Positions 1 through 64,000 of a stretch of 64,000 bases of DNA are shown piece after piece. Positions within the stretch are counted from its first letter, which is position 1, and each line of letters opens with the position of its first letter. Location of the stretch: assembly GCA_900319645.1 (NCBI GenBank), contig ONPG01000004.1, positions 1 through 64,000 on the forward strand, written 5' to 3'. The translations under genes were made by a program, and so were the position numbers. Source of the stretch: an uncultured Bacteroidales bacterium. GTDB taxonomy: Bacteria > Bacteroidota > Bacteroidia > Bacteroidales > Paludibacteraceae. The notes under the pieces are model-generated. The model was not told the origin of the DNA. It searched no databases and worked only from the letters and a program-made list of their open reading frames with translations.

Positions 1-296
1 CCTTTACTTGATTGTATATATTTATATGGATAGTTTGTAAGAAAATCAGATACTTGGTAATTAGTTAATATTATTTGAGGAAGATAAAAAGGCTGCGTAG
101 TAAAACCACAATGCTCCATTAGTTGATATAACTCGCAACATTCCGGCACCACATGCCCCACCATATCGGACATAGACACCTTTCTCAAGAATGGTGCCAA
201 TGTTTTCCCTTTGGTATCATAATTAACCTCTATACGCACACGCTGATGTGCTATAGGATTTTTCTCAAATATACACAATAAACGATATTCGGTCAT
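1..296 (-). CDS. Partial protein of unknown function, coupled to the radical SAM gene
   Basis: An open frame starts with ATG and stays open to the first base of the window, so the 3' end is missing. At least 98 residues are visible, beginning MTEYRLLCIFEKNPIAHQ, with no signal peptide or membrane segment. Its ATG overlaps the TGA of the preceding radical SAM gene by four bases (ATGA), which implies translational coupling. I do not recognise the family. From position it is probably an accessory protein of the same peptide-modification operon, such as a second maturase, a binding partner or a protease, but this is inference only. Confidence 0.7.
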   Translation of the reverse strand, partial: MTEYRLLCIFEKNPIAHQRVRIEVNYDTKGKTLAPFLRKVSMSDMVGHVVPECCELYQLMEHCGFTTQPFYLPQIILTNYQVSDFLTNYPYKYIQSSK

Positions 297-1633
297 TTAA
301 AATGATATTTATACATAAAACTGTCTATCATTTTACGTAGCAGACGCTGTTTTTTCTCAGGAGTACATGTTACATTCTGTAATTTATCCAAGTTATCTGG
401 AATTCTTCCTTTAAAATCACAATCATCTATTCTACAGCAACCTCCACAAATATATTTCAGATAGCAGTCTTTACACGGATATATATGATTAACATCAGTC
501 TTCTCATATGCCACTTTCCCTTGTTGAATAAAATACGCAAGAGATTTGTCTCGAATATTTCCACAACTATCCAAATCTAATATTCGATTACAATAGAACA
601 CTTCTCCATCAGCCCTTATGGAAAGTCCACCATAACCACAATTTTTAATGATAGTATTTGGACTATGATTCTCCATAAAGAAATCATATGTATTTACTGT
701 GTTAGCCAGTCCTTGGATCTTATTTATTTCCACTAAATACCGATCATTTTGCTCGGCAGTATAACTTATATCCCGTCCAGGAAGAATTTTAGTGCTTAGT
801 TTAAAATGCACTGGCGAATCAGATTGCTCATTTATTGAGGCAATGAGGTTTTGATATCTCTCAGAAGTGTTTTCATCCATTGTCTCTAATGTGAAAGTAG
901 TTGACACTGAGGTATGTACTCCTGCATTTGCAAAAGTAATGATGGTATTTTTTATCTTCTCAAAGTACCCCTCACCACGAATTTGAGCATTCGTCTTCTC
1001 ATCTACTCCATCCAAACTAATCTGCACTTCCGAAATATAAGGGGAAATATCATGAATCATCTGCTCATTCCATAATATACCATTCGTCAAGATAGTGACT
1101 TTTAGACCAATTGCAAATGCCTTTTGGACAATAGAAGCAAAGTCACGTCTAAGTGTTGGCTCGCCACCAGTTATTGTTACTGCTTTCCCACCCAAAGAAA
1201 AGAAATCTTGTAAAACGCCATTCCATTCGTTCTCAGATAGTTCGTTTGCTAATGCTTTCCCTGCTTTGACAAAACAATGACTACAGCGCAGATTACACGC
1301 ATTCGTCAAATAGATATTGAGGGTATCAAAATCTTGTATTATATTTTCCTCCAGTACTCCATCCACAATTGCAAACTGCCGAGCAGATATAGCTGCTAGC
1401 AAACGCATATATCCAGCCATCATACCAGCACGCTCAGCTTTCTTATACACCTCTCCTATTGTTTGCCCATCCATCAGGCTTCTCAATAAAGTCTTTTGCT
1501 CCTCCGACTCCAATACAATCCAATTAGCCGTTTTTGGAGAAACGACTACCCACCTGTCTTCACATTGTTTAAACACAATACCAACAGGAAAGTGTAACAC
1601 ATCGGTACTATTCAGCGATTTCCTCTCTTTCAT
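293..1633 (-). CDS. Radical SAM/SPASM domain protein, probable peptide maturase
   Basis: A 446-residue enzyme. The N-terminal ~95 residues look like a small PqqD-like leader-recognition region. The radical SAM core follows with the CxxxCxxC cluster motif at C113, C117 and C120, and a glycine-rich ITGGEPTLR motif for SAM binding. The C-terminal ~110 residues are Cys-rich (NCGYG, FYCNR, CKDCYLKYICGGCC), as in SPASM domains that bind auxiliary Fe-S clusters in RiPP maturases such as AlbA and anSMEs. A TTG codon lies just before the chosen ATG. It follows a 36-residue peptide gene and overlaps the next gene by ATGA. Inferred role: post-translational modification of the upstream peptide. The modification type is unknown. 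Confidence 0.88.
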   Translation of the reverse strand: MKERKSLNSTDVLHFPVGIVFKQCEDRWVVVSPKTANWIVLESEEQKTLLRSLMDGQTIGEVYKKAERAGMMAGYMRLLAAISARQFAIVDGVLEENIIQDFDTLNIYLTNACNLRCSHCFVKAGKALANELSENEWNGVLQDFFSLGGKAVTITGGEPTLRRDFASIVQKAFAIGLKVTILTNGILWNEQMIHDISPYISEVQISLDGVDEKTNAQIRGEGYFEKIKNTIITFANAGVHTSVSTTFTLETMDENTSERYQNLIASINEQSDSPVHFKLSTKILPGRDISYTAEQNDRYLVEINKIQGLANTVNTYDFFMENHSPNTIIKNCGYGGLSIRADGEVFYCNRILDLDSCGNIRDKSLAYFIQQGKVAYEKTDVNHIYPCKDCYLKYICGGCCRIDDCDFKGRIPDNLDKLQNVTCTPEKKQRLLRKMIDSFMYKYHFK

Positions 1634-1656
1634 CAATGAAAACGACTTTAAACAAC

Positions 1657-1690
1657 GAAGTGTTCCAGGACATTATCCCCGGAACACTTC
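1657..1690 (-). terminator. Hairpin between peptide gene and radical SAM gene (possible attenuator)
   Basis: A perfect 10-bp inverted repeat (GAAGTGTTCC / GGAACACTTC) with a 14-nt loop lies in the transcript between the peptide gene and the radical SAM start. No U-run follows, so full termination is unlikely. A stem here fits partial termination or mRNA stabilisation that keeps the peptide more abundant than its modifying enzyme, a common layout in RiPP operons. Confidence 0.55.
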
Positions 1691-1737
1691 CTCTCACACC
1701 CAACAACGGGGCAGTCCATAGAACATACCCGGCAAAA

Positions 1738-1848
1738 TCAGTTTTGATTCACGTCACAATGTTTAAAGCAATACATCGCACCCACACGTCCGGTGTAGTC
1801 TGACGTTTCTGTTTCCCATTCAAAAGAAACTACAAATTCTTTTTTCAT
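1738..1848 (-). CDS. Small Cys-containing peptide, candidate RiPP precursor
   Basis: A 36-codon ORF starts with ATG and ends with TGA, beginning MKKEFVVSFEWETETSDY and ending YCFKHCDVNQN. It is acidic and aromatic in the N-terminal half and has two cysteines (C27, C31, spacing CxxxC) near the C-terminus. It starts 25 bp after the M42 peptidase stop and lies directly upstream of a radical SAM/SPASM gene, with a hairpin between. This size, Cys placement and position are typical of peptide substrates of SPASM enzymes. I see no GG leader-cleavage motif and no match to a named precursor family. It could still be a chance ORF. Confidence 0.5.
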   Translation of the reverse strand: MKKEFVVSFEWETETSDYTGRVGAMYCFKHCDVNQN

Positions 1849-1873
1849 AACTAATCTAATTTCGATTTAATAT

Positions 1874-2935
1874 TTATTCATTATTTTTAATATATGCCTC
1901 TAATATACTAATAACCTTTTCTACATCATACATAGATATTCGTTCATTAGGTGTATGCATATATCTACACGGAATACCTAACACTGCCGTAGCAATTCCT
2001 TTTCCCGTAATCTGAACCGCATTTGCATCAGTACCTGTAGGTCTTGCAGTTGGTTCTTTTTGGCAGACATACGTTCTATTACTAGCACTTTGCAAACGTT
2101 CATATAATATTTTATTAATATTAGGTCCGGAAAACAACACCGGTCCTTCTCCCAATCTTATATCTCCATATTGCTCGATTGAAACAGTTGGATAATCAGT
2201 AGCATGTGTTACATCAATTACAACACATTCATCCGGTTGTATAGTAGCGGCAGCTACACTCGCCCCTCTTCCTCCTAACTCTTCTTGTGCAGATGCAACA
2301 AAATACACATCTGCATTCAACTTCTGTCCTTTCAACCTCTTCGCAAGTTCAGCCAAAACAAACAATCCTACTTTGTCATCAAATCCCGCACCATTATAGA
2401 CTTCCTCTTGCTCACTTTGCTCCATATGACGATAAAAAACAACCTGAGCGCCTAAATCAACATGTTCTTCCGCCCATTTCTTACTAGGAGCAGCTATATC
2501 TATCCACAATTTTTCTGATTTATTTTCTTTTCCGTCACTAAGCGATTTTTGAAAATGAATTGGCTGTTTACCTATCACTCCGCGTATCCATCTATCATTC
2601 TTTCCTTCTACATTAACCTCTATTCCCTGAAGTATCTGCGAATCAACAGCCCCACTCTCTTGACAATACAGAAATCCCTTTTCATCAATGTGCGATACCA
2701 TTAACCCCACCTCATCTGCATGAGCAACAATCATAATTTTTCGAGGCTCGGACTTTCTCACAGTACACGCCTTTGCTTTTATATACGAAATACAATTCCC
2801 CAACACGTCAATTTTAACATCTTCAACATATGGCGAAATTGCCTCCTTATATAGTTCAACAATTCCAGACTCATGACCGGATATTGAGCCTTTTTGCATA
2901 AATTTTCCCAAAAGTGCAACATCAATATTTTGCAT
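1874..2935 (-). CDS. M42 family metallopeptidase (aminopeptidase/glutamyl aminopeptidase type)
   Basis: A 353-residue cytosolic di-zinc aminopeptidase. Family ligand motifs are visible: AHADEVG (H72, D74), GFDDKVG (D186/D187), AQEELGGRG (E218/E219), VIDVTH (D241) and a C-terminal YMHTPNE histidine. A longer frame extends upstream, but a clear promoter lies inside that extension and GGAG sits six bases before this ATG, so the short start is chosen. An ATG twelve bases earlier is the alternative. It is the first gene of the operon with the small peptide and radical SAM enzyme. M42 enzymes trim peptides, so a role in processing the modified peptide is plausible, though unrelated housekeeping is possible. 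Confidence 0.9.
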   Translation of the reverse strand: MQNIDVALLGKFMQKGSISGHESGIVELYKEAISPYVEDVKIDVLGNCISYIKAKACTVRKSEPRKIMIVAHADEVGLMVSHIDEKGFLYCQESGAVDSQILQGIEVNVEGKNDRWIRGVIGKQPIHFQKSLSDGKENKSEKLWIDIAAPSKKWAEEHVDLGAQVVFYRHMEQSEQEEVYNGAGFDDKVGLFVLAELAKRLKGQKLNADVYFVASAQEELGGRGASVAAATIQPDECVVIDVTHATDYPTVSIEQYGDIRLGEGPVLFSGPNINKILYERLQSASNRTYVCQKEPTARPTGTDANAVQITGKGIATAVLGIPCRYMHTPNERISMYDVEKVISILEAYIKNNE

Positions 2936-2962
2936 ATTATACTCCATATCAAGAAAGCCGTG

Positions 2963-2994
2963 CAAAGATACTACTTTTTTTTGACATACGCAAA
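2963..2994 (-). promoter_or_regulatory. Bacteroidetes promoter for the M42/peptide/radical SAM operon
   Basis: The -33 box TTTG (2991-2994) and the -7 box TATCTTTG (2963-2970) are separated by exactly 20 nt. Transcription should start about seven bases beyond the -7 box, giving a ~20-nt leader before the chosen M42 ATG. Confidence 0.8.
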
Positions 2995-3104
2995 TATAAA
3001 TTGAATTTTTTATATTTTTCTTAAAATTTATCACTTTTTTGTCCCGAATTAACGCTTTTTTCTTATAATTGAACTATTCCAAGCATATGGATCAGTCTGG
3101 AAAT

Positions 3105-4232
3105 TCACCTAAACTTCTCCCAAAACTCTTTATCAGCCTTCTTTGTTTTCTCGACCGACTGCGGATAATTCTCAATGAACCAAGTTAAGAAGGCTGTGCA
3201 GTCGATTTTGGTGGAAAGCCATGCCTGATGACGCTTCGCGTATGAAGCAACATCGAACTTAGCATCAGCAATCTCCTCTGCCTTAGCGATACACTCCTCT
3301 ACTCCACCGGAGATCCAGGAGGGTTCACCGGGTTTGAGGGCGGAGCTATTGGGGACGGGACGGAACATCCACAACAAGCCTTCACGCGCTTCTTCGTCTG
3401 TGTAGCCGCGTCCTACTTCATCTATATAGATAGCCGGTGTGCCGAGACAGACGGATTCCGAAGCCATGGTCGCGGACTCGCCGACAAAGAGTGCAGCCGC
3501 AGCTTGCACATCATGCATGCGTTCGATAGGTATCTGAATGCGATACGGCTCCAAGTCTGCCGGCAGTTCCAATTCGGAGGAGATAAAGACACGCATATGT
3601 TTCTGCAGCCGCGCGATGAGTTCCCGTTTCTGATCAAGCGAGAATCCCCCGATGAGGTGTGTATCATGCCAAGCATCCCATTTGACAAAGCGTACAATCG
3701 CGAAGCGGGTGTTCGGTTCGACGCCCAGTAAGTCCCATACGGGAGTTGGAGTAAAACGTTTAGGATGAAGGTAATGCAGCTCTATGTTTCCTGGGAAATA
3801 AAGCATGTCATCCGTCACTTTTTCGTAAAAACAGGTAGGATAAAGAGCTGCTTGACACATCTGAATGAAAAGTTTGCATTTGATAGCCGCATGCTCTGTG
3901 TCTGCAAGACAAATATGAGGTGTGCGATTTAGCCATGAAGCCACGGTAATAAAAGGTTCGTAACGATCCACAACTAAATCTATTTTATGACGACGTAAAT
4001 AAGGGATAAGCCTGCATATATTACGAAGCATATACCAAACGCGGCTGATGAAGTTCTTCGGTGCTTTAAGAATTAGGAAATACGCTATACCAAACTGCTT
4101 AAGAAGATTGATAGCGATGTCTTTATCCGTGGTCGCCCAAAAAACCTGATGTCCATGTTTGAGTAATTCCTCTCGGACAAAGCGAAACCCATGCACTTGC
4201 GCTGGATGCGCACTAACTATTAATATATTCAT
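3105..4232 (-). CDS. DUF354 family predicted glycosyltransferase (GT-B-like)
   Basis: 375 residues, the usual size for DUF354, which resembles the UDP-GlcNAc 2-epimerase/GT-B fold. The N-terminal Rossmann part carries ILIVSAHPAQVHGFRF, then a DTEHA motif. The C-terminal half has GESATMASESVCLGTPAIY, the loop expected to contact a nucleotide sugar. No membrane segments. It is the last gene of the large minus-strand polysaccharide block, eight bases after a FemAB-like gene. The 3' two-thirds of the gene is clearly GC-richer than the 5' third, suggesting a mosaic origin. The transferase role is inferred from family and context. Confidence 0.8.
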   Translation of the reverse strand: MNILIVSAHPAQVHGFRFVREELLKHGHQVFWATTDKDIAINLLKQFGIAYFLILKAPKNFISRVWYMLRNICRLIPYLRRHKIDLVVDRYEPFITVASWLNRTPHICLADTEHAAIKCKLFIQMCQAALYPTCFYEKVTDDMLYFPGNIELHYLHPKRFTPTPVWDLLGVEPNTRFAIVRFVKWDAWHDTHLIGGFSLDQKRELIARLQKHMRVFISSELELPADLEPYRIQIPIERMHDVQAAAALFVGESATMASESVCLGTPAIYIDEVGRGYTDEEAREGLLWMFRPVPNSSALKPGEPSWISGGVEECIAKAEEIADAKFDVASYAKRHQAWLSTKIDCTAFLTWFIENYPQSVEKTKKADKEFWEKFR

Positions 4233-4239
4233 ATCATTC

Positions 4240-5247
4240 TTAACCTTTTAACAACTTAAGGATCTTTACTCCCAACACACCAATTCTATACATAAACGGG
4301 CGATGTATCTTCTCATAGCGACCAAAGTTAACTAATTCTCCTCCCATCTGCTGTTTGAATGCACGTACGCCATAGGGTTTATTCGGCTCCCCTGCGCCGC
4401 CATAATCAAATGTCTTATATCCATTCTTGATTCCCCATCTCAATGTCTCCCATATCAGAATATCATTAGGAAAGAGACTATAGAACTGGCTATAACTTCC
4501 CGCATACCATCCATAGATTGAATCTTTGTATAATAGTCCGAACCGACAACCCAACATCTCTCCGTTCGTATTTCGCACCACAAACATCACCAATAGTCCA
4601 TGCCTATTCGTCGCTTTTATCTGTTCTATATCCGTCAATGGTAATCCTGCACGCTGATAGACGGAACGTATAACCTCATACCCTTGCGCTATTAACTCGT
4701 CATTTATCCTTCCTGGTTCATAGACATCCACGTATAGTCCGTTCTTCTGTGCTTTATTAATCTGCTTGATTCGACCCTTTCCGATACGGTTCCACACTAC
4801 CTCTTCGTCATCAAGCGTGATGATAAAGTTCAGATGAGATTCAAACCGATACCCACATCGTTGAAAAGCATCATTAACAGTAAGCATCTCAAAATGATTC
4901 CGTACTTGCGTGTATATTACACTTTTATCACGCATATTTTCGTATGCTTCAAGCAAAGCTACGATGTACTCCGGCTTATCATCTTTGGTTAACGGAGCAC
5001 CTTGTATGATTGATCGAGCAGAAAACCGCGCTTTGATGCCCTTCTCACGCATCACAACCCATAGCAATACACCTACTAACTGCTTATCTAATTCCAAAGC
5101 AATCATATGAGGTTCATATCCGGGAGTCTGTGTATAGACATCATACATTTCCGGTGTCAGAAAGACATTGCCTTTAGGATGGGATTCTACAAATGAAGCC
5201 CATTGTTTTCTATCTATTTGTTCGTATGTTATAATTTTATAGTTCAT
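4240..5247 (-). CDS. FemAB/GNAT-fold peptidyltransferase-like protein (paralogue 1)
   Basis: 335 residues with the double-GNAT fold pattern of FemAB and related proteins (lipid II glycyltransferases, methicillin-resistance factors). Recognisable parts are the N-terminal YEQIDRKQWASF, a central QINKAQKNG stretch and the C-terminal DYGGAGEPNKPYGVRAFKQ block typical of this family. The same family occurs in exopolysaccharide loci, where it probably adds an aminoacyl group to a sugar. A paralogue lies ~2 kb away beyond an AlbA-like gene; both begin with the same ITYEQIDR-type sequence. Substrate is not predictable. Confidence 0.85.
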   Translation of the reverse strand: MNYKIITYEQIDRKQWASFVESHPKGNVFLTPEMYDVYTQTPGYEPHMIALELDKQLVGVLLWVVMREKGIKARFSARSIIQGAPLTKDDKPEYIVALLEAYENMRDKSVIYTQVRNHFEMLTVNDAFQRCGYRFESHLNFIITLDDEEVVWNRIGKGRIKQINKAQKNGLYVDVYEPGRINDELIAQGYEVIRSVYQRAGLPLTDIEQIKATNRHGLLVMFVVRNTNGEMLGCRFGLLYKDSIYGWYAGSYSQFYSLFPNDILIWETLRWGIKNGYKTFDYGGAGEPNKPYGVRAFKQQMGGELVNFGRYEKIHRPFMYRIGVLGVKILKLLKG

Positions 5248-5384
5248 AAACTCTTATATCTTAACTCATGCAATTTCTCTAAACCTTTCTCCGTCAAAAA
5301 ATATGTCTTTGTATTGTTCTGATGTCATATTCAAATTTTGTGTGTTTATATTTATTTCATACTCAACACTTTCCAATAGCCATC

Positions 5385-6956
5385 TTACGACAATCCTCCT
5401 ACACGCACGATGATCTTATTCTTTTTCAGTTTCCGTATATGGTAATACACTCCGTAATAAGTCAGTCTGAACTTGTCTGCTATCGCATCTATTGTTATTG
5501 ACGGATTTTGTATGATTTCAGCTAACACACGTTGGGTAGATGCGGTTGCTGTTCTATTTGTAGTTCTATTTGTAGTTTTATTTGTAGTTTTTGGAGAATC
5601 CGACGAACCTTTATCCATTGTTTTATAGGCAGTTGTACCACTTTCTCTTTTTGTAGTATTTGTAGTTTTATTTGTAGTACCATCTGCTTTGTTTGTCAAA
5701 ATCTCTGCCAGATACGAACTCGTCTGCTCGTCTATTCCTTTCAATTGAATAGTCGTCACGAACATATTCCGTTCGCGCGACGACACAAATGCAGGAGGAG
5801 CAAACATAGCTTCTTCTAATAACTTCTGAACGATACTGATACTACGACCTTTCGTCTCTGCCAGATTCGTCTCATGAAATATCGAACTGATGAACGGATT
5901 ACGCAACTCCGAACCAGGCTGCATAAATGATTCTGCTGGCTTCAACGAGTAACCCGGATTTTTTATCTCGATACGATTATTATACCTAATCACTTGTATC
6001 GGCTGATTCTCTTTGTACGAGCGATGAATCAATGCATTCACCAATGTCTCGCGTAGCACCTTACTCGGCAATCGTATCTGACGCGCTTGCAACTCCCCTT
6101 CTTCCAACATGAACCCATTCGGCAAATCAGCAGCTACCGCATTGTAGATGCGGCTTAATAATAGTAACATTGCTCCACGCATATCTATCGTACAGAACCT
6201 AATCTCAGGGTCATCCATCCATTCATTTCCCGGGACGCGGATATAATCCACACGTACTGCCGGCAACAAACGACGTAAAGCCAAGGACGTACCGAATGTC
6301 AGCAATCCGGCATTCGTCAAGTACACTTTAGCATTCTCTTTCTTCGCGCATCCTAATGCAAGCAGCAAGTCCTCGTCGTTGTACATCAACTCCTCTGCCA
6401 TCGGATTCACTTTCTCGCGCAACTTTCTATAACGCTCAATTGCCACTTCGTCCACATCACTCACATCCGCATCATATACTACCACTTTCTCAAACGCATC
6501 GCTTCGACTATAGAAACGTTCCATATCTTCATCTGTACATCGCTGATCGGTTGTTCCGATTCTACGAAAAGCCCCTCTTGGTAAACCTTGAGCCTTGAAA
6601 TATAAAGGTTTCTGAGATGGTGCTAATTCGCGCACATGAATCAATAGTACTGCTTTCCCGTCTATCTCTTCCACTTTGATTGTCGGACGAATGGGAGTAT
6701 TAAACACTGTTGCACATTGGGAAGCTATATCGCGTTGTACTTTATCTATCTGATCAATGTGTTTCACTTTGTAGTTGCCAAATAGATCCACTTGTTCTAC
6801 GCCTAACAATATATATCCTTCTACAATTCCCGGTTCGTTGCTAAATGCACATATCATCTCCAAGACGGATTTCCCCGCCTCGCTACCTTTTTTCACTTCC
6901 AGTTGTACACTCTCATCCAAGCGCAATAATTTCTCATATAATTCCTTTGCAGTCAT
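5385..6956 (-). CDS. AlbA_2/Schlafen-like DNA-binding protein with RecG-type ATPase region and C-terminal HTH
   Basis: 523 residues. Residues ~10-140 match the AlbA_2 (Schlafen-like) domain, including LEVKKGSEAGKSVLEMICAF. The middle carries VNALIHRSYKENQPIQVIRY and KNPGYSLKP, the HATPase_c_4 signature of COG2865 transcription regulators. A Thr/Asn-rich linker of NKTT repeats leads to a C-terminal winged helix (TIDAIADKFRLTYYGVYYHIRKLKK). It has its own promoter and splits the two FemAB paralogues, so it looks inserted into the polysaccharide operon. Family members are regulators or defence-associated accessory proteins; the exact role is unknown. Confidence 0.85.
   Translation of the reverse strand: MTAKELYEKLLRLDESVQLEVKKGSEAGKSVLEMICAFSNEPGIVEGYILLGVEQVDLFGNYKVKHIDQIDKVQRDIASQCATVFNTPIRPTIKVEEIDGKAVLLIHVRELAPSQKPLYFKAQGLPRGAFRRIGTTDQRCTDEDMERFYSRSDAFEKVVVYDADVSDVDEVAIERYRKLREKVNPMAEELMYNDEDLLLALGCAKKENAKVYLTNAGLLTFGTSLALRRLLPAVRVDYIRVPGNEWMDDPEIRFCTIDMRGAMLLLLSRIYNAVAADLPNGFMLEEGELQARQIRLPSKVLRETLVNALIHRSYKENQPIQVIRYNNRIEIKNPGYSLKPAESFMQPGSELRNPFISSIFHETNLAETKGRSISIVQKLLEEAMFAPPAFVSSRERNMFVTTIQLKGIDEQTSSYLAEILTNKADGTTNKTTNTTKRESGTTAYKTMDKGSSDSPKTTNKTTNRTTNRTATASTQRVLAEIIQNPSITIDAIADKFRLTYYGVYYHIRKLKKNKIIVRVGGLS
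5551..5682. repeat. In-frame 12-bp tandem repeats coding for NKTT/NRTT units
   Basis: Within the AlbA-like gene, the 12-bp unit TTTGTAGTTCTA (plus strand) recurs at 5551-5590 and again in degenerate form at 5651-5682. Twelve bases equal four codons, so copy-number change would alter linker length without shifting the frame. Confidence 0.7.
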
Positions 6957-6975
6957 ATCAACAAATTTTGCGTTG

Positions 6976-7007
6976 CAAAATTACAAAAAAAATCCCACAT
7001 AGGCAAG
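6976..7007 (-). promoter_or_regulatory. Promoter of the AlbA/Schlafen-like gene
   Basis: A -33 box CTTG (7004-7007), 20-nt spacer and -7 box TAATTTTG (6976-6983) lie just upstream of the ATG. The leader would be about 13-20 nt. A dedicated promoter supports independent expression of this gene inside the polysaccharide block. Confidence 0.7.
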
Positions 7008-7101
7008 CATATGCGGGAAAATCTTTATTTTTTCATTTATTTTTCATATTTTAGGGACATTTTTGCCAGAGCCGTTCATTCAATAGCGTTTTTTTTGTGA
7101 T

Positions 7102-8184
7102 TTATATCTTTTTCCGCATTTTCAGCATCTTTACTCCCCATTTGCCTATGATATACAGCCATGGTTTGGCGACATACAGGAATCGTCCGTGTTCGACCAG
7201 TGTGCCTCCGAACTCCGCCTTGAAATCCCTTACGCCGTACGGCACGCCGGGGACTCCGGCACCCATCATGTCATACCGCGGGATACCATGCTGCGCTGCA
7301 TAACACATGCCGGCAAAGGTGGCAAAGACCGACGGATATTGATCTTTATATTGCCCATTCAGTCCGCATTCGAACCATTCATAAACCGCTTTTCCGTCCG
7401 TTACCACCATGCTACCGCCGATGATTACCCCTTCGTGCCGGGCGAACATAAACCGTCCTATACCTTGCCGGGAAGCCTCGATAAAGAACTCTGCTGGCCA
7501 CAGCGGCATCCGCACTTTCGTCTTGTATAACTCCGCTAAGATGGCATACCACTCCCGTACGTCCTGCTCGCTGACGACCTCATTCGTTAGCCCGGTTTCA
7601 ACTTGCCCTTTTCTGATCTGCCGTTTACGATTCTCACTCATCCGTTCCCGCATCTTCTCTCTATCAGTACAATCGACATGAAAGTTCAAGTGCGGGTTGT
7701 AGTTATACCCAGCTTTTCCAAAAGCCTCTTTCCATCGACTATAATCATTAAAGTTCCTTGTCTCAATATAGATAGGGGAATGATTGAATGAGTGAATGAG
7801 TGAATGAGTGCATGAGAGACGATCTTTTACTGCACCCATCAGTGCCTCAACTTCCTCATCCTTCGCATCATCCGCCAATACAGGTCCTCCAATAATAATT
7901 GCTCTCCTTGTAAAATACTGCTTGATAGCCGATTTCTCCTTTGTCACATAGCCGACGCAAACGCCACGAAGCGTTTGTAATGATGAATTGATGGAATGCA
8001 GCGCTTCGCTTAATAATGCATCGTTAGAAATAGCGATAACAAACGGCTTAAATAACTCCGGCTGTGAAGCAAAAAAATCATACGCATCTGGCAACTGAAA
8101 CCACGTTCCCGTTGCGCTTGTTTCCACCAAATTAGTCCACGCCGTTCTATCTATTTGTTCGTATGTTAGGATTTTATGCGACAT
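7102..8184 (-). CDS. FemAB/GNAT-fold peptidyltransferase-like protein (paralogue 2)
   Basis: 360 residues, homologous over most of its length to the FemAB-like protein at 4240-5247 (shared YEQIDR start; C-terminal GAGVPGVPYGVRDFKAEFGG block). The start MSHKILTYEQ is chosen because it aligns with the paralogue; a start four codons upstream is possible. It carries two low-complexity inserts absent from the paralogue: NDALLSEALHSINSSLQ near residues 48-65, coded by a hairpin repeat, and THSLIHSFNHS near residue 130, coded by an octamer repeat. Probable role: aminoacyl modification of a polysaccharide or peptidoglycan precursor. Confidence 0.83.
   Translation of the reverse strand: MSHKILTYEQIDRTAWTNLVETSATGTWFQLPDAYDFFASQPELFKPFVIAISNDALLSEALHSINSSLQTLRGVCVGYVTKEKSAIKQYFTRRAIIIGGPVLADDAKDEEVEALMGAVKDRLSCTHSLIHSFNHSPIYIETRNFNDYSRWKEAFGKAGYNYNPHLNFHVDCTDREKMRERMSENRKRQIRKGQVETGLTNEVVSEQDVREWYAILAELYKTKVRMPLWPAEFFIEASRQGIGRFMFARHEGVIIGGSMVVTDGKAVYEWFECGLNGQYKDQYPSVFATFAGMCYAAQHGIPRYDMMGAGVPGVPYGVRDFKAEFGGTLVEHGRFLYVAKPWLYIIGKWGVKMLKMRKKI
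7779..7816. repeat. Octamer tandem repeat (AATGAGTG) inside a FemAB-like gene
   Basis: AATGATTG, then three copies of AATGAGTG, then CATGAGAG, inside the coding region. The unit is eight bases, so gain or loss of one copy would shift the frame. Confidence 0.75.
7958..8020. repeat. Hairpin-word repeat inserted in frame in a FemAB-like gene
   Basis: Contains the 7-bp stem CAAACGC / GCGTTTG (7958-7964 and 7971-7977), the stem AGCG / CGCT around CTT (8000-8010), and AATGATG-like words between them. The same hairpin and word types fill the intergenic spaces near 47 and 49 kb. It encodes the extra segment that the paralogue lacks. Confidence 0.65.
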
Positions 8185-8256
8185 TCGTTTCTTCACTTCC
8201 TATCAAACTATTGAATTCGCAGATTTGTATTCGTAAATGAAGGTATTGAACTTCTA

Positions 8257-9588
8257 TCATTTACCCATAGACAAGTCATTCATAAAATAGCGTCGTTTGC
8301 CATTTTTGAGGACATCAAAATGGTCCACGTAATCAATCGAGAAATCACAGCCATCCCCCACAAAACGCTTCATTTCTTCGTTCAACAGGTTCTCTTGGTT
8401 CTTGTCCCATCCATCAGCCACTTGCAGTTGCATTTTGACTTCTTTACCGCTAATTTTCTGGATATCATAGGCTTTCACATCAAAATTACGCATCAAGATG
8501 GTAAAGCCGGGTGATGTGAGGACGTGCCCATTATCCAAGCGTAAGACGTCAGATGTGCGACCATATATTTTATGAAGAACTTGTCCATTATATACCGCAG
8601 AATTGTTATCCAATTCCGCCACATCGCCGTAGTCATACCGCAGCAGCGGGAAAGCCATACTTAGCAAATTAGTGGAGACTAACGTACCAACATTGGGTTC
8701 AATTTCATCAACCAGTTCCACATAAGCACTATAGCCCAAATAATAATTACGGGAAGTAACCTCATAGGCAGTAATGGCAGCATCTCGCGCTCCATAGCAA
8801 TCCATGACACGGCAGCCAAAAGCCTTCTCTATTGTCTCGCGATATACATTTGTGAGATTCTCGGATGTGGTAAAAGCCCCGCGCATATGGCTCATGTCCA
8901 AATGATTATCCAACGCGTATTTGGCCAGCAGATAGATGGAAGACGCATAACCATAGATATAATGTATCTTTTGCTTTTCCAAGATATCAATATACTGTCG
9001 GCACAACTCACCATCCATATTCATGCTGTTGTAGGCATGTTCGTTGCGTATCCGATCCAATATACGTCGAGCAAAAGGTGCGTTTTTCTTGAACAGCGAT
9101 GCACTCCCTAAAGCCATAAACTTATCGCCAAAACGATAACCTGTTGATTGCCAAGCAACAATCTTATCAGCGCTCACATATCCCCAGATATTCTCATCTA
9201 CCAGATACTGCATCGGCTCGCCTGTGGTTCCACCTGTACGTTCAGAACGATGAGGAAACAGTTTGACGTTATCCGGAACCATTTCTTCATAATGTGCGCG
9301 GATGTCTGCTTTTGTTAAGACGGGCAGTTTCTTCAGGTCTTCCATCGTATGGATATCTTCCGGTTTTAATCCTCGTTCATCAAAAACCTTCTTCCAATAT
9401 ACAGTGTGACAGTAAGCCTGCTGGACAATCAAGTGCAACTGTCCTTCCTGCCAATTACGAATTTGGTCGCGAGACCAATTGTTCATCGTTTGAATACGAT
9501 GATACCACTCCATGGAATTAGTTCCTTTGATTTTTTCTGCCAAAGGATAAATTATTCCCAATCGTAACCACTCATTAAATTTGCTCAT
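8257..9588 (-). CDS. PaaK/CapK-like adenylate-forming enzyme
   Basis: 443 residues similar to phenylacetate-CoA ligase and coenzyme F390 synthetase (COG1541), a family common in capsule clusters as CapK. The AMP-binding P-loop-like motif SERTGGTTGEP is near residue 118, and the C-terminal half carries YDYGDVAEL and KIYGRTSDVLRLDNG, matching the ANL fold hinge region. Probably cytoplasmic. In polysaccharide loci these enzymes are thought to activate an acyl or amino-acid group for sugar decoration, which would fit the neighbouring FemAB-like transferases. The substrate is unknown. It overlaps the preceding gene's stop by 14 bases. Confidence 0.85.
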   Translation of the reverse strand: MSKFNEWLRLGIIYPLAEKIKGTNSMEWYHRIQTMNNWSRDQIRNWQEGQLHLIVQQAYCHTVYWKKVFDERGLKPEDIHTMEDLKKLPVLTKADIRAHYEEMVPDNVKLFPHRSERTGGTTGEPMQYLVDENIWGYVSADKIVAWQSTGYRFGDKFMALGSASLFKKNAPFARRILDRIRNEHAYNSMNMDGELCRQYIDILEKQKIHYIYGYASSIYLLAKYALDNHLDMSHMRGAFTTSENLTNVYRETIEKAFGCRVMDCYGARDAAITAYEVTSRNYYLGYSAYVELVDEIEPNVGTLVSTNLLSMAFPLLRYDYGDVAELDNNSAVYNGQVLHKIYGRTSDVLRLDNGHVLTSPGFTILMRNFDVKAYDIQKISGKEVKMQLQVADGWDKNQENLLNEEMKRFVGDGCDFSIDYVDHFDVLKNGKRRYFMNDLSMGK

Positions 9589-10594
9589 ATAACGGTAATA
9601 TTTGTTTTCTTACATTTTCCCAACTATATTTCTGCACATCCTGATGTGCCTTTTCTATCATCAATAAACTATCCTTCTGATGTTCCAATGCCCAAAGGAT
9701 TTCATTCGTTAGTCCTTTCACCCCTTCATCTTTAGAGCCGTCGAAAAGCAATCCACTTTTCCGATGTTCGATTATAAATGGGACTCCGCCAACACGACTT
9801 GATATGGCCAACAAGCCAGCATTCATCGCTTCCATAATGGATACGGGCATATTATCCACCTTTGGAGCAGACAATAAGATATCATTTTTCTGTAAGAAGT
9901 CATAAATTTGCTCATTCGGCACTTGCCCCACGAATCGCACTCCAGTCAAATGATTATCTCTTACATACTGCTCCAGATCAGCTCGTTTATCTCCGTCACT
10001 AAGGACATCCAACGTGGCATCGGGATAGATCAAGAGTACCTGCTTATATGCTTGCAATATTAAATCAATACGATACATTTCAGACAAAGTGCGTACACTA
10101 ATGAGTTTTGGACGAATCTCAGTTTTAAAGCGATAGATATTTTGACGGAGTTCTATTATATTTGGTATTACCACGCATGGAATTCTGTATTCCTTAAATA
10201 CTTTTTCCAAATAGCCATTCAGGACAATAACTCTATCAGCCCTATTTAGCCATCTGCGGGCAAATTTTCCATGCCGAACAAAGTAATCAGCCGCTCCACC
10301 GCCATGATACGTGACAATGATACGTTTATGCCATATTTTCCCGGCAATGACTCCATATACAGTCGGCAGCATTCCCCATTCGGAACATGCGTGGATATGC
10401 AAGACATCATACTGCCTCGCGCTCCACAACAATTTAAGGAGCAGCCATATCCGCAACAAGGGATTAGCTTTCGTGGAAAAAATCTGCGTTGTATAGTCGT
10501 CTTCACATGCTATACATTTTGTCAGCATCTCCACTTGCCCGCTGATACCGCCTATTCCTTTGCGATAATTAGATATATAAAGTATTTTTTTCAT
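9575..10594 (-). CDS. Glycosyltransferase family 4
   Basis: 339 residues with the GT-B architecture. The N-terminal acceptor domain starts KILYISNYRKGIGGISGQ. The C-terminal donor domain has the E-x7-E-type motif in PVSIMEAMNAGLLAISS near residue 260 and GGVPFIIEHRKSGLLF. A retaining transferase adding one sugar to a lipid-linked oligosaccharide at the inner membrane face is expected. Donor and acceptor cannot be deduced. It is packed between the polymerase-like and CapK-like genes. Confidence 0.88.
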   Translation of the reverse strand: MKKILYISNYRKGIGGISGQVEMLTKCIACEDDYTTQIFSTKANPLLRIWLLLKLLWSARQYDVLHIHACSEWGMLPTVYGVIAGKIWHKRIIVTYHGGGAADYFVRHGKFARRWLNRADRVIVLNGYLEKVFKEYRIPCVVIPNIIELRQNIYRFKTEIRPKLISVRTLSEMYRIDLILQAYKQVLLIYPDATLDVLSDGDKRADLEQYVRDNHLTGVRFVGQVPNEQIYDFLQKNDILLSAPKVDNMPVSIMEAMNAGLLAISSRVGGVPFIIEHRKSGLLFDGSKDEGVKGLTNEILWALEHQKDSLLMIEKAHQDVQKYSWENVRKQILPLYEQI

Positions 10595-10597
10595 TTG

Positions 10598-11962
10598 CTA
10601 TTGAAAATATGTGTGTTTTCTGCCTATAAACTTGCCATCTGGCAAATATTGGATTTGCGAGTAGTACATTATAAAGATTAATATTAGCTGCATTATTGGT
10701 TCGCGTAAGCATTGCGCATTATAAAAAATGAAATCAAACATCACCAATGCATATAAACAAAGCCTTAATCGCCAATATTTGACAGGAATAAAAAAGTTCC
10801 AATAATACACAAAAAACATAATAATACCGATTATTCCAATAGCTAAATACAACAATACGAATCCCGTCATGGCTCCTCTACCATTAACTCCAAAGTTATC
10901 TTTTCTGCCACTATAATGAAAATGTCTTGGAGGAGCATATAATCTCGCTAATCCATTTCCAAACCAATATTCTTGGGAATAATTATCTATATCAACTATC
11001 CTATTTAGCATCAACTTGACCGCACCCACTCTACCATTACCTTCCCCACGATCCCCTTGTTTATTTTCCACACCCATAGAGTAATCCTCCGCATAGTTCA
11101 GGGCATATTCCGGGTCAAAACTGCCCCAGAATTTTTTTTCCGGGTTTAATGATGGCGTCAATCGCAAGCCAAAATAGAAAAACAATGGCACTATTAATAT
11201 TGTTGATATCACAACACCACGTTTGTATCGCTTTCTTGCCACATACATTGCTAATATCAGGAAGAATACTGGGAACAAAAAAATAACCGCTCGTTTTCCG
11301 GTTGCTATTCCGACCATCATCAATCCCGCCACAAACAACCATGATTTCCAACCCTTGATATCCATATTAGAATTCAGCAATACCCATGCTAATGCAACTA
11401 AAGGAAAACTCGTTCCAGCTCCGCCACCACCAATACCTCCGAATGTTCCAACCATTCCCTCTAACATATGTCCCGGTAGCAATATAAATTTCACTACTCC
11501 AGATATAATCTGAATGAGTATAAACTCAGTAAAGAACTTATTACAATAGACGGTATTAGTAGGATTGCGATGATGATAGTACCCAAAGACCAACAACGCA
11601 GCAAAAGGTACATAATACATTGAATATTGCGAGAACGTCATTAAGAATGTATCGTCATTCATATAAAGAGCATCCCATATAAAATACGCAGAAAAAACAA
11701 CAAACGTCCATAGCAAAACCAGCATTTTACCCTTTATTACACTCCACGCATCCAGTTTAAACACTAAATATGTTATCCATAGGGTATATATCATACGCAT
11801 ATATTGTGATATTAATCCCGGAACCCAATATGTTAAAGTTCCTTCAAAGCCCATGCATAGCATAAGAAGAAGGAAAGCACTACTTCGATAGCGTCTCGCC
11901 ATCCATAGAAATGCTATGAATGCTAAGGCATAATATATGTTTTGAACTATTATTAAACTCAT
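10598..11962 (-). CDS. O-antigen polymerase/ligase-like membrane protein (Wzy-like)
   Basis: About 454 residues with many hydrophobic segments, consistent with 10-12 membrane helices. A large polar loop of ~100 residues (about residues 265-365) contains many aromatic and Arg residues, as in the periplasmic loop of Wzy polymerases and WaaL ligases. Sequence identity across these families is low, so the call rests on topology and on position inside a polysaccharide cluster. A GTG codon lies upstream; the ATG giving MSLIIVQNIYY is preferred. Polymerase versus ligase cannot be settled from sequence alone. Confidence 0.75.
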   Translation of the reverse strand: MSLIIVQNIYYALAFIAFLWMARRYRSSAFLLLMLCMGFEGTLTYWVPGLISQYMRMIYTLWITYLVFKLDAWSVIKGKMLVLLWTFVVFSAYFIWDALYMNDDTFLMTFSQYSMYYVPFAALLVFGYYHHRNPTNTVYCNKFFTEFILIQIISGVVKFILLPGHMLEGMVGTFGGIGGGGAGTSFPLVALAWVLLNSNMDIKGWKSWLFVAGLMMVGIATGKRAVIFLFPVFFLILAMYVARKRYKRGVVISTILIVPLFFYFGLRLTPSLNPEKKFWGSFDPEYALNYAEDYSMGVENKQGDRGEGNGRVGAVKLMLNRIVDIDNYSQEYWFGNGLARLYAPPRHFHYSGRKDNFGVNGRGAMTGFVLLYLAIGIIGIIMFFVYYWNFFIPVKYWRLRLCLYALVMFDFIFYNAQCLREPIMQLILIFIMYYSQIQYLPDGKFIGRKHTYFQ

Positions 11963-11974
11963 AAAGGGCACATA

Positions 11975-13369
11975 TTAGTGCAGACGCGTTTTATTTTTAT
12001 ACACTTGTATTAAACCATATTGTTTAGTCTCTTTTTCATAAACCAGTTTCATTATGCTATCGTTTATTGGTAAAATCTCTTTGTAAGGTTGATAACGAGG
12101 TATATCTTGAGAGTTCAGAATGATATAATCATATTCTACTTGTTTATTTATTCGGAAATAAGCATGGTCTGAATGATAATCTGTTTCCATCAGCATGGGC
12201 CATTGTCGTATAGGGCCGAATACTTTTGCTCCTTTAGGCACTATCTGCTGCAAATCGCGCCGAAGGGTTGTATTTACTCGCTCATAATGCTTGATGTAAT
12301 TATAACTATAAGTCACACCCAAGTTCATGATACAGAAACATATATATAGCGCAACTATCCATTTTTTCTCATATCCTACTTTATCCCAAAAGATAGCCAA
12401 TAATATAGTAGCTATTAGAACGAAATAATCCACTCCGTATGTTGCCATCACTTCATCACTTGAGAATGGTATTGGAAAGATAGCAAGATGCGTTAGAGCA
12501 ATAATTGCTAAATCTTTATGAGCATTTTTCTTAACTATTAAAAATAGTAAAATGGCTATCAAAAACAGAATATATAGTACTCGCTTTCTATTTAAGAACA
12601 TGGATTTGAAGTATATCGGAATTGTGTAGAGCGCATCTCTAGGCGAAAATCTCGTTTCCACATAATCTTCCCCAGCAATATTGTAAGTATTTGACACCCA
12701 TGCAATAGAAGCAATGGCTGCAATTGCCATCATCAGTAATAATACTAATTGCCATAGACGCATCCATTGCTTTTCTTGAATGGTTTCTACTAATTGATAT
12801 ACTCCCATCAATGCGAAAGGTAGCAATGCAAAAGGATGAGCGCAAGCGGCGATATACGCGAAGAAACTCAATCCTACCATGTCCAACCAAGACCTCGATT
12901 CCTTATACCGCAGATACATCCACACGCCTCCGGCAAGACACATCATCGCGCAACCTTCAGGTCTTCCCCATCGAAAAGCTGAGTTGTATAGGTCTATAGT
13001 AACAAAGAACAAAAATGCCAAAGCACATGCCTGCCAACTGACTTTGAGTTGACGGAAACACGCATAAATGAACAACAATGTCAATACGCCACAGAAAACA
13101 TTTGCTAATCGAATAGCCAACAGGTCATATCCAAACAGATGCATAAACGTACCGGCAATCATCGGGAATAAGAAATTAGCATTCCCACGCGAACCCACTA
13201 TCGTATTAAGGAAACCGTTTCCATGAGCAAAATTATAGGCTGTACTGCCATACCATGCTTCATCATAGTGAACAGGATACAAATCTACAATATTCACCAA
13301 TTGGTTCACTAAGAACACCATAATGGCTATTACGAGCCAAAACAAATTGTTTTTATACATCTCTTTCAT
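11975..13369 (-). CDS. GT-C family (GT39/GT83-like) polyprenyl-phosphate-sugar glycosyltransferase, copy A
   Basis: 464 residues, about ten predicted membrane helices. The first periplasmic loop carries the acidic YDEAWYG motif (D36, E37) typical of GT-C enzymes that use polyprenyl-phosphate sugars. It is a tandem duplicate of the next gene: the first ~240 residues are nearly the same, the C-terminal half has diverged. With the adjacent GtrB- and GtrA-like genes it forms a periplasmic sugar-decoration module in which GtrB charges undecaprenyl phosphate, GtrA flips it, and this enzyme transfers the sugar. Confidence 0.87.
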   Translation of the reverse strand: MKEMYKNNLFWLVIAIMVFLVNQLVNIVDLYPVHYDEAWYGSTAYNFAHGNGFLNTIVGSRGNANFLFPMIAGTFMHLFGYDLLAIRLANVFCGVLTLLFIYACFRQLKVSWQACALAFLFFVTIDLYNSAFRWGRPEGCAMMCLAGGVWMYLRYKESRSWLDMVGLSFFAYIAACAHPFALLPFALMGVYQLVETIQEKQWMRLWQLVLLLMMAIAAIASIAWVSNTYNIAGEDYVETRFSPRDALYTIPIYFKSMFLNRKRVLYILFLIAILLFLIVKKNAHKDLAIIALTHLAIFPIPFSSDEVMATYGVDYFVLIATILLAIFWDKVGYEKKWIVALYICFCIMNLGVTYSYNYIKHYERVNTTLRRDLQQIVPKGAKVFGPIRQWPMLMETDYHSDHAYFRINKQVEYDYIILNSQDIPRYQPYKEILPINDSIMKLVYEKETKQYGLIQVYKNKTRLH

Positions 13370-13387
13370 ACAGCTTGTAATTTATTA

Positions 13388-14794
13388 TCAAAAAGTGTGC
13401 TGACTTGATGCTTTCTTGTTACGATACACCTGAATCAATCCATATTGTTTTGTATCCCTTTCATAAATCAGTTCCATCAACTCCGAATTTTTTGGCACCA
13501 TTTTTTCATATATAGGATAGTTGGGGACATCCTGAGAATTCAAAATAATAAAGTCATAATATTCTTGATTGTTGATTGGGAAATAGGCATGATCTGAGTG
13601 GTAATCAGTTTCCATTACCAATAACCATTGTCGTATTGGTCCAAATATTTTCGATCCGCGTGGTATTAATTGCTGAAAGTCATATTCCAATATTCTGTTA
13701 ACACAATCATATTGTTTACTATAATTAAACCAATATGTTACTCCTAAATTACAAACACAAAAGATGATAAAGAGAGACGCCTTCCATTTTTTTTCATATC
13801 CAATCATATCCATAAATGGTGCAATTAAAATGGTTGCTATCAATACAAAATAGTTAGAACCGAATCCAACCATATTTAAGTCTGTTGAAAATAAAATCGG
13901 GAAAAGAGTCAGGTGTACTAATGCTATCAGTGCCAAATCTTTATGGTTGCTTCTTCGCCATACCATAAATACTGTCACAAATATCAAGAATAACATATAA
14001 AGTACATGCCTTTTATTTAAAAATATTGATTTAACATACTTAGGGACAGACAAAATTATATTCACCGGAGAGAACCTCGTTTCGACATAATCTTCTCCAG
14101 CGATATTGTATGTATTGGACACCCATGCTATAGATGCAATGGCAGCAATGGCCGCCATAAGCAATAATACTAATTGCCATAGACGCATCCATTGCTTTTG
14201 TTGAATAATTTCGATTAACTGATACACTCCCATCAATGCAAATGGCAGCAATGCAAAAGGATGAGCACAGGCAGCAATATACGTAAAGAAACTCAATCCA
14301 ACCATATCCCACCATGACTGTGATTCTTTGTAACGCAAGTACATCCACACTCCACCAGATAGACACATCATTGCGCAACCTTCAGGGCGTCCAAGCCTAA
14401 AAGAATAATTATATAATTCTATCGAAACGAAGAATAAGAAAGATAGAGCACATGATTGCCAACTGACTTTCATTTCGCGGAAGCACAAACAGAGAAACAC
14501 CAATGCCAATACACCGCAGAATACATTTGCCAATCGGATAGCCAGCAGGTTATATCCAAACATGTGCATGAACGTACCCGCTATTGTCGGAAATAAGAAA
14601 TTAGCATTACCACGCGAACCAACTATCGTATTAAGGAAACCATTTCCTTTAGCAAAATTATAAGCAGGATTGCCATACCAAGCTTCGTCATACCCAGCTG
14701 GATACAAATCAACAATATTTACCAGTTGATTAATTAAAAAGACTAGAACTGCTAATCCAAACCAAAACCAGCTATTCTTATAAACGCTTTTCAT
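13388..14794 (-). CDS. GT-C family glycosyltransferase, copy B (tandem duplicate)
   Basis: 468 residues, same architecture as copy A, with YDEAWYGN (D36, E37) after the first helix, ending with QYGLIQVYRNKKAS. Conservation with copy A is high through SNTYNIAGEDYVETRFSP at about residue 240, then falls, although both share a GPIRQW...METDYHSDHAYF block. The shared N-terminal catalytic half and different C-terminal halves suggest two acceptors or linkages served by one donor. The start codon overlaps the GtrB-like stop by four bases. Confidence 0.87.
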   Translation of the reverse strand: MKSVYKNSWFWFGLAVLVFLINQLVNIVDLYPAGYDEAWYGNPAYNFAKGNGFLNTIVGSRGNANFLFPTIAGTFMHMFGYNLLAIRLANVFCGVLALVFLCLCFREMKVSWQSCALSFLFFVSIELYNYSFRLGRPEGCAMMCLSGGVWMYLRYKESQSWWDMVGLSFFTYIAACAHPFALLPFALMGVYQLIEIIQQKQWMRLWQLVLLLMAAIAAIASIAWVSNTYNIAGEDYVETRFSPVNIILSVPKYVKSIFLNKRHVLYMLFLIFVTVFMVWRRSNHKDLALIALVHLTLFPILFSTDLNMVGFGSNYFVLIATILIAPFMDMIGYEKKWKASLFIIFCVCNLGVTYWFNYSKQYDCVNRILEYDFQQLIPRGSKIFGPIRQWLLVMETDYHSDHAYFPINNQEYYDFIILNSQDVPNYPIYEKMVPKNSELMELIYERDTKQYGLIQVYRNKKASSQHTF

Positions 14795-15723
14795 ATCGCT
14801 TCTTCAATTATATACCGTGGACGGCGTTTGACTTCAGTATATATTTTGCCAATGTATTCACCAATAACACCTAAGGATAGCAATATAACCCCTCCGATAA
14901 ACCATAACGAAATCAACATAGAGGTCCAACCTGCCACAACATTACCACAAATGTATGAAACTAATGCATATATAGCCGCCACAATAGATAATACCATAAC
15001 GATAAAGCCAAAGGAAGTAATTAAGCGCAACGGTTGAACTGAAAATGAAGTAATTCCATCCAATGCAAAGTTAATCATCTTTTTGAGAGGGTATTTACTT
15101 TCTCCCGCAAAACGTTCCTTACGGTCGTAATATACCTCACTTGTTTTATATCCCAACAACTTAACCATTCCACGTACAAACATATTACGCTCAGGATAAA
15201 GCATCAATTCTTTGGTGGCACGTTGGCTCGTTAACCGAAAATCTGCATGATTATACACTATATCAACTCCCATTTTTTGCATGAGACTATAGAAACCAAG
15301 TGCAGTCCACCTTTTAAATGCAGTGTCTGTTTTACGCTCTTTTCGTACACCAAATACTACATCACACCCATTTTTATACTCATCCACCATCTGCTCTATC
15401 ACAGATATATCATCCTGTAAATCAGCATCTATTGAAACAATTGCATCACACCTATCAGCAGACCATTCCAAACCAGCCCAAAGAGCATGTTGATGCCCAA
15501 CGTTATGCGCTAATTTGAGACCGTGAACGTATTTATTCTCGGCTTTCAACTGCTCTATCAATGTCCATGTAGAATCCTGACTTCCATCGTCAACGTAAAC
15601 AATATCACAAGCCTTTATCTTGCCCTTCTCAATAAGCAAATCCATCAACATTGATAGTTGTTTTGTGGTTTCTAGTAAAACCGCTTCTTCGTTATAACAA
15701 GGTACAACAATATTCAGTTTCAT
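14791..15723 (-). CDS. GtrB/DPM1-like polyprenyl-phosphate glycosyltransferase (GT2)
   Basis: 310 residues. The GT2 domain begins KLNIVVPCYNEEAV, has VDDGSQDS near residue 45 and the metal-binding SIDADLQDD (D99, D101). Two membrane helices at the C-terminus (about residues 225-290) match bactoprenol glucosyltransferases. It should transfer a sugar from a nucleotide donor to undecaprenyl phosphate on the cytoplasmic face. The frame extends ten codons upstream into the GtrA-like gene, but the ATG before KLNIVVPCYNEE is the conserved family start and leaves no overlap. Confidence 0.9.
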   Translation of the reverse strand: MKLNIVVPCYNEEAVLLETTKQLSMLMDLLIEKGKIKACDIVYVDDGSQDSTWTLIEQLKAENKYVHGLKLAHNVGHQHALWAGLEWSADRCDAIVSIDADLQDDISVIEQMVDEYKNGCDVVFGVRKERKTDTAFKRWTALGFYSLMQKMGVDIVYNHADFRLTSQRATKELMLYPERNMFVRGMVKLLGYKTSEVYYDRKERFAGESKYPLKKMINFALDGITSFSVQPLRLITSFGFIVMVLSIVAAIYALVSYICGNVVAGWTSMLISLWFIGGVILLSLGVIGEYIGKIYTEVKRRPRYIIEEAI

Positions 15724-15724
15724 A

Positions 15725-16162
15725 TCACTTAAAATATTTTGATCTAAAGACATATCTTACCAATATAAAATTTATCGGAATAACTATACAGAAGACGGGA
15801 ATAGGCGCCCACGTTTCAGGTATCCCTATCCATAAGAACAGATTCAGGAATGCTAAATGGAGCAAATAATTGACACCGTGCGAGAGTGCAAATCCTACAC
15901 CACGTTTGACTGATGTATTACTCTTGAATGTAAAATGTGCGGATAAGTAGAAATTACAAACAAAAGCGACAATATACCCAATAGAGTATGCCGCATTTGT
16001 AAACAACGAGTTTTCTCCGCCTGCTCCTTTAATCCATAGTAGTAGCAAATAAATTCCATAATGGATAAATGTTGCCACCCCTCCTACAATACAAAACCGC
16101 ATAAACTCTCGTACTTTTGAGTTTTGCAACAATTTGGATATTTGGGATTCTATGTTTGCCAT
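15725..16162 (-). CDS. GtrA-like flippase
   Basis: 145 residues with four predicted membrane helices, beginning after a short polar N-terminus with REFMRFCIVGGVATFIHYGIY, the usual GtrA opening. GtrA proteins are thought to move polyprenyl-phosphate-linked sugars to the outer face. It is the first gene of a gtrA-gtrB-GT-C-GT-C operon and has its own strong promoter, so the decoration module is a separate transcription unit from the CotH gene upstream. Confidence 0.88.
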   Translation of the reverse strand: MANIESQISKLLQNSKVREFMRFCIVGGVATFIHYGIYLLLLWIKGAGGENSLFTNAAYSIGYIVAFVCNFYLSAHFTFKSNTSVKRGVGFALSHGVNYLLHLAFLNLFLWIGIPETWAPIPVFCIVIPINFILVRYVFRSKYFK

Positions 16163-16182
16163 CTATAAATTTTTTCAGCGTA

Positions 16183-16214
16183 CAAAATTACTACTTTTTT
16201 CGCATATATGCAAA
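16183..16214 (-). promoter_or_regulatory. Promoter of the gtrA/gtrB/GT-C operon
   Basis: A -33 box TTTG (16211-16214), 20-nt spacer and -7 box TAATTTTG (16183-16190). The -33 box runs directly into CATATATG, a shared extension seen at several promoters here. The expected leader is about 15-20 nt. Confidence 0.82.
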
Positions 16215-16235
16215 TAATCACTAAAGATTTATGCA

Positions 16236-17879
16236 TTATATGACTTGTATTGGGGCATTGAAGAATATTTTTCGTAGTTTTTTTTTAATACGGCGTCGCC
16301 AGAATTCCAATTTAGAAGGATATTCAAAGCGAATTTCAACCTCTTGACTTGTAAAGAATATCGTGTCCGGTGGGAGAGGAACAGAATCACCTACCAATTG
16401 CCATGAAATGGTGGGATCGCCATTGTCAATAATAGGGAAATAGCTCGGCAACATCACCCCTTCGCTTTTATCCCCCAAAATAAGGACTTTTTGGCGTTCT
16501 CCTACACACCCCCATCGATACGGACATGTATTGACAATTTGTATACTTATTATGTCATCTGGGTCAGATATCCATAATTTATACAAGAAATCACTTCTTT
16601 GCTGAACGCCATTCTTAAACTCTGGAATATACACATTTAGTATTTCTTGTAGACTATCCAGATAATTAGAATGAAGCATGTTTTGAACAGTTGGATAAAC
16701 GTCCTCAATATAAGTTTTTGCGACTATGTTACGAAAATCTTCATGTTGGTACAAATGGTAAAAGATACCACCACTTTCACCGTACCAAGAACATACATAT
16801 AATGTATTTTTGAAATATGGATTATTGTACGAGAATATATCAAAATCCCATATTGGACCTGCATATAGCAGAGAGTCTATTCTATCAGCATCTTTGTACA
16901 TCATAAAACTATTTTGGCATGCATCGTAATGCTGAAGTAATTCTTGAATAATATAATATTTTGCAAACGAACTAACATCTATGTACTGTGAATAATGTTT
17001 CCCAGTTTGAGAATTATAACCATCTAATGACCAAATAGCATCTTCTACTTCATTATAGAAGGTCTCAATGTAATCAACCTCGCGTTTGCCTGCATATTTG
17101 GGTACACGAATTCGAAATCCGTCCCCAGCATTGCTTGTAAATCCACTTGGTGATTTAAGAAGAGGGAAGTCTCCCGTACGATTATGTTCAATAATATATC
17201 CTCCTGTAACATCTTCTGGTTCTTCATCCAAAAGCACGCCTCTACGATATGGTGTCTGTTTGCAATTATCATCTGGGAACTTAGGATAACAGCTTTGCTT
17301 GTCAGGGTTAAGTATTTTGTTTTCTTTGCTTAAATCTGTTATGGATACTGTTTGCGGGATAGCATCGGCCTTGTTTGTCATTTGATAAATGCCTTTATAC
17401 ACACCATTGCAATATAAATGCAGATGCGTATACTTCGGAACTGGTAAGCCCACTGCTTGTGCTAAATCAAAGGCAAAGGGATTGTTTAAATAATGTAGAC
17501 CATCAGTCCAATTTGCCAAAAGATTATATGATTTATCTTTCTGTAAACCAAAAATCTGAATTTTTTGAGGAAACGTAATGCTATATGGCTTCTTATTTTC
17601 CACACTAAACGAACTATTTCCCCTAGTTTTGATTTTTATATCTCCTTCGTAAATGGTATCATTATCGGCTGTAACAAAATACGCTTCGGCCGCGGTTTTT
17701 ACTTTCTGCGAATTGTGGATACTATCTAACCTGTCTGAATCTATTGTAATATACAAAGATGGCAAAGTACTGGCCTGTCTATCTAAAGCCAAGCGTTCTT
17801 CAGCTATTCTATCTGATGTATACTTATTACAACCGTTACACAAAAAAACGAGCATAAAAAACAAGTACTTATTTTTCAT
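16236..17879 (-). CDS. CotH-kinase family lipoprotein
   Basis: 547 residues from the ATG giving KNKYLFFMLVFLCNGC, a lipoprotein signal with Cys about 17 residues in. An upstream in-frame ATG would add 14 polar residues before the signal and is less likely. The CotH domain shows KIKTRGNSSF, YNLLANWTD, the GVYKGIYQMTNKAD block and the metal-binding GPIWDFD motif. CotH proteins are atypical kinases described first on spore coats and common in Bacteroidetes surface or secreted proteins. It lies between two polysaccharide modules with its own weaker promoter. The substrate is unknown. Confidence 0.85.
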   Translation of the reverse strand: MKNKYLFFMLVFLCNGCNKYTSDRIAEERLALDRQASTLPSLYITIDSDRLDSIHNSQKVKTAAEAYFVTADNDTIYEGDIKIKTRGNSSFSVENKKPYSITFPQKIQIFGLQKDKSYNLLANWTDGLHYLNNPFAFDLAQAVGLPVPKYTHLHLYCNGVYKGIYQMTNKADAIPQTVSITDLSKENKILNPDKQSCYPKFPDDNCKQTPYRRGVLLDEEPEDVTGGYIIEHNRTGDFPLLKSPSGFTSNAGDGFRIRVPKYAGKREVDYIETFYNEVEDAIWSLDGYNSQTGKHYSQYIDVSSFAKYYIIQELLQHYDACQNSFMMYKDADRIDSLLYAGPIWDFDIFSYNNPYFKNTLYVCSWYGESGGIFYHLYQHEDFRNIVAKTYIEDVYPTVQNMLHSNYLDSLQEILNVYIPEFKNGVQQRSDFLYKLWISDPDDIISIQIVNTCPYRWGCVGERQKVLILGDKSEGVMLPSYFPIIDNGDPTISWQLVGDSVPLPPDTIFFTSQEVEIRFEYPSKLEFWRRRIKKKLRKIFFNAPIQVI

Positions 17880-17960
17880 GACAGATAGTTTTCTATTTTT
17901 GTCAGTACTAGTGGGTTTCATTTTTTATTAATTTCTAAGCCTTATGGGGATTTCGCATTG

Positions 17961-17992
17961 TAAAATTACGACAATGAACTGACATTTTCAAA
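17961..17992 (-). promoter_or_regulatory. Probable promoter of the CotH gene
   Basis: TTTG (17989-17992), 20-nt spacer, then TAATTTTA (17961-17968), which differs from the -7 consensus at its last base. Spacing is right; strength is probably lower than its neighbours. Confidence 0.5.
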
Positions 17993-18027
17993 TAGCACTC
18001 ATATGGTTTTATTGGTTTTTGTTTATT

Positions 18028-18924
18028 TTAATAGTCCACGTAATTTAGCGAAGAGTTGGGGGTCACTTGATACAACAATCTCTCTTCCGATTCCAATTGA
18101 GATACGTATTGCCCTATGCATTTTGTCAAATAATATACCCCAACTTCATTCATATGGGACAAATCGTGCATTATCAGACTGTCACTAGAAATGTATATTG
18201 TATCGCTTTTGAACGAATACTTGTTTATCAATTCTTCTTTCAACATTTCTGTCTCTCGTCTGTTAATAGAACCGACTGCGAATGATTCTACTTCTTCTGA
18301 AAACGGAAACTGTAGCAATATTATACGGCATCTTTTATCTATTAAACAGGATATTCCCCTTTTATACGCATTAAGTTTACAATTCGTATAATTCTTTCCA
18401 TTATTAAACATATCGTAGAATCCGGACAACGGCTCACTATATACAATCTTAGGAGCATATTTATATGACTCGTGAGTGGAAGAGAAATTAAAGTGTGTCA
18501 AAAAATTATTTCGAACAATATGAATACATCCTTGTATCGGATATCCTGATTCCAACATAATCAGTATGCTTTTAATATCAAACCCACTTCGGTTATAATC
18601 TGAGTTCAATCTTCTATATAAACAACATTCTGGCAATGCTATAATACATGTGCTTTCTTCTGGTATTCGCGCAACTGTGACTAAAAAATCATAAACACCT
18701 GCTCCATGTTCAGCGGAAGAGAATACCTTTTTTGATGTATTCTCTGATAAAGTCTTTATATCTAATCCTTGATACATTTGAGAGTCACCCCAAACATATA
18801 TTGACGATTGTGTATATATATCTTCATCATTATTACTCTTACTTTGTAGTACGAAACACAAAACTACAATAGCAATGCATACGATTAATACAGATAATAT
18901 GGTTTTTATTAAAAATCTTTTCAT
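18028..18924 (-). CDS. SGNH-like membrane-anchored partner of the MBOAT acyltransferase
   Basis: 298 residues from the ATG giving MKRFLIKTILSV. One N-terminal membrane helix is followed by a periplasmic domain with VWGDSQMYQG near residue 42 (a GDS-type nucleophile motif) and HDLSHMNEVG near the C-terminus (a D-x-x-H pair), the layout of AlgX/DltD-type SGNH partners. It directly follows an MBOAT gene. In such pairs the MBOAT moves an acyl group across the membrane and the SGNH protein transfers it to the polysaccharide. Overall similarity to known families is weak. Confidence 0.65.
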   Translation of the reverse strand: MKRFLIKTILSVLIVCIAIVVLCFVLQSKSNNDEDIYTQSSIYVWGDSQMYQGLDIKTLSENTSKKVFSSAEHGAGVYDFLVTVARIPEESTCIIALPECCLYRRLNSDYNRSGFDIKSILIMLESGYPIQGCIHIVRNNFLTHFNFSSTHESYKYAPKIVYSEPLSGFYDMFNNGKNYTNCKLNAYKRGISCLIDKRCRIILLQFPFSEEVESFAVGSINRRETEMLKEELINKYSFKSDTIYISSDSLIMHDLSHMNEVGVYYLTKCIGQYVSQLESEERLLYQVTPNSSLNYVDY

Positions 18925-18928
18925 GCCT

Positions 18929-20443
18929 TTAGAATTGAAAATATACAAAGTTTGTTGGCAGACCTCCTATACACAACAATAGTATTGCAAAAATAATATA
19001 TGTAAGCCATCTAAATGGCCAATAAAACGATCGTATATCTAATCCATGGCTTTTAGTTCTTTGCAGCCACTCAATACTAGACATGGTAAGTATAGATAGA
19101 AAAAGAGGAATATAAAATTTACGGCTGATTAAGAATGGAGTTGTAAAGATTGATGAGTCAAAAAGCATTTGTAGATAATTGGAAAGCATTAACATATTCT
19201 CTGCACGGAAGATAATCCAACCAAGGACGACTAGAGCGAAAGTGACAAGCATGTACAAGGTTTCGCGCCAAGTGGGAAGGAGACGGAGATGCTCTTTGCC
19301 GTTTGCGTCGGTATAAGTGGCTACTTGGTTGATGTATTTGCGGTTTGCGCCAAGGAGGATAAGAGGAAGGAATAATAGCGCGTGGTACGCACCCCACGCG
19401 AGGAAGGTCCAGTTGGCACCGTGCCAGATGCCGGACACCAAGAAGATGACGAAGGTATTGCGGACAATAATCCATTTCTTGTAACGGTCAGGGTTCTTGA
19501 CTGAGGCAGGAACTTCGGGACGACTACCTCCTAACGGGATATACACGTAATCACGGAACCAAGTGGTGAGCGAAATATGCCATCGACGCCAAAATTCTGC
19601 TATGTCGCGCGAGAAATACGGGTTGTTGAAGTTACGCATCAGTTTGATGCCAAAGAGTTTGGCAGTACCGATTGCGATGTCCGAGTAACCGGAGAAATCT
19701 CCGTATATCTGGAAGGTGAAGAGTATTGCGGCAAGAAGCAAGGTACTGCCTGTTTGTGTGTCGTAGGTTGCCCATACTTGGTCCACATAAGTGGCGCAAT
19801 TATCGGCTATGACGATTTTCTTAAACAAACCCCACAAGATTTGACGCATACCATCTACGCCTTGGTCATAACTGAATTTGCGGTTAGTAAGGAATTGTGG
19901 CAAGAGGTTCGTGGCTCGTTCGATAGGTCCGGCAACGAGTTGCGGGAAGAAAGCGATGAAGGCAAAGAAGGCAATGATGTCCTTGGTCGGTTCTATCTTC
20001 TTGCGATAGACATCAATGGAGTAACTGAGGGCTTGGAAGGTATAGAACGAGATTCCTACCGGCAGGATGATACGCAATAACAGGCTAGCCGTGGAGATGC
20101 CGAAAAGTTGTCCGAATTCCGAAACAAAGAAATCGTAGTATTTGAAAATAGCAAGAATAGCGAGGTTGATGACAATATTTGCCGCTGTCCATGCTTTCGC
20201 TTTGTTTTGAGTGGGGGCATTGCCAATTAGCAAGCCGCTTCCCCATGAGCAGAACGAGGTGAAGGCGATAAGTAGGAGAAACCTCCAGTCCCACCAGCCG
20301 TAGAACACGTAACTGGCGATGACAACAAATGCGTTTTGCAGACGCAGTTTCAGCGTGTCGCTGATTTTTGCATAGCCTATTGCCCAATAAATCAGAAAGA
20401 CAAGAGGCAGGAAGATTGCAAATTCTAAACTATTGAATAACAT
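18929..20443 (-). CDS. MBOAT family O-acyltransferase (AlgI/DltB-like)
   Basis: 504 residues, about 11-12 membrane helices. It carries the family blocks FLPLVFLIYW, PVGISFYTFQALSYSIDVYR, FPQLVAGPIERA, and WRRWHISLTTWFRDYVYIPLGG, with the conserved histidine in SGIWHGANWTFLAWGAYH near residue 330. Family role: moving acetyl or another acyl group across the inner membrane for O-acylation of an exported polysaccharide. The final ~75 codons are AT-rich while the rest is GC-richer, which hints at recombination near 19.15 kb at the junction with the SGNH-like partner. Confidence 0.93.
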   Translation of the reverse strand: MLFNSLEFAIFLPLVFLIYWAIGYAKISDTLKLRLQNAFVVIASYVFYGWWDWRFLLLIAFTSFCSWGSGLLIGNAPTQNKAKAWTAANIVINLAILAIFKYYDFFVSEFGQLFGISTASLLLRIILPVGISFYTFQALSYSIDVYRKKIEPTKDIIAFFAFIAFFPQLVAGPIERATNLLPQFLTNRKFSYDQGVDGMRQILWGLFKKIVIADNCATYVDQVWATYDTQTGSTLLLAAILFTFQIYGDFSGYSDIAIGTAKLFGIKLMRNFNNPYFSRDIAEFWRRWHISLTTWFRDYVYIPLGGSRPEVPASVKNPDRYKKWIIVRNTFVIFLVSGIWHGANWTFLAWGAYHALLFLPLILLGANRKYINQVATYTDANGKEHLRLLPTWRETLYMLVTFALVVLGWIIFRAENMLMLSNYLQMLFDSSIFTTPFLISRKFYIPLFLSILTMSSIEWLQRTKSHGLDIRSFYWPFRWLTYIIFAILLLCIGGLPTNFVYFQF

Positions 20444-20469
20444 TGATTATGACTAATTTACATTATTTC

Positions 20470-21633
20470 TTATTTCCTCACCATCTTCTTTATCTTATGC
20501 TGAGCTTTTTGTATATACCTACTTAGCAACGGCCAGATATCCTTTTTATTATAGTAAATATATCCATCCGCAGACAGTAATTGCCAAATCCATTTGCCAT
20601 AGCCTACTTCCTTGGCGAAATTAGCATCATACATTTCATTCATGTACAAATATCTATCATTACGTAGAGTTGTCTTATCGATTTCTATTCTACCCAATAA
20701 CGTCGCTTTCGCCCATTCGTATGGTAGGCTGAATCCACCCACATTAGTTCCATAATTGTACGCTGAGAATCGCAAATTGATTTCCAAAAAGTGCAGCTCT
20801 TTATTTTTATCCACCAAAAATTCCACTTCAAAACATCCTGAAAAGCCTATTGCCTTGAACATCCTTTGTAGTTTATCTTGGATTTCTTTATTTTTGAATG
20901 GTTTAAAATCCATATAACCTCCAAAGGAATCCTTTGTATAACGCAAAAAAGTAGTTTCAAATGGCATATATACAGACTCCCCACCATTAATACATATTCC
21001 CTGCATATCATATTCCGTAACTTTCTCTACATACTCTTGCAGCAACAATCGCTCACTCACCATGTGCTGATATGCTTCCTGCAACTCTTCAGGAGAATAA
21101 CAGATTGTTACATCAATTTTCCATCCTTTAGAATATGAATTATATGTTTTGGTTATAACGGGATATTGTAGAGTTCGCGGAAGTTCCCCTCTTGCTACCT
21201 CTTCATATTTCGGAACCCGCAAACCACATTCCTCTGCCAATTTGTTTTGCTCCTGTTTGGATAGAAACCGAGTTAATCTCCCTTGTTCGCCTGCATTAAA
21301 GAAAAAGAATTTGCCCTTCAATAAATCATAGTTGGCGTCAAGTAATTGTAATTGTGTATCATCCGTTGAATACACAAATGGCGGACACGATGTATCTGCA
21401 TATTTCAGTAACTCGGTCAAAGCCTCTGCATAATTGCGCACATAGATTACTCTACCTATATATCGAGACTTAGCAACCTTCCGCAACCAATCGTCTCCCG
21501 CAATAATCGCCATAGGAGTAATGCCTTTCTCTCCCAAACAACGAACGATATTGAGGGAATTGATATTATCCCCACAGACAATAATATGCTTGTGACGCTT
21601 GACTTCTTCGTCTATTCTTTGCCTTTTATCCAT
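20470..21633 (-). CDS. ATP-grasp domain protein
   Basis: 387 residues. The N-terminal pre-grasp region starts HIIVCGDNINSLNIVRCLGEKG, the grasp region carries YPVITKTYNSYSKGWKIDV and LLLQEYVEKVTEYDMQG, and the Mg-binding FLEINLRFSAYNYGTN lies near residue 278. It resembles D-aspartate ligase- and carbamoyl-phosphate-like ATP-grasp proteins found in polysaccharide clusters, which join a carboxylate to an amine. It may add an amino acid or similar group to a sugar. The start overlaps the preceding stop by about 22 bases. Confidence 0.82.
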   Translation of the reverse strand: MDKRQRIDEEVKRHKHIIVCGDNINSLNIVRCLGEKGITPMAIIAGDDWLRKVAKSRYIGRVIYVRNYAEALTELLKYADTSCPPFVYSTDDTQLQLLDANYDLLKGKFFFFNAGEQGRLTRFLSKQEQNKLAEECGLRVPKYEEVARGELPRTLQYPVITKTYNSYSKGWKIDVTICYSPEELQEAYQHMVSERLLLQEYVEKVTEYDMQGICINGGESVYMPFETTFLRYTKDSFGGYMDFKPFKNKEIQDKLQRMFKAIGFSGCFEVEFLVDKNKELHFLEINLRFSAYNYGTNVGGFSLPYEWAKATLLGRIEIDKTTLRNDRYLYMNEMYDANFAKEVGYGKWIWQLLSADGYIYYNKKDIWPLLSRYIQKAQHKIKKMVRK

Positions 21634-22541
21634 CTCTTTATTGCTACTAATTTAGATACTATTTTTTCATATGTATAGTTATGGTAATGAAAATCTATAA
21701 TTGTAACGCCTTTGTATGTATTAAACGTGTGCAGCCCTGTCAGCAAATACTCTTGGGGATGATCGATGCGGCGTATTGGAGCATATTGCCATTTGCCATC
21801 AGCATAAGACAATTCTTTTATTTCTACTGCCTTACCATAAATAGTAGGTGTACTGATTTGTGATGGGCAATATACCTTGTCGTCTATTTTAAACAATGCC
21901 CCAGCCATTCGCATATTTTGCTGATTGCTCTTTATCGATTCGGAATACAAGAAGACACCTTGCCTTTTATCCCATCTATATATATCAAGATGAAAATCAT
22001 CCTGTTTGCAAGTAAAAAGAATTTCTTCCCCGAAAACATCAGAAATCTCCGAATCCCAAACAATAGCGTTGCATAAGATATCTACCCGTTTCAGTGCATG
22101 GTTGCCTTGATTATCCTTGATTAATTCATATCGATATAGTTTGCCACTATTCAACGATTCCGGATAAACAAATATCTTCCCATCCTTTCGCATAATATTA
22201 GGAAAAGAGAGATGCCATGGTTCTGCTAACACAATCTCCACCCGATTAATTGCATTCATTTCCATTGATATCGTCAGTAGTGCAATTTCTCCTTTGTGTA
22301 ACTGTTTTAGCGGCATAGCCTCCGCTAAAACATAAACGTTATTATCATCCACATCCAGTATAAACGGATCCGCAAACCAATACTCCTTAAAATATGGATT
22401 GTGTATTTTGGTTATATGAATAGGCCGCCCCCCTACTACATCCTCTACTTTCTCGTCTATAAAAGCCAGCTCCCAGCGATTCATATACGGAGCTAGATGA
22501 TTATTAATTATTTGACCGACTAATGATTTCATATCATTCAC
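21612..22541 (-). CDS. Five-bladed beta-propeller protein resembling the GINT1 N-terminal domain
   Basis: 309 residues. KIHNPYFKEYWFADPFIL near residue 45, PWHLSFPNIMRKDGKIFVYPES and AIVWDSEISDVFG repeat the pattern (strand, DPF/SFP/DSE acidic turn) of the propeller domain found in glucosamine inositolphosphorylceramide transferases and related GH43-like proteins. Single-domain versions are frequent in bacterial polysaccharide clusters, often near formyl- or ATP-grasp enzymes. Whether it is a transferase or a binding protein is unknown. It overlaps both neighbours by a few bases, so it is co-translated. Confidence 0.7.
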   Translation of the reverse strand: MNDMKSLVGQIINNHLAPYMNRWELAFIDEKVEDVVGGRPIHITKIHNPYFKEYWFADPFILDVDDNNVYVLAEAMPLKQLHKGEIALLTISMEMNAINRVEIVLAEPWHLSFPNIMRKDGKIFVYPESLNSGKLYRYELIKDNQGNHALKRVDILCNAIVWDSEISDVFGEEILFTCKQDDFHLDIYRWDKRQGVFLYSESIKSNQQNMRMAGALFKIDDKVYCPSQISTPTIYGKAVEIKELSYADGKWQYAPIRRIDHPQEYLLTGLHTFNTYKGVTIIDFHYHNYTYEKIVSKLVAIKRWIKGKE

Positions 22542-23709
22542 TCACATTTAAATCATATACTGCAATCAACTTATCCGTCTGCTTATCCATATTAAACATT
22601 TCGTCTGCCCGTTTCTTTGCAGCCTCTCCCATCCTATTACACTGTTCTTTATCTTCAACCAATCTGCTTAGCACATCTGCCAATTGTTCCACATTTTCTC
22701 CATCTACAAGATATCCATTCTCGCCCTCACAGATAACATCTGCTATTCCGCCCACATTGCTCCCTATTAATGGTAACCCAGCCACAGATGCCTCCAAAAG
22801 AGCACTCCCAAGCCCCTCAGAGCGGGAAGGATGCACATAGATATCAAATGCAGACAGGATTTCTTGTATATCCATTCGTTTGCCAAGCCAAACTATTTTA
22901 TCTTCAACACCCTCTTCTTTCGCAAGCACACGCAAACTATTTGCATATTCTTGGTTAATCTGATTGTCTGAACGCAAGCCCCCGATATGGGCAAATACAA
23001 CATTTATGCCTTTTCTTTTGAGAATAGCAATTGCTCTGATGATTAGATCTATTCCCTTTATATACTCAATTGCAGAAATATTTGTTACAATTATAGCATC
23101 CGTAGGCAACTTCAATCGCTCACGCGCTTCTACCTTAGTACATTTAGATGGAGTAATGTCCGTTCCACCATAAATCGTGATTACATTTCGTTTGTCGCCA
23201 TACGCCCATTCCTGGTATTGACGTGCAATAGCACCTGATATACATACCACTTTTCCTGATTCGTTCAAAAACGCATAGTTGAGACCCAACAATACGCGTT
23301 TTATCCATCCTTTTTTCTTTTGATATTCTGCTGGTGAGCTGTCGGCTATCAAACTACGGACATGAGTAAGATGCTTAATTCCCCGTACACGAGAAAACAA
23401 AGCCGTACATACCTTCACAAAAGGAACGAAGTGGACATCTACCAATTCTGGCTGATATGTATTGTATAAATTACGAATAAACTTGATTATATTCCATTTC
23501 CCACGCTCCGGCATCGTTTCTACGATAGCACCGGCGCACATTAAGTCCTCTCGAATCTGCGGAACAGCATCCATAGTTTCACCATAAACAAAGACGGGAG
23601 TATACCCTTTATTCTTTAGTTTATGCGTAAGCATCACAAACTCCCTATCTAATCGGGCATATATCTTCGGCGAATAGCACACGAACTGAAGTATATATCG
23701 TTGTTGCAT
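22534..23709 (-). CDS. Glycosyltransferase family 4
   Basis: 391 residues, GT-B fold. The donor-domain motif YVHPSRSEGLGSALLEASVAGLPLIGS contains the two conserved glutamates near residues 300-308, followed by GGIADVICEGENGYLV. Earlier, INVVFAHIGG and VWLGKRMDI match GT4 strands. Expected to be a cytosolic, membrane-associated retaining transferase in repeat-unit assembly. Confidence 0.9.
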   Translation of the reverse strand: MQQRYILQFVCYSPKIYARLDREFVMLTHKLKNKGYTPVFVYGETMDAVPQIREDLMCAGAIVETMPERGKWNIIKFIRNLYNTYQPELVDVHFVPFVKVCTALFSRVRGIKHLTHVRSLIADSSPAEYQKKKGWIKRVLLGLNYAFLNESGKVVCISGAIARQYQEWAYGDKRNVITIYGGTDITPSKCTKVEARERLKLPTDAIIVTNISAIEYIKGIDLIIRAIAILKRKGINVVFAHIGGLRSDNQINQEYANSLRVLAKEEGVEDKIVWLGKRMDIQEILSAFDIYVHPSRSEGLGSALLEASVAGLPLIGSNVGGIADVICEGENGYLVDGENVEQLADVLSRLVEDKEQCNRMGEAAKKRADEMFNMDKQTDKLIAVYDLNVSE

Positions 23710-23711
23710 AA

Positions 23712-24698
23712 TTAGCCAAGCTTATAATTGATATATTGTTTTTTTAGCCATCCATATGTAGCAAAGATGCATATTCCTATACGAATTCCCACTAAACCAA
23801 CAACCTTTTTCATACGCAGTGACTTTTTCGAAGCCGCATAGTTGAGCAAGTTCTGATGCTTGAGTAATATCTGCTTGGCCTCACTACTATTTTTTTGAGC
23901 CACGGATAAATAGTTATAGCAACAACTTACAAACAAGTTTGCCATGAAGGCGCCTATGGCGTAATGATTAATACAGTGATTTACAATTTGTTCTTTCCAG
24001 TAAGTAAACATCTTGTCATACGACTGCAAGCTACGGATCGAATAAGAGGTTGATATACTATTCGTTCGGTGGTGATAGCCATACATATCTATGTTAAGCA
24101 CATCTACAGACTGCGCGGTTTGCCATAATTTACAGGAAAAATCCACATCTTCACTTATATATCCAACAGGAAACTGCATATGGTTATCCATAAGCATATC
24201 CCGTCGCAATAACTGGAAGCAAGCACTCATACAAAACTGCTCTGTTAACATCAGTCGTTCAAACACCTCCTGCGCTGAATGCGCACGAATAAATTCCGCA
24301 TCATAATCCTGCATCATAGTTTGCCGATTAGGATAGATATCCACTCGCTTAAATAGCAGGATATCACTTGCTTTTTCTTCTAATCGGCGCATCATCTGCT
24401 CTATTCCATCCGGTATTAGCCACTCATCGTCTGAATCGAGAAAAACCACATACTCGCCTGACGCGAGTGCCAATCCCGCATTACGGGCATCACTTAGTCC
24501 TCCATTAAGCTTGTGGATGACTTGTATTCGGTCATCCACTACTGTCAACTCATCACAAATAGCACCACTCTCATCCGTAGAGCCATCATCCACAAGGATG
24601 ATTTCCAGACTACGATAAGTTTGGTGCAAGACACTTTCCACACAGCGGCGCAGATAAGGAACTACATTATATACGGGTATGATTACAGATATAAGCAT
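23712..24698 (-). CDS. Glycosyltransferase family 2
   Basis: 328 residues from the ATG giving MLISVIIPVYNVVPYL, the standard GT2 start; the longer open frame runs back into the upstream gene and is rejected. VDDGSTDESG lies near residue 39, GLSDARNAGL near residue 74 and the metal-binding FLDSDDEW near residue 93. An inverting transferase using a nucleotide-diphospho sugar. It follows the GT32-like gene by 11 bases. Confidence 0.9.
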   Translation of the reverse strand: MLISVIIPVYNVVPYLRRCVESVLHQTYRSLEIILVDDGSTDESGAICDELTVVDDRIQVIHKLNGGLSDARNAGLALASGEYVVFLDSDDEWLIPDGIEQMMRRLEEKASDILLFKRVDIYPNRQTMMQDYDAEFIRAHSAQEVFERLMLTEQFCMSACFQLLRRDMLMDNHMQFPVGYISEDVDFSCKLWQTAQSVDVLNIDMYGYHHRTNSISTSYSIRSLQSYDKMFTYWKEQIVNHCINHYAIGAFMANLFVSCCYNYLSVAQKNSSEAKQILLKHQNLLNYAASKKSLRMKKVVGLVGIRIGICIFATYGWLKKQYINYKLG

Positions 24699-24709
24699 GG
24701 TTATTCCTT

Positions 24710-25504
24710 TTAATTTATTTTCCTGTACACATTTCCCATTATTGTATTTGATAACAATGCTTTTAACACTTTTACCCAATATCCAAACGGCAAAAATGGT
24801 GTACGTTTAAATCGTTGCCACACACGGATCAATCCGTTCTTTCGTTCTCCCCTTCTTATCATTAACAATTCATCTGCCCAGGACATATTCCATAAATGAA
24901 TACCACATGTATTGGGCGTGGCTGCTGTACGTACATCTTCATAAAGAGCCAAGTCTTCTCTGCGCCTGATGGGATAAAAATAATCGCTTTGATACACCAC
25001 CCATCCATTAGTGAGAAACTGCGTCTTGTCTTCTTCCGTCATACCGTATTGCTTAAGATAAGGAGTTACAAAATGTGGTATAACAGGAGGATTGACAAGA
25101 TCAAACTTTGTTGATTCATACTTATCAAGTACAATCTTGGCAAAATCATTACACTTCTCTGTTCCAATAATTCCCATACTGGCATATTCAGCACATTCTC
25201 TTCCCAAAAAAGCTTTTTCTTTAAGAAGTTCATCTATCGGTTTAACGAGCAACATATCCGTATCCATGTAAACGCCGCCTTCATGATAGAGCGCATAGAA
25301 ACGCATATAATCGGCAACAAAGGCATATTTCTGGTGTTTGTAAGCCTCGCATACCCATGGATTTTCCATAGGAGAGTTGTCTTCATCCCATCGTTTAATG
25401 GTATAATCCGGGCAGTATTTCCGCCATGATTCAATACACATTTCTATCTCCGACGACATCTGGCCTCGCCCAAACCAACAATAATGAATTATCTTCGGAA
25501 TCAT
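24710..25504 (-). CDS. GT32-like glycosyltransferase (DXD sugar-binding type)
   Basis: 264 residues beginning IPKIIHYCWFGRG, the hallmark opening of Gly_transf_sug (GT32) enzymes, with AFVADYMRFYALYHEGGVY and the DXD motif MDTDMLL near residue 79. Bacterial members add mannose, galactose or similar sugars in capsule assembly. The start codon overlaps the preceding GT2 stop by four bases (ATGA). Confidence 0.9.
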   Translation of the reverse strand: MIPKIIHYCWFGRGQMSSEIEMCIESWRKYCPDYTIKRWDEDNSPMENPWVCEAYKHQKYAFVADYMRFYALYHEGGVYMDTDMLLVKPIDELLKEKAFLGRECAEYASMGIIGTEKCNDFAKIVLDKYESTKFDLVNPPVIPHFVTPYLKQYGMTEEDKTQFLTNGWVVYQSDYFYPIRRREDLALYEDVRTAATPNTCGIHLWNMSWADELLMIRRGERKNGLIRVWQRFKRTPFLPFGYWVKVLKALLSNTIMGNVYRKIN

Positions 25505-26553
25505 AAAATTGTCTGCTTTAGTTTGCGAATTTTCATATATATATATCCCAAGAATGGCGGCAAAGCATAGTGTAGTTGATGTTTTACATCTTTTAGAGAC
25601 ATTTTACCTTGTTTCCATAATAGCAAGGGATGATAATCGAATCGTTTACGTAAGTCTCTATATTGCGGCCATGTGTTTTTAAATAGTTGAATAGAAGCGG
25701 ACAAATATGCGCCGAAGAAACAACATACTATTCTATTCCAAATCTCAATTTCTACTTTTGCTGGATGGCTGAGTACATAATCAATTGATGCATACAATGA
25801 TTGCGCTAACTTCTCTGAATTCTCTAAGCGTGTACCAATAACACTGTCTTTTCGCAAACGATAAAAGTATGTTATATAATTTTGAACATAGAGGGATTGC
25901 AGTACGATACAACATTTGTATGTCCATAACTCATCCTCATGCAATTGACCCTCAAGAAACGACATATCATGCTCCGCAAATAAACTCCGTTTCACCAATC
26001 TATTCCATGCCATTCCATATAATGGATTATCTCCATACCAAGCCCTTAAAATTGCCTTGTTAGACAATACTGCTCCCGTTGCTTTTTTTAGCGATTCTAC
26101 ATGGCGTGAAACTCCAAAAGTTTTCATTCCGCCTATTACCATATCATACTCAAACTCCCGTAATGGTTGCGTAAGCACTTCTATGCAATCATCGGAGATA
26201 TAATCATCACTATCTAAATAATAAATATAATCGCCCGTTGCCGCATCTGTGCCAGTGTTGCGAGCGGCAGATAAACCACGATTACGTTCATGATGCAGTA
26301 TTCTGAATGATATACCACCATTCGGCGAATGCGGCTCATTAAGCGAACTGAGTCCGCGACTCTTTTCATCATTATAGGTATTGATTAGTTGCTCAGCAAT
26401 CTCAGTACTTCGATCCTTGCCACAATCATCTACAAGGATGCACTCAATCTCGCCTTTATACGTCTGCCGCATTACCGATTGTACACATTCTGCAATGTAT
26501 GGTTCTACATTATAGATGGGAACTATGATGGATATTTTAGGTAATGATTTCAT
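25501..26553 (-). CDS. Glycosyltransferase family 2 with an in-frame repeat insertion
   Basis: 350 residues. SIIVPIYNVEPYI opens the domain, ILVDDCGKDRS is near residue 40, RGLSAARNTGT near residue 95 and the metal site YYLDSDDYIS near residue 112. Between residues ~63 and 82, where related enzymes have a short turn, there is an extra segment (EKSRGLSSLNEPHSPNGG) encoded by a hairpin-containing repeat. The insertion lies on a surface loop between conserved strands and the frame is intact, so the enzyme is probably functional. Confidence 0.9.
   Translation of the reverse strand: MKSLPKISIIVPIYNVEPYIAECVQSVMRQTYKGEIECILVDDCGKDRSTEIAEQLINTYNDEKSRGLSSLNEPHSPNGGISFRILHHERNRGLSAARNTGTDAATGDYIYYLDSDDYISDDCIEVLTQPLREFEYDMVIGGMKTFGVSRHVESLKKATGAVLSNKAILRAWYGDNPLYGMAWNRLVKRSLFAEHDMSFLEGQLHEDELWTYKCCIVLQSLYVQNYITYFYRLRKDSVIGTRLENSEKLAQSLYASIDYVLSHPAKVEIEIWNRIVCCFFGAYLSASIQLFKNTWPQYRDLRKRFDYHPLLLWKQGKMSLKDVKHQLHYALPPFLGYIYMKIRKLKQTIL
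26310..26375. repeat. Hairpin-word repeat inserted in frame in a GT2 gene
   Basis: Contains the stems CATTCG / CGAATG (26319-26331) and GAGTC / GACTC (26350-26362) with a CATCATT word after them, matching the style of the repeats at 46.9, 47.4 and 49.1 kb. It codes for the extra segment in the GT2 protein. Confidence 0.55.
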
Positions 26554-26568
26554 GTTCTTTTAAGCATT

Positions 26569-27489
26569 CTATTTTTTATCTATAAAATTCATGCGAGAAA
26601 AATCTCCCGTAACCCCATCATACAAAGCACGAAACACTATTCTTTTTTTTTGACAAGACGGTTCTACAAAAGTATAATAATAAGCATATTCTCGCATTAA
26701 TATATATATCATTTTCGCGACGTGACGAGTATGTATGGAAAAAGATTTTATATTATATATAGTATTGCGTACATAAACATACAATTTCCAATTCTGCTCA
26801 GGCACCGCATAATGCTTCTTATATAGTTTTGGACGTATTTGCCTATCTTTAGGATGAACATGAACGGCTTTTAATACTATTACCGGCTTATATCCAGCCT
26901 TTATGCACCTTCCGTTATAATTGGTTTCATCCCCCCATATAAACATTTCTTTTATCGGATAACCTATCGCATCCACCAATCTACGCGAATAGAGTACGCC
27001 ATTGAACGGATTTGCTTCGTTTGGAATCAAACCATCTATTGCCATTGACTCGAATTCATCAACCGAATAATCATAGAATGCGCAACGAGTATTATCCTCT
27101 TTTGCCACTACCAAAGGCGCAAGATAATCATATTGATCGGAATAAGCAAGCAGATTTCGCAGTTGTGCTTTATCCGGCACACCATCGTCATCCATCAGCC
27201 AAAAGGCGTCGAACTTATCTTCTGCCTCATGCGCCATTTTTAGTCCCGTATAGAATCCTCCGGCACCTCCGATATTCTCCGGCAGACGAACATAGCGGAA
27301 ATCAATCGAGTCTTTAAGTCCATCATACCCATTCTCCTTTATCCATTCATCCGTGCCGTCAGTGGATGCATTATCAATCACATATACACACACAGGCTTA
27401 AACTCCTGCGCGCAAATGGCGCTCTGACATTCAGCAAGCAATTCTTTGCGATTATACGTTACGACTATGGCTGCAACCTTTTTTCCCAT
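26569..27489 (-). CDS. Glycosyltransferase family 2 (rhamnosyl/galactofuranosyl type)
   Basis: 306 residues. VAAIVVTYNRKELL, VIDNASTDGTDEW near residue 41, GGAGGFYTGLKMA near residue 75 and WLMDDDGVPDKAQL near residue 97 are the set found in rhamnosyltransferases and GlfT-like galactofuranosyltransferases. With glf immediately upstream in the locus, transfer of galactofuranose is a reasonable guess. It begins a transcription unit with its own promoter. Confidence 0.88.
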   Translation of the reverse strand: MGKKVAAIVVTYNRKELLAECQSAICAQEFKPVCVYVIDNASTDGTDEWIKENGYDGLKDSIDFRYVRLPENIGGAGGFYTGLKMAHEAEDKFDAFWLMDDDGVPDKAQLRNLLAYSDQYDYLAPLVVAKEDNTRCAFYDYSVDEFESMAIDGLIPNEANPFNGVLYSRRLVDAIGYPIKEMFIWGDETNYNGRCIKAGYKPVIVLKAVHVHPKDRQIRPKLYKKHYAVPEQNWKLYVYVRNTIYNIKSFSIHTRHVAKMIYILMREYAYYYTFVEPSCQKKRIVFRALYDGVTGDFSRMNFIDKK

Positions 27490-27557
27490 ATCTCTATATT
27501 TCTTGTTTTAGAGTCGTAAGAATTCTGCATAACGACTCCCACACACAATTCAGCATG

Positions 27558-27589
27558 CAAAATTACAAAAAAAATCCCATATATGCAAG
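27558..27589 (-). promoter_or_regulatory. Promoter of the GT2 operon reading toward 26.5 kb
   Basis: A -33 box CTTG (27586-27589) running into CATATATG, 20-nt spacer and -7 box TAATTTTG (27558-27565). The leader before the GT2 ATG is about 60 nt. Confidence 0.8.
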
Positions 27590-27888
27590 AAAATAGCCAA
27601 CTATTCGTTAAAAAAATTGATTTTTAAGTAAAATATGCAATTTGGGGCAATTTTAATGATGCCTAATGGCTACGCGGACAAGGTTCGCATAATGATGATT
27701 CTAATTTGCACTATTCGCAGCAAAAACTGCCATCGTGCGTTCTGTCACTTTGTCCATGTCATTCATGTTCAGCTACTAAATCGTGTTTGACTAAACCGCT
27801 ACGCTAATTAGTAGGAACGATTAGTGCTTCCACTCTCCCCAAAAATTAAAATTGTTTGGGGACCCCATTATATTTTGACATGTCTCCA
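27590..27888. other. Gene-free stretch between glf and the GT2 operon
   Basis: Together with the adjacent promoter this makes a ~400-bp gap. It holds a 7-bp CCCCAAA / TTTGGGG hairpin at 27837-27861, about 30 bp after the glf stop and without a clear U-run. A 21-codon minus-strand ORF (start MNDMDKVTERTMAVFAANSA) is probably chance. I see nothing else. Confidence 0.5.
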
Positions 27889-29100
27889 TCATATCTCCAT
27901 CGCAAGGACCTTCTCGATGATAGGCGCCATGTCATAGTACTTATACTCTGCTAATCGGCCACCAAAGATTACATCCTTCTCCTGAGCGGCCAGAGCACGA
28001 TATTGCTCCGCCAAGGCATTATTACGCGCATCATTTACCGGGTAATAGGGTTCCATGCCGGGTTTGTACTCCGTGCTGTATTCCTCGCTCACGACCGTTT
28101 GGGGATAGTCATACACCGCTTGGCCGAACATCTCAAAATGCTTGTGTTCAATGACACGGGTGTATGGCACATCGTGCGAGGTGTAGTTGACAACCGCATT
28201 GCCTTGATAATTCGGTGTATCTTCTATGCGTGTTTTGAACGTTACCGTGCGCCAATCGAGGCGACCGAGTTTGTAGTCAAAGTATTCATCAATCGGGCCA
28301 GTATAGACAATTTTATCAGCAAGCGCAAAAGCAGCTTGCTTAAATGATGCAAATGGTGACGCTGCGCTTAATGATGAAATGATGAATGGATCATCGTGCA
28401 GATTAAAGAAGTCGCAGTTGGTCTTCGTCTCGACGCCTTCAAGGAGTTTGTCTATGAGGAGATTGTAACCGCCAATAGGGATTCCTTGATATAGGTCATT
28501 GAAATAGTTGTTGTCAAACACCATACGTACAGGAAGACGGCGGATGATAAATGCCGGCAGTTCCTTGCAATCACGCCCCCATTGTTTCTCCGTATATTCC
28601 TTGATAAGTTTCTGATAAATATCTTTTCCCACAAGGCACAATGCCTGCTCCTCCAGATTCTGCGGCTCACGGCCGTTGAGGGCTTTTACCGCCTCTGCTT
28701 TTTGTTCAGCTATACGCGCCTCCGCCTCCGCCGGTGTATGCACATCCGGCCACATGCGGTTGAACGTATTCATGTTGAACGGCAGGTTGTATAGCTCACC
28801 ATGATAGTTCGCTATCGGGCTGTTGGTATAACGGTTGAATGGCACCAGTGAGTTCACAAAGTCCCAGACCTCTTTGTTAGATGTATGGAATATATGCGCA
28901 CCGTATTTGTGCACATTGATAAGCCTCTCCCCTAGCCCCTCTCCCGCAGAGAGGGGGATATGTACGGGTTCGCAATAGACATTGCCGCCAAGATGGGGAC
29001 GTTTATCAATCACCAAGCATTTCTTGCCCGCCTGCTTTGCACGGTAAGCAAACGTCGCTCCGAACAATCCGGAACCGACTATCAAATAATCGTATTTCAT
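27889..29100 (-). CDS. glf: UDP-galactopyranose mutase
   Basis: 403 residues from the ATG giving KYDYLIVGSGLFGATFA, the FAD-binding GxGxxG start. Further family blocks are INVHKYGAHIFHT, FNRYTNSPIANYHGELYNLPF, EYTEKQWGRDCKELP, and KIVYTGPIDEYFDYKLG. It converts UDP-Galp to UDP-Galf in the cytosol. Two extra segments interrupt conserved blocks: EPVHIPLSAGEGLGERL near residue 45, before INVHKYG, and about 20 residues (IISSLSAASPFASFKQAAF) near residue 250. Both are encoded by palindromic repeats. The frame remains intact, so activity is likely but should not be assumed. Confidence 0.95.
   Translation of the reverse strand: MKYDYLIVGSGLFGATFAYRAKQAGKKCLVIDKRPHLGGNVYCEPVHIPLSAGEGLGERLINVHKYGAHIFHTSNKEVWDFVNSLVPFNRYTNSPIANYHGELYNLPFNMNTFNRMWPDVHTPAEAEARIAEQKAEAVKALNGREPQNLEEQALCLVGKDIYQKLIKEYTEKQWGRDCKELPAFIIRRLPVRMVFDNNYFNDLYQGIPIGGYNLLIDKLLEGVETKTNCDFFNLHDDPFIISSLSAASPFASFKQAAFALADKIVYTGPIDEYFDYKLGRLDWRTVTFKTRIEDTPNYQGNAVVNYTSHDVPYTRVIEHKHFEMFGQAVYDYPQTVVSEEYSTEYKPGMEPYYPVNDARNNALAEQYRALAAQEKDVIFGGRLAEYKYYDMAPIIEKVLAMEI
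28312..28392. repeat. Hairpin-word repeat inserted in frame in glf
   Basis: Stem AGCAAGC / GCTTGCT (28318-28324, 28334-28340) followed by AAATGATG, AAATGGTGA, TAATGATGAAATGATG words. The same words and stems occur in the intergenic repeats near 47 and 49 kb. Confidence 0.65.
28922..28962. repeat. GC-rich palindromic repeat inserted in frame in glf
   Basis: An 8-bp stem CCCCTCTC / GAGAGGGG (28936-28943, 28949-28956) preceded by CCTCTCCCCTAG. This CCCTCTCC-type palindrome is a different repeat class from the AATGATG type. A degenerate relative (AAGCCCCCACCCCACC, then GGAGAGAG) is at 52352-52381. Confidence 0.55.
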
Positions 29101-29177
29101 ATCAGATGGCATGATTGTTCGTATTGATTTTTATATTAACCATCGTCCACTTTTTTGTCAATTTCTAATCGTGCAAA

Positions 29178-30851
29178 TTATTTTTTGTGGAAAACGAATA
29201 GAATTCTCGCCAACCAGTTAGGTAAATTATATATAAAAGTCGCCCTACGCCATATACCACTTCTGCCATTAGTAAATATCAATTTTAGCCAAGATACCTG
29301 ATCAACATAGGACGAATATTTTTTAAATGTACCATTGTACGCATAAAACTGCGTTAATGCGCTTAGATAGTGCTTGTGTGGATAAACAAAAAATTGGGTG
29401 AGCGTTGGCATCGCAATGTGTTCGAAAATCTCATCAACATATTTCATCAACCCTAATTGAATGAGACTGTCTAAATATTTCAGAGTTAACGTCTCATGTT
29501 CTTTCTGCCAGTACTCAGCATTTTTTTGCCAACTATTTTCATTGTCATCTTCACGAGTAAAAACAGGTTGAGAGACATGATTTTCATCGAATGCATAATC
29601 AATAGTTTTAGGGAAATTGTTCATCGAGAAATAGTCCTCATACAATTGCCAGTTAGGTAATAGTCGAACCATCCCTGCGTGGTAAGACAGATATGCATGG
29701 TTTGCCTCACAATAATAAGGATTGAAATACCTCATCTCTTTAAGTGTATACATCTCGAAATAGTATCCGAATACCTCCTTATATCCTTTGTTCATTAGGA
29801 AATCACTCAAAAAGCGTTGAGTCTTACCCTGCGAGCGAACATCAACAATAGCAACCTTATCGGCCATTGTTGCAAGTCCTATTCGTTCGAAATATGCGAT
29901 TTTAGCCTTATCTTCTCCTTCGTATAATGATTTTCGTGAGACATATAGATATTGGACTCCCACTTGGGGAAATTGGTTTTTCAATTTTCCAGCAATACAA
30001 TATAACGGCCATGCATCGCGTGCACAGAAATACAATCGCTTAATTCCTCTTTGCTCGGCATCGCGCATCATACGACAAACCAGAGAGCAATAGAATGGTG
30101 CAATTATATCCAGCACAAAATCAGTATGTGTATTCCATTCTGTGCAATAATGCAAAGCACGTCCTAAACCGGCAAGGATGCTGGGATATTTGAATCCAAG
30201 CGAATAGTCATTGTCTATCCACTGTTGTTGATAAGGAGTATATGCGTGATTGATTAGCGTACATTTTATGCCTAATTTCTTTGGTGCTTTATAATCTCCC
30301 TGTTTATTATCTCCATAATGATGCCAATGGCGGAAAGAAGAAAGCCCTTCTTTCTCTTTGACGTACCGAAATAACTCGCCATTGTATTTGGCTGCATGAC
30401 ATTCGCAGCTCACATACAACGCATCGCCCTCTTGATAGAATCCATGCGCCCGCATCACATCAATCAAGAAAGCAGCAGACAAGTACATATCTGAGATGAA
30501 GATGATCTTATCCCCACTCTTGCGACATTCATTCACTTTGTCACGCATAGTTAAAACAGAAACAAGCATTTCTCGCTCTAATTCTTGCTCCAACTCGCAT
30601 AGTTCTTTCTTCGATTTTAAGAATGGATGCGACCAATCCATTTCCGCCCATATATCTTCAAGCGTGTAATGCGGATTCTCTGCCCAGAGTTTCTGCTCTG
30701 TCAAACGCCTTGCAGCTACAAACTCCTGTCTTGCCCACTCCGGTGGTTCATGCTCAAATGCCCGCAAAGAGAACACATCAAAGAAATTCTCCGGTGTCCC
30801 GCACTTGCGCACCAGACACGTATCAAATATGTCAAAAGATGATATTTTCAT
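29178..30851 (-). CDS. HAD-superfamily protein of the COG5610 type found in polysaccharide loci
   Basis: 557 residues. The HAD core is at the N-terminus: motif I SSFDIFDTCLVR (D7, D11), motif II IIFISDMYLSA near residue 118, motif III lysine in HAAKYNGELF near residue 153 and motif IV HHYGDNKQGDY near residue 178. The C-terminal ~330 residues (VQYLYVSRKSLYEG, VDVRSQGKTQRFL) are conserved in this family but of unknown function. Members sit in capsule or O-antigen clusters, sometimes fused to glycosyltransferases. The stop overlaps no gene; the start overlaps the upstream GT2 stop by four bases. Confidence 0.8.
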   Translation of the reverse strand: MKISSFDIFDTCLVRKCGTPENFFDVFSLRAFEHEPPEWARQEFVAARRLTEQKLWAENPHYTLEDIWAEMDWSHPFLKSKKELCELEQELEREMLVSVLTMRDKVNECRKSGDKIIFISDMYLSAAFLIDVMRAHGFYQEGDALYVSCECHAAKYNGELFRYVKEKEGLSSFRHWHHYGDNKQGDYKAPKKLGIKCTLINHAYTPYQQQWIDNDYSLGFKYPSILAGLGRALHYCTEWNTHTDFVLDIIAPFYCSLVCRMMRDAEQRGIKRLYFCARDAWPLYCIAGKLKNQFPQVGVQYLYVSRKSLYEGEDKAKIAYFERIGLATMADKVAIVDVRSQGKTQRFLSDFLMNKGYKEVFGYYFEMYTLKEMRYFNPYYCEANHAYLSYHAGMVRLLPNWQLYEDYFSMNNFPKTIDYAFDENHVSQPVFTREDDNENSWQKNAEYWQKEHETLTLKYLDSLIQLGLMKYVDEIFEHIAMPTLTQFFVYPHKHYLSALTQFYAYNGTFKKYSSYVDQVSWLKLIFTNGRSGIWRRATFIYNLPNWLARILFVFHKK

Positions 30852-31780
30852 AAATATAACAAGTATCTACGCTTCATATGATTAAGGACACGAAAATACA
30901 ACAATTCTAACCGCGAGTATGTTCTATTATACTTCCACAGATTCCTTATCTGCTGTTTGATTTTTTCGTCATTTATATCGGTTATTATCCATGGATTGGA
31001 ATACACTATATAATCCTCGCGAAACTTTGAAATGAAATAATGCTTTTCTATGTACTGTAACAATTCATAAAATCCTTGCGAATTAGAGCCATTTATAGAC
31101 TGCTTGCTCGTTACAACTCCCTCATGTCTTCTAAAATAACTAAGATGTTTATTGACAATAGTCACATCCCCTTGCTCAACCAATAACACCCAAAACCACC
31201 AATCACCCAGTCCAATATAAGATTTATAAATGTTATTTATTAACATAGCCTTTTCGCGTGAGAAGATTGCGCAACTCGCATTCATTATTGTATTATGCAA
31301 TGCTAAATAGTTTTTTATAAATCTTTTCCCTCTTACATATTGAGTCTTCCACTCTTTTGAATAATAGCCGGTAATATTTCCTATCTCATTTACATAAACC
31401 ACCGGTGCATATGCTAATACAATATTTGGCTTAATGGTATACGCCTTCACTAATTCCTCTAACATAGTCAATTCGCAATAATCATCGCTTTCTGCTATCC
31501 ATATGATTTCTCCTTTTGCGAGATTTATTCCTTTATCCCATTGTTTGAAAGTGTTCCCATAATTCGTTTCATTAACAACAATCTGAGACAAATGCGGATT
31601 ATTTTTGTAGCGGTTGATAACCTCCAAACTATTATCCGTAGAGCAATCGTCCAAGATAATCACCTCGAAATTCGGATATGTCTGTCCAAACACACTATCT
31701 AACCTCTGCTCCAGATACTGGGCATGGTTGTAGTTCGGTATTATCACCGATACAAACGGTTGTTTTTGTTCTGACGTCAT
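30848..31780 (-). CDS. Glycosyltransferase family 2
   Basis: 310 residues from the ATG giving MTSEQKQPFVSVIIPNYNHA; an in-frame TTG four codons earlier is less likely. ILDDCSTDNS is near residue 45, YGNTFKQWDKGINLAKGEII near residue 80, and the metal site IAESDDYCE near residue 103. The start is followed on the other strand by the AAA ATPase promoter, so this gene begins a minus-strand unit (GT2, HAD, perhaps glf). No convincing promoter was found for it. Confidence 0.88.
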   Translation of the reverse strand: MTSEQKQPFVSVIIPNYNHAQYLEQRLDSVFGQTYPNFEVIILDDCSTDNSLEVINRYKNNPHLSQIVVNETNYGNTFKQWDKGINLAKGEIIWIAESDDYCELTMLEELVKAYTIKPNIVLAYAPVVYVNEIGNITGYYSKEWKTQYVRGKRFIKNYLALHNTIMNASCAIFSREKAMLINNIYKSYIGLGDWWFWVLLVEQGDVTIVNKHLSYFRRHEGVVTSKQSINGSNSQGFYELLQYIEKHYFISKFREDYIVYSNPWIITDINDEKIKQQIRNLWKYNRTYSRLELLYFRVLNHMKRRYLLYL

Positions 31781-31876
31781 ATATTGTTTCAACTTATATT
31801 ACAATAATTTTAATTAACAGCGTATGACCATATTTTGATAAAAATGACGAATTTCTTGCTTATTTTTCAATTTTTT

Positions 31877-31908
31877 CTTGCATATTTAGCAAATTATTTG
31901 TACCTTTG
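31877..31908 (+). promoter_or_regulatory. Promoter of the plus-strand AAA ATPase gene
   Basis: CTTG (31877-31880) running into CATATTTAG, 20-nt spacer and TACCTTTG (31901-31908). It leaves a ~125-nt untranslated leader before the ATG. It is divergent to the GT2 gene on the minus strand. Confidence 0.82.
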
Positions 31909-32039
31909 CACCAAATTTTGTGTTATACACGACACACTAACAATAGAATTGTGTTTCCCGCAAGGAACAAAATATAAATAAATTTGCACCACATGAGACA
32001 CAAACGACTCGCTTTTGTATAACTAAACACATACCCAAT

Positions 32040-33239
32040 ATGGATAAATTATTTGCTCAACAAGACCGTTTACTATCGCAAACTCCTATGAAAATTATTA
32101 GGAAATGCGGCATGGACATCAATTGGAATGCTCGGATGATGGCGATCAGAGGCCCTAAAGGTATTGGTAAATCAACTCTTATAAAGCAATATATTCGTCA
32201 GCATTATAAGGCAGGGGACAAAACAGTACTCTATTGCTCAATGGACAATAACTATTTTGCAGACCATTCTATATTGAATCTGGCAGAAGAGTTTTATTTG
32301 AAGGGAGGAAAGCATCTGTTCATAGATGAGATACACAAATATGCCCATTGGAGTCGGGAGTTGAAAGAGATATACGATGTCTATCCGGACATGCAAGTGG
32401 TGATTAGTGGCAGTTCTTTACTGAGTTTGCAACAAGGCGAAGCAGACCTAAGCAGACGATGCATCAACCATGATTTTCAGGGCCTCAGTTTCCGGGAATA
32501 CTTGCAGTTCTACAAAGGAATCGACTTGCCCACATGCACATTGCAGAAGATGTTGGAAGATCCGTATCCATTCCTTGAAAGAGTATACGCTCAATGTAAG
32601 CCCATGGCTTTCTTCGACGACTATCTCTCATACGGTTACTACCCCTATTATATGGAAAATGAGATTGATTACTATTCCGTCATTAATTCCGTAATGGGTT
32701 ACGTGATTGATGATGAGTTACCGAGAATATGCGGAGTGGATTTGGAAAACACCCGTAAGATCCGTGCGCTAATGAATATCCTTGCTGCCGGCGAACCATA
32801 CGAAGTGGATATTTCGCGCATGTCTGTACAAAGCGGATTGCAACGAAAAACCATTTTGACGTATTTGAAGTACTTATCCGATGCAAAATTGGTCAATCTG
32901 TTATATAGCGACTATATCAATGTTAAGAAAATGCAAAAGCCGGACAAGATTTATATTGAGAACACGAACATGCTGAAAGCTTTAGCAACTCATCCTATAA
33001 AAGAAGGAACTTTGCGGGAAACATTTGCAATCAACCATTTAGCATTCACGCATTCAGTAGAATACGGCAAGCAGAAAGGAGATTTTGTAGTGGACGGCAA
33101 GTTCACAATCGAGGTGGGAGGCCAAGGCAAAACTACTAAACAAATTGCCAATGTACCCAATGCCTATATCTTGGCAGATGACATTGAATTTCCTATTGGA
33201 AATAAGCTACCACTTTGGATACTTGGCTTCCTGTATTGA
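32040..33239 (+). CDS. AAA_14/DUF4143 family ATPase
   Basis: 399 residues. Walker A is GPKGIGKST (38-46), Walker B KHLFIDEIHK (91-100) and sensor-like VVISGSSLL near residue 120. The C-terminal half has RKTILTYLKYLSDAKLV and IYIENTNML, typical of the DUF4143 nuclease-like/wHTH part. The family is abundant in gut Bacteroidales and of uncertain role, possibly mobile or toxin-related. It is the only plus-strand gene in the 3-49 kb polysaccharide block and has its own promoter and terminator, so it looks like a self-contained insertion beside a truncated acetyltransferase remnant. Confidence 0.88.
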   Translation: MDKLFAQQDRLLSQTPMKIIRKCGMDINWNARMMAIRGPKGIGKSTLIKQYIRQHYKAGDKTVLYCSMDNNYFADHSILNLAEEFYLKGGKHLFIDEIHKYAHWSRELKEIYDVYPDMQVVISGSSLLSLQQGEADLSRRCINHDFQGLSFREYLQFYKGIDLPTCTLQKMLEDPYPFLERVYAQCKPMAFFDDYLSYGYYPYYMENEIDYYSVINSVMGYVIDDELPRICGVDLENTRKIRALMNILAAGEPYEVDISRMSVQSGLQRKTILTYLKYLSDAKLVNLLYSDYINVKKMQKPDKIYIENTNMLKALATHPIKEGTLRETFAINHLAFTHSVEYGKQKGDFVVDGKFTIEVGGQGKTTKQIANVPNAYILADDIEFPIGNKLPLWILGFLY

Positions 33240-33272
33240 TTTTTATCAAAATATGTCAAAGATCTCGTTCCC

Positions 33273-33300
33273 AACCATCCACACGGGTGGTTGTTTTTAT
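33273..33300 (+). terminator. Rho-independent terminator after the AAA ATPase gene
   Basis: Stem AACCATCC / GGGTGGTT with loop ACAC and one wobble pair, followed by GTTTTTATTT. It lies 33 bp after the stop codon. Confidence 0.8.
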
Positions 33301-33332
33301 TTAATTATGCCAACACTCTGGCATTTTGGGGG

Positions 33333-33428
33333 TTACACCTTACTCACTTTCACCACTTTCGCGGGATTGCCGACGGCAACTGAATAGGCAGGAACTTCTT
33401 TGGTTACCACACTATTAGCTGCGATCAC
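33333..33428 (-). pseudogene. C-terminal remnant of a hexapeptide-repeat acetyltransferase
   Basis: On the minus strand, translation gives VIAANSVVTKEVPAYSVAVG followed by NPAKVVK and a stop. This is the conserved end of left-handed beta-helix (LbetaH) acetyltransferases. Only about 31 codons remain in frame; a stop codon lies 13 codons upstream of the first shown residue and no start or N-terminal part exists between here and the GT2 gene 25 bp away. The rest was probably lost when the ATPase gene entered or by recombination of the locus. Confidence 0.8.
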
Positions 33429-33452
33429 AGCATATAGTTGTATTGCATTCTC

Positions 33453-34349
33453 TTACCATCTATGCAAAATCAACACTTTATAACACTTGCAGATAATATG
33501 CCATACTATTTTATTATCAGCAATACTCATGCGAGTACGGAGATATTTATATATAGTTTCTCGTTTATTGCTACTAATCTTATATTCTTCGGGAAATTGA
33601 TAATATATATACATTAACGTAAGCGATTTTCTATATGCCGGAGAAATATTATCCATATTCGTAGATAAAGCATTATCACTTACTCGATATCTCACTAATT
33701 CTTTGTCTATAAAATCAAAATGCACTCCTGATTTAATAAGATTTATCCATCTTGGCCAATCGTCAAGTAATGGAATGCGTGCATCATACCGAACTCCAAG
33801 CTTTTCTACCATTTTTCTATTATAAAAATTGGTTGCTGCGGGTATGCAATTACCTTCAAATACCAATCTCTCATATTGTTGTTGTAAAGATAATGAAAAG
33901 AAATCATATCTAAACTGCGCATCTACGCGTTTTCTATTATCTTCTTTCCCACCAAATGTTTCACAACGAGAGAATATATATATAGCGGACGGATGCTTCC
34001 GTATATAATCTATATATGTGTGTATGCAGTCAGTTTTAAGGATGTCATCTCCCGCTATTCCTTTTATCCACTCACCACGACATGCCTTTTCTGCTCTTAA
34101 GATATTAGCCGATACACCTGTATTTTTATTAACCGTAAGCATTTTAGTTCTAGTAAAACGCTTACTATTTTGTTCCAACCATTTTTTACATATTTCTATT
34201 GTATTATCACTAGAGCAATCATCGGATATAATAAGTTCTATATTCTGATACGTTTGAGCTTTAATACTCTCAAGCGTTTCAATTACTGTTTTTCCAGAAT
34301 TATATGTGATAACCCTCACAGATACTAATGGATTTTGCTTATCTTCCAT
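33453..34349 (-). CDS. Glycosyltransferase family 2
   Basis: 298 residues from the ATG giving MEDKQNPLVSVRVITYNSG, which starts just after the aminotransferase stop; a start five codons earlier would overlap it. ISDDCSSDNT is near residue 42 and the acidic GIAGDDIL near residue 94 replaces the usual DxD. It is the last intact gene of the long operon descending from rfbF. Confidence 0.87.
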   Translation of the reverse strand: MEDKQNPLVSVRVITYNSGKTVIETLESIKAQTYQNIELIISDDCSSDNTIEICKKWLEQNSKRFTRTKMLTVNKNTGVSANILRAEKACRGEWIKGIAGDDILKTDCIHTYIDYIRKHPSAIYIFSRCETFGGKEDNRKRVDAQFRYDFFSLSLQQQYERLVFEGNCIPAATNFYNRKMVEKLGVRYDARIPLLDDWPRWINLIKSGVHFDFIDKELVRYRVSDNALSTNMDNISPAYRKSLTLMYIYYQFPEEYKISSNKRETIYKYLRTRMSIADNKIVWHIICKCYKVLILHRW

Positions 34350-34350
34350 A

Positions 34351-35472
34351 TCACTTGAACTCATTTACACATTCTACGACATACTCGATTTGTTCCCGTG
34401 TCATACACGGGCTAATCGGTAAGCTCAACTCGGTATCTGCGAGGTATTCTGTAATCGGCAAACATAATTGCGGAGTGTTCCAAACCTCTTCTGCATAGCA
34501 CTCTTGCTTATGCGGAGCAATGGGATAGTGAATGACAGTCCCTATCTCTTTTTCTGCTAAATAGTCGTGCAATGCATTACGCTTACCGTCCTTTACGATA
34601 ATCGGAAAGAGATGATACACATTATGAGCATCATCTAGCCGTTCCGGCAGCTCGATGAGCGGATTAGATATATGCTCGTAGTAATATGCGGCAACCTTCT
34701 GACGACACTTGATATCTTCGTTCAAATATTTGAGTTTAACATCCAAAATAGCAGCTTGTATCTCATCCAAACGACTATTTCGTCCACAATATTTGAAGAC
34801 GTATTTTTTCTGCGAGCCATAGTTAGCCAACGCACGAACTGCGGCCGCCAAATCCGGATTATTAGTGGTTACCGCTCCGGCATCGCCCAACGCACCGAGG
34901 TTCTTGCCCGGGTAGAACGAATGTCCCGCTGCATCGCCAATCGAGCCGGTGCGCTTGCCGTTAAAGCGGCAACCATGCGCTTGCGCATTATCCTCAATCA
35001 GTTTGAGGTTGTATTTCTTGCACAAATCGGCAATCCTATCCGTCATGGCATTACGGCCATAAAGATGAACGATGCATATAGCCTTGGTACGCTGAGTGAT
35101 GGCGGCTTCAATCAGCGAATCATCTATCTCTAGCGTCTCGCAGCGAGGTTCAATTAAAACCGGTTTGAGACCATTCTCAGTGATTGCCAAGATAGTGGCA
35201 ATATAGGTATTAGCAGGCACAATAACCTCATCACCAGGCTGCATGACTCCCAATTCGATGTATGCGCGGAATATCCATATCAATGCGTCCAAACCATTGG
35301 CACAACCAATGCAATACTTTGTGCCAATATATTCGGCATAATGCTGCTCGAATAACTCATTCTCCTTGCCTTGCAGATACCAACCGCCATCTATCACACG
35401 TCGTGTGGCCTCACGGATTTCCTCTCCGTGCATCGCGGTTACATCATGTAAACTCAAAAAAGGTACGTTCAT
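34351..35472 (-). CDS. DegT/DnrJ/EryC1 aminotransferase, FdtB/QdtB-like
   Basis: 373 residues, PLP-dependent sugar aminotransferase. The Schiff-base lysine is K190 in [17 protein letters not shown], and the cofactor-ring aspartate is D161 in [26 protein letters not shown] at the N-terminus is typical of 3-amino-3,6-dideoxyhexose enzymes (FdtB, QdtB). With the FdtA-like isomerase in the same operon, it should aminate C3 of a 3-keto-6-deoxyhexose to give Fuc3N- or Qui3N-type nucleotide sugars. The precise stereochemistry and nucleotide cannot be read from sequence. Confidence 0.92.
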
Positions 35473-35478
35473 ATTATC

Positions 35479-36141
35479 TTAGTCTTCTCTCATCGTTTTT
35501 AATAACTTAGCCGGAGTCCCAACATGTATCTCTTTTGCAGGCACATCCTTTGTAGCTAATGCTCTGGCTCCTACCATCGCATAATCGCCGACTTTTACAT
35601 ATGCCAGACATGCTGCACCTATCGCCATATCCGCACATACTCCCAAAGAAGAGTACCCTGTCATGATTGTTCCTACAGAACAATGGCATAATGGACCAGT
35701 CGTAACATTATGACCAATAGAGCAGTTCGCCATAATGAAAGTACATTTTCCCAATTTCGTCAAGGGACCTACATAACTCCCTGCCATTACCATACAACCG
35801 GGACCTATCTCAGTTTTAGACCCAATAAAAGCAGATTTATGAATGATAGTTGCTAAACGTTCATCTGGAATATTTACTTCGTTAAACATTTCCATCGTTT
35901 TTACGCTACGACCAACTAAATGGATTGCCCAACTGAAATAATAGTCGGTTTCTGCAAGCAAACGAGGTATATCTACCAATGTACCAATAACAGGATATCC
36001 ACAAACTTCAGTTTCATAATCATTGATAAAGCCCACGATCTCCCATTCAGTATCTCCATAACGATTGCGATTATCTTCTATGCAAGAAGCAACTACACCG
36101 CCATTACCTTCTCCACCTATAATTACTACCTTCTTACTCAT
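35479..36141 (-). CDS. PglD/NeuD-like sugar acyltransferase (LbetaH)
   Basis: 220 residues. The N-terminal Rossmann-like half starts KKVVIIGGEGNGGVVASCI, and the C-terminal half is a hexapeptide-repeat beta helix (IGPGCMVMAGSYVGP, GARALATKDVPAKEIHVG). NeuD/PglD proteins N- or O-acylate nucleotide-activated amino sugars. Sitting directly between the FdtB-like aminotransferase and a CitE/MaoC pair, it is the likely enzyme that acylates the 3-amino group. The start overlaps the CitE-like stop by four bases. Confidence 0.87.
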   Translation of the reverse strand: MSKKVVIIGGEGNGGVVASCIEDNRNRYGDTEWEIVGFINDYETEVCGYPVIGTLVDIPRLLAETDYYFSWAIHLVGRSVKTMEMFNEVNIPDERLATIIHKSAFIGSKTEIGPGCMVMAGSYVGPLTKLGKCTFIMANCSIGHNVTTGPLCHCSVGTIMTGYSSLGVCADMAIGAACLAYVKVGDYAMVGARALATKDVPAKEIHVGTPAKLLKTMRED

Positions 36142-37031
36142 TGTCTTCTCCTTTCTATCAAATTTTGTTTTTCAATAATATTTTGAGCCATCTTAAGCAT
36201 CGGAGGTCCGACAAACTTACCATTCATTAGAGCGACACCTTTCCCTTCTGCTTTGGCTTCATCACAGAGTGTCACCATCTCACGTGCCCATGCCACTTCT
36301 TCTTCGCTCGGAGAAAAATACTGATGTACCAGCGGCAACTCTTTCGGATTGAGTACCAACATTCCTTCAAAGCCTAATTTCTTAGCCAAAATAAGGTTGC
36401 GCTCCAGATCCTCCAGATTATGCACATCAATATGAACAGTATCAATAGGTGCCACCCCACATGCTCTGGCACCATTGACAATCATATTGCGAGCCCAGAA
36501 GATACTCTGCCCTTCCGGATCATGTTGACCATGCATATCGGATACATAATCCTCGCAGCCGAAAGCTACAGCCACCACACGATTGGGACACGCATTGCAA
36601 ATATCCGCTATATTCATCACTGCTCCAGTAGTCTCTATTAGAGGAATAACTTTAAATGTACCGATCGGTAATCCTTTTTCGTACTCGATTGTCTCGAGCA
36701 ATTTGCCTACAAAGTACACATCCTCGCCTTTGGTGGATTTCGGATACACAAATCCTGTTATTCCAGGGATTGTCAACTGATACAGATCACGCAACAATTC
36801 GCCACTCTCACGATCATTGACACGTGCAAAAACAACTTTCTCTTTTGTCTCAGCAATATTCTTCGCAAACTGTTTAATATTATCTCTTGCCGTTTGTTTG
36901 TCGCATTGAGGCACAGAGTCTTCAATATCCAATAGCAGAACATCCGCATCACGGCGAAGCGAACTCTCCAACAGATGTTGATTATGCGCAGGAACAAACA
37001 TCAAACTGCGCATCAAAAATGGCTGATTCAT
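36138..37031 (-). CDS. CitE-like (HpcH/HpaI family) acyl-CoA lyase
   Basis: 297 residues, TIM-barrel CitE family. RSLMFVPAHN carries the CoA-binding Arg; metal ligands lie in IPLIETTGAV and AFGCEDYVSD; the end GVALMNGKFVGPPMLKMA is typical of malyl-, citramalyl- and methylmalyl-CoA lyases. It cleaves or makes C-C bonds in 3-hydroxyacyl-CoA esters. It is translationally coupled (4-base overlaps) to a MaoC-like hydratase and to the acyltransferase, which suggests the pair prepares an unusual acyl-CoA for sugar N-acylation. That link is inference. Confidence 0.88.
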   Translation of the reverse strand: MNQPFLMRSLMFVPAHNQHLLESSLRRDADVLLLDIEDSVPQCDKQTARDNIKQFAKNIAETKEKVVFARVNDRESGELLRDLYQLTIPGITGFVYPKSTKGEDVYFVGKLLETIEYEKGLPIGTFKVIPLIETTGAVMNIADICNACPNRVVAVAFGCEDYVSDMHGQHDPEGQSIFWARNMIVNGARACGVAPIDTVHIDVHNLEDLERNLILAKKLGFEGMLVLNPKELPLVHQYFSPSEEEVAWAREMVTLCDEAKAEGKGVALMNGKFVGPPMLKMAQNIIEKQNLIERRRQ

Positions 37032-37489
37032 ACGTTACGCTTTTTTATTAACACATGTCTACGGAAAGATAACACATCTTGTCCGTTCTGATTACTTGCA
37101 ATCGTCTCAACATACACAATTCCCCTATCCTGCTTGGATTGCGATTCTCGTTTATCCAAAATCTTAGTACGTACATAGAGCGTATCATTAATAAACACAG
37201 GACCAAGATGTTTGATACTCTCGTAATCCAGATTGGCTATTGCCTTTCCACTGATATCCGGCACTGTCATACCTACGGCCAATGAGAATACTAACGTACC
37301 TACCACCAGTATCTTCCCGTGTTGATTTTGCTGTGCATAATCCAAATTGGTATGCACCGGATGATGATTCATCGTCATCAAAGAGAAGAAGTTATTATCG
37401 CTCTCGAAGATTGTCTTAGACAACGAGTGCTTTATCGTTTCGCCTACTACAAAATCTTCGTAATATAAGCCTAAAATAGACTGGGTCAT
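37028..37489 (-). CDS. MaoC-like dehydratase/hydratase
   Basis: 153 residues, single hot-dog domain. MTMNHHPVHTNLDYAQ near residue 40 matches the catalytic N-x-x-H pattern of (R)-specific enoyl-CoA hydratases and mesaconyl-CoA hydratase. DFVVGETIKHSLSKTIFESD and GKAIANLDYESIKHLGPVF are also family-like. It should add or remove water on an enoyl/3-hydroxyacyl-CoA. Four-base overlaps with the FdtA-like gene upstream and the CitE-like gene downstream place it firmly in the amino-sugar operon. Confidence 0.87.
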   Translation of the reverse strand: MTQSILGLYYEDFVVGETIKHSLSKTIFESDNNFFSLMTMNHHPVHTNLDYAQQNQHGKILVVGTLVFSLAVGMTVPDISGKAIANLDYESIKHLGPVFINDTLYVRTKILDKRESQSKQDRGIVYVETIASNQNGQDVLSFRRHVLIKKRNV

Positions 37490-37908
37490 ATGCTTTTATT
37501 TTTATATTCTAGAAATTTTTGATAATCCCTAATATAATCCTCCGCATCATAATGCTCACTCGCAAGGCATAGCAATACGGCGCCGGAAGAAAAGTCATCC
37601 AAGTCACGCCAAATGCCAGGCACAACCAATAGACCATAGTAGGAGCGATTGAGATTGAAGGACTTTTTGTTCTTCCCATCATCCAATGTCACAGTAAATG
37701 AACCACTTGCAGCCACGATAAGCTGCTGCAACTCCTTATGAGCATGGGCGCCGCGACTCTCTCCCCCGGGGACATCATAGAGATAATACACGCGTTTGAT
37801 ATCAAACGGCACATCAGTTCCTCCTTCTATCGGAGTCAAATTTCCCCGTGGATCATGAATCTTGCGCAAGTCAATAATGCGACAATCGTTTATAGTTGAG
37901 TGTTTCAT
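37486..37908 (-). CDS. FdtA/QdtA-like 3,4-ketoisomerase (cupin)
   Basis: 140 residues, the full size of FdtA/QdtA. Key blocks are DPRGNLTPIEG, YYLYDVPGGESRGAHAHKEL with the catalytic-site histidines near residues 49-53, and the C-terminal EHYDAEDYIRDYQKFL. It converts a nucleotide-4-keto-6-deoxyglucose to the 3-keto isomer, the substrate for the downstream FdtB-like aminotransferase. No rmlA or rmlB is in the window, so the dTDP precursor must come from elsewhere, or the CDP intermediate from rfbG is used; the former is more conventional. Confidence 0.9.
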   Translation of the reverse strand: MKHSTINDCRIIDLRKIHDPRGNLTPIEGGTDVPFDIKRVYYLYDVPGGESRGAHAHKELQQLIVAASGSFTVTLDDGKNKKSFNLNRSYYGLLVVPGIWRDLDDFSSGAVLLCLASEHYDAEDYIRDYQKFLEYKNKSI

Positions 37909-37909
37909 T

Positions 37910-38890
37910 CTATATCTTCAACATTTTTTGATAACGTATATATAAGTATTTGCATCTATAATATCGGCATAAACCAATAATATCCCTCCGATCAGATAGG
38001 CTTAAAAACGCCTCTTTTATTCGCTTTTTATGAAAGTCATTTAATTGCTTTGCTACCGAGTCTATATTTCTACTCATATAGTCAAACGATTTTATATATA
38101 CTCTATACAATTGGATAACCGCCCCCTCTGATAATATAGAATGTCTCCCATACCGTTTATTGAAATATTGACAAAGACCTACTACTGTAATTAGGGGATA
38201 TAAGATTCCTGTAGCAGACGGCGTTCGGCTTACCGAATCGTGATTACAAGTGACCCAATATGTAGTATCTGCAAATGCTACTTTATTGCAATTATTCAAA
38301 TACATACGTGTATCACATTCATCTGTGTAAAAAAAATCGCTATGTTCTGTTATGAGATTCGAAAATATACTACGTTTTCTTAATGAGCCATTCAGTCCAA
38401 TTTCCCAGTTAAACAATGTCCGTAACATGGCTTCCTCTCCACTCATCACCGTGTTCATATCAAAGTCCAACGATGGAATAACAATTGGTAGTTCTTTATC
38501 ACCTTCCTTATATTTCATTCGCCCACATACCCACTCTGCATTTGTTTCAATATGCCGCAGCCACAATTTTGATACATGATGATTATCGATAGAATCATCG
38601 GAATCCACAGACACTATCCAATCGCCAGTTGCCCTTGCTATTGCATTGTCTCTACTCTCCTTTACTGTAGACACATGAGTTATCTCAAAAAATTTAATTC
38701 GATGATCTTGTTGGGCGTATTCACGAATTATAGTATCAGACTCATCAGTAGAACCATTATTTAATAGTACTATCTCCAAATTAGGATAGTCTTGCGCCAT
38801 CACAGATGGTATTGACTTTCGAAGATATCTAGCTGTATTATATATCGGCATTACCACCGAAATCAACGGATATGTTGTATTCTCTTTCAT
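37910..38890 (-). CDS. Glycosyltransferase family 2
   Basis: 326 residues. PLISVVMPIYNTARYL, LLNNGSTDES near residue 42, STVKESRDNAIARATGDWI near residue 76 and the metal site VSVDSDDSID near residue 97. The start overlaps the reductase stop by four bases and the gene lies between the CDP-deoxyhexose and 3-amino-sugar gene groups, so it may transfer one of those sugars. Confidence 0.88.
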   Translation of the reverse strand: MKENTTYPLISVVMPIYNTARYLRKSIPSVMAQDYPNLEIVLLNNGSTDESDTIIREYAQQDHRIKFFEITHVSTVKESRDNAIARATGDWIVSVDSDDSIDNHHVSKLWLRHIETNAEWVCGRMKYKEGDKELPIVIPSLDFDMNTVMSGEEAMLRTLFNWEIGLNGSLRKRSIFSNLITEHSDFFYTDECDTRMYLNNCNKVAFADTTYWVTCNHDSVSRTPSATGILYPLITVVGLCQYFNKRYGRHSILSEGAVIQLYRVYIKSFDYMSRNIDSVAKQLNDFHKKRIKEAFLSLSDRRDIIGLCRYYRCKYLYIRYQKMLKI

Positions 38891-39789
38891 CTATTGAACA
38901 TTCTACTAATTCCATCTTCCAAACAAATCTGCGCTTTCCATCCACATTGATTCTTTTCCACCGGCGCGACAGCATGCATAATATCTCGTTCGCGATACTC
39001 ACGTCCTCCCCAGTTGATATTGCATTTCTTGCCGGAGATCTCTTCCATCAATGCAGCTACCTCGCGGATAGAGGTGCCCACTCCTGTGCCCAAATGGAAC
39101 TCTGCCCCATTTTGTTCCAGAGCCAAGAACTCATCCGCATGTGCCACCGCATATGCAAAGAACCCGGCTACGTCATCTACATGGATGAAATCCAACACCT
39201 GTTCGCCTTTGGTCATATCTACCGGACTCGGAGCATCAAGGCTCTCAGCCATGTAATCAAACAAACGCTTCACCGTCATCGTGCCTCCATACACGGAATA
39301 TGGAACAGCTGTGATGTACTTAAATCCCCTACCCAACCCTGCATAGTAAGCGACAAACGCTCTGAATGCCGTTTTGGTTGCCGTATAGAGATACGCACTA
39401 TCGAAATGATCCGGACCAAAACGGTACTCGGCAAACGAACCCGTATTGACGAACAACTTGAAGTTATCGCATTTCTGGAGCGCATCCAGCAGCAACACCC
39501 CAAACTCAATGTTCGCCGCAATCATCGGATGGATAATCTCCGTATTGTTGGCAGCCGTAGTTATCGTCGCCAAATGCAGCACTATATCCGGATTGAAAGC
39601 TACTAAAGCGTCCAGATCCGTTGTGTGCACATGACGGAAGTTCGTATATTGTGCTTTCGGATACTTGCGCTCCGCTTCGTCCACGTCGATATTCAGCGTC
39701 AGAAACTCATAGTCCGAACCCAACGCCAACAATTGCGGCATCAAGTTCATCCCTACAAATCCCGTTATTCCTGTTAAAGCGATTTTCAT
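38887..39789 (-). CDS. NAD-dependent epimerase/dehydratase, probable CDP-4-keto-6-deoxyhexose 4-reductase
   Basis: 300 residues, extended SDR. IALTGITGFVGMNLM (TGxxGFxG) binds the cofactor, and SAYLYTATKTAFRA holds the YxxxK pair near residues 133-137. The chosen ATG overlaps the cupin TGA as ATGA; an ATG two codons earlier also exists. Placement directly after rfbF, rfbG and an RmlC-like cupin fits a final C4 reductase like those making CDP-abequose, tyvelose or 6-deoxyhexoses. No rfbH-type C3 dehydrase is adjacent, so the product probably keeps its C3 hydroxyl. Confidence 0.82.
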   Translation of the reverse strand: MKIALTGITGFVGMNLMPQLLALGSDYEFLTLNIDVDEAERKYPKAQYTNFRHVHTTDLDALVAFNPDIVLHLATITTAANNTEIIHPMIAANIEFGVLLLDALQKCDNFKLFVNTGSFAEYRFGPDHFDSAYLYTATKTAFRAFVAYYAGLGRGFKYITAVPYSVYGGTMTVKRLFDYMAESLDAPSPVDMTKGEQVLDFIHVDDVAGFFAYAVAHADEFLALEQNGAEFHLGTGVGTSIREVAALMEEISGKKCNINWGGREYRERDIMHAVAPVEKNQCGWKAQICLEDGISRMFNR

Positions 39790-40220
39790 TGCCATTTATA
39801 TGGTATTTCGTCTAATTCTTTTTTATCAGATTCCGATGGTTCGTGCAATTCCGGGATCAGGTCAATCAGCATCGCTTGTTCCTCGCTTACACCTTGGAAC
39901 GCCATCCATAAACCGGGAGCAACTGTCAAGCGCTGGTAGTTATCTTTCGGAGACAAAGTCACCTCTGCAAACTGTCCTTTGGTTGCGCTGCCTTCCCGAT
40001 CATCATAGAGCACAAAACGTACTGTGCCTTGGACAACAACCAAGTTCAGCGTATAGCGATTATGGCGTTTCCAGCCTTTGACTGCTCCACCATCAATATG
40101 CGTAAAATAGGCTTCGCCGAAACCGACAAACCCTTCGTCGCTGCACTTGAAGGCATGCCAGACGTCCCCTTTCGGAACGGCTATCTGCCGCAGCGGGTGT
40201 AAACTAACTCCTTCTAACAT
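39786..40220 (-). CDS. RmlC-like cupin, probable CDP-4-keto-6-deoxyglucose epimerase
   Basis: 144 residues, a short form of the dTDP-4-dehydrorhamnose 3,5-epimerase family. Blocks seen are VPKGDVWHAFKCSDEGFVGFGEAYF, VKGWKRHNRYTLNLVVVQGTVRFVLYDD (with the H-x-R pattern), and LTVAPGLWMAFQGV. It is coupled by ATGA to the reductase and follows rfbG, so it most likely epimerises C3 and/or C5 of the CDP-4-keto sugar. Which carbon is changed cannot be told. Confidence 0.82.
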   Translation of the reverse strand: MLEGVSLHPLRQIAVPKGDVWHAFKCSDEGFVGFGEAYFTHIDGGAVKGWKRHNRYTLNLVVVQGTVRFVLYDDREGSATKGQFAEVTLSPKDNYQRLTVAPGLWMAFQGVSEEQAMLIDLIPELHEPSESDKKELDEIPYKWQ

Positions 40221-40241
40221 AAATTACCAATTACCAATCTG

Positions 40242-41342
40242 TTAAAGTGCCCACTTTAACTCCTGAGCTTTTGCCGCAGCCATATACTGCTCAATCTGCG
40301 CACAAGTCAACTCAAACATATCTTTGCGGCCATCCACATAATATGCACGATACCAGTCCGCAATGAACTGGATGCACTGCTCATAGTGCAGCGTCGAATG
40401 CCAATTGAGGTACGCCAAGGCCTTATCACAGTTCAGTTTGAGCAACGTTGCCTCGTGGAACGGCACATTTCCCGTCAGACGTACAGCCTTCTCCGGATCA
40501 ATGCCCCACAGTTTCGCCAAATCTTGCACCAGTTCAAACACCGTCTTCGTCTGCTCGGCTCGCGGACCAAAGTTATATGCCTCGCCATTCTCGGACTTGC
40601 TTTCATACAAGTACTGCCCCAAGGTCAGATACCCGCTCAGAGGCTCCAGCACATGCTGCCAGGGACGAGTTGCCTTCGGACTACGGATCTCTACTACTTC
40701 GTTCTTCGAGAAGGCTTTCACGCAATCCACTATGATTCGATCTTTGGCCCAATCGCCACCACCAATCACGTTTCCGGCACGAGCGACACCCATCTTGATG
40801 TTTTCCTTCTTACTGATGAACGAATGCCAGTAGCACTTAATCGCCAACTCCGCCGCACCTTTCGAACCGCTGTACACATCCTTGCCACCCATCGCATCAG
40901 TCTCGCGATATCCCCAGATCCACTCAACGTTGTCGTACGCTTTGTCGCTGGTGATAAGCACGCAGGTACACGGCCAGTCGATATTGCGAATCGCTTCTAG
41001 CACCGATGCCGTACCAACCACATTCGTCGTGATGGTATCAAACGGTTCCTTATACGACGTGGACACGATCGCTTGTGCTGCCAGATGGAAGATGAAATCC
41101 GGCTTCACTTCTTGCACATACGCATTCATCACCTCTCTGTCGCGGATGTCGCCAAAACGATGGTGAATACGCTCTTGTAAACCGTCCACTTCAAACATTG
41201 CCGGACTTGTCGGTACACTCAGGCTGTAACCGTACACGTCTGCACCCAACATCTTCAGCCAGGTAGTTAGCCACGAACCTTTGAAACCGGTATTACCGGT
41301 TACCAGCACTTTCTTGCCCTTATAAACATTATTAAAAGCCAT
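40242..41342 (-). CDS. rfbG: CDP-glucose 4,6-dehydratase
   Basis: 366 residues from the ATG giving AFNNVYKGKKVLVTGNTGF, the usual family start. Extended SDR motifs: VTGNTGFKGSWLT, FHLAAQAIVSTSYKEPFDT, and VYSGSKGAAELAIKCYWHSF with the catalytic YSGSK. GNVIGGGDWAKDRIIVD and RPWQHVLEPLSGYL are diagnostic for RfbG. It makes CDP-4-dehydro-6-deoxyglucose from CDP-glucose. A TTACCAAT word repeat occupies the 35 bp between it and rfbF. The gene is GC-richer than the surrounding glycosyltransferases. Confidence 0.96.
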   Translation of the reverse strand: MAFNNVYKGKKVLVTGNTGFKGSWLTTWLKMLGADVYGYSLSVPTSPAMFEVDGLQERIHHRFGDIRDREVMNAYVQEVKPDFIFHLAAQAIVSTSYKEPFDTITTNVVGTASVLEAIRNIDWPCTCVLITSDKAYDNVEWIWGYRETDAMGGKDVYSGSKGAAELAIKCYWHSFISKKENIKMGVARAGNVIGGGDWAKDRIIVDCVKAFSKNEVVEIRSPKATRPWQHVLEPLSGYLTLGQYLYESKSENGEAYNFGPRAEQTKTVFELVQDLAKLWGIDPEKAVRLTGNVPFHEATLLKLNCDKALAYLNWHSTLHYEQCIQFIADWYRAYYVDGRKDMFELTCAQIEQYMAAAKAQELKWAL

Positions 41343-41377
41343 ATTCCATTTACCAATTACCATTTACCAATCTCGAA

Positions 41378-42142
41378 TCACATCCACGGTGCCTTGCCGG
41401 ATGCGATGAGTGATTCAAGTTTCTCTTTATCCCGCAGCGTATCCATGCATTGCCAGAAGCCTTCATGCTTGTAGCAATCTAACTGTCCTTCTTGCGCCAA
41501 ACGCTCCAGCGGTTCACGCTCAAACATAATAGAATCGCCATCAATATAATCCAGCACTTCCGGTTCCAACACCATAAAGCCTCCGTTGATCCATCCAATA
41601 TCTTCCTTACTCTTCTCGCGGAACGACATAATCTGCACACCATTCATATCCATCACGCCAAATCGTCCCTCGGGTTGCACGCCGGTCAGCGTAGCCTTGT
41701 GTCCTTGCGCCTTATGGAATGCAATCAACGCATTGATATCCACATCGCTCACGCCATCTCCATACGTCATACAGAACGGCTCATTACCGATATACTCTTT
41801 CACACGCTTGATACGTCCGCCGGTCATCGCATTCAGTCCGGTATCTACCACCGTCACTTTCCATGGCTCCGCATGCCGACTATGCACAATCACCTCATTG
41901 CCGTTCGCGAAGTCAAATGTGATATCGGACGTGTGGATGAAATAGTTCGCGAACCATTCCTTGATCACATCCTGCTTGTATCCGGCACAGATGATGAACT
42001 CATTGATGCCGAACTTGCTGTACCATTTCATCACATGCCATAGAATCGGTTTGCCTCCGATCTCAATCATCGGCTTCGGTCTCAAATGACTCTCTTCACT
42101 AATTCGAGTGCCGAATCCTCCTGCTAATATTACTGCTTTCAT
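41378..42142 (-). CDS. rfbF: Glucose-1-phosphate cytidylyltransferase
   Basis: 254 residues, the standard RfbF length. The nucleotide-binding GGFGTRISEES, then RPKPMIEIGGKPILWHVMKW, and FCMTYGDGVSDVDI with the metal-binding aspartates are textbook RfbF. It forms CDP-glucose from CTP and glucose-1-phosphate, the first step of the CDP-6-deoxyhexose branch, and is followed by rfbG, epimerase and reductase in biosynthetic order. Confidence 0.97.
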   Translation of the reverse strand: MKAVILAGGFGTRISEESHLRPKPMIEIGGKPILWHVMKWYSKFGINEFIICAGYKQDVIKEWFANYFIHTSDITFDFANGNEVIVHSRHAEPWKVTVVDTGLNAMTGGRIKRVKEYIGNEPFCMTYGDGVSDVDINALIAFHKAQGHKATLTGVQPEGRFGVMDMNGVQIMSFREKSKEDIGWINGGFMVLEPEVLDYIDGDSIMFEREPLERLAQEGQLDCYKHEGFWQCMDTLRDKEKLESLIASGKAPWM

Positions 42143-42153
42143 TGTATAAATAT

Positions 42154-43137
42154 TTATCGGTCTCCGTACGCCGCCATAATCTTTGGATGAATTTTAGCTC
42201 CTAAGCGAATAACTTGAGTCTCATTTTCATCAAAAGAAGATACGGCAGATGAACATATAGTAACCGCTTGTTTGACTTTTATCTTTAACATTTCTGACAA
42301 TAGTTGCATCGGTGCTCGCGACTTGAGCACTAATGCTTGCGGGAAATATTTCTCATAATCGAATTTGTCTCGTGGATGTGGTTTTATAACTAGACCCTGC
42401 TTCTGATACTCTGCAAAATAAGGCGTATATAATTGAACAATTTCTTCATCTGTCATATTCGCGTCTTCTTTCAGCGGAGATGACAAAAACCAAATTTGAA
42501 ATTTTTCTAACCGAGATAACACTTCATTGTTTATATCATATACCTTTAGGATATAAGATTTTTTCCAATCAGAAGCTTTATTCCATAACTCTAAATGATC
42601 CACCTTTTCATATGCTTTGCCTCTGACATATTGACTTTGAATATCAATATCTTGAGTTAACAAACGATTTATACATTGCTGATTAGTCCCTGCAGGATGT
42701 CCAAAGACCGTACCATATTTCCACACCATAGGTATACCCAGTTTTGTTCTTGGCGGGAACTTAATAAAATCCACTTCCGGCCTTACCAAACTGATACATT
42801 TCGGGCTATCCTCCAAATATATATACTTACTATTTCCAATTAGCCATGATGCCATCCAATGACAATCTTGTGCATAGATTGTTGTTCTACGAATTCTCCA
42901 TCTATATTTAAACAAAATACCCAATCTCTGCTTCCACATACTTTCATCGGACACATAGTACACCCATTTAGCAGCTCCTAAGCGTTTAACCATATCTGCA
43001 TCAAAAGATCCCGGATGAACGAGATAGAAAAATGTCTTCTTTAATTGTTCATCGGACGCATATAACAAATATTGCATTAATGCATATACGTTATAAACTA
43101 TACATGTATACTTGTAATATTTCGGAAAATGTTTCAT
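42154..43137 (-). CDS. Putative GT52-like glycosyltransferase
   Basis: 327 residues, no membrane segment. The C-terminal half shows GLVIKPHPRDKFDYEKYFP near residue 250 and AVTICSSAVSSFD near residue 295, the KPHPRD and CSS patterns of GT52 and related sialyltransferase-like GT-B enzymes. GT52 members use CMP-sialic acid or other donors on lipooligosaccharide. The nearby CMP-sugar-type genes (44-47 kb) would suit such an enzyme. Family assignment is moderate because the N-terminal half is divergent. Confidence 0.6.
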   Translation of the reverse strand: MKHFPKYYKYTCIVYNVYALMQYLLYASDEQLKKTFFYLVHPGSFDADMVKRLGAAKWVYYVSDESMWKQRLGILFKYRWRIRRTTIYAQDCHWMASWLIGNSKYIYLEDSPKCISLVRPEVDFIKFPPRTKLGIPMVWKYGTVFGHPAGTNQQCINRLLTQDIDIQSQYVRGKAYEKVDHLELWNKASDWKKSYILKVYDINNEVLSRLEKFQIWFLSSPLKEDANMTDEEIVQLYTPYFAEYQKQGLVIKPHPRDKFDYEKYFPQALVLKSRAPMQLLSEMLKIKVKQAVTICSSAVSSFDENETQVIRLGAKIHPKIMAAYGDR

Positions 43138-43153
43138 TCAATAAATTAATATG

Positions 43154-43867
43154 TTATAAATAAACTCTTGTTTCTTTTTGTTCTCCGCCCCAATTCATTT
43201 CCTTGATATCCATAGCTCTTTCCCACCTGACATTATTCTTTACGATTCTACATGGATTTCCAACCGCTATGCTGTTACATGGCACATCTCTTGTTACTAC
43301 AGCTCGAGCACCGATAACAGCATTATTGTATATATTGACTCCTTTAAGTATGTATGCCTGATGAGCTACCCATACATGATCTGCGATAGAGATATTACCA
43401 TATTTATTAATTCGTTCACCTGTTTCAAGATTATATATAGGATGTCCATCACCATTCCTCACCGTAATTTGTGCACCAAACATACAATCTTCACCGATAA
43501 TAATTTTACTTCCATTTTCTCTTGCAAAGATTTTACACTGGTGTCCGAATGTACAATCATCCCCAATCTCCACCTGAATATTATCACCTATCACATGAAT
43601 ATCACACCATTTCCCCATACGTACATTTTTTCCTATTTTCACAGTGATGTTATGTCCATTTATTTGAATTGTGAGGTTGGGGATTCGCGAATGGCACAAT
43701 ATAGAATTCCCCCCCCCCGCTTCGGAGTAAATATAGCACCATTTTTTATCTACATGGAAGAACGTAGAAAAAAGCACAGCACAATGATTGCGAATTAGAG
43801 GAAATATATGATTTGTTAATGATGCATTCATATTCCTCCAGAAACGTCTCGGATGAATGTATTTCAT
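43154..43867 (-). CDS. Hexapeptide-repeat acyltransferase with a G10 tract
   Basis: 237 residues. The central and C-terminal parts are a left-handed beta helix (VKIGKNVRMGKWCDIHVIG, VEIGDDCTFGHQCKIFA, NAVIGARAVVTRDVPCNSIAVG) as in serine O-acetyltransferase-like sugar O-acetyltransferases, with the usual HVWVAHQAYILKGV loop. Near residue 52 the coding strand has ten consecutive G (EAGGGNSIL), upstream of the whole catalytic region. In this read the frame is intact. One inserted or lost G would truncate the protein, so O-acetylation could be phase-variable. Confidence 0.85.
   Translation of the reverse strand: MKYIHPRRFWRNMNASLTNHIFPLIRNHCAVLFSTFFHVDKKWCYIYSEAGGGNSILCHSRIPNLTIQINGHNITVKIGKNVRMGKWCDIHVIGDNIQVEIGDDCTFGHQCKIFARENGSKIIIGEDCMFGAQITVRNGDGHPIYNLETGERINKYGNISIADHVWVAHQAYILKGVNIYNNAVIGARAVVTRDVPCNSIAVGNPCRIVKNNVRWERAMDIKEMNWGGEQKETRVYL
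43709..43718. repeat. Homopolymer C10/G10 tract in an acyltransferase gene
   Basis: Ten consecutive C on the plus strand, G on the coding strand, within the first quarter of the acyltransferase gene. It is the only homopolymer of G or C of this length that I noticed in the window. Confidence 0.85.
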
Positions 43868-43873
43868 GTTCTT

Positions 43874-44527
43874 TTACAATATAAGTTCTATTGGATTCTT
43901 TATAATCACATCAATATTAAAAGCACTTGAAATATGTGGTTGGTTATACCCAAATCCCCATGTAACTGCACAAAATTTTATACCTGCATGCGCAGCGCCT
44001 CGAGCATCATGCTCTGTATCACCAACCAAAATAATATTTTTCTTCTGAACGCCTAATTCATCTATACAGAGATCAATGATATCTGCTTTTGTTAATTTAT
44101 TTTCATTATCTGCTCCATGCATTACATCGCAATACTTTGCAATCTCAAAATGCTTTAGTATATCGATTGCATAATCTTCCCTTTTGTATGTTGCTACTCC
44201 TATTTTAATATCTTTCTTATGCAATTGCACCAATAAGGGAATAATACCTTCGTAAAGCGATGCTTCATACAAAGCTTCATTCTTATAGTAATCACGAAAT
44301 ATGTTAGCCCCATTTTGAGCATCCTCTATAGACAAACCCGCATATTTTATCAAGGATTCCTGTATTGGTGGCCCCACAAACTCTTTTATTTTCTCGTCTG
44401 AAGGTTGTGGTATATTTAGCCTATCCATAGTATACCTCACACTATGGCATATACCCGCACTGGTATCCAACAGCGTTCCGTCTAAGTCAAAAAGAACTGC
44501 CTTTATGTTATTATCATTCAACCACAT
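43874..44527 (-). CDS. HAD-superfamily phosphatase (Gph-like)
   Basis: 217 residues. Motif I VLFDLDGTLLDTSAG (nucleophile D16, D18), motif II VATYKRED near residue 117, motif III lysine near residue 152 and motif IV ILVGDTEHDARGAAHAG near residue 173. Cap-domain size matches phosphoglycolate/beta-phosphoglucomutase-type HADs. It lies directly after the aldolase and KdsB-like genes, with a 14-base overlap, in the position a KdsC- or NeuB-pathway phosphatase would hold, so it may dephosphorylate a phosphorylated ulosonate. Confidence 0.85.
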   Translation of the reverse strand: MWLNDNNIKAVLFDLDGTLLDTSAGICHSVRYTMDRLNIPQPSDEKIKEFVGPPIQESLIKYAGLSIEDAQNGANIFRDYYKNEALYEASLYEGIIPLLVQLHKKDIKIGVATYKREDYAIDILKHFEIAKYCDVMHGADNENKLTKADIIDLCIDELGVQKKNIILVGDTEHDARGAAHAGIKFCAVTWGFGYNQPHISSAFNIDVIIKNPIELIL

Positions 44528-46112
44528 ATCGCGTAGGAGTTACAAACTGCACTCTGATCATAGTATTCCAATAACTCAAATCTTGTGACATGATTCGATT
44601 CCTTTCCTCAGATTCTTTACGTTCAAATTCGTACCCACGCTCGCAATAATCTCCGCTTGCATTACCAAAACCATCAAATCCGGCAAGATAGACTTCTTTC
44701 ACATCTATCTTGTGCAAAATAGACAGAAGCAACATAAGCGCATTATCACTATTTTTGCAATTCGGATTCAATAGAGCATCATAATTAAACACGAAATCTG
44801 CCGGATAATCCAACACGGACACATTCGATGTCAGCATCAGTTTGGCATTAATTCTCGCTCCGGCTAATACATCCGACAATTTAGAATAACGCTTTGCATT
44901 ACTCATGAACATATAGTTCGCAGGAAACGATTCCGTATAAAAATTCGTCAATATCACTATTGCATTCCTCTCGGATATAAACCGATGTATCTCTTCTTTA
45001 TGAGCATCAATGCTACCGCCAGGACCTACAACAAGAATTGTTCTTTCTGCAACTTTCTCTGTTTGTAACTCTTGGTAACATTGCCCATCATCTACTTTGT
45101 TACTTTGGTATGCAATATACGCCTTCTCAATCCATTCCTTATCGTAATGTAACTTCTTCGGTTCAGGAATGCTTGCTAATATTTCATTTACCGCAGTTAT
45201 AGACAAGGTTTTTTTATCCAACAATGCTTTCACATATGTCGGATGACATTTCTGCATCGCTGAAATATAGAAATCATATTTGTACCCCCAATAATGCTGC
45301 TGATAAATGTACAATAAATCAGTATCGATAATCTCCAATATCTGATTCAAATCCAATGAACGATGATAATAATCATTCAAGTGCATTGCCAACAATTCCG
45401 TTGCACAGTTTCCGGCACTCTTGCCCATTCCATACGCTGTCGAATCTGCAACCAATTCTCGCTCCGTCTCCATAGATAGGAACTTGATGGTATTACTGAA
45501 TCCCAATTGGAAATTGTTATGCTCATGATAGCCCATAACTATTTCCGGATCCATATTGTTATCAATCAGATAGAAATAACGAGTTAGACTTTTGTCGTCC
45601 AACAATCCGTATGTATCCACGATAGAGAACGCATAAGGCTTGATCTCATTAATCTGCTTCACGTAGGCCAGCATCTCCTCATCCGAATAAGCAGTAATGG
45701 AAATAGCCTGAATAAACAACTTATATCCTTTCTCCTTTATTGCTTTGCAGAAAGGTAAAGCCTCAGCTATCTTCTCTTTCTTGAAGATCACGCGAATACC
45801 ATCGATAAAGGTATCTTCACATCGCCCAATACTATCGATTCCGCATGTGCCATAGTCTATCATGGCTACTGGTATTGCATGCTTCTTCTCTACATTTGCA
45901 AACACCTTATTGATGGCATCTGTATTCGGCATAATAGAGCGATTGATATCGAACTCTCTTCTGTCATCCAAGAAACCGACTTCGATATAATCCACCCCAG
46001 CCTCATCCAGACGCTTATACGTGCCCGTGATAACACTGTGACCGAAATCCCAGTCATTCACATATCCTCCATCGCGTAATGTGCAATCTAATATTTTGAC
46101 ATTATTCGCCAT
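44514..46112 (-). CDS. HMGL-like (DRE-TIM) aldolase with C-terminal extension
   Basis: 532 residues from the ATG giving ANNVKILDCTLRDGGYVND. The first ~280 residues are a DRE-TIM barrel (LDCTLRDGGY, YIEVGFLDD, GYHEHNNFQLGFSNTI with metal ligands, DSTAYGMGKSAGN), close to 4-hydroxy-2-oxovalerate aldolase and HMG-CoA lyase. The C-terminal ~190 residues (ILVVGPGGSIDAHKEEIHRF, EVYLAGFDGFGNASGDYCE) look like a DUF115/6-hydroxymethylpterin-type Rossmann domain. The gene lies between a KdsB-like cytidylyltransferase and a HAD phosphatase, suggesting condensation of pyruvate with a sugar or aldehyde to form a 2-oxo acid. Direction and substrates are inferred. Confidence 0.83.
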   Translation of the reverse strand: MANNVKILDCTLRDGGYVNDWDFGHSVITGTYKRLDEAGVDYIEVGFLDDRREFDINRSIMPNTDAINKVFANVEKKHAIPVAMIDYGTCGIDSIGRCEDTFIDGIRVIFKKEKIAEALPFCKAIKEKGYKLFIQAISITAYSDEEMLAYVKQINEIKPYAFSIVDTYGLLDDKSLTRYFYLIDNNMDPEIVMGYHEHNNFQLGFSNTIKFLSMETERELVADSTAYGMGKSAGNCATELLAMHLNDYYHRSLDLNQILEIIDTDLLYIYQQHYWGYKYDFYISAMQKCHPTYVKALLDKKTLSITAVNEILASIPEPKKLHYDKEWIEKAYIAYQSNKVDDGQCYQELQTEKVAERTILVVGPGGSIDAHKEEIHRFISERNAIVILTNFYTESFPANYMFMSNAKRYSKLSDVLAGARINAKLMLTSNVSVLDYPADFVFNYDALLNPNCKNSDNALMLLLSILHKIDVKEVYLAGFDGFGNASGDYCERGYEFERKESEERNRIMSQDLSYWNTMIRVQFVTPTRYVVE

Positions 46113-46845
46113 GTAATCCTTGCTTTTTGATAATATCAATTACTTTTTCTAAATCGTGCGGCGTATCTACAGACAATGATACCGAATCTACCAACCTATA
46201 GATTATATGAATCTTATTCTCCAAGAATCTCTGCAATGTCACGTCTTCGATGCTCTCTAATGGTCCTTTTGGTGTGCTCACAAAGAAATCTAGTGCTTTC
46301 TTGTTATAGCACTCCACACCCACCACTTTCTTGTATTTAAACAAAACTGTCTTATACGGAAATGGCACTGCTGCGCGGCTCAACAGGATACACTCGTCCT
46401 TATCGTTTGTAAACACTTTGATATTTGCAGGATCTATAACTTCTGCGGGATCTGTAAAGTATCGGCACAAACCACCTACATACATTTCATGTGGGTCATG
46501 ATTTTCTTTCGGGAAAGCGGCTTTTATTACCTCCACACTTATCAATGGCTCATCACCGCAGACCACCACATAATAATCGGCCGCTATCTTCTCACTCACC
46601 TCATGAATACGATGCACATGCGTCGGATGGTTATCAGACGTCATCACTACTTGGATGCCATACTGTTTGCATACATTGGATATTCGGTTATCGTCTGTAG
46701 CAACCACCACTTCATCAAACTCATCTACTTTTTTTGCTTGTTGATACACCCACCATATCATGGGTTTTCCTAATATATCAACTAATGGTTTGCCTGGAAA
46801 TCTACTTGATTGCCATCTGGCAGGAATAACTCCTATTATTTTCAT
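46102..46845 (-). CDS. KdsB-like CMP-sugar-acid cytidylyltransferase
   Basis: 247 residues from the ATG giving KIIGVIPARWQSSRFPGKPL, the KdsB opening. VVCGDEPLIS holds the metal-binding acidic pair near residue 97; YKKVVGVECYNKKALDFF and LESIEDVTLQRFLEN follow KdsB. The E. coli-type SGTER segment is replaced by THVHRIHEV, so it belongs to a divergent subgroup and may not use KDO. It should form a CMP-activated 2-oxo acid sugar. The frame extends 13 codons upstream, but this start is conserved. It overlaps the aldolase start by 11 bases. Confidence 0.83.
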   Translation of the reverse strand: MKIIGVIPARWQSSRFPGKPLVDILGKPMIWWVYQQAKKVDEFDEVVVATDDNRISNVCKQYGIQVVMTSDNHPTHVHRIHEVSEKIAADYYVVVCGDEPLISVEVIKAAFPKENHDPHEMYVGGLCRYFTDPAEVIDPANIKVFTNDKDECILLSRAAVPFPYKTVLFKYKKVVGVECYNKKALDFFVSTPKGPLESIEDVTLQRFLENKIHIIYRLVDSVSLSVDTPHDLEKVIDIIKKQGLHGE

Positions 46846-46920
46846 TATATTGATATTTTTATGATTCTTTTGTTTATCGTCCATATATAACTTTTGTATT
46901 CGGTGTTACATTGATTTTAT

Positions 46921-47024
46921 AATTCCATCATTGTGCATCAGCACATTCCATCATTCGCATCATTTAGCAAACATCGTTTGCGTCATCATTCCATCATTAG
47001 TGCTTAGCACTCACATCATTTCTT
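46921..47024. repeat. Hairpin-word repeat block A (word CATCATT)
   Basis: At least six CATCATT words are separated by short hairpins: GTGC/GCAC, GCAAAC/GTTTGC (around 46967-46981) and AGTGC/GCACT. The block fills the space between the KdsB-like and four-helix-bundle genes and supplies the TGA stop codon of the latter. Confidence 0.8.
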
Positions 47025-47381
47025 TATATGCTTCTTCACCGTAATTATACTAGCAGTTAGCATGCGCATTATTTCTTCCGCTTCCTTCATTAAGTCCTCG
47101 AACTGCTCCTGTGCAATATAATTTGTTTCTTTCAATAACTCAAGCCAATAAAGCGTTTCATTGCATTCTTTTTGAGCGATAGATAGTTTATGAACAAAAT
47201 CTGTTTCACTTTCTGCAAACGTAGCCTCACGATGATTGGCCCCAATAGATGTACCGGAACGTAATATCTGGTCTGATATACTATGCTCGTGTTTCTGCTT
47301 ATTTAGATAATCCTTAAGCTTTACTATCCGCACAGCAAAAGCCATGAATTTTGTTTTATATGCCTCATCTTTAGCATTCAT
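47016..47381 (-). CDS. Four-helix bundle protein (S23 / 23S rRNA IVP family)
   Basis: 121 residues from the ATG giving NAKDEAYKTKFMAFAVRIVKL. RSGTSIGANHREATFAESETDFVHKLSIAQKE is the family signature: helix 2, the SIGAN turn, and helix 3. TLYWLELL and IMRMLTASI complete the bundle. Such proteins occur inside rRNA intervening sequences and as Avd in diversity-generating retroelements, but also alone as here. No reverse transcriptase or variable repeat was seen nearby. Both ends of the gene abut the hairpin-word repeats, one supplying the stop codon. Confidence 0.9.
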   Translation of the reverse strand: MNAKDEAYKTKFMAFAVRIVKLKDYLNKQKHEHSISDQILRSGTSIGANHREATFAESETDFVHKLSIAQKECNETLYWLELLKETNYIAQEQFEDLMKEAEEIMRMLTASIITVKKHIKK

Positions 47382-47386
47382 AATTG

Positions 47387-47475
47387 CATCATTAAGCAAA
47401 CTCCAGTTTGCATCATCATTAGTACTTTAGTACGCTCATCATTGGCATCATTTGCAATAGCGTGCTATTGCACTA
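47387..47475. repeat. Hairpin-word repeat block B (word CATCATT)
   Basis: Stems GCAAACT/AGTTTGC (47396-47411), GTAC/GTAC and a 9-bp TGCAATAGC/GCTATTGCA (47453-47472), separated by CATCATT words. The TAG stop of the Wzt-like gene lies inside the last stem. The other edge lies next to the start of the four-helix bundle gene. Confidence 0.8.
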
Positions 47476-48754
47476 TCTCCCAATCTATCAATGTACTAAA
47501 GAAACCTGTTCGTTTATTACCACGCGGCGATACGTAGTCATTCAACTCAAAATTAATAAAATTTCTTAACGAATCCACTACATTACTTTGCGAATATAAA
47601 GTACTCGTCATGGCAAATTTTAGCATGTATTGTCCATGTCCTAAATATCTTTTAGGCACATGAATACTAATATTTGTTATTCCTTTGGGCAGATTCTCTA
47701 ATTTATTAATGCCTAAATCATAACTTGCAGATGTGAAGACACTTACATTATCGCTAGTTCTATCTATCACAAGCAAACCCTTAAGCCCCGGCACTTTTTC
47801 ATTAACATCAATTGTCAACTTTATGTAAAAATCTTCATCGCAGGACAATGAATATGTAGGTTCGCCTTTTGTGTTTTGGATTTCAGCATGGATGAGCTGG
47901 ACTGGTTTGTCCTCGAGGACGTCTTTGTGCCAGACGGCACCAATTGAATCGGTCTCGACGGCGGAATCAGCGATATACTGATCAATCACATCGCCCATTT
48001 CGCCCATCATCTGGATAGTACCTTGATTGAGAAGGATGCCGGTGTGGCAGAGTTGGCGAACGGAGGCCATGTTGTGACTTACGAACAGAACCGTGCGGCC
48101 GTCACCTTGGCTAACATCCTGCATCTTACCTATGGCTTTCTTCTGGAACTCGGCATCACCCACAGCGAGCACTTCGTCCACAACCAGGATTTCCGGTTCC
48201 AAGAACGCAGCAACAGCAAAGCCGAGACGGACGGTCATACCCGAACTATAGCGTTTGACCGGTGTGTCGATATACTTCTCGCAACCGGAGAAATCAACGA
48301 TCTCGTCCAACTTGCGGCTGATCTCATCCTTGGTCATACCGAGGATCGCTCCGTTCATATAGATATTCTCACGACCAGTCATCTCGCCATGGAAGCCGGT
48401 ACCCACCTCCAACAACGATGCGATACGGCCGCGAGCGCGGATAGTGCCTACAGAGGGAGCCGTCACTTTGCTCAGGAGTTTTAACAAGGTGGATTTGCCG
48501 GCGCCGTTTCTGCCGATGATTCCGACAACATCGCCTTGCTCGATCTTGAAATCAATATCGCGGAGTGCCCAGACGTATTCAGAATTTGCCTTGGAAGCAC
48601 GGTCGTTGACGTCACCTATCTTAAGATAAGGATCTTCCTTGCCAAGGATAGAGGTTTGCCACCAACGATTGAGGTCATGGCTGAGGGTGCCCGTAGAAAC
48701 GAGACCAAGGCGGTATTGTTTGCCGACGTGATTAAATTCGATTGCTGTTGCCAT
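47465..48754 (-). CDS. wzt: Wzt-type polysaccharide ABC transporter ATP-binding protein
   Basis: 429 residues. Walker A GRNGAGKST (81-89), signature YSSGM (169-173), Walker B ILVVDEV (189-195) and the H-loop in VLFVSHNM. The TagH/Wzt subfamily N-terminus (EYVWALRDIDFKIEQGDVVG) and a ~180-residue C-terminal Wzt_C beta-sandwich, which reads the polysaccharide, are present. It energises export of an undecaprenyl-linked polymer. The ATPase part is GC-rich while the last ~145 codons are AT-rich, pointing to domain exchange. No Wzm permease is next to it. Confidence 0.93.
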   Translation of the reverse strand: MATAIEFNHVGKQYRLGLVSTGTLSHDLNRWWQTSILGKEDPYLKIGDVNDRASKANSEYVWALRDIDFKIEQGDVVGIIGRNGAGKSTLLKLLSKVTAPSVGTIRARGRIASLLEVGTGFHGEMTGRENIYMNGAILGMTKDEISRKLDEIVDFSGCEKYIDTPVKRYSSGMTVRLGFAVAAFLEPEILVVDEVLAVGDAEFQKKAIGKMQDVSQGDGRTVLFVSHNMASVRQLCHTGILLNQGTIQMMGEMGDVIDQYIADSAVETDSIGAVWHKDVLEDKPVQLIHAEIQNTKGEPTYSLSCDEDFYIKLTIDVNEKVPGLKGLLVIDRTSDNVSVFTSASYDLGINKLENLPKGITNISIHVPKRYLGHGQYMLKFAMTSTLYSQSNVVDSLRNFINFELNDYVSPRGNKRTGFFSTLIDWEIVQ

Positions 48755-48937
48755 ATATGATTGTTCACAAATTAAACAGATTAGACAAAAAAATTTTTAG
48801 TTGTGTTTGTGCGCTTCGCGCTGTTTGAAGTGTTTGAGGTGTATTATGTTTTACGCCTAACATCATTTATCCTCAATATATCCACATATTAATCGCACGA
48901 TAGATGTAGTTTTATCACACGATGCGCAATTTGGGTG
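48755..48937. other. Long leader of the wzt gene with word repeats
   Basis: About 180 nt between the wzt promoter and its ATG. It holds ATTAAACA-type words (48770-48787) nearly identical to a stretch upstream of the DUF3987 gene, a GCGCTTCGCGC hairpin (48811-48821) and TGTTTGA words. No ORF. The length allows post-transcriptional control, but none is demonstrated. Confidence 0.5.
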
Positions 48938-48969
48938 CAAAGGTAGTAAAAAAAAATCATATGTGCAAA
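48938..48969 (-). promoter_or_regulatory. Promoter of the wzt gene
   Basis: TTTG (48966-48969) running into CACATATG, 20-nt spacer, TACCTTTG (48938-48945). One of the best matches to consensus in the window. Confidence 0.85.
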
Positions 48970-49051
48970 AAAAAGCCAAATATTCGTCAAAAAAACTTAG
49001 TTTTTTAATTTAAAAACGAAGATTGGGCTTTTTTTTGGATTGCTAATTGAT

Positions 49052-49195
49052 TAATGGTGACGCGGCAGAGCTGCTTAATGGTGAACGATAATATTATTGA
49101 TTATTAATTAATGGTGAGCGCGCTTCGCGCTAATGGTGAAGCGCCATTTGCACCATTTTCACCATTTAGCAAACTTTGTTTGCGTCACCATTCAA
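49052..49195. repeat. Hairpin-word repeat block C (word AATGGTGA)
   Basis: AATGGTGA words (TCACCATT in the last part) separated by stems GCAG/CTGC, AATAAT/ATTATT, AGCGCG/CGCGCT (49117-49131) and GCAAAC/GTTTGC (49169-49183). It fills most of the gap between the Bro-N gene and the wzt promoter; 49196-49229 is unremarkable. Confidence 0.8.
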
Positions 49196-49229
49196 TTATT
49201 CTCCCGCTCATCGGTCTGTGGTGAGTCAG

Positions 49230-50099
49230 TTATTTGTTTTCATCATCAAAAGGTAATTCGCCTTTCTTATCTTTCTTGCTTGTCTCGATGATGTAATCCG
49301 AAGCACGTTCTTTCGATACTACCGAACGACCAAGGCGTTTTTCCATTGTCTCACGAGCTTCACGAGCCACATCGCCACCTTCACGCGCTACGCGCTTGTT
49401 CTCCTCCATTGTTTTTGGATTTGACTGACGAGAGTATTCGGTGGTTGCTACCTCGGCTAATGTATTCAGCGCCAACTCGATATTCGTCATGTTATCACGC
49501 AAGTTCTCTTTGGTAAGACCTTTATAACGCTTATACTCTCCGGTTGTCATACCGCTCCATGCTTGCGTGAGGACGTTAGTCAGGATCGCAAAATCTCGTT
49601 TTTCTGTTATACCACTGCGTTGCCACTCGTCTGTCAACTCCTTGCGCATCTCAATCGAACGCATGCGCTCGTTGATCCACTTGTCCAAATAGCCCTGACG
49701 ACGGTAATCCTCCACTGCCATTTGGAACGTTTGTTCCGGATCAATCATTTGGTCAATACGTTGCTGACCCAACTGCGCCAACCATTGTTTCACCGGCTCG
49801 GCTTTCTTGGACGGTACGGACTGGATGATACGGAAGATGCCTTGAAGATCTGCCGCTTGCGTCTTATACATTTTCCCATCTGTTGCGCGCATTTCAGTAG
49901 GGGTACAAATTGTACCCCACCTGAGATTCAACTCTGGATCACGCGAACGAAGACGCTTGATATACTGCTTAGCATCAACACTATCGGTTAATACCTGGAT
50001 GATGTCCACTACCGAAAAGAAGTACTTTTCCTGATCTTCGTCCCAGACGACACGTACTTTACTCCCCTCGAACAATTGTATTGCAAATCTATCTTCCAT
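49230..50099 (-). CDS. Bro-N domain protein (DinD/antirepressor-like)
   Basis: 289 residues. The N-terminal ~110 residues match the BRO-N fold (IQLFEGSKVRVVWDEDQEKYFFSVVDIIQVL, YIKRLRSRDPEL), and the middle resembles DinD-type proteins (DEWQRSGITEKRDFAILTNVL, YKRYKGLTKENLRDNMTNIEL). The C-terminal part is charged and probably flexible. Bro-N proteins are DNA-binding regulators of phage or damage-response origin and are common in gut Bacteroidales. It has its own promoter, divergent from the DUF3987 gene. Function here unknown. Confidence 0.88.
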   Translation of the reverse strand: MEDRFAIQLFEGSKVRVVWDEDQEKYFFSVVDIIQVLTDSVDAKQYIKRLRSRDPELNLRWGTICTPTEMRATDGKMYKTQAADLQGIFRIIQSVPSKKAEPVKQWLAQLGQQRIDQMIDPEQTFQMAVEDYRRQGYLDKWINERMRSIEMRKELTDEWQRSGITEKRDFAILTNVLTQAWSGMTTGEYKRYKGLTKENLRDNMTNIELALNTLAEVATTEYSRQSNPKTMEENKRVAREGGDVAREARETMEKRLGRSVVSKERASDYIIETSKKDKKGELPFDDENK

Positions 50100-50119
50100 A
50101 ATCCTATTCTATTTGGGTG

Positions 50120-50151
50120 CAAAGTTACGAAAAAAGACTCACATATACAAA
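50120..50151 (-). promoter_or_regulatory. Promoter of the Bro-N gene
   Basis: TTTG (50148-50151) running into TATATGTG, 20-nt spacer, TAACTTTG (50120-50127); the leader is about 15 nt. Confidence 0.83.
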
Positions 50152-50261
50152 TATTTGCTCTGAAAATTTCATTATGCTCGCATCTTTATATGTTTTCAGA
50201 CACTCGTATCCCATAAAAAAATGGGAAAAAATGAGAAAAATGCAAAAAAGTTGAAAAATTA

Positions 50262-50294
50262 TTTGGAAAAAGCATAATGTTCATCGTATATTTG
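50262..50294 (+). promoter_or_regulatory. Upstream promoter (P1) of the DUF3987 gene
   Basis: TTTG (50262-50265), 21-nt spacer, TATATTTG (50287-50294). The sequence after the -7 box (GCAGTCGAATTCG) is nearly repeated after P2, so the two promoters look duplicated. Confidence 0.75.
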
Positions 50295-50334
50295 CAGTCG
50301 AATTCGGCAAGGAACACAAAGTGCGGGACAAAGT

Positions 50335-50366
50335 ATTGCGGATATCAAAAATTTGCAGTAATTTTG
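50335..50366 (+). promoter_or_regulatory. Downstream promoter (P2) of the DUF3987 gene
   Basis: ATTG (50335-50338), 20-nt spacer, TAATTTTG (50359-50366), followed by GCAGTCGATTTCG. It lies 72 bp after P1 and leaves a ~130-nt leader with ATTAAACA words. The rest of 50152-50503 contains nothing else I can identify. Confidence 0.6.
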
Positions 50367-50503
50367 CAGTCGATTTCGAGAAACTGAATAACGGGACATC
50401 TAAAACAGATATTTGTCGGATACTATCCGACGCAATGGACATTGATTATGTTCACAAATTAAACAAATTAAACAAAACACATTCATCAAAACTAAAATTA
50501 ACT

Positions 50504-51775
50504 ATGAAGAAAGAAATGCTTATGGAGGCGGATGATCTGAGTCTGACGCCTCATGTGGGTATTGACAGTCTGCCCACGATGTTGAAAGACTGTCTGGTAG
50601 TGGGTCAGACCACACAAACAAAGGACATTATGCTGCTCAGTTCGCTGACAGCCGTGTCGAGTGTATTAGGGAACATATCGTTTCGGTATGCCCATTACGG
50701 GAAACGGTATTGGCCTATGCTTCAGACCTTTATCATGGCAAGTCCGGCGAGCGGAAAAGGTATAGCCGATGTAGCCAAAGAGTTGGTCAAACCAATTCAT
50801 GAAGCGTACGGATTGTTCATTCCCGGCGACAGCACATATCCGGCTTTTTACGAGTTGCTGTACGAGCAGAACGGTCGCGGTTTGCTGTATGAGACCGAGG
50901 GAAGTGTGATCACGGACATCTGGAAGAACGGTTGCGGGAACTACAACACGGCTCTTCGTAAGATAGCGGAGCATGAGACGCTGAGCAAAAACCGGATGGC
51001 AGACGGTCGCACGGAGATAGATGTGCCCCGAATGGCGATGCTGCTAACCGGTACGTTCGGACAGTTTCGCACTTTGGTTCCGAGTATAGAAAACGGATTT
51101 TTCAGCCGATTGACACTATTGGTGGTCCGCGGAGGAAACGCTTTCGACGAAACGGTATTCATGCCTAATAATGAGACAGTTAGCGCAAGCGAGAAATTGA
51201 CGAAGTGGGGAAAAAGACTGCATGAGACGGTAAGACGGCTGAGAGGAACGAATGTGACATTCCGTCTAAGTGACAGTCAGGCAGCCCAAGTAGGAAAAAC
51301 GATGGCCGGCGAGTACGGGGAATACCTGAAACATTTAGGTGAAGGCTTTCATGCGAACATCGTCCGCAACGGCGTGACGATGATGCGTGTGGCCGCCATA
51401 CTGAGTGCGATGCGGCTGGTGGAGGACAGAGAAAGTCCGGAACGATTGCTCAGCGAAGAGACGCCTGTGATAGAATGTACAGAAGCGGATTTTCAGACGG
51501 CGATGGTGATTGCGACCAAGCTGCTGCTGAATGCCGCCGATGCATACAACCAGATAGGCGGGAAGAAACAAGAGTTGGTTCCTGCGCCACAAGGCAGTTA
51601 TCAGAGTCTGACATTCATGGCGTCCCTGCCGCCCGTGTTCACCACAGGCGAATGTGTGGAACAAGCTCAGACGATGGGCGTTTGCGAAAGGACCGCACGG
51701 AGGTGGATCAACAACTGGATGGAAACAGGTCTGCTGCACAAAAAAGAACATGGTTTGTATAAGAAAGTCGGCTAA
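50504..51775 (+). CDS. DUF3987 domain protein
   Basis: 423 residues from the ATG giving KKEMLMEADDLSLTPHVGID. The frame is open 61 codons further upstream, but two promoters and word repeats lie in that part, so this start is preferred. Family blocks: SLTAVSSVLGNISF, FIMASPASGKGIADVA (degenerate P-loop), LLYETEGSVITDIW, and LLTGTFGQFRTLVP. The C-terminus ends in a helix-turn-helix-like GVCERTARRWINNWMETG. DUF3987 proteins are helicase/primase-like and linked to mobile DNA in Bacteroidetes, often next to capsule loci. Exact role unknown. Confidence 0.88.
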   Translation: MKKEMLMEADDLSLTPHVGIDSLPTMLKDCLVVGQTTQTKDIMLLSSLTAVSSVLGNISFRYAHYGKRYWPMLQTFIMASPASGKGIADVAKELVKPIHEAYGLFIPGDSTYPAFYELLYEQNGRGLLYETEGSVITDIWKNGCGNYNTALRKIAEHETLSKNRMADGRTEIDVPRMAMLLTGTFGQFRTLVPSIENGFFSRLTLLVVRGGNAFDETVFMPNNETVSASEKLTKWGKRLHETVRRLRGTNVTFRLSDSQAAQVGKTMAGEYGEYLKHLGEGFHANIVRNGVTMMRVAAILSAMRLVEDRESPERLLSEETPVIECTEADFQTAMVIATKLLLNAADAYNQIGGKKQELVPAPQGSYQSLTFMASLPPVFTTGECVEQAQTMGVCERTARRWINNWMETGLLHKKEHGLYKKVG

Positions 51776-51789
51776 AAACGGAATGTCCG

Positions 51790-51868
51790 AATGTCCGTTT
51801 GTCCGTGACCATATCGCATGTAAGAAATTGGAGATGTGATTATTACACGAAACGGACAAACGGACATT
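51790..51868. repeat. 17-bp perfect inverted repeat after the DUF3987 gene
   Basis: Arms AATGTCCGTTTGTCCGT (51790-51806) and its exact reverse complement (51852-51868), loop 45 nt, starting 15 bp after the stop codon. The arms are built from GTCCG steps and one further ATGTCCG copy precedes the left arm. No U-run follows. Confidence 0.9.
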
Positions 51869-51889
51869 GGAATTGGGGTTATGAGTGGT

Positions 51890-51990
51890 CAACAATTATC
51901 GACAACAATTTCTTTGATATTCGGGTTATCGGGATTTCGGGATATCGAGTTATCGAAGATCTTTAAGGCAACAATTATCGACAACAATTT
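51890..51990. repeat. 22-bp direct repeats with internal TATCG motifs
   Basis: CAACAATTATCGACAACAATTT occurs at 51890-51911 and again, identically, at 51969-51990, just before the next gene. The 57 bp between contains several GGTTATCG/GATATCG-like half palindromes. Confidence 0.85.
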
Positions 51991-52004
51991 AACAAATAGA
52001 GAAT

Positions 52005-52319
52005 ATGAGTCAAGTGATATTTGAAGATCCGGTGAAAAGGATTACCGGAAAAGTGGAACCTCAATCGAACATGAGCTTCCGGCGAAACGGAGAGAAAGTG
52101 TTTACATACACCCTTCAACATCCGCGGACAGAAAAGGATTTCTCGGAACATGAGAAGAAATACCGACGATCGTTCGGAGAGGCATCGAAAGAAGCATCCC
52201 GGCTGTGTCACGACACACGGTATGCAGAGAGATGGAATGATTACCAAGAACACGGGTACCTATCGAGGCACAAATACGTGCTGCATCTGATCGTGAACGG
52301 TGAGATAGAGTCGGCTTAA
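52005..52319 (+). CDS. Small protein of unknown function, partner of DUF3987
   Basis: 104 residues, beginning MSQVIFEDPVKRITGKVE, hydrophilic and rich in Arg, Glu and Lys, with no signal or membrane segment. It lies downstream of the DUF3987 gene on the same strand, after the direct repeats. The aromatic/basic middle (KKYRRSFGEASKEASRLCHD) suggests nucleic-acid binding, but this is weak evidence. I do not recognise the family. Confidence 0.7.
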   Translation: MSQVIFEDPVKRITGKVEPQSNMSFRRNGEKVFTYTLQHPRTEKDFSEHEKKYRRSFGEASKEASRLCHDTRYAERWNDYQEHGYLSRHKYVLHLIVNGEIESA

Positions 52320-52434
52320 CGTCGGCTCCATGTTATGTTGTTAACCGCTTAATGGTAAGCCCCCACCCCACCAAGGAGAGAGACGAACGTTATTCGGCAA
52401 AAATGGACGAAGCAAAAATGGACGAAACAAAAAA

Positions 52435-52453
52435 TGCCGGATTAAATCCGGCA
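52435..52453. terminator. Bidirectional terminator after fcl and the small DUF3987 partner
   Basis: Perfect stem TGCCGGA / TCCGGCA with AAAAAA on the left and AAAAAAG on the right, giving a U-run for minus-strand transcripts from fcl (33 bp after its stop). The A-run on the other side gives a weaker U-run for neither plus-strand gene, so minus-strand use is primary. The rest of 52320-52485 holds degenerate GC-rich repeats and GGACGAA words. Confidence 0.78.
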
Positions 52454-52485
52454 AAAAAGAATAGCATGTGTTGGCAGGGAACGGC

Positions 52486-53430
52486 TTAGCGTTCGGCGCG
52501 CATGGGGTTCTCAAGGAAGTCTTTGTAAGCCAAACGGATTCCGTCCTCCAGTTCGGTTTGGTAGGTCCAGCCGAGTGCCGTGGCCTTGCTGACATCCAGC
52601 AGTTTGCGAGGCGTTCCATCCGGGCGGGTGCTATCCCACTCGATGCGTCCGATATAGCCGACGACTTTCGCCACCAGTTCGGTCAAGGCTTTGATAGTCA
52701 GTTCCTTGCCCGTTCCGGCATTGACTGTTTCGTTGCCGGAGTAGTTGTTCATGAGGAAGACGCAAAGGTTTGCCAGATCGTCCACATAAAGGAACTCGCG
52801 CAAGGGCGCGCCTGTTCCCCAGCAGGTAACCGACTCTGCGCCGCTGATTTTCGCCTCGTGGAAACGGCGGATGAGGGCCGGCAGGACGTGGCTGTGCTCG
52901 GGATGGTAGTTATCGTTGGGACCATAGAGGTTGGTCGGCATGACGGAGATATAATCCGTTCCGTACTGGCGATTGAGGAACTCGCAGTATTTGAGTCCGC
53001 TGATCTTAGCGAGCGCATAAGCCTCGTTGGTTTTCTCGAGCTCGCCGGTGAGGAGGCAAGACTCCTGCATGGGCTGCGGAGCCATGCGCGGGTAGATGCA
53101 ACTGGAGCCAAGGAACTCCAGTTTCTTGCAGCCATTCTTCCACGCCGCATGGATGACGTTCATCTCGAGAATCATGTTGTCGTACATGAAATCGGCGAGC
53201 GCATTCTGGTTCGCCACGATGCCTCCCACCTTGGCTGCAGCCAGGAAGACGTACTCGGGTTTCTCGGCTGCGAAGAAAACTTCGACCGCTTCTTGGCGGC
53301 AGAGATCCAGCTCCTTGTGGGTGCGAGTGATGATATTGGTGTAGCCCTGACGTTGCAGTTCGCGGACGATAGCCGAACCGACCATTCCACGGTGTCCGGC
53401 TACGTAGATTTTAGAAGATTTCTCCATCAT
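52486..53430 (-). CDS. fcl: GDP-L-fucose synthase
   Basis: 314 residues, extended [19 protein letters not shown] binds [24 protein letters not shown] and the catalytic [12 protein letters not shown] are diagnostic, as are [20 protein letters not shown] and [17 protein letters not shown]. It epimerises and reduces GDP-4-keto-6-deoxymannose to GDP-L-fucose. Coupled to gmd by a four-base ATGA overlap. Located in the GC-rich segment, it supplies fucose for the neighbouring polysaccharide or for glycoproteins. Confidence 0.97.
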
Positions 53431-54521
53431 TTGTCAATTCCTTTCTCTAAGAACTCAGCGAGGTTAACTTTGCGGATCTCGGCAGCTGCATCGTCGGCTG
53501 CGACTTTTTTCATGTCGTGCGCCACCATCAGTTCGACCAGTTGCTCGAACGAGGTGCTCTGCGGGTTCCAGCCCAGTTCGCGTTTGGCTTTCGAAGGGTC
53601 ACCAAGGAGATTGACCACATCAGTCGGGCGATAGAAATCCGGGCTGACGGCTACGACTGTTTTGCCGGTTTGGATGTCGATGCCTTTCTCCTCGACGCCT
53701 TGACCTTCCCAACGGAGCTCGATACCGGCATGGTGGAACGCCAGTGTGGCGAACTCACGAACGGTATGCTGCACACCTGTCGCTATGACGAAATCTTCGG
53801 GTTGGGGCTGCTGGAGGATGAGCCACATGCACTCCACGTAATCCTTGGCATAGCCCCAGTCGCGAAGCGAATCGAGGTTGCCGAGATAGAGGCAATCCTG
53901 CTTGCCCTGCGCGATACGAGCCGCAGCCAGGGTGATCTTGCGGGTGACGAAAGTCTCGCCGCGACGCTCGGACTCGTGGTTGAAGAGGATGCCCGAGCAG
54001 CAGAACATGTTGTAGGCCTCGCGGTACTCTTTGATGATCCAATAGCCGTAGAGTTTTGCAACGGCGTACGGACTATAGGGATGGAAAGGTGTGGTTTCGC
54101 TTTGCGGGACTTCTTCGACCTTGCCGTAGAGTTCGCTGGTGGAAGCCTGATAGATGCGACATGACTGCTCGAGATGGTTGGTACGTACCGCTTCCAGGAT
54201 ACGCAGTACGCCTACGGCGTCCACGTCGGCGGTAAACTCCGGCGCATCGAACGACACCTGGACGTGGCTTTGTGCCGCGAGATTGTAGATCTCGTCCGGC
54301 TTGACTTTGCCGACCAGTTTGACAAGCGACATAGAGTCGCTCATGTCGGCATAGTGAAGATGGAAATGCGGCGTGCCCTCGAGGTGGGCGATACGCTCAC
54401 GATAATCGACCGAACTACGGCGGATGACGCCATGAACGTCATAGCCTTTCGCCAGCAGGAACTCGGAGAGGTAAGACCCGTCCTGGCCTGTGACACCTGT
54501 GATTAATGCTGTTTTTAGCAT
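53427..54521 (-). CDS. gmd: GDP-mannose 4,6-dehydratase
   Basis: 364 residues. [20 protein letters not shown] opens the fold; [38 protein letters not shown] and [14 protein letters not shown] (catalytic YxxxK) are diagnostic. It makes GDP-4-keto-6-deoxy-D-mannose for fcl. First gene of a two-gene operon with a strong promoter; the terminator of the operon lies just after fcl. Confidence 0.97.
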
Positions 54522-54552
54522 ATGTTTGTTTATTGATTCTTCATTGAGGTTG

Positions 54553-54584
54553 CAAAGTTACGAAAAAATTTGCACGTGTGCAAA
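54553..54584 (-). promoter_or_regulatory. Promoter of the gmd-fcl operon
   Basis: TTTG (54581-54584), 20-nt spacer containing a GCACGTGTGC palindrome-like stretch, TAACTTTG (54553-54560); leader ~25 nt. Confidence 0.85.
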
Positions 54585-54598
54585 TAAATGTGCAAAAA

Positions 54599-54622
54599 AG
54601 CGCCGAAAAGGGCGCTTTTTTT
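54599..54622. terminator. Rho-independent terminator (symmetrical) upstream of gmd
   Basis: Stem AGCGCC / GGCGCT, loop GAAAAG, flanked by A6 and T7, so it can work in both directions. On the minus strand it would stop transcripts from the membrane-protein gene at 54.9-55.5 kb before the gmd promoter. The remaining 54623-54799 is gene-free, with a short CGAC/GTCG hairpin at about 54698-54708. Confidence 0.82.
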
Positions 54623-54850
54623 GATTGAATATACAATTTTTCTAAATAGACAGTATATCTTGAGAGTGTTACTACAGACCTTTTTCGACGAAGTCGTTTT
54701 TGTTCTAATTGTACTATTTTTAGGTTCTCCTAAGGAGATGGTCCCGTGATGGTCCTGTTCTAAACCGCATATTCGCTACTCGGAAGCGGCACGAAGTGCT
54801 TATGCTTCGGCGGCAGGAGTTACGTTTTTGGCATCAGATGCCGGAGCGGA

Positions 54851-55540
54851 TTATTCTGCAGAGGGTTGGTCGGCAGCAGTTTTATCTGCGGCAGGTTGGT
54901 CTGCGGCAGGTTGGTCGGTGGCGGGTTGGTCGGCGGGGAAAGCGAGGGCTTTGTACACAGCAGCTTCGACACCTATCAGAGCCGGAACGGCAAAGATAAC
55001 CAACAGGAAGACAAGGATTACTCCGATCACCTTGAGCATAGCCACGTCGCCGATATGGAACAAGGCGTTGACCACAGCAACTGCGATGCAAAGGCAGAGA
55101 GCCAGCAACATCTCAGCGCAGAAAATACGCCATTTGTTGCCATATGTAAGGCGGTTGCTTTCGCGGAGGGCATCCAGCGGAGCCATATCACGGTCAATAA
55201 ACAGAATAACAGCCAGATACCACGCATAGCTGATCACGATTCCGGGAATAAATCCGAACGCAATGCCAACCCATACAGCTCCCATCATAAGCGCCATAAG
55301 GATAAAGAACTCGCCCATATTGCGACGGTATTTGCTGTCGAAAATGAACGTAGGGTTAATCACATTGCCTTTTGCCATCTCGGCCGGCAGGGAAGCCATC
55401 GCAATCGTGGTTCCGACGTTGAGATAAGGAATCCAAACGGTTAATACGTAGAGGATTACGGTGCAAACAACACTGAGGTAATTCAGCAGAGCCAAGGACA
55501 CACCATCTTTGATGGTTGCTAAAATGTCAAGACGTTTCAT
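54851..55540 (-). CDS. DUF975/YciC-like membrane protein with an Ala/Pro/Asp-rich tail
   Basis: 229 residues, about five or six membrane helices, with a short cytosolic repeat tail (ADQPATDQPAADQPAADK). DALRESNRLTYGNKWRIFCAEM resembles the conserved region of DUF975 and related proteins. After the TAA stop the same frame stays open for 16 more codons (SAPASDAKNVTPAAEA) to a second TAA at 54800, with the same Ala-rich composition, so the stop may be a recent nonsense change in a longer gene. Function unknown. Confidence 0.72.
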   Translation of the reverse strand: MKRLDILATIKDGVSLALLNYLSVVCTVILYVLTVWIPYLNVGTTIAMASLPAEMAKGNVINPTFIFDSKYRRNMGEFFILMALMMGAVWVGIAFGFIPGIVISYAWYLAVILFIDRDMAPLDALRESNRLTYGNKWRIFCAEMLLALCLCIAVAVVNALFHIGDVAMLKVIGVILVFLLVIFAVPALIGVEAAVYKALAFPADQPATDQPAADQPAADKTAADQPSAE

Positions 55541-55641
55541 AGAATTTGAGTTTTTAGTTTATTCTTTATTATCATTACAGCCGTTGAGCGGCTTTGGAAT
55601 TTACCATTTGACGGTTACGCCTTTGAGGGTGCTTCCCCACT

Positions 55642-56469
55642 CTATTTCTGGTATTTGCCGACGAAGCGAAGCGCCAAGAAAAGGAGCCAATCGGGCGTGT
55701 GTTTCAAGAGAGGCGTGGAGAGCCAGTTGATGATACCCGGAGTATCGGCTTTCTTGTTGCGGAAGAGGTCGCGCAGGGCACGTTTGACCAGTTTCTCGGG
55801 CGGAATACTGACCGTCAGGCTGACAGCCAACCGGCGAAGATTAGGTGCCAAACCGAAGAGAGCCGTGTCCACCGCCCCGGGAGCCATTACCGTAATACCC
55901 ACATTCTGAGGTTTTAACTCGTACCAAAGAGATTTGGAGAAATTGTAGATAAAGGCTTTGGAGGCATTGTAGGTCTGAATACCCGGCATCGCCATCCAGG
56001 CGGACATCGAAGACATATTAAGTATATAGCCTTTCATCCGTTTGCGGCCGCAAAGGCGCTGTTGTGCTTCTTCGTCCGTCAACTGCCTGCTGACCATATC
56101 TGCGGCGAAGAGCCGCGTGAGTTTAGCCACCGTCATGACGTGCAACTGCAGCATCAGTTCGATTCGACGCATAGCCGTCTCGGTATAAGGATTGAAGAAG
56201 AACACGCCTGCGTTGTTGATAAGGATATCCACCTGCAGACGGTTGTTGAGACAAAAGTCGTGCAGTTGCTCGGCGGCATCCGGCAGACTGAGGTCGGCAT
56301 AGTGCGAGACAGCCTTGATGTTATGTTGTGAAGCAAGCTCTAAGGCTACCTGCTGCAGTTCCTTCTCCTGGTTGCTGACCAGGAGCAGATCGCAGTGGTA
56401 GTCGCGCGCCAACTGGGTGGCGTATTGCAGGCCTATGCCGCTACTTGCTCCTGTTACTAATGCGAGCAT
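55642..56469 (-). CDS. Short-chain dehydrogenase, candidate hydroxysteroid dehydrogenase
   Basis: 275 residues, classical SDR. TGASSGIG (6-13), NNAG (85-88), and the catalytic set S near 154, Y167, K171 in TYNASK. The C-terminal extension (TDTPGIINWLSTPLLK and hydrophobic end) resembles the 17beta-HSD12/DltE-like group. It ends an operon with a flavin oxidoreductase and a steroid 5alpha-reductase homologue, so oxidation or reduction of a sterol or bile-acid hydroxyl is plausible. General SDR activity on lipids is the alternative. Confidence 0.88.
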   Translation of the reverse strand: MLALVTGASSGIGLQYATQLARDYHCDLLLVSNQEKELQQVALELASQHNIKAVSHYADLSLPDAAEQLHDFCLNNRLQVDILINNAGVFFFNPYTETAMRRIELMLQLHVMTVAKLTRLFAADMVSRQLTDEEAQQRLCGRKRMKGYILNMSSMSAWMAMPGIQTYNASKAFIYNFSKSLWYELKPQNVGITVMAPGAVDTALFGLAPNLRRLAVSLTVSIPPEKLVKRALRDLFRNKKADTPGIINWLSTPLLKHTPDWLLFLALRFVGKYQK

Positions 56470-56524
56470 GAATCCATTTACGATTTGACGATTTACGATT
56501 TACGAGTTGACGATTTACGATTTA
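56470..56524. repeat. Word repeat ATTTACGA between SDR and flavin oxidoreductase genes
   Basis: ATTTACGATTTGACGATTT-type words fill the junction (about five copies) and extend to the oxidoreductase stop. The same word fills the next junction at 57829-57878. Confidence 0.75.
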
Positions 56525-57828
56525 CGTTGTTTTTGTGCTTCAACGGATTGTTTGGCACGTGCCTCGAGTTGGGTTATCTCACGCTGGAGTCGCTTGGGAA
56601 TCACCTCTCCGTCGCGCTCCACGCACTCGTGACACTTCATATCGAGCGTGTACATACGTCCGACGCAATAATTGGAACGTCCGCAACCAGCGTGGTAATG
56701 CGGGTTCTCCTTCACATGATTGACAAAATCCGGATCCTTGATGAGCACATGCGCCAGTTGGAAGAGTTCAAATCCCTCGTCCATGATTTGCTGGCAGTTA
56801 TCGCCCGACTGGACACCTCCGACGTAGATTAACGTTGGTAATTGGTGATTGGCGTCAGATGATTGCAGCTCCTCAAAGGCTTTCTGGAAGATCTTGGCTT
56901 TTTCCATAAAATAGAGTTCGCGGAAAGGCGAAGTAGGAGTCATTACCGCGGCTACACCGGGAATATTGAGAGCCGCCTTGAGCCACCAGAAAGATTTCAT
57001 ATCCATGTAATGGGCGAGTGTCTTGTGAGGCATAGCGCCGGAGAGGATGGTCATCGGCGAACGGCTGACCGTTCCGCCCGAGAGGACGATGCCGTGCACG
57101 TGATGTTTGGCAATCTCCTTCGCAATATAAATACCTTCCTCGACGGACACGCCACGCCAGCAATCGTCCCACATATTGGTTTTGACGACAACCGCCAGAT
57201 CGTTTCCTGCGTGCTCCATTACAGCGTCCAATACCTCGTTGAGGAACCGGCAACGGTTCTCCAGCGACCCGCCGTACTCATCGCAACGGTGGTTGGTGCG
57301 TCGAGCGAGGAACTGCGAGATCAGATAGGCGTGTCCGGCGTGGATCTCCACGCAGTCGAAGCCACATTCGCGTGCCCAGTCAACCGCTTCGCCGAACTTA
57401 CGCACGAGGGTCTTGATCTCCGACACCTTCAAGCGGCGATGAATAGTAGGGCTGTAGAGGTTAAAACCATTGGAAGCGGAGACCGGCATACAATGACAAG
57501 TGTAGAAATGCGTCATATTGCCGCAGTGACCGAGTTGGACAGACGCCTTGGCGCCCTCGGCGTGGATAGCGTCGGTCATCTTTTTCATATCCGGGATTAT
57601 CTCCGGCCGCACATAAAGTTGTCCGTCGAACGAAACGCCGGATAGATCCACAGCGCAGTAAGCCACCGTGGTCATCCCGACTCCACCGCGCGCCACAGAG
57701 ACGTGGTAGTCCTGCAACTGCTGAGTAGGCCGGTTAGCACGCGCCATATTCTCGAACGCTGCAGAACGGATAAACCGGTTGCGCAACGTGATGGGTCCTA
57801 ATTGAAAAGGAGTAAATAATTTGTTCAT
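56515..57828 (-). CDS. NADH:flavin oxidoreductase (Old Yellow Enzyme family), candidate 5beta-reductase
   Basis: 437 residues, an FMN TIM barrel. FTPFQLGPITLRNRFIRSA opens it; the active-site block is HAGHAYLISQFL (163-174) with RCDEYGGSLENR next. The C-terminus has a Cys cluster (CGRSNYC, KCHEC), like the Fe-S region of BaiCD/2,4-dienoyl-CoA reductases, but the second Rossmann domain is absent. OYE enzymes of this type reduce the double bond of 3-oxo-delta4 steroids in gut bacteria. Pairing with a 5alpha-reductase homologue supports a steroid or bile-acid substrate. Confidence 0.9.
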   Translation of the reverse strand: MNKLFTPFQLGPITLRNRFIRSAAFENMARANRPTQQLQDYHVSVARGGVGMTTVAYCAVDLSGVSFDGQLYVRPEIIPDMKKMTDAIHAEGAKASVQLGHCGNMTHFYTCHCMPVSASNGFNLYSPTIHRRLKVSEIKTLVRKFGEAVDWARECGFDCVEIHAGHAYLISQFLARRTNHRCDEYGGSLENRCRFLNEVLDAVMEHAGNDLAVVVKTNMWDDCWRGVSVEEGIYIAKEIAKHHVHGIVLSGGTVSRSPMTILSGAMPHKTLAHYMDMKSFWWLKAALNIPGVAAVMTPTSPFRELYFMEKAKIFQKAFEELQSSDANHQLPTLIYVGGVQSGDNCQQIMDEGFELFQLAHVLIKDPDFVNHVKENPHYHAGCGRSNYCVGRMYTLDMKCHECVERDGEVIPKRLQREITQLEARAKQSVEAQKQRKS

Positions 57829-57878
57829 TTACGATTGGACAATTACGATTTACGATTGGACGATTTACGATTTACGAT
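57829..57878. repeat. Word repeat ATTTACGA between flavin oxidoreductase and 5alpha-reductase genes
   Basis: Copies of ACGATTTACGATT-type words with GGAC breaks fill the 50-bp junction, matching the repeat on the other side of the oxidoreductase gene. Confidence 0.75.
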
Positions 57879-58682
57879 TTAATAAATAAACGGAATAATA
57901 CGTTTGAGTTTCTTGGGGTCGAACTCGTCCGGGAACTCCTCGGCGTATTTCTTGTAGATGGCGTTGGAACGCGGCACAAGGTTGCAGCAACTGAACCAGA
58001 AGAACAGCAGTCCTGCCACCGACCAGGTCAGAATAGCAAATCCCAGCCACTCCGTAATCTCACCAAGGTAATTGGCGCTGGTGACGTATTTGTACAAACC
58101 TTGTTTAGGCAGATAATGGTTGGTGTCGCCGGGTTTGCGCAGATGGCGGATAATATAGTCCGAGTGCATATTGATACACCAGCCGGTGAAGAAAATAATT
58201 GTTCCGATAATAAACTGCGGCGAAGTCACCCAAGCCGTGGTATAAAGGTCGGGATAGTACTGCGGCGCAAGGTGGAAGAGCCAGAAGCCCTGGATATAGC
58301 CGTTAATGAGGTTCCACACCACCGAAAGAATCATAATAGCGAACGGCATCTGGCCGTTTCCCTTCAAGAGAAGCGGGAAGATGAACGAGCGCTGGAAATA
58401 ATGGAACTCAAAGAAGAGGAAGAAGAGCCAATACGGCACTTTCTGTGTCAGTCCACCGTAAAGCGGGATGGACTTCATATAAAGATAGAACACCACCAGG
58501 AAGACAGGCACCTCCATCAGGAACCAGCCGGCCTTGTTGCTCATCGTCGGTCCCCATTTGTCAGAACGCATCTTGCCGTAGCCGGCATCCACGAAATACA
58601 AAGACACAAAGACCACCAGTCCGACGATAAACATAATATAGACCAGGTCGTAGAAAAAATCAATTGTATAAAGATTAGCCAT
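57879..58682 (-). CDS. 3-oxo-5alpha-steroid 4-dehydrogenase (steroid 5alpha-reductase) homologue
   Basis: 267 residues from the ATG giving ANLYTIDFFYDL; the upstream ten codons overlap the promoter and are rejected. About six to seven membrane helices. The C-terminal third carries the SRD5A signature HSDYIIRHLRKPGDT (173-187), YKYVTSANYLGEITEW (197-212) and RIIPFIY at the end, very close to vertebrate 5alpha-reductases in pattern. It should reduce a delta4 double bond with NADPH in the membrane. First gene of an operon with an OYE enzyme and an SDR. Confidence 0.93.
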   Translation of the reverse strand: MANLYTIDFFYDLVYIMFIVGLVVFVSLYFVDAGYGKMRSDKWGPTMSNKAGWFLMEVPVFLVVFYLYMKSIPLYGGLTQKVPYWLFFLFFEFHYFQRSFIFPLLLKGNGQMPFAIMILSVVWNLINGYIQGFWLFHLAPQYYPDLYTTAWVTSPQFIIGTIIFFTGWCINMHSDYIIRHLRKPGDTNHYLPKQGLYKYVTSANYLGEITEWLGFAILTWSVAGLLFFWFSCCNLVPRSNAIYKKYAEEFPDEFDPKKLKRIIPFIY

Positions 58683-58709
58683 AAACTTTGTTTTTTTGCA
58701 AATTTGGGG

Positions 58710-58741
58710 CAAAGTTACTAAAAATATTTGATACTACCAAA
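58710..58741 (-). promoter_or_regulatory. Promoter of the 5alpha-reductase operon
   Basis: TTTG (58738-58741), 20-nt spacer, TAACTTTG (58710-58717). It lies inside the frame extension of the reductase ORF, which fixes the start at the downstream ATG; leader ~22 nt. Confidence 0.83.
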
Positions 58742-58747
58742 AAGTTC

Positions 58748-59707
58748 TTAATTTTTAGCGTGTTTTACCTCTTTTTGGCAGACAAACAGGCCAAAAATAA
58801 TCAAACCTATACCAATCCACTTGACAAGTGGCAGTTGTTCGCCGAAGAAAAGCAGCATCCAAAGCGCCGTGAAAGCCGGGCGGATATTGTTGAAGGCATT
58901 CGCTTCGGTGACGCCTATCTGCCGAAGGGCGTAGCAGAACAAGATAAACGCTATCACGGAAGCAAAAACCGTCAGGTAGCCCACGGAGAAGATACTTATC
59001 GCCAAGGGCGAATGGATGTCCGCCAACTGCGACCAGTCGATAGCCGTCACCGCTTCGGGTCCCTCGCGGAAGAACCACAGCGGATAGAACAGGCAGAGAC
59101 TCACCAGTTGCGCATAGAAAATGATGGTCAGCGGGTTGTATTTAGCCGGCAGACGGCGCATGATCACCGAGTCGGTTACCGCGGCGGTCACCGCCGCAAA
59201 AGCCAAGGGGATGCCCCAGTAACTGCCTACGGAGAGTTGCGAGTCAAGCGACGAGGGGTGTGAGAAATTGAAAAGGAGCGCAAACATCCCGAGCGTAGAA
59301 ATCAGGATACCCCATATATTATTCCGCGTGACGCGCTCGCGTAAGAGGATGGCTGCGAAGATCGGGCTGAGCAGCGGCGAGGTGGACAACAGCGCCTCGG
59401 CTATCGTCGGGCTGTTGAGCGCGCGGTAGGTAAACGTCTCGAGCAGATAATAGAGGAAAGGCTGGCAGATACCGGCAAACACAAACAGCGGCAGGTCTTT
59501 TTTGTCCGGCAGTTGGAGCGCGAACAGCGAGTGTCCCTGACGAACCAATCCCACTATCAGCATCAGCAGAACCGCCGGCGTGAAGCGGAAGATGATCATC
59601 GTCAACGGCGGCAGAGAAACCAGCGCGTGCTTGATAGCGATGCCGCTAATAGACCAGATAATCATCGAAATGATGATAGCTATTGTAGGCAGAAGTTTGT
59701 TGGACAT
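58748..59707 (-). CDS. EamA/DMT family transporter
   Basis: 319 residues from the ATG giving SNKLLPTIAIIISMIIWSIS. Ten membrane helices in two EamA halves (IIWSISGIAIKHALVSLPP in the first, GVTEANAFNNIRPAFTALW in the second). DMT transporters export small metabolites; the substrate is unknown. It ends 7 bp before the 5alpha-reductase promoter, so it belongs to a separate unit. Word repeats AATTGATA lie just upstream and an alternative start inside them is rejected. Confidence 0.9.
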   Translation of the reverse strand: MSNKLLPTIAIIISMIIWSISGIAIKHALVSLPPLTMIIFRFTPAVLLMLIVGLVRQGHSLFALQLPDKKDLPLFVFAGICQPFLYYLLETFTYRALNSPTIAEALLSTSPLLSPIFAAILLRERVTRNNIWGILISTLGMFALLFNFSHPSSLDSQLSVGSYWGIPLAFAAVTAAVTDSVIMRRLPAKYNPLTIIFYAQLVSLCLFYPLWFFREGPEAVTAIDWSQLADIHSPLAISIFSVGYLTVFASVIAFILFCYALRQIGVTEANAFNNIRPAFTALWMLLFFGEQLPLVKWIGIGLIIFGLFVCQKEVKHAKN

Positions 59708-59752
59708 TGGCAGTTGATAATTGATAATTGACAACTGATAATTGACAATTTA
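59708..59752. repeat. Word repeat AATTGATA before the EamA gene
   Basis: Copies of GATAATTGATAATTGACAA and variants fill the space between the acyltransferase stop and the EamA ATG. Confidence 0.7.
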
Positions 59753-60643
59753 TTCCCGGTCAGGTTTGGCAGGCCAGGAGTTACGGGTGATACCCGCCAG
59801 GCGGCACATCGTCTCGTGGGCAAGGAGTCGCAGACGCTCGGTCTCGGCAGCGCGCGGAGCCGTTGTGTCCGGGAAAATGGGCGCACCTATCGTAACTTGG
59901 GTCAGCGGTTCGTCTTTGGGTCCGAATAAACGGTAGAACCCCGTCCTTGGACGATACGTGATCACACACGGGATGAGCGGTTTGTTGTACTTATACGCCA
60001 TCGTGAAAGCGCCTTTCTGGAACGGACGCAGAGGCTTGTACCAATCCCAGCGTTTGGCTTCCGGGAAAATATGGAACCAGTAGCCGCGACGGTGGAACTC
60101 GTCGAAGGCGGCGTTGAACGCTTTCATCGCACTCAGTCCCTCCTCGGGCGCTGGAATAGGCACTCCGCCGATGATTTGCAGATAGTATTGGTCCTTTGTG
60201 CGGAAATTAGGCGCGAACATAGGAATACGCGTGTGGGAGGAGGCGTGGAGCGCAGTGAAGATCGAAGCACAATCATGGCGGTAACAATGGTTGCCGAGGG
60301 TGATAGTCCCTGCGCTGAGATCGAACTGCCGGAGCCAACGACGGACGTGGCACGACGAGCGATACCATTTCTGCTCGCCGTCAATACGCCAGCGCAGACC
60401 GTATTTGACACGCAGAACAATACCCAATATACGTAGCACGACGTTGTAGCCCCACGCTATTTTCAAGCGGTTGCGAAACGAGAAATCAGCGTACGGATAG
60501 TCGGCATCTATCTCCGGATACGGGCGGTCGTAAACAGGTTTGTAGAGTCCCTCGTAGGGGTTGTCCTCGGGATAATCGATTGCAACAGGCGGGACGTAGG
60601 TATCCGCTGTCACTTGAAGAGAGGTATAGCGTTTGTTAGACAT
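59750..60643 (-). CDS. PlsC-like lysophospholipid/lipid acyltransferase
   Basis: 297 residues. The catalytic H-x4-D motif is in TLGNHCYRHDCASIF near residue 120; FHIFPEAKRWDW and PLIPCVITYRP match motifs III and IV of the AGPAT family. No clear membrane helix, but probably membrane-associated. It transfers an acyl chain to a glycerol-phosphate or similar acceptor. It lies in a run with HAD, GH3 and RND/MMPL genes, which suggests a dedicated lipid pathway. Confidence 0.85.
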   Translation of the reverse strand: MSNKRYTSLQVTADTYVPPVAIDYPEDNPYEGLYKPVYDRPYPEIDADYPYADFSFRNRLKIAWGYNVVLRILGIVLRVKYGLRWRIDGEQKWYRSSCHVRRWLRQFDLSAGTITLGNHCYRHDCASIFTALHASSHTRIPMFAPNFRTKDQYYLQIIGGVPIPAPEEGLSAMKAFNAAFDEFHRRGYWFHIFPEAKRWDWYKPLRPFQKGAFTMAYKYNKPLIPCVITYRPRTGFYRLFGPKDEPLTQVTIGAPIFPDTTAPRAAETERLRLLAHETMCRLAGITRNSWPAKPDRE

Positions 60644-60657
60644 TGAACGTTGAAAAA

Positions 60658-61263
60658 TTAGTCTTTTATTATCATGTAATGTGCGCCGACTGCGCGTGCA
60701 GCTGCTCCGTCTTTCTCGTCACGGTCTCCGATAAAAAGCGTGGTCTCAGGTTTGGCGGAAAGCGCTTTCATCACTTTCATGACGGAAGCTTTGGCGGGTT
60801 TGAGTGCACCCGTGGAGGGCGCATCCAGACGCAAGGCGAACCGCGAAGGATCGATGCCCAAGACCTGCAGTTTCTCATCCACACAACCATAGTCGGAATA
60901 GATTGCCAAGGTCACGGGGAGGTCCCGAGTATTGTCCAGAATTTGCAACACGCTCTCCCTTGGGCGGCAGGACTTGCCTATCACGCGTATCATCGCGGGC
61001 AGATAGACGTGGTGGTACCATTTCTCCGCCACTCGCGGCGACCACCAGTGTCCTCGTGCCATGCGTGAGAAGAAAGCGTCGTAGAAGGCCTGTTCGGAGC
61101 CGAAATCGTGGTTGTGCATGGTCTTACGTGCCATCCGCTCTGCCGCCAGCAAAGGCAGACACCACCAGAGGCGGCGTACCATCCGACGGGCTAAACCGCG
61201 CTTGTCGTAGAGCGTGCCGTCGAGGTCGAAAATGATGGTTTGTATGTTATCAGGAATTTTCAC
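60658..61263 (-). CDS. HAD-superfamily hydrolase
   Basis: 201 residues if translation starts at the GTG giving KIPDNIQTIIFDLDGTLYD; the longer frame overlaps the GH3 coding region by 90 bases and adds a basic, unconserved stretch. Motif I IIFDLDGTLYDK, motif II AIYSDYGC near residue 108, a lysine in TGALKPAKASV and motif IV LFIGDRDEKDGAAARAVG near residue 170. A small-molecule phosphatase; substrate unknown. Confidence 0.82.
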   Translation of the reverse strand: MKIPDNIQTIIFDLDGTLYDKRGLARRMVRRLWWCLPLLAAERMARKTMHNHDFGSEQAFYDAFFSRMARGHWWSPRVAEKWYHHVYLPAMIRVIGKSCRPRESVLQILDNTRDLPVTLAIYSDYGCVDEKLQVLGIDPSRFALRLDAPSTGALKPAKASVMKVMKALSAKPETTLFIGDRDEKDGAAARAVGAHYMIIKD

Positions 61264-63130
61264 TTTTCTTTTCGCGTTTCTGGTTGCGTGCTGCACGGCG
61301 TTCAGCACGGCGTGCGACACGTGCCTTGTGGCGATCGTCAATCGTGTTGGCTCGGTTGATAATATTCTCGCTGATACGATCGAAGCCCGTCTCCAGACGC
61401 TGGATAAGATTGAACTTGGAACGTCGTTTCTCGTCCTGCATCAGCAGGTTGAACTTAAACTGGCCGTCGCGGAAACCATCCTGAAGACACGCGGCTTTGA
61501 ATCGCGCGTACGCGTTTGAAAGGAGTATGTGCGTCTCAGGATCGTGCAGGCGGAATGACTTCCGTTTGGATTCGTACTCGAGGTTGATCTGCTGGAGTTT
61601 GGCATCGACCACTTTGGTGAACACTTCGGCTTCCGTCTGGCGAATTTTTTCGTTCTCGAACTCGTAGTAGAAATGGTATCTGGACTCCTCCACATCCGCA
61701 AAGCCGACAAAGAACTTGGTCTTGATGCCGGTTTCCTCCTCTGCCTTGTGCACGGCATCAAGGAACTGGGGTTCGTAGAGTTTCTCTCCCGTCATGGAGA
61801 CGATGCCGTTGACCTTGCTGATCATGTGCACGGTAGGCGTGTTGCGGTAGAAGCCGCCCACCTCGATGAGGTCGTTCATGTTGTAACGGAAAAGACCCGA
61901 ATAGGTCGTCACGTAGGCGCAGTAGCGTTTGCCGAGCTCGAGTTCGGAGATCTGAAGGAAATGTTTGTTGGGTTTGTCCAGTTCGCTTTCCTCGACGAAC
62001 TCGTAATAATGGAAATGCGGGAAGAGGACCGATTCGTTGGTGTCGTCGAGCGAGAAACCGAAACGGCACTCGGTGGCGATATAGCCAAGTTCCTGGTAGA
62101 AGGTCTTGTCCCAGTCGAACATATCCATATATTTGTCCATGTAAATCTTGGTGTTGCCGCATTTCCACGTGCTGAGGTATTGCAGCCACGGCCAGAAATC
62201 CTTGGGTTCGAGCGTCCCTTTCTCCGCCAGGATCTTTCTCAGTTCGTCCGCCCGCTCGGGATTAGGCGCCATATACGCGTCGAGTTCGTCGCGGATGTCA
62301 AAGGGTATCTCAAAATCCTTGGTAAGCGTACCGTGCTCGATGTCGTTGATCATCAGATCGGTGTTCTCGTGGAGCGCACGGAGGAGTTCGAGTATCGTGG
62401 ATGGGTTGGCGGTCGCCCAGAGTGTGACATCGCGATGCTGTAGCGCCAGACGCATAAGCGTATAGTTGCGGGCGGCGTAGTCCGGGATAGACATCACGCA
62501 CGAAGGCGCCGTGTAATGTTTTTTGATAATAGCCGGAATGTCTCGTACGAGCACACCGCTGACCGAGCCGTAGAGGGTGCCGTCCGGAGCGTATCCTTCG
62601 CACTCCTTGCCCACCGTCGTGAAAATATGTCCGCCGAAAATACGGCTGCGGTGCTTGACGAAGTTCCACGTCCAGATGTGGGACATCTTGCCATAGACAT
62701 CCTTGAGATACTTATGGGTCATCGGAATCCATTTGGGTTCGGAGGTAGTGCCGGAAGTGGTGGCGTACATATCGGGTTTGCCCGGGAAAAGGACGTTCTC
62801 CTCCCCGTTTTTATGCCTCTCCACGTAAGGCCGGAGCGTCTCGAAAGAGTCGTTGACGGGCACGTAGAGGCGATAAAGCCGGAAGAGGTCGTCGGCGGTG
62901 GTAGCGGAAAGAATACGATCGAAATGATGCTCCTTGCCATAAACCGTGTCGCGGCTGATAGTCAGGATGTCACGCAGGGTTTTCTCCGCCGTGTGCTTGG
63001 GTTTGCGACTCCAGAAACGCAGACGGAGTGTCTGCGAGCCGCCTACCAGCATCAGCATGAAGTTGATCAGAAACGGGTATGGCAGTGCTCTGCCTTCATT
63101 GTCCAGATACGGTTTTTGTTTGTTGCTCAT
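61250..63130 (-). CDS. GH3 auxin-responsive promoter family (acyl-adenylate-forming) protein
   Basis: 626 residues from the ATG giving SNKQKPYLDNEGRALPYPF, which avoids a long overlap with the RND gene. ATP-binding motif 1 TSGTTSEPKWIPMTH near residue 145; YATTSGTTSEPK, FRYNMNDLIEVGGFYRNTP near residue 450 and the C-terminal SKVNGIVSMTGEKLYEPQF are GH3 blocks. Plant GH3 enzymes conjugate amino acids to acyl acids; the bacterial members are uncharacterised but are frequent near lipid genes in Bacteroidetes. A basic, Arg-rich tail of ~35 residues ends the protein. Confidence 0.92.
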   Translation of the reverse strand: MSNKQKPYLDNEGRALPYPFLINFMLMLVGGSQTLRLRFWSRKPKHTAEKTLRDILTISRDTVYGKEHHFDRILSATTADDLFRLYRLYVPVNDSFETLRPYVERHKNGEENVLFPGKPDMYATTSGTTSEPKWIPMTHKYLKDVYGKMSHIWTWNFVKHRSRIFGGHIFTTVGKECEGYAPDGTLYGSVSGVLVRDIPAIIKKHYTAPSCVMSIPDYAARNYTLMRLALQHRDVTLWATANPSTILELLRALHENTDLMINDIEHGTLTKDFEIPFDIRDELDAYMAPNPERADELRKILAEKGTLEPKDFWPWLQYLSTWKCGNTKIYMDKYMDMFDWDKTFYQELGYIATECRFGFSLDDTNESVLFPHFHYYEFVEESELDKPNKHFLQISELELGKRYCAYVTTYSGLFRYNMNDLIEVGGFYRNTPTVHMISKVNGIVSMTGEKLYEPQFLDAVHKAEEETGIKTKFFVGFADVEESRYHFYYEFENEKIRQTEAEVFTKVVDAKLQQINLEYESKRKSFRLHDPETHILLSNAYARFKAACLQDGFRDGQFKFNLLMQDEKRRSKFNLIQRLETGFDRISENIINRANTIDDRHKARVARRAERRAARNQKREKKSENS

Positions 63131-64000
63131 CGTCCGTTTGATTTGGTTCGTCCGCGGTTGCAGGCTCTGAGAAACGGTTCTTCTTGCCGTAAACCCCCCA
63201 TTTATCCAACGCCACAAGCACAGCCGGGACAACAGTGAGTATTAAGAGTATTGCGACAAATGCACCCACAGCGATGCAGCCGACAATATTAGAAATCATC
63301 AAATCGTCAATGAGTGCCGCCATCACGCCCGGAGCAATAACCATAATCAGTCCGGAAGTCATGATTGTGCGGATCGAACCTCTATAAGCCGCAGCGGCTG
63401 CGTCCTTGGGCAGCATCGTACGGCGGTATTCGCGGTAGTAGTTCGTGAGGAGAATACCATAATCAATCGTGGCTCCCATCAAGATGGCCTGCACGATCAG
63501 GTAAGCGAGATACAGCATCTGTCCTGCCACCAAACCGGACACCACCACATTGACGTACACCGCCGTCATCACAGTCACCACGAGAATAGTCGGAACGATG
63601 AGGGAACGGAACGTGACAGCCACAATCAGGAAGATAGACAGGATGGTGAGCAACGTAACGATATTCATCTCGTGGTTGAAGCCGTTGCGCATTTCGGCGT
63701 ACATCACCGACTCGCCCACGTAGAAATGTTCATTCTCCAGACAAGCGTCCGCCATCGAGGTGAGTCTGTCCACAAACGCGTAAGTCTCAGGCGACTCAGG
63801 AGGCAGCGAGGTGAGTAGCACTAACAGCGAATGGTCGGGCTTGCGCATTTGTCCGATGCCGTCCATCACTTGTGTGCGGACCTCAGCCACTTGGGTGCGC
63901 GAACTATCCGGGATAATTGCCGCCAGGCGCGGGTCATAGACCAAGGTATCGCACACGAAGAGAAGCAAGCGGTCCAGTCCCAAGTGGATTGTATCGCACT
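63096..64000 (-). CDS. RND/MMPL family transporter, C-terminal part
   Basis: The frame is open to the last base of the window, so the N-terminal part is missing; at least 300 residues are seen. The C-terminal SSD-like bundle has five or six helices with MGATIDYGILLTNYYRE (the D-Y relay block) and TSGLIMVIAPGVMAA. MMPL-type RND proteins export lipids or hydrophobic compounds. The last 35 bases overlap the GH3 start, so the genes are likely co-translated, supporting a joint lipid-export function. Confidence 0.9.
   Translation of the reverse strand, partial: CDTIHLGLDRLLLFVCDTLVYDPRLAAIIPDSSRTQVAEVRTQVMDGIGQMRKPDHSLLVLLTSLPPESPETYAFVDRLTSMADACLENEHFYVGESVMYAEMRNGFNHEMNIVTLLTILSIFLIVAVTFRSLIVPTILVVTVMTAVYVNVVVSGLVAGQMLYLAYLIVQAILMGATIDYGILLTNYYREYRRTMLPKDAAAAAYRGSIRTIMTSGLIMVIAPGVMAALIDDLMISNIVGCIAVGAFVAILLILTVVPAVLVALDKWGVYGKKNRFSEPATADEPNQTDDEQQTKTVSGQ

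Follow-up and report, generated by a model that had tools for sequence, protein, structure and literature searches.

In Bacteroidota, a gene cluster comprising a 5-alpha-reductase (5AR), a predicted 3-beta-HSDH, and an NADH:flavin oxidoreductase (a putative 5BR) has been linked to the formation of isoallo-bile acids. It is reported from P. merdae, O. laneus, and B. dorei (PMC10382948, PMC9645264, PMC12697870); disruption of 5AR reportedly stops alloLCA formation, and a Bacteroidota 5AR is reported to act on bile acids in vivo (PMC10382948). Phocaeicola massiliensis is, under current naming, a congener of a species reported to make isoalloLCA (PMC10382948). Replacement of Gln56 by Ala or Leu abolishes the human 5-alpha-reductase SRD5A2. 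Sheep and the rumen yield epismilagenin, smilagenone, smilagenin, and tigogenin from plant sapogenins.

Here, we describe three adjacent genes (5AR, OYE, and SDR-A; Table 1) in a 64,000-nucleotide stretch of DNA (the window) from an uncultured Bacteroidales bacterium. Judged by its sequence, the trio is a variant of the known human-gut cluster and probably reduces the first (A) ring of steroids. The enzyme chemistry is likely, and we infer the individual reactions, the stereochemistry and direction of OYE, and the substrate; the trio's targets may be plant steroids instead of bile acids.

Organization of the operon

5AR, OYE, and SDR-A constitute a single transcription unit; of 80 related loci, 78 preserve its gene order and strand. 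The 120 bp preceding 5AR contain the motif TANNTTTG, which we take to be the Bacteroidota -7 box, in 73 of 80 loci (0.09 expected from mononucleotide shuffling), and the same stretch before the other genes rarely does (OYE, 5/79; SDR, 0/78), in agreement with the single promoter proposed in the earlier note. A scan for sigma-70 promoters and terminators was uninformative (8 promoter-like sites against a shuffle mean of 4.6; 6 terminator-like sites against 5.3).

Table 1. Features of the operon region in window coordinates
Feature	Position	Strand	Basis
DUF975/UPF0259-like membrane protein, judged not to be an operon member	54851-55540	-	Scores below cut-off; beside the trio in 1/71 loci
SDR-A, short-chain dehydrogenase, candidate 3-hydroxysteroid dehydrogenase	55642-56469	-	PF00106, 116 bits; near-invariant residues
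7/22-bp repeat array, OYE-SDR junction	56476-56526		Dispersed word, not judged functional
OYE, FMN ene-reductase with three-Cys tail, candidate 5-beta-reductase/dehydrogenase	56515-57828	-	PF00724, residues, fold
7/22-bp repeat array, 5AR-OYE junction	57827-57881		Dispersed word, not judged functional
5AR, SRD5A-type membrane steroid 5-alpha-reductase, first operon gene	57879-58682	-	PF02544, 7c83 match, fold
Putative -7 promoter box of the operon, TAACTTTG	58717-58710	-	Motif position; upstream of 5AR in 73/80 loci

The repeats noticed earlier at both internal junctions are indeed present, but they are not special to the operon. The threefold word AAATCGT has nine matches genome-wide (two of which overlap) and occurs in 12 of the 41 genomes of the genus, with none for the reversed control. 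None of 78 related loci carries at least two copies of TAAATCG at both junctions, and one does so at a single junction; a regulatory role of the shared words was thus rejected. No earlier study of the TAAATCG word was found in the literature searched.

Two neighbors of the trio were also considered. The membrane protein adjoining SDR-A, previously suggested to be a co-transcribed accessory, gives weak DUF975/UPF0259 scores (22.5 and 28.8 bits, both below the Pfam cut-off) and adjoins the trio in only one of the 71 loci with enough sequence; this role was therefore rejected. Upstream lies a GH3 (OlsH-like)-HAD-acyltransferase block, whose GH3 gene is found in 53 of 74 loci. It was rejected as part of the pathway because it lies beside none of the 23 loci with OYE that come from other genera and families and because the trio has its own promoter.

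The encoded enzymes

The SRD5A signature recognized earlier in 5AR (267 aa counted from ATG) is supported by the PF02544 profile (138 bits; cut-off, 22.6), by a sequence match to PDB 7c83 (E 1.9e-55), and by an SRD5A fold in the predicted model. Its only strong solved relatives by both sequence and fold are PbSRD5A and human SRD5A2; the match is of the SRD5A1/2 type, and that to enoyl-CoA reductase is weak. At the positions of Q56, E57, and Y91 of human SRD5A2, the protein has Met-Glu-Tyr, and the position of His231 is changed to Ile. E57, Y91, and most residues of the NADPH site are conserved in all 121 Bacteroidales 5AR sequences, whereas the QEY motif is incomplete in every one of them, with Met at the first position. 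The 5AR of Phocaeicola massiliensis shares this Met, which is therefore regarded as characteristic of the lineage; what is claimed is accordingly no more than a Bacteroidales-lineage enzyme resembling SRD5A. The uniform replacement of Gln56 by Met and the change at His231 count against the steroid A-ring operon favored below.

As the earlier note had it, OYE lacks a second nucleotide-binding domain: PF00724 (196 bits) is matched over positions 1-255 of 342. H163, H166, and Y168 are conserved and correspond to the His pair and Tyr of enone-type OYEs. Set against the Fe-S cysteine set of BaiCD, the tail cysteines C382, C388, and C399 are invariant, and a fourth is not conserved (Cys in 5 of 23 other-family proteins). 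The predicted fold matches YqjM-type OYEs, NCR, and FadH. Among curated models, BaiCD ranks first (171.3 bits), followed by mycofactocin OYE 2 (170.6 bits); however, membership in BaiCD, to which the protein had been likened, was rejected, as the cut-off is 825 bits and the match spans model positions 2-255 of 642. Residues of the bile-acid clade are absent from OYE in the alignment made here.

The third gene does encode an SDR, as previously proposed (Table 1), with near-invariant S154, Y167, and K171. It aligns with the corresponding SDR of Phocaeicola massiliensis (SDR-B) at 29% identity over 92 aa; on this comparison, SDR-A is of a different lineage. Its top-scoring NCBIfam model is mycolate reductase (115.5 bits; cut-off, 380), which is a further point against the steroid reading.

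This score bears on an endogenous lipid function, in which exogenous steroids would play no part: the substrate of 5AR would be a polyprenol-like or long-chain enone/enoyl lipid, and SDR-A would reduce a keto group in lipids of the cell itself. Such a role, which the altered Q56 and H231, the upstream GH3 block, and the near-universal, housekeeping-like occurrence of 5AR in the genus (40 of 41 genomes) would also fit, is considered quite improbable: 5AR resembles SRD5A1/2 rather than enoyl-CoA reductase, the GH3 block is missing beside the OYE-bearing loci elsewhere and the trio has its own promoter, a Bacteroidota 5AR is reported to act on bile acids in vivo (PMC10382948), and the history of the trio is not vertical. 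This history conflicts with that of RpoB, a discrepancy that points toward movement across families.

Host genus, habitat, and candidate substrates

In contrast to 5AR, full-length PF02275, the bile-salt-hydrolase family, occurs in 3 of the 41 genus genomes, where full-length means at least 100 bits, a threshold chosen after the hits were seen; weaker matches in nine further genomes (best, 44.6 bits) were left out of this figure. The PF02275 family is not bile-salt-specific. No full-length member was found in the window's own genome, which is 84.2% complete, and a search for SDR-B, whose positive control was found in other genomes only, gave none in the 41. Among the best 80 of 218 relatives, the stated organ is the forestomach in 16 of 21 cases and is compatible with bile exposure in five, with genus members from the duodenum, colon, or rectum. 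The forestomach lies upstream of bile. Together, these observations disfavor bile as the substrate, although the three genomes and five organs fit it, as does the order-level association of PF02275 with the close 5AR clade (27/47, versus 40/346 otherwise), and so count against plant steroids.

The third gene was related to PF02275 in the 23 loci with OYE among L121-L160, which belong to other genera and families. Full-length PF02275 was present in 11 of 12 genomes with adjacent SDR-B and in one of seven with SDR-A alone; these statistics are descriptive, as several groupings were compared and the genomes are related. The Fisher test left out four loci without adjacent SDR-A or SDR-B, all with the hydrolase; SDR-B is located elsewhere in the genome in one (G124), and SDR-A-like genes are in the others (G044, G162, G249). 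Hence, a 5AR and flavin oxidoreductase pair alone is no marker of bile-acid metabolism, as this core occurs with either of two dissimilar SDRs.

That core, 5AR beside a flavin oxidoreductase, is found in the related loci and in Phocaeicola massiliensis, where each protein is 51% identical to that of the window. Together with the published cluster, in which disruption of 5AR reportedly stops alloLCA formation (PMC10382948), the order-level association, and the intestinal genus members, it favors the view that the operon produces allo/isoallo bile acids or acts reductively on steroid hormones of the host, as reported for P. merdae, O. laneus, and B. dorei. This is nevertheless rather unlikely given SDR-A in place of SDR-B, the scarcity of PF02275, the mostly forestomach relatives, and the residues of OYE. 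Thus, the earlier expectation that the operon does the same as the bile-acid cluster (PMC10382948) is supported for the core and for the presence of a neighboring SDR gene but not for the third gene as such or the substrate.

Instead, we favor, at roughly even confidence, a steroid A-ring redox operon whose native substrates would be diet-derived steroids of the forestomach, namely steroidal sapogenins and perhaps phytosterol-derived ketones. 5AR would deliver hydride from NADPH to C5 of a 3-oxo-delta4 steroid on its alpha face; OYE, via FMN, would reduce that double bond on the opposite face or form it in reverse; and SDR-A would convert 3-oxo into 3-hydroxy groups and back. The trio could then shift a steroid among its 5-beta, delta4, and 5-alpha states and determine that of C3. 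Making the sapogenin products of sheep and rumen takes reduction to the 5-beta as well as the 5-alpha form, along with redox chemistry at C3, which supports a plant-steroid substrate; the suggested link draws on place and chemistry. A more specific proposal is tentative and doubtful: the trio would be the forestomach Bacteroidales enzyme set that converts sapogenins (diosgenin via its 3-oxo-delta4 ketone) into smilagenone, epismilagenin, and tigogenin, the step behind saponin-linked photosensitization of sheep; its 5AR-OYE core, of the bile-acid type, would have been redirected to dietary steroids alongside another SDR, and the cassette would have moved between families. Among the literature matches listed, none on sapogenin steroid reductases mentions the rumen, and none on rumen, steroids, bile acids, or saponins names Paludibacteraceae, which is no proof of absence. 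The reading makes it testable which enzymes of the rumen saturate and epimerize plant sapogenins, a conversion recognized by the compounds it yields.

Comparison with known systems

The junction arrays resemble the TAACTGA heptads, a known kind of intergenic 7-bp direct repeat near start codons that, according to PMC4679880, also occurs in a few Bacteroidetes; the word in the window, TAAATCG, differs. 5AR shares its fold, E57/Y91, and most NADPH-site residues with PbSRD5A (7c83; TMq 0.86; 37% identity) and human SRD5A2 (7bw1; TMq 0.77; 32% identity) but differs from both in Met for Gln56 and Ile for His231. With BaiCD and the ci2350-type bacterial 5-beta-reductases, OYE has the barrel in common; unlike them, it lacks the FAD/NAD(P) half, has the YqjM-type His pair, and carries Ala and Gln at the two specificity positions. 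Finally, the operon and the Bacteroidota bile-acid cluster, as described in reviews and citing papers, share an SRD5A-type 5AR with an adjoining BaiCD-like flavin oxidoreductase and SDR in equal order. On the side of the differences, the third gene is SDR-A in the window, against SDR-B in Phocaeicola massiliensis, and the host genus mostly lacks full-length PF02275 and comes mostly from the forestomach.

Gene order, promoter and junction repeats

On the minus strand of the window, an EamA exporter is followed by an SRD5A-type steroid 5-alpha-reductase (5AR), an ene-reductase (OYE), an SDR and a weak DUF975/UPF0259-like membrane protein; the source genome (G000, 2.64 Mb) comprises 48 contigs. 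Searching with 5AR retrieved 80 named loci, the best 80 of 218 relatives, and the closest of these are MAGs whose titles read Paludibacteraceae or Bacteroidales bacterium. The complete trio of 5AR, OYE and SDR occurs with order and strand unchanged in 78 of the 80 loci; the exceptions are L057, in which the contig ends within OYE, and L079, in which neither OYE nor SDR was seen. The median gap within the trio is 18 bp at one junction (range -1 to 485) and 1 bp at the other (-29 to 175). The motif TANNTTTG, which we take to be of the Bacteroidota -7 box type, lies at most 120 bp upstream of 5AR in 73/80 loci (mononucleotide-shuffle expectation, 0.09), of OYE in 5/79 and of SDR in 0/78. Conservation of the trio and the position of this putative promoter box bear out the operon that the earlier note had proposed. 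Because a TAACTTTG box lies 27 bases before an ATG, this codon (267 aa) is preferred as the 5AR start to the listed TTG (277 aa). The DUF975-like protein, formerly regarded as a possible accessory, was found at the trio in only one of the 71 loci whose sequence extends far enough and is therefore dropped as a partner; its Ala-Asp-Gln-Pro-rich tail is coded by a 15/30-bp tandem repeat. The GH3 gene of the upstream block is present in 53/74 genus loci and in 0/23 OYE-bearing loci outside the genus.

Coordinates of features in the window and at other loci discussed in the text
Feature	Location	Positions	Strand	Remark
5AR	window	57879-58682	minus	
OYE	window	56515-57828	minus	
SDR	window	55642-56469	minus	SDR-A type
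TAACTTTG box	window	58717-58710		ahead of 5AR
Upstream block	window	58748-63232		GH3 (OlsH-like, below cut-off), HAD, acyltransferase, EamA
15/30-bp tandem repeat	window	54864-54936		tail of DUF975-like protein
7/22-bp repeat array	window	56476-56526		OYE-SDR junction
7/22-bp repeat array	window	57827-57881		5AR-OYE junction
Third period-7 array	window	59714-59750		other heptad (TTGATAA-type), before EamA
Second SDR-A-like gene	C17 (contig of the window)	89488-90237		40%
Two SDR-A-like genes	L078	10078-12139		tandem-like order, behind OYE
Phocaeicola massiliensis cluster	L178	2017-10849		record called 140-kb plasmid

The repeats shared by both internal junctions are indeed present, but the significance for the operon attached to them found no support. 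AAATCGT x3 has nine matches in the genome (two overlapping) and occurs in 12/41 genus genomes, while its reversed control gave no match. At least two copies of TAAATCG were found at both junctions in 0/78 relatives and at one junction in 1/78; period-7 arrays of any word occupy the 5AR-OYE junction in 8/78 and the OYE-SDR junction in 11/78. The junction arrays are short repeats of a dispersed kind. In Beggiatoaceae and a few Bacteroidetes, another heptad that behaves similarly, TAACTGA, is reported to precede start codons (PMC4679880).

Catalytic features of the three enzymes

Family matches agree with the names first given to the enzymes (5AR, PF02544, 138 bits; OYE, PF00724, 196 bits; SDR, PF00106, 116 bits). 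5AR resembles PbSRD5A (phmmer E 1.9e-55) and human SRD5A2 (4.6e-42) and, weakly, a third solved relative, enoyl-CoA reductase (5.8e-8). Its AlphaFold model (pLDDT 87.1) matches the folds of 7c83 (TMq 0.86) and 7bw1 (0.77); the third match has E 0.078. In an alignment of 121 Bacteroidales 5AR sequences (the window and loci L002-L081, 30 loci at ~47-71% and 10 at ~35-41%), E57, Y91, R94, D164, R171, E197, R227 and Y235 are invariant, and N160 and N193 are kept in 120 and 118 sequences, respectively. The His231 position holds Ile in the window and L002-L081 (81/81), Ile, Leu or Val in the next 30 and, among the last 10, His nine times and Asn once. The Gln56 position is Met in 121/121; in human SRD5A2, Q56A/L is reported to abolish activity (PMC7815742). 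However, Met56 is not counted against steroid reduction, since it appears to be a lineage trait: Phocaeicola massiliensis 5AR has Met here as well, and in Parabacteroides merdae, a member of this order, alloLCA derivatives are reportedly no longer formed once 5AR is disrupted (PMC10382948). One study reports SRD5A-type genes in nearly all chicken-caecum Bacteroidetes isolates (PMC6069880), so the presence of 5AR is in itself unsurprising.

As previously noted, OYE lacks the second nucleotide-binding half: its PF00724 match spans positions 1-255 of 342, and the FAD/NAD(P) half that BaiCD and FadH have is missing, as it is from 23 other-family OYEs (406-467 aa). NCBIfam scores for BaiCD (171.3), mycofactocin OYE 2 (170.6) and NamA (140.9) are all far under cut-off. 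In the alignment, H163/H166 correspond to the His pair of YqjM and Y168 to its Tyr, residues that are presumably catalytic, whereas FadH retains the Tyr alone. C382-x5-C388-x10-C399, a possible [4Fe-4S] ligand set, is invariant in 23/23 other-family proteins, and C402 is Cys in 5/23. Matches of the OYE model (pLDDT 84.8) to FadH, naphthoyl-CoA reductase and YqjM-type OYEs are of similar strength. N166 and S171 of ci2350 are said to distinguish hormone from bile-acid 5-beta-reductases (PMC12238238); in our alignment, OYE has Ala167 and Gln172 at these positions, the signature of neither clade. At L078 and L080, OYE is just 62-63% identical to that of the window, yet 5AR is 72-74% identical.

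History of the trio

Outside the genus, 40 5AR loci were sampled, one of which (genome G077) belongs to the window's family. G000 and G077 share 77% identity in RpoB, and G000 and f81, another family, share 69%, whereas the trio is closer to f81 (5AR 70-71%, OYE 78-79%, SDR 73-74%) than to G077 (55%, 59% and 58%). In quick trees of 21 of 81 genus sequences and the 40 outside loci, with long branches flagged, the genus and f81 fall together on one side of a branch with support of 99-100, and AU tests reject a grouping of the genus and G077 (p 0.007, 2.5e-65 and 4.5e-4). The genus forms a clade beside f81 in the 5AR tree; in the OYE tree, f81 is nested within it (AU p 8e-5). Other genes intervene in the f81 trio. 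Given the conflict with RpoB and the trees, the trio was probably transferred between families, in one direction or the other.

Bile acids, plant steroids and the two SDR types

OYE adjoins or lies near 5AR in 23/40 outside-genus loci, and in many it is followed by SDR-B, an unlike SDR type (21-27% identical to SDR-A, the type of the window). SDR-A alone adjoins in seven of these 23 loci, both types in nine, SDR-B alone in three and neither in four. SDR-B was found in 0/41 genus genomes at E 1e-20; the control search was positive in 10/23 chosen genomes, including 7/7 with adjacent SDR-B. The record that contains the Phocaeicola massiliensis cluster has a doubtful plasmid label, since neighbouring ORFs resemble, by eye, aconitase, isocitrate dehydrogenase and citrate synthase.

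The earlier note had assigned the operon to bile acids, along with steroid hormones. At the level of the order the bile-acid reading is favoured, because the bile-salt-hydrolase family PF02275 (counted at 100 bits or more) occurs in 27 of 47 order-sample genomes whose 5AR is close (best E <1e-77), versus 40/346 others. The genus itself argues otherwise: 5AR is present in 40/41 genomes (G012 being without it), but full-length PF02275 in only 3/41, and none was found in G000. By adjacent SDR, PF02275 accompanies A and B in 9/9, B only in 2/3, A only in 1/7 and neither in 4/4; the Fisher comparison of SDR-B adjacent (11/12) with A only (1/7) gives p 0.0017, or 0.026 by family, and is descriptive for these related genomes. 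The bile-acid assignment was probably too quick here. One of the three PF02275-bearing genus genomes, G430, is by coordinates the source of L078 and comes from water deer rectum. Close 5AR homologues (47-52%) without OYE alongside occur at L139-L141, L144, L147 and L149-L150, in five genomes, and PF02275 of at least 100 bits was found in 0/5 of these.

Among the best 80 of 218 relatives, an organ is stated in 21 titles: rumen (8), reticulum (5), omasum (3), and abomasum, duodenum, colon, rectum and horse faeces (1 each); further relatives bear RUG names, presumably denoting rumen uncultured genomes. The forestomach is not known to receive bile under normal conditions, but sapogenins do arrive there. 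The stereochemistry of the sapogenin products epismilagenin, smilagenone, smilagenin and tigogenin requires both 5-beta and 5-alpha reduction as well as C3 redox, which the trio would supply. Sheep are reported to oxidise and reduce sapogenins to these compounds (PMC10385484), and in the rumen diosgenin is reportedly saturated and epimerised to epismilagenin, the associated disease being photosensitisation (PMC5535167). Place and chemistry suggest sapogenins as candidate substrates.

Steroid clusters of this kind are known in Bacteroidota, and the trio is a variant. In Phocaeicola massiliensis the gene order is 5AR-OYE-SDR-B and the locus has no SDR-A, whereas the third gene of the window's trio is SDR-A.
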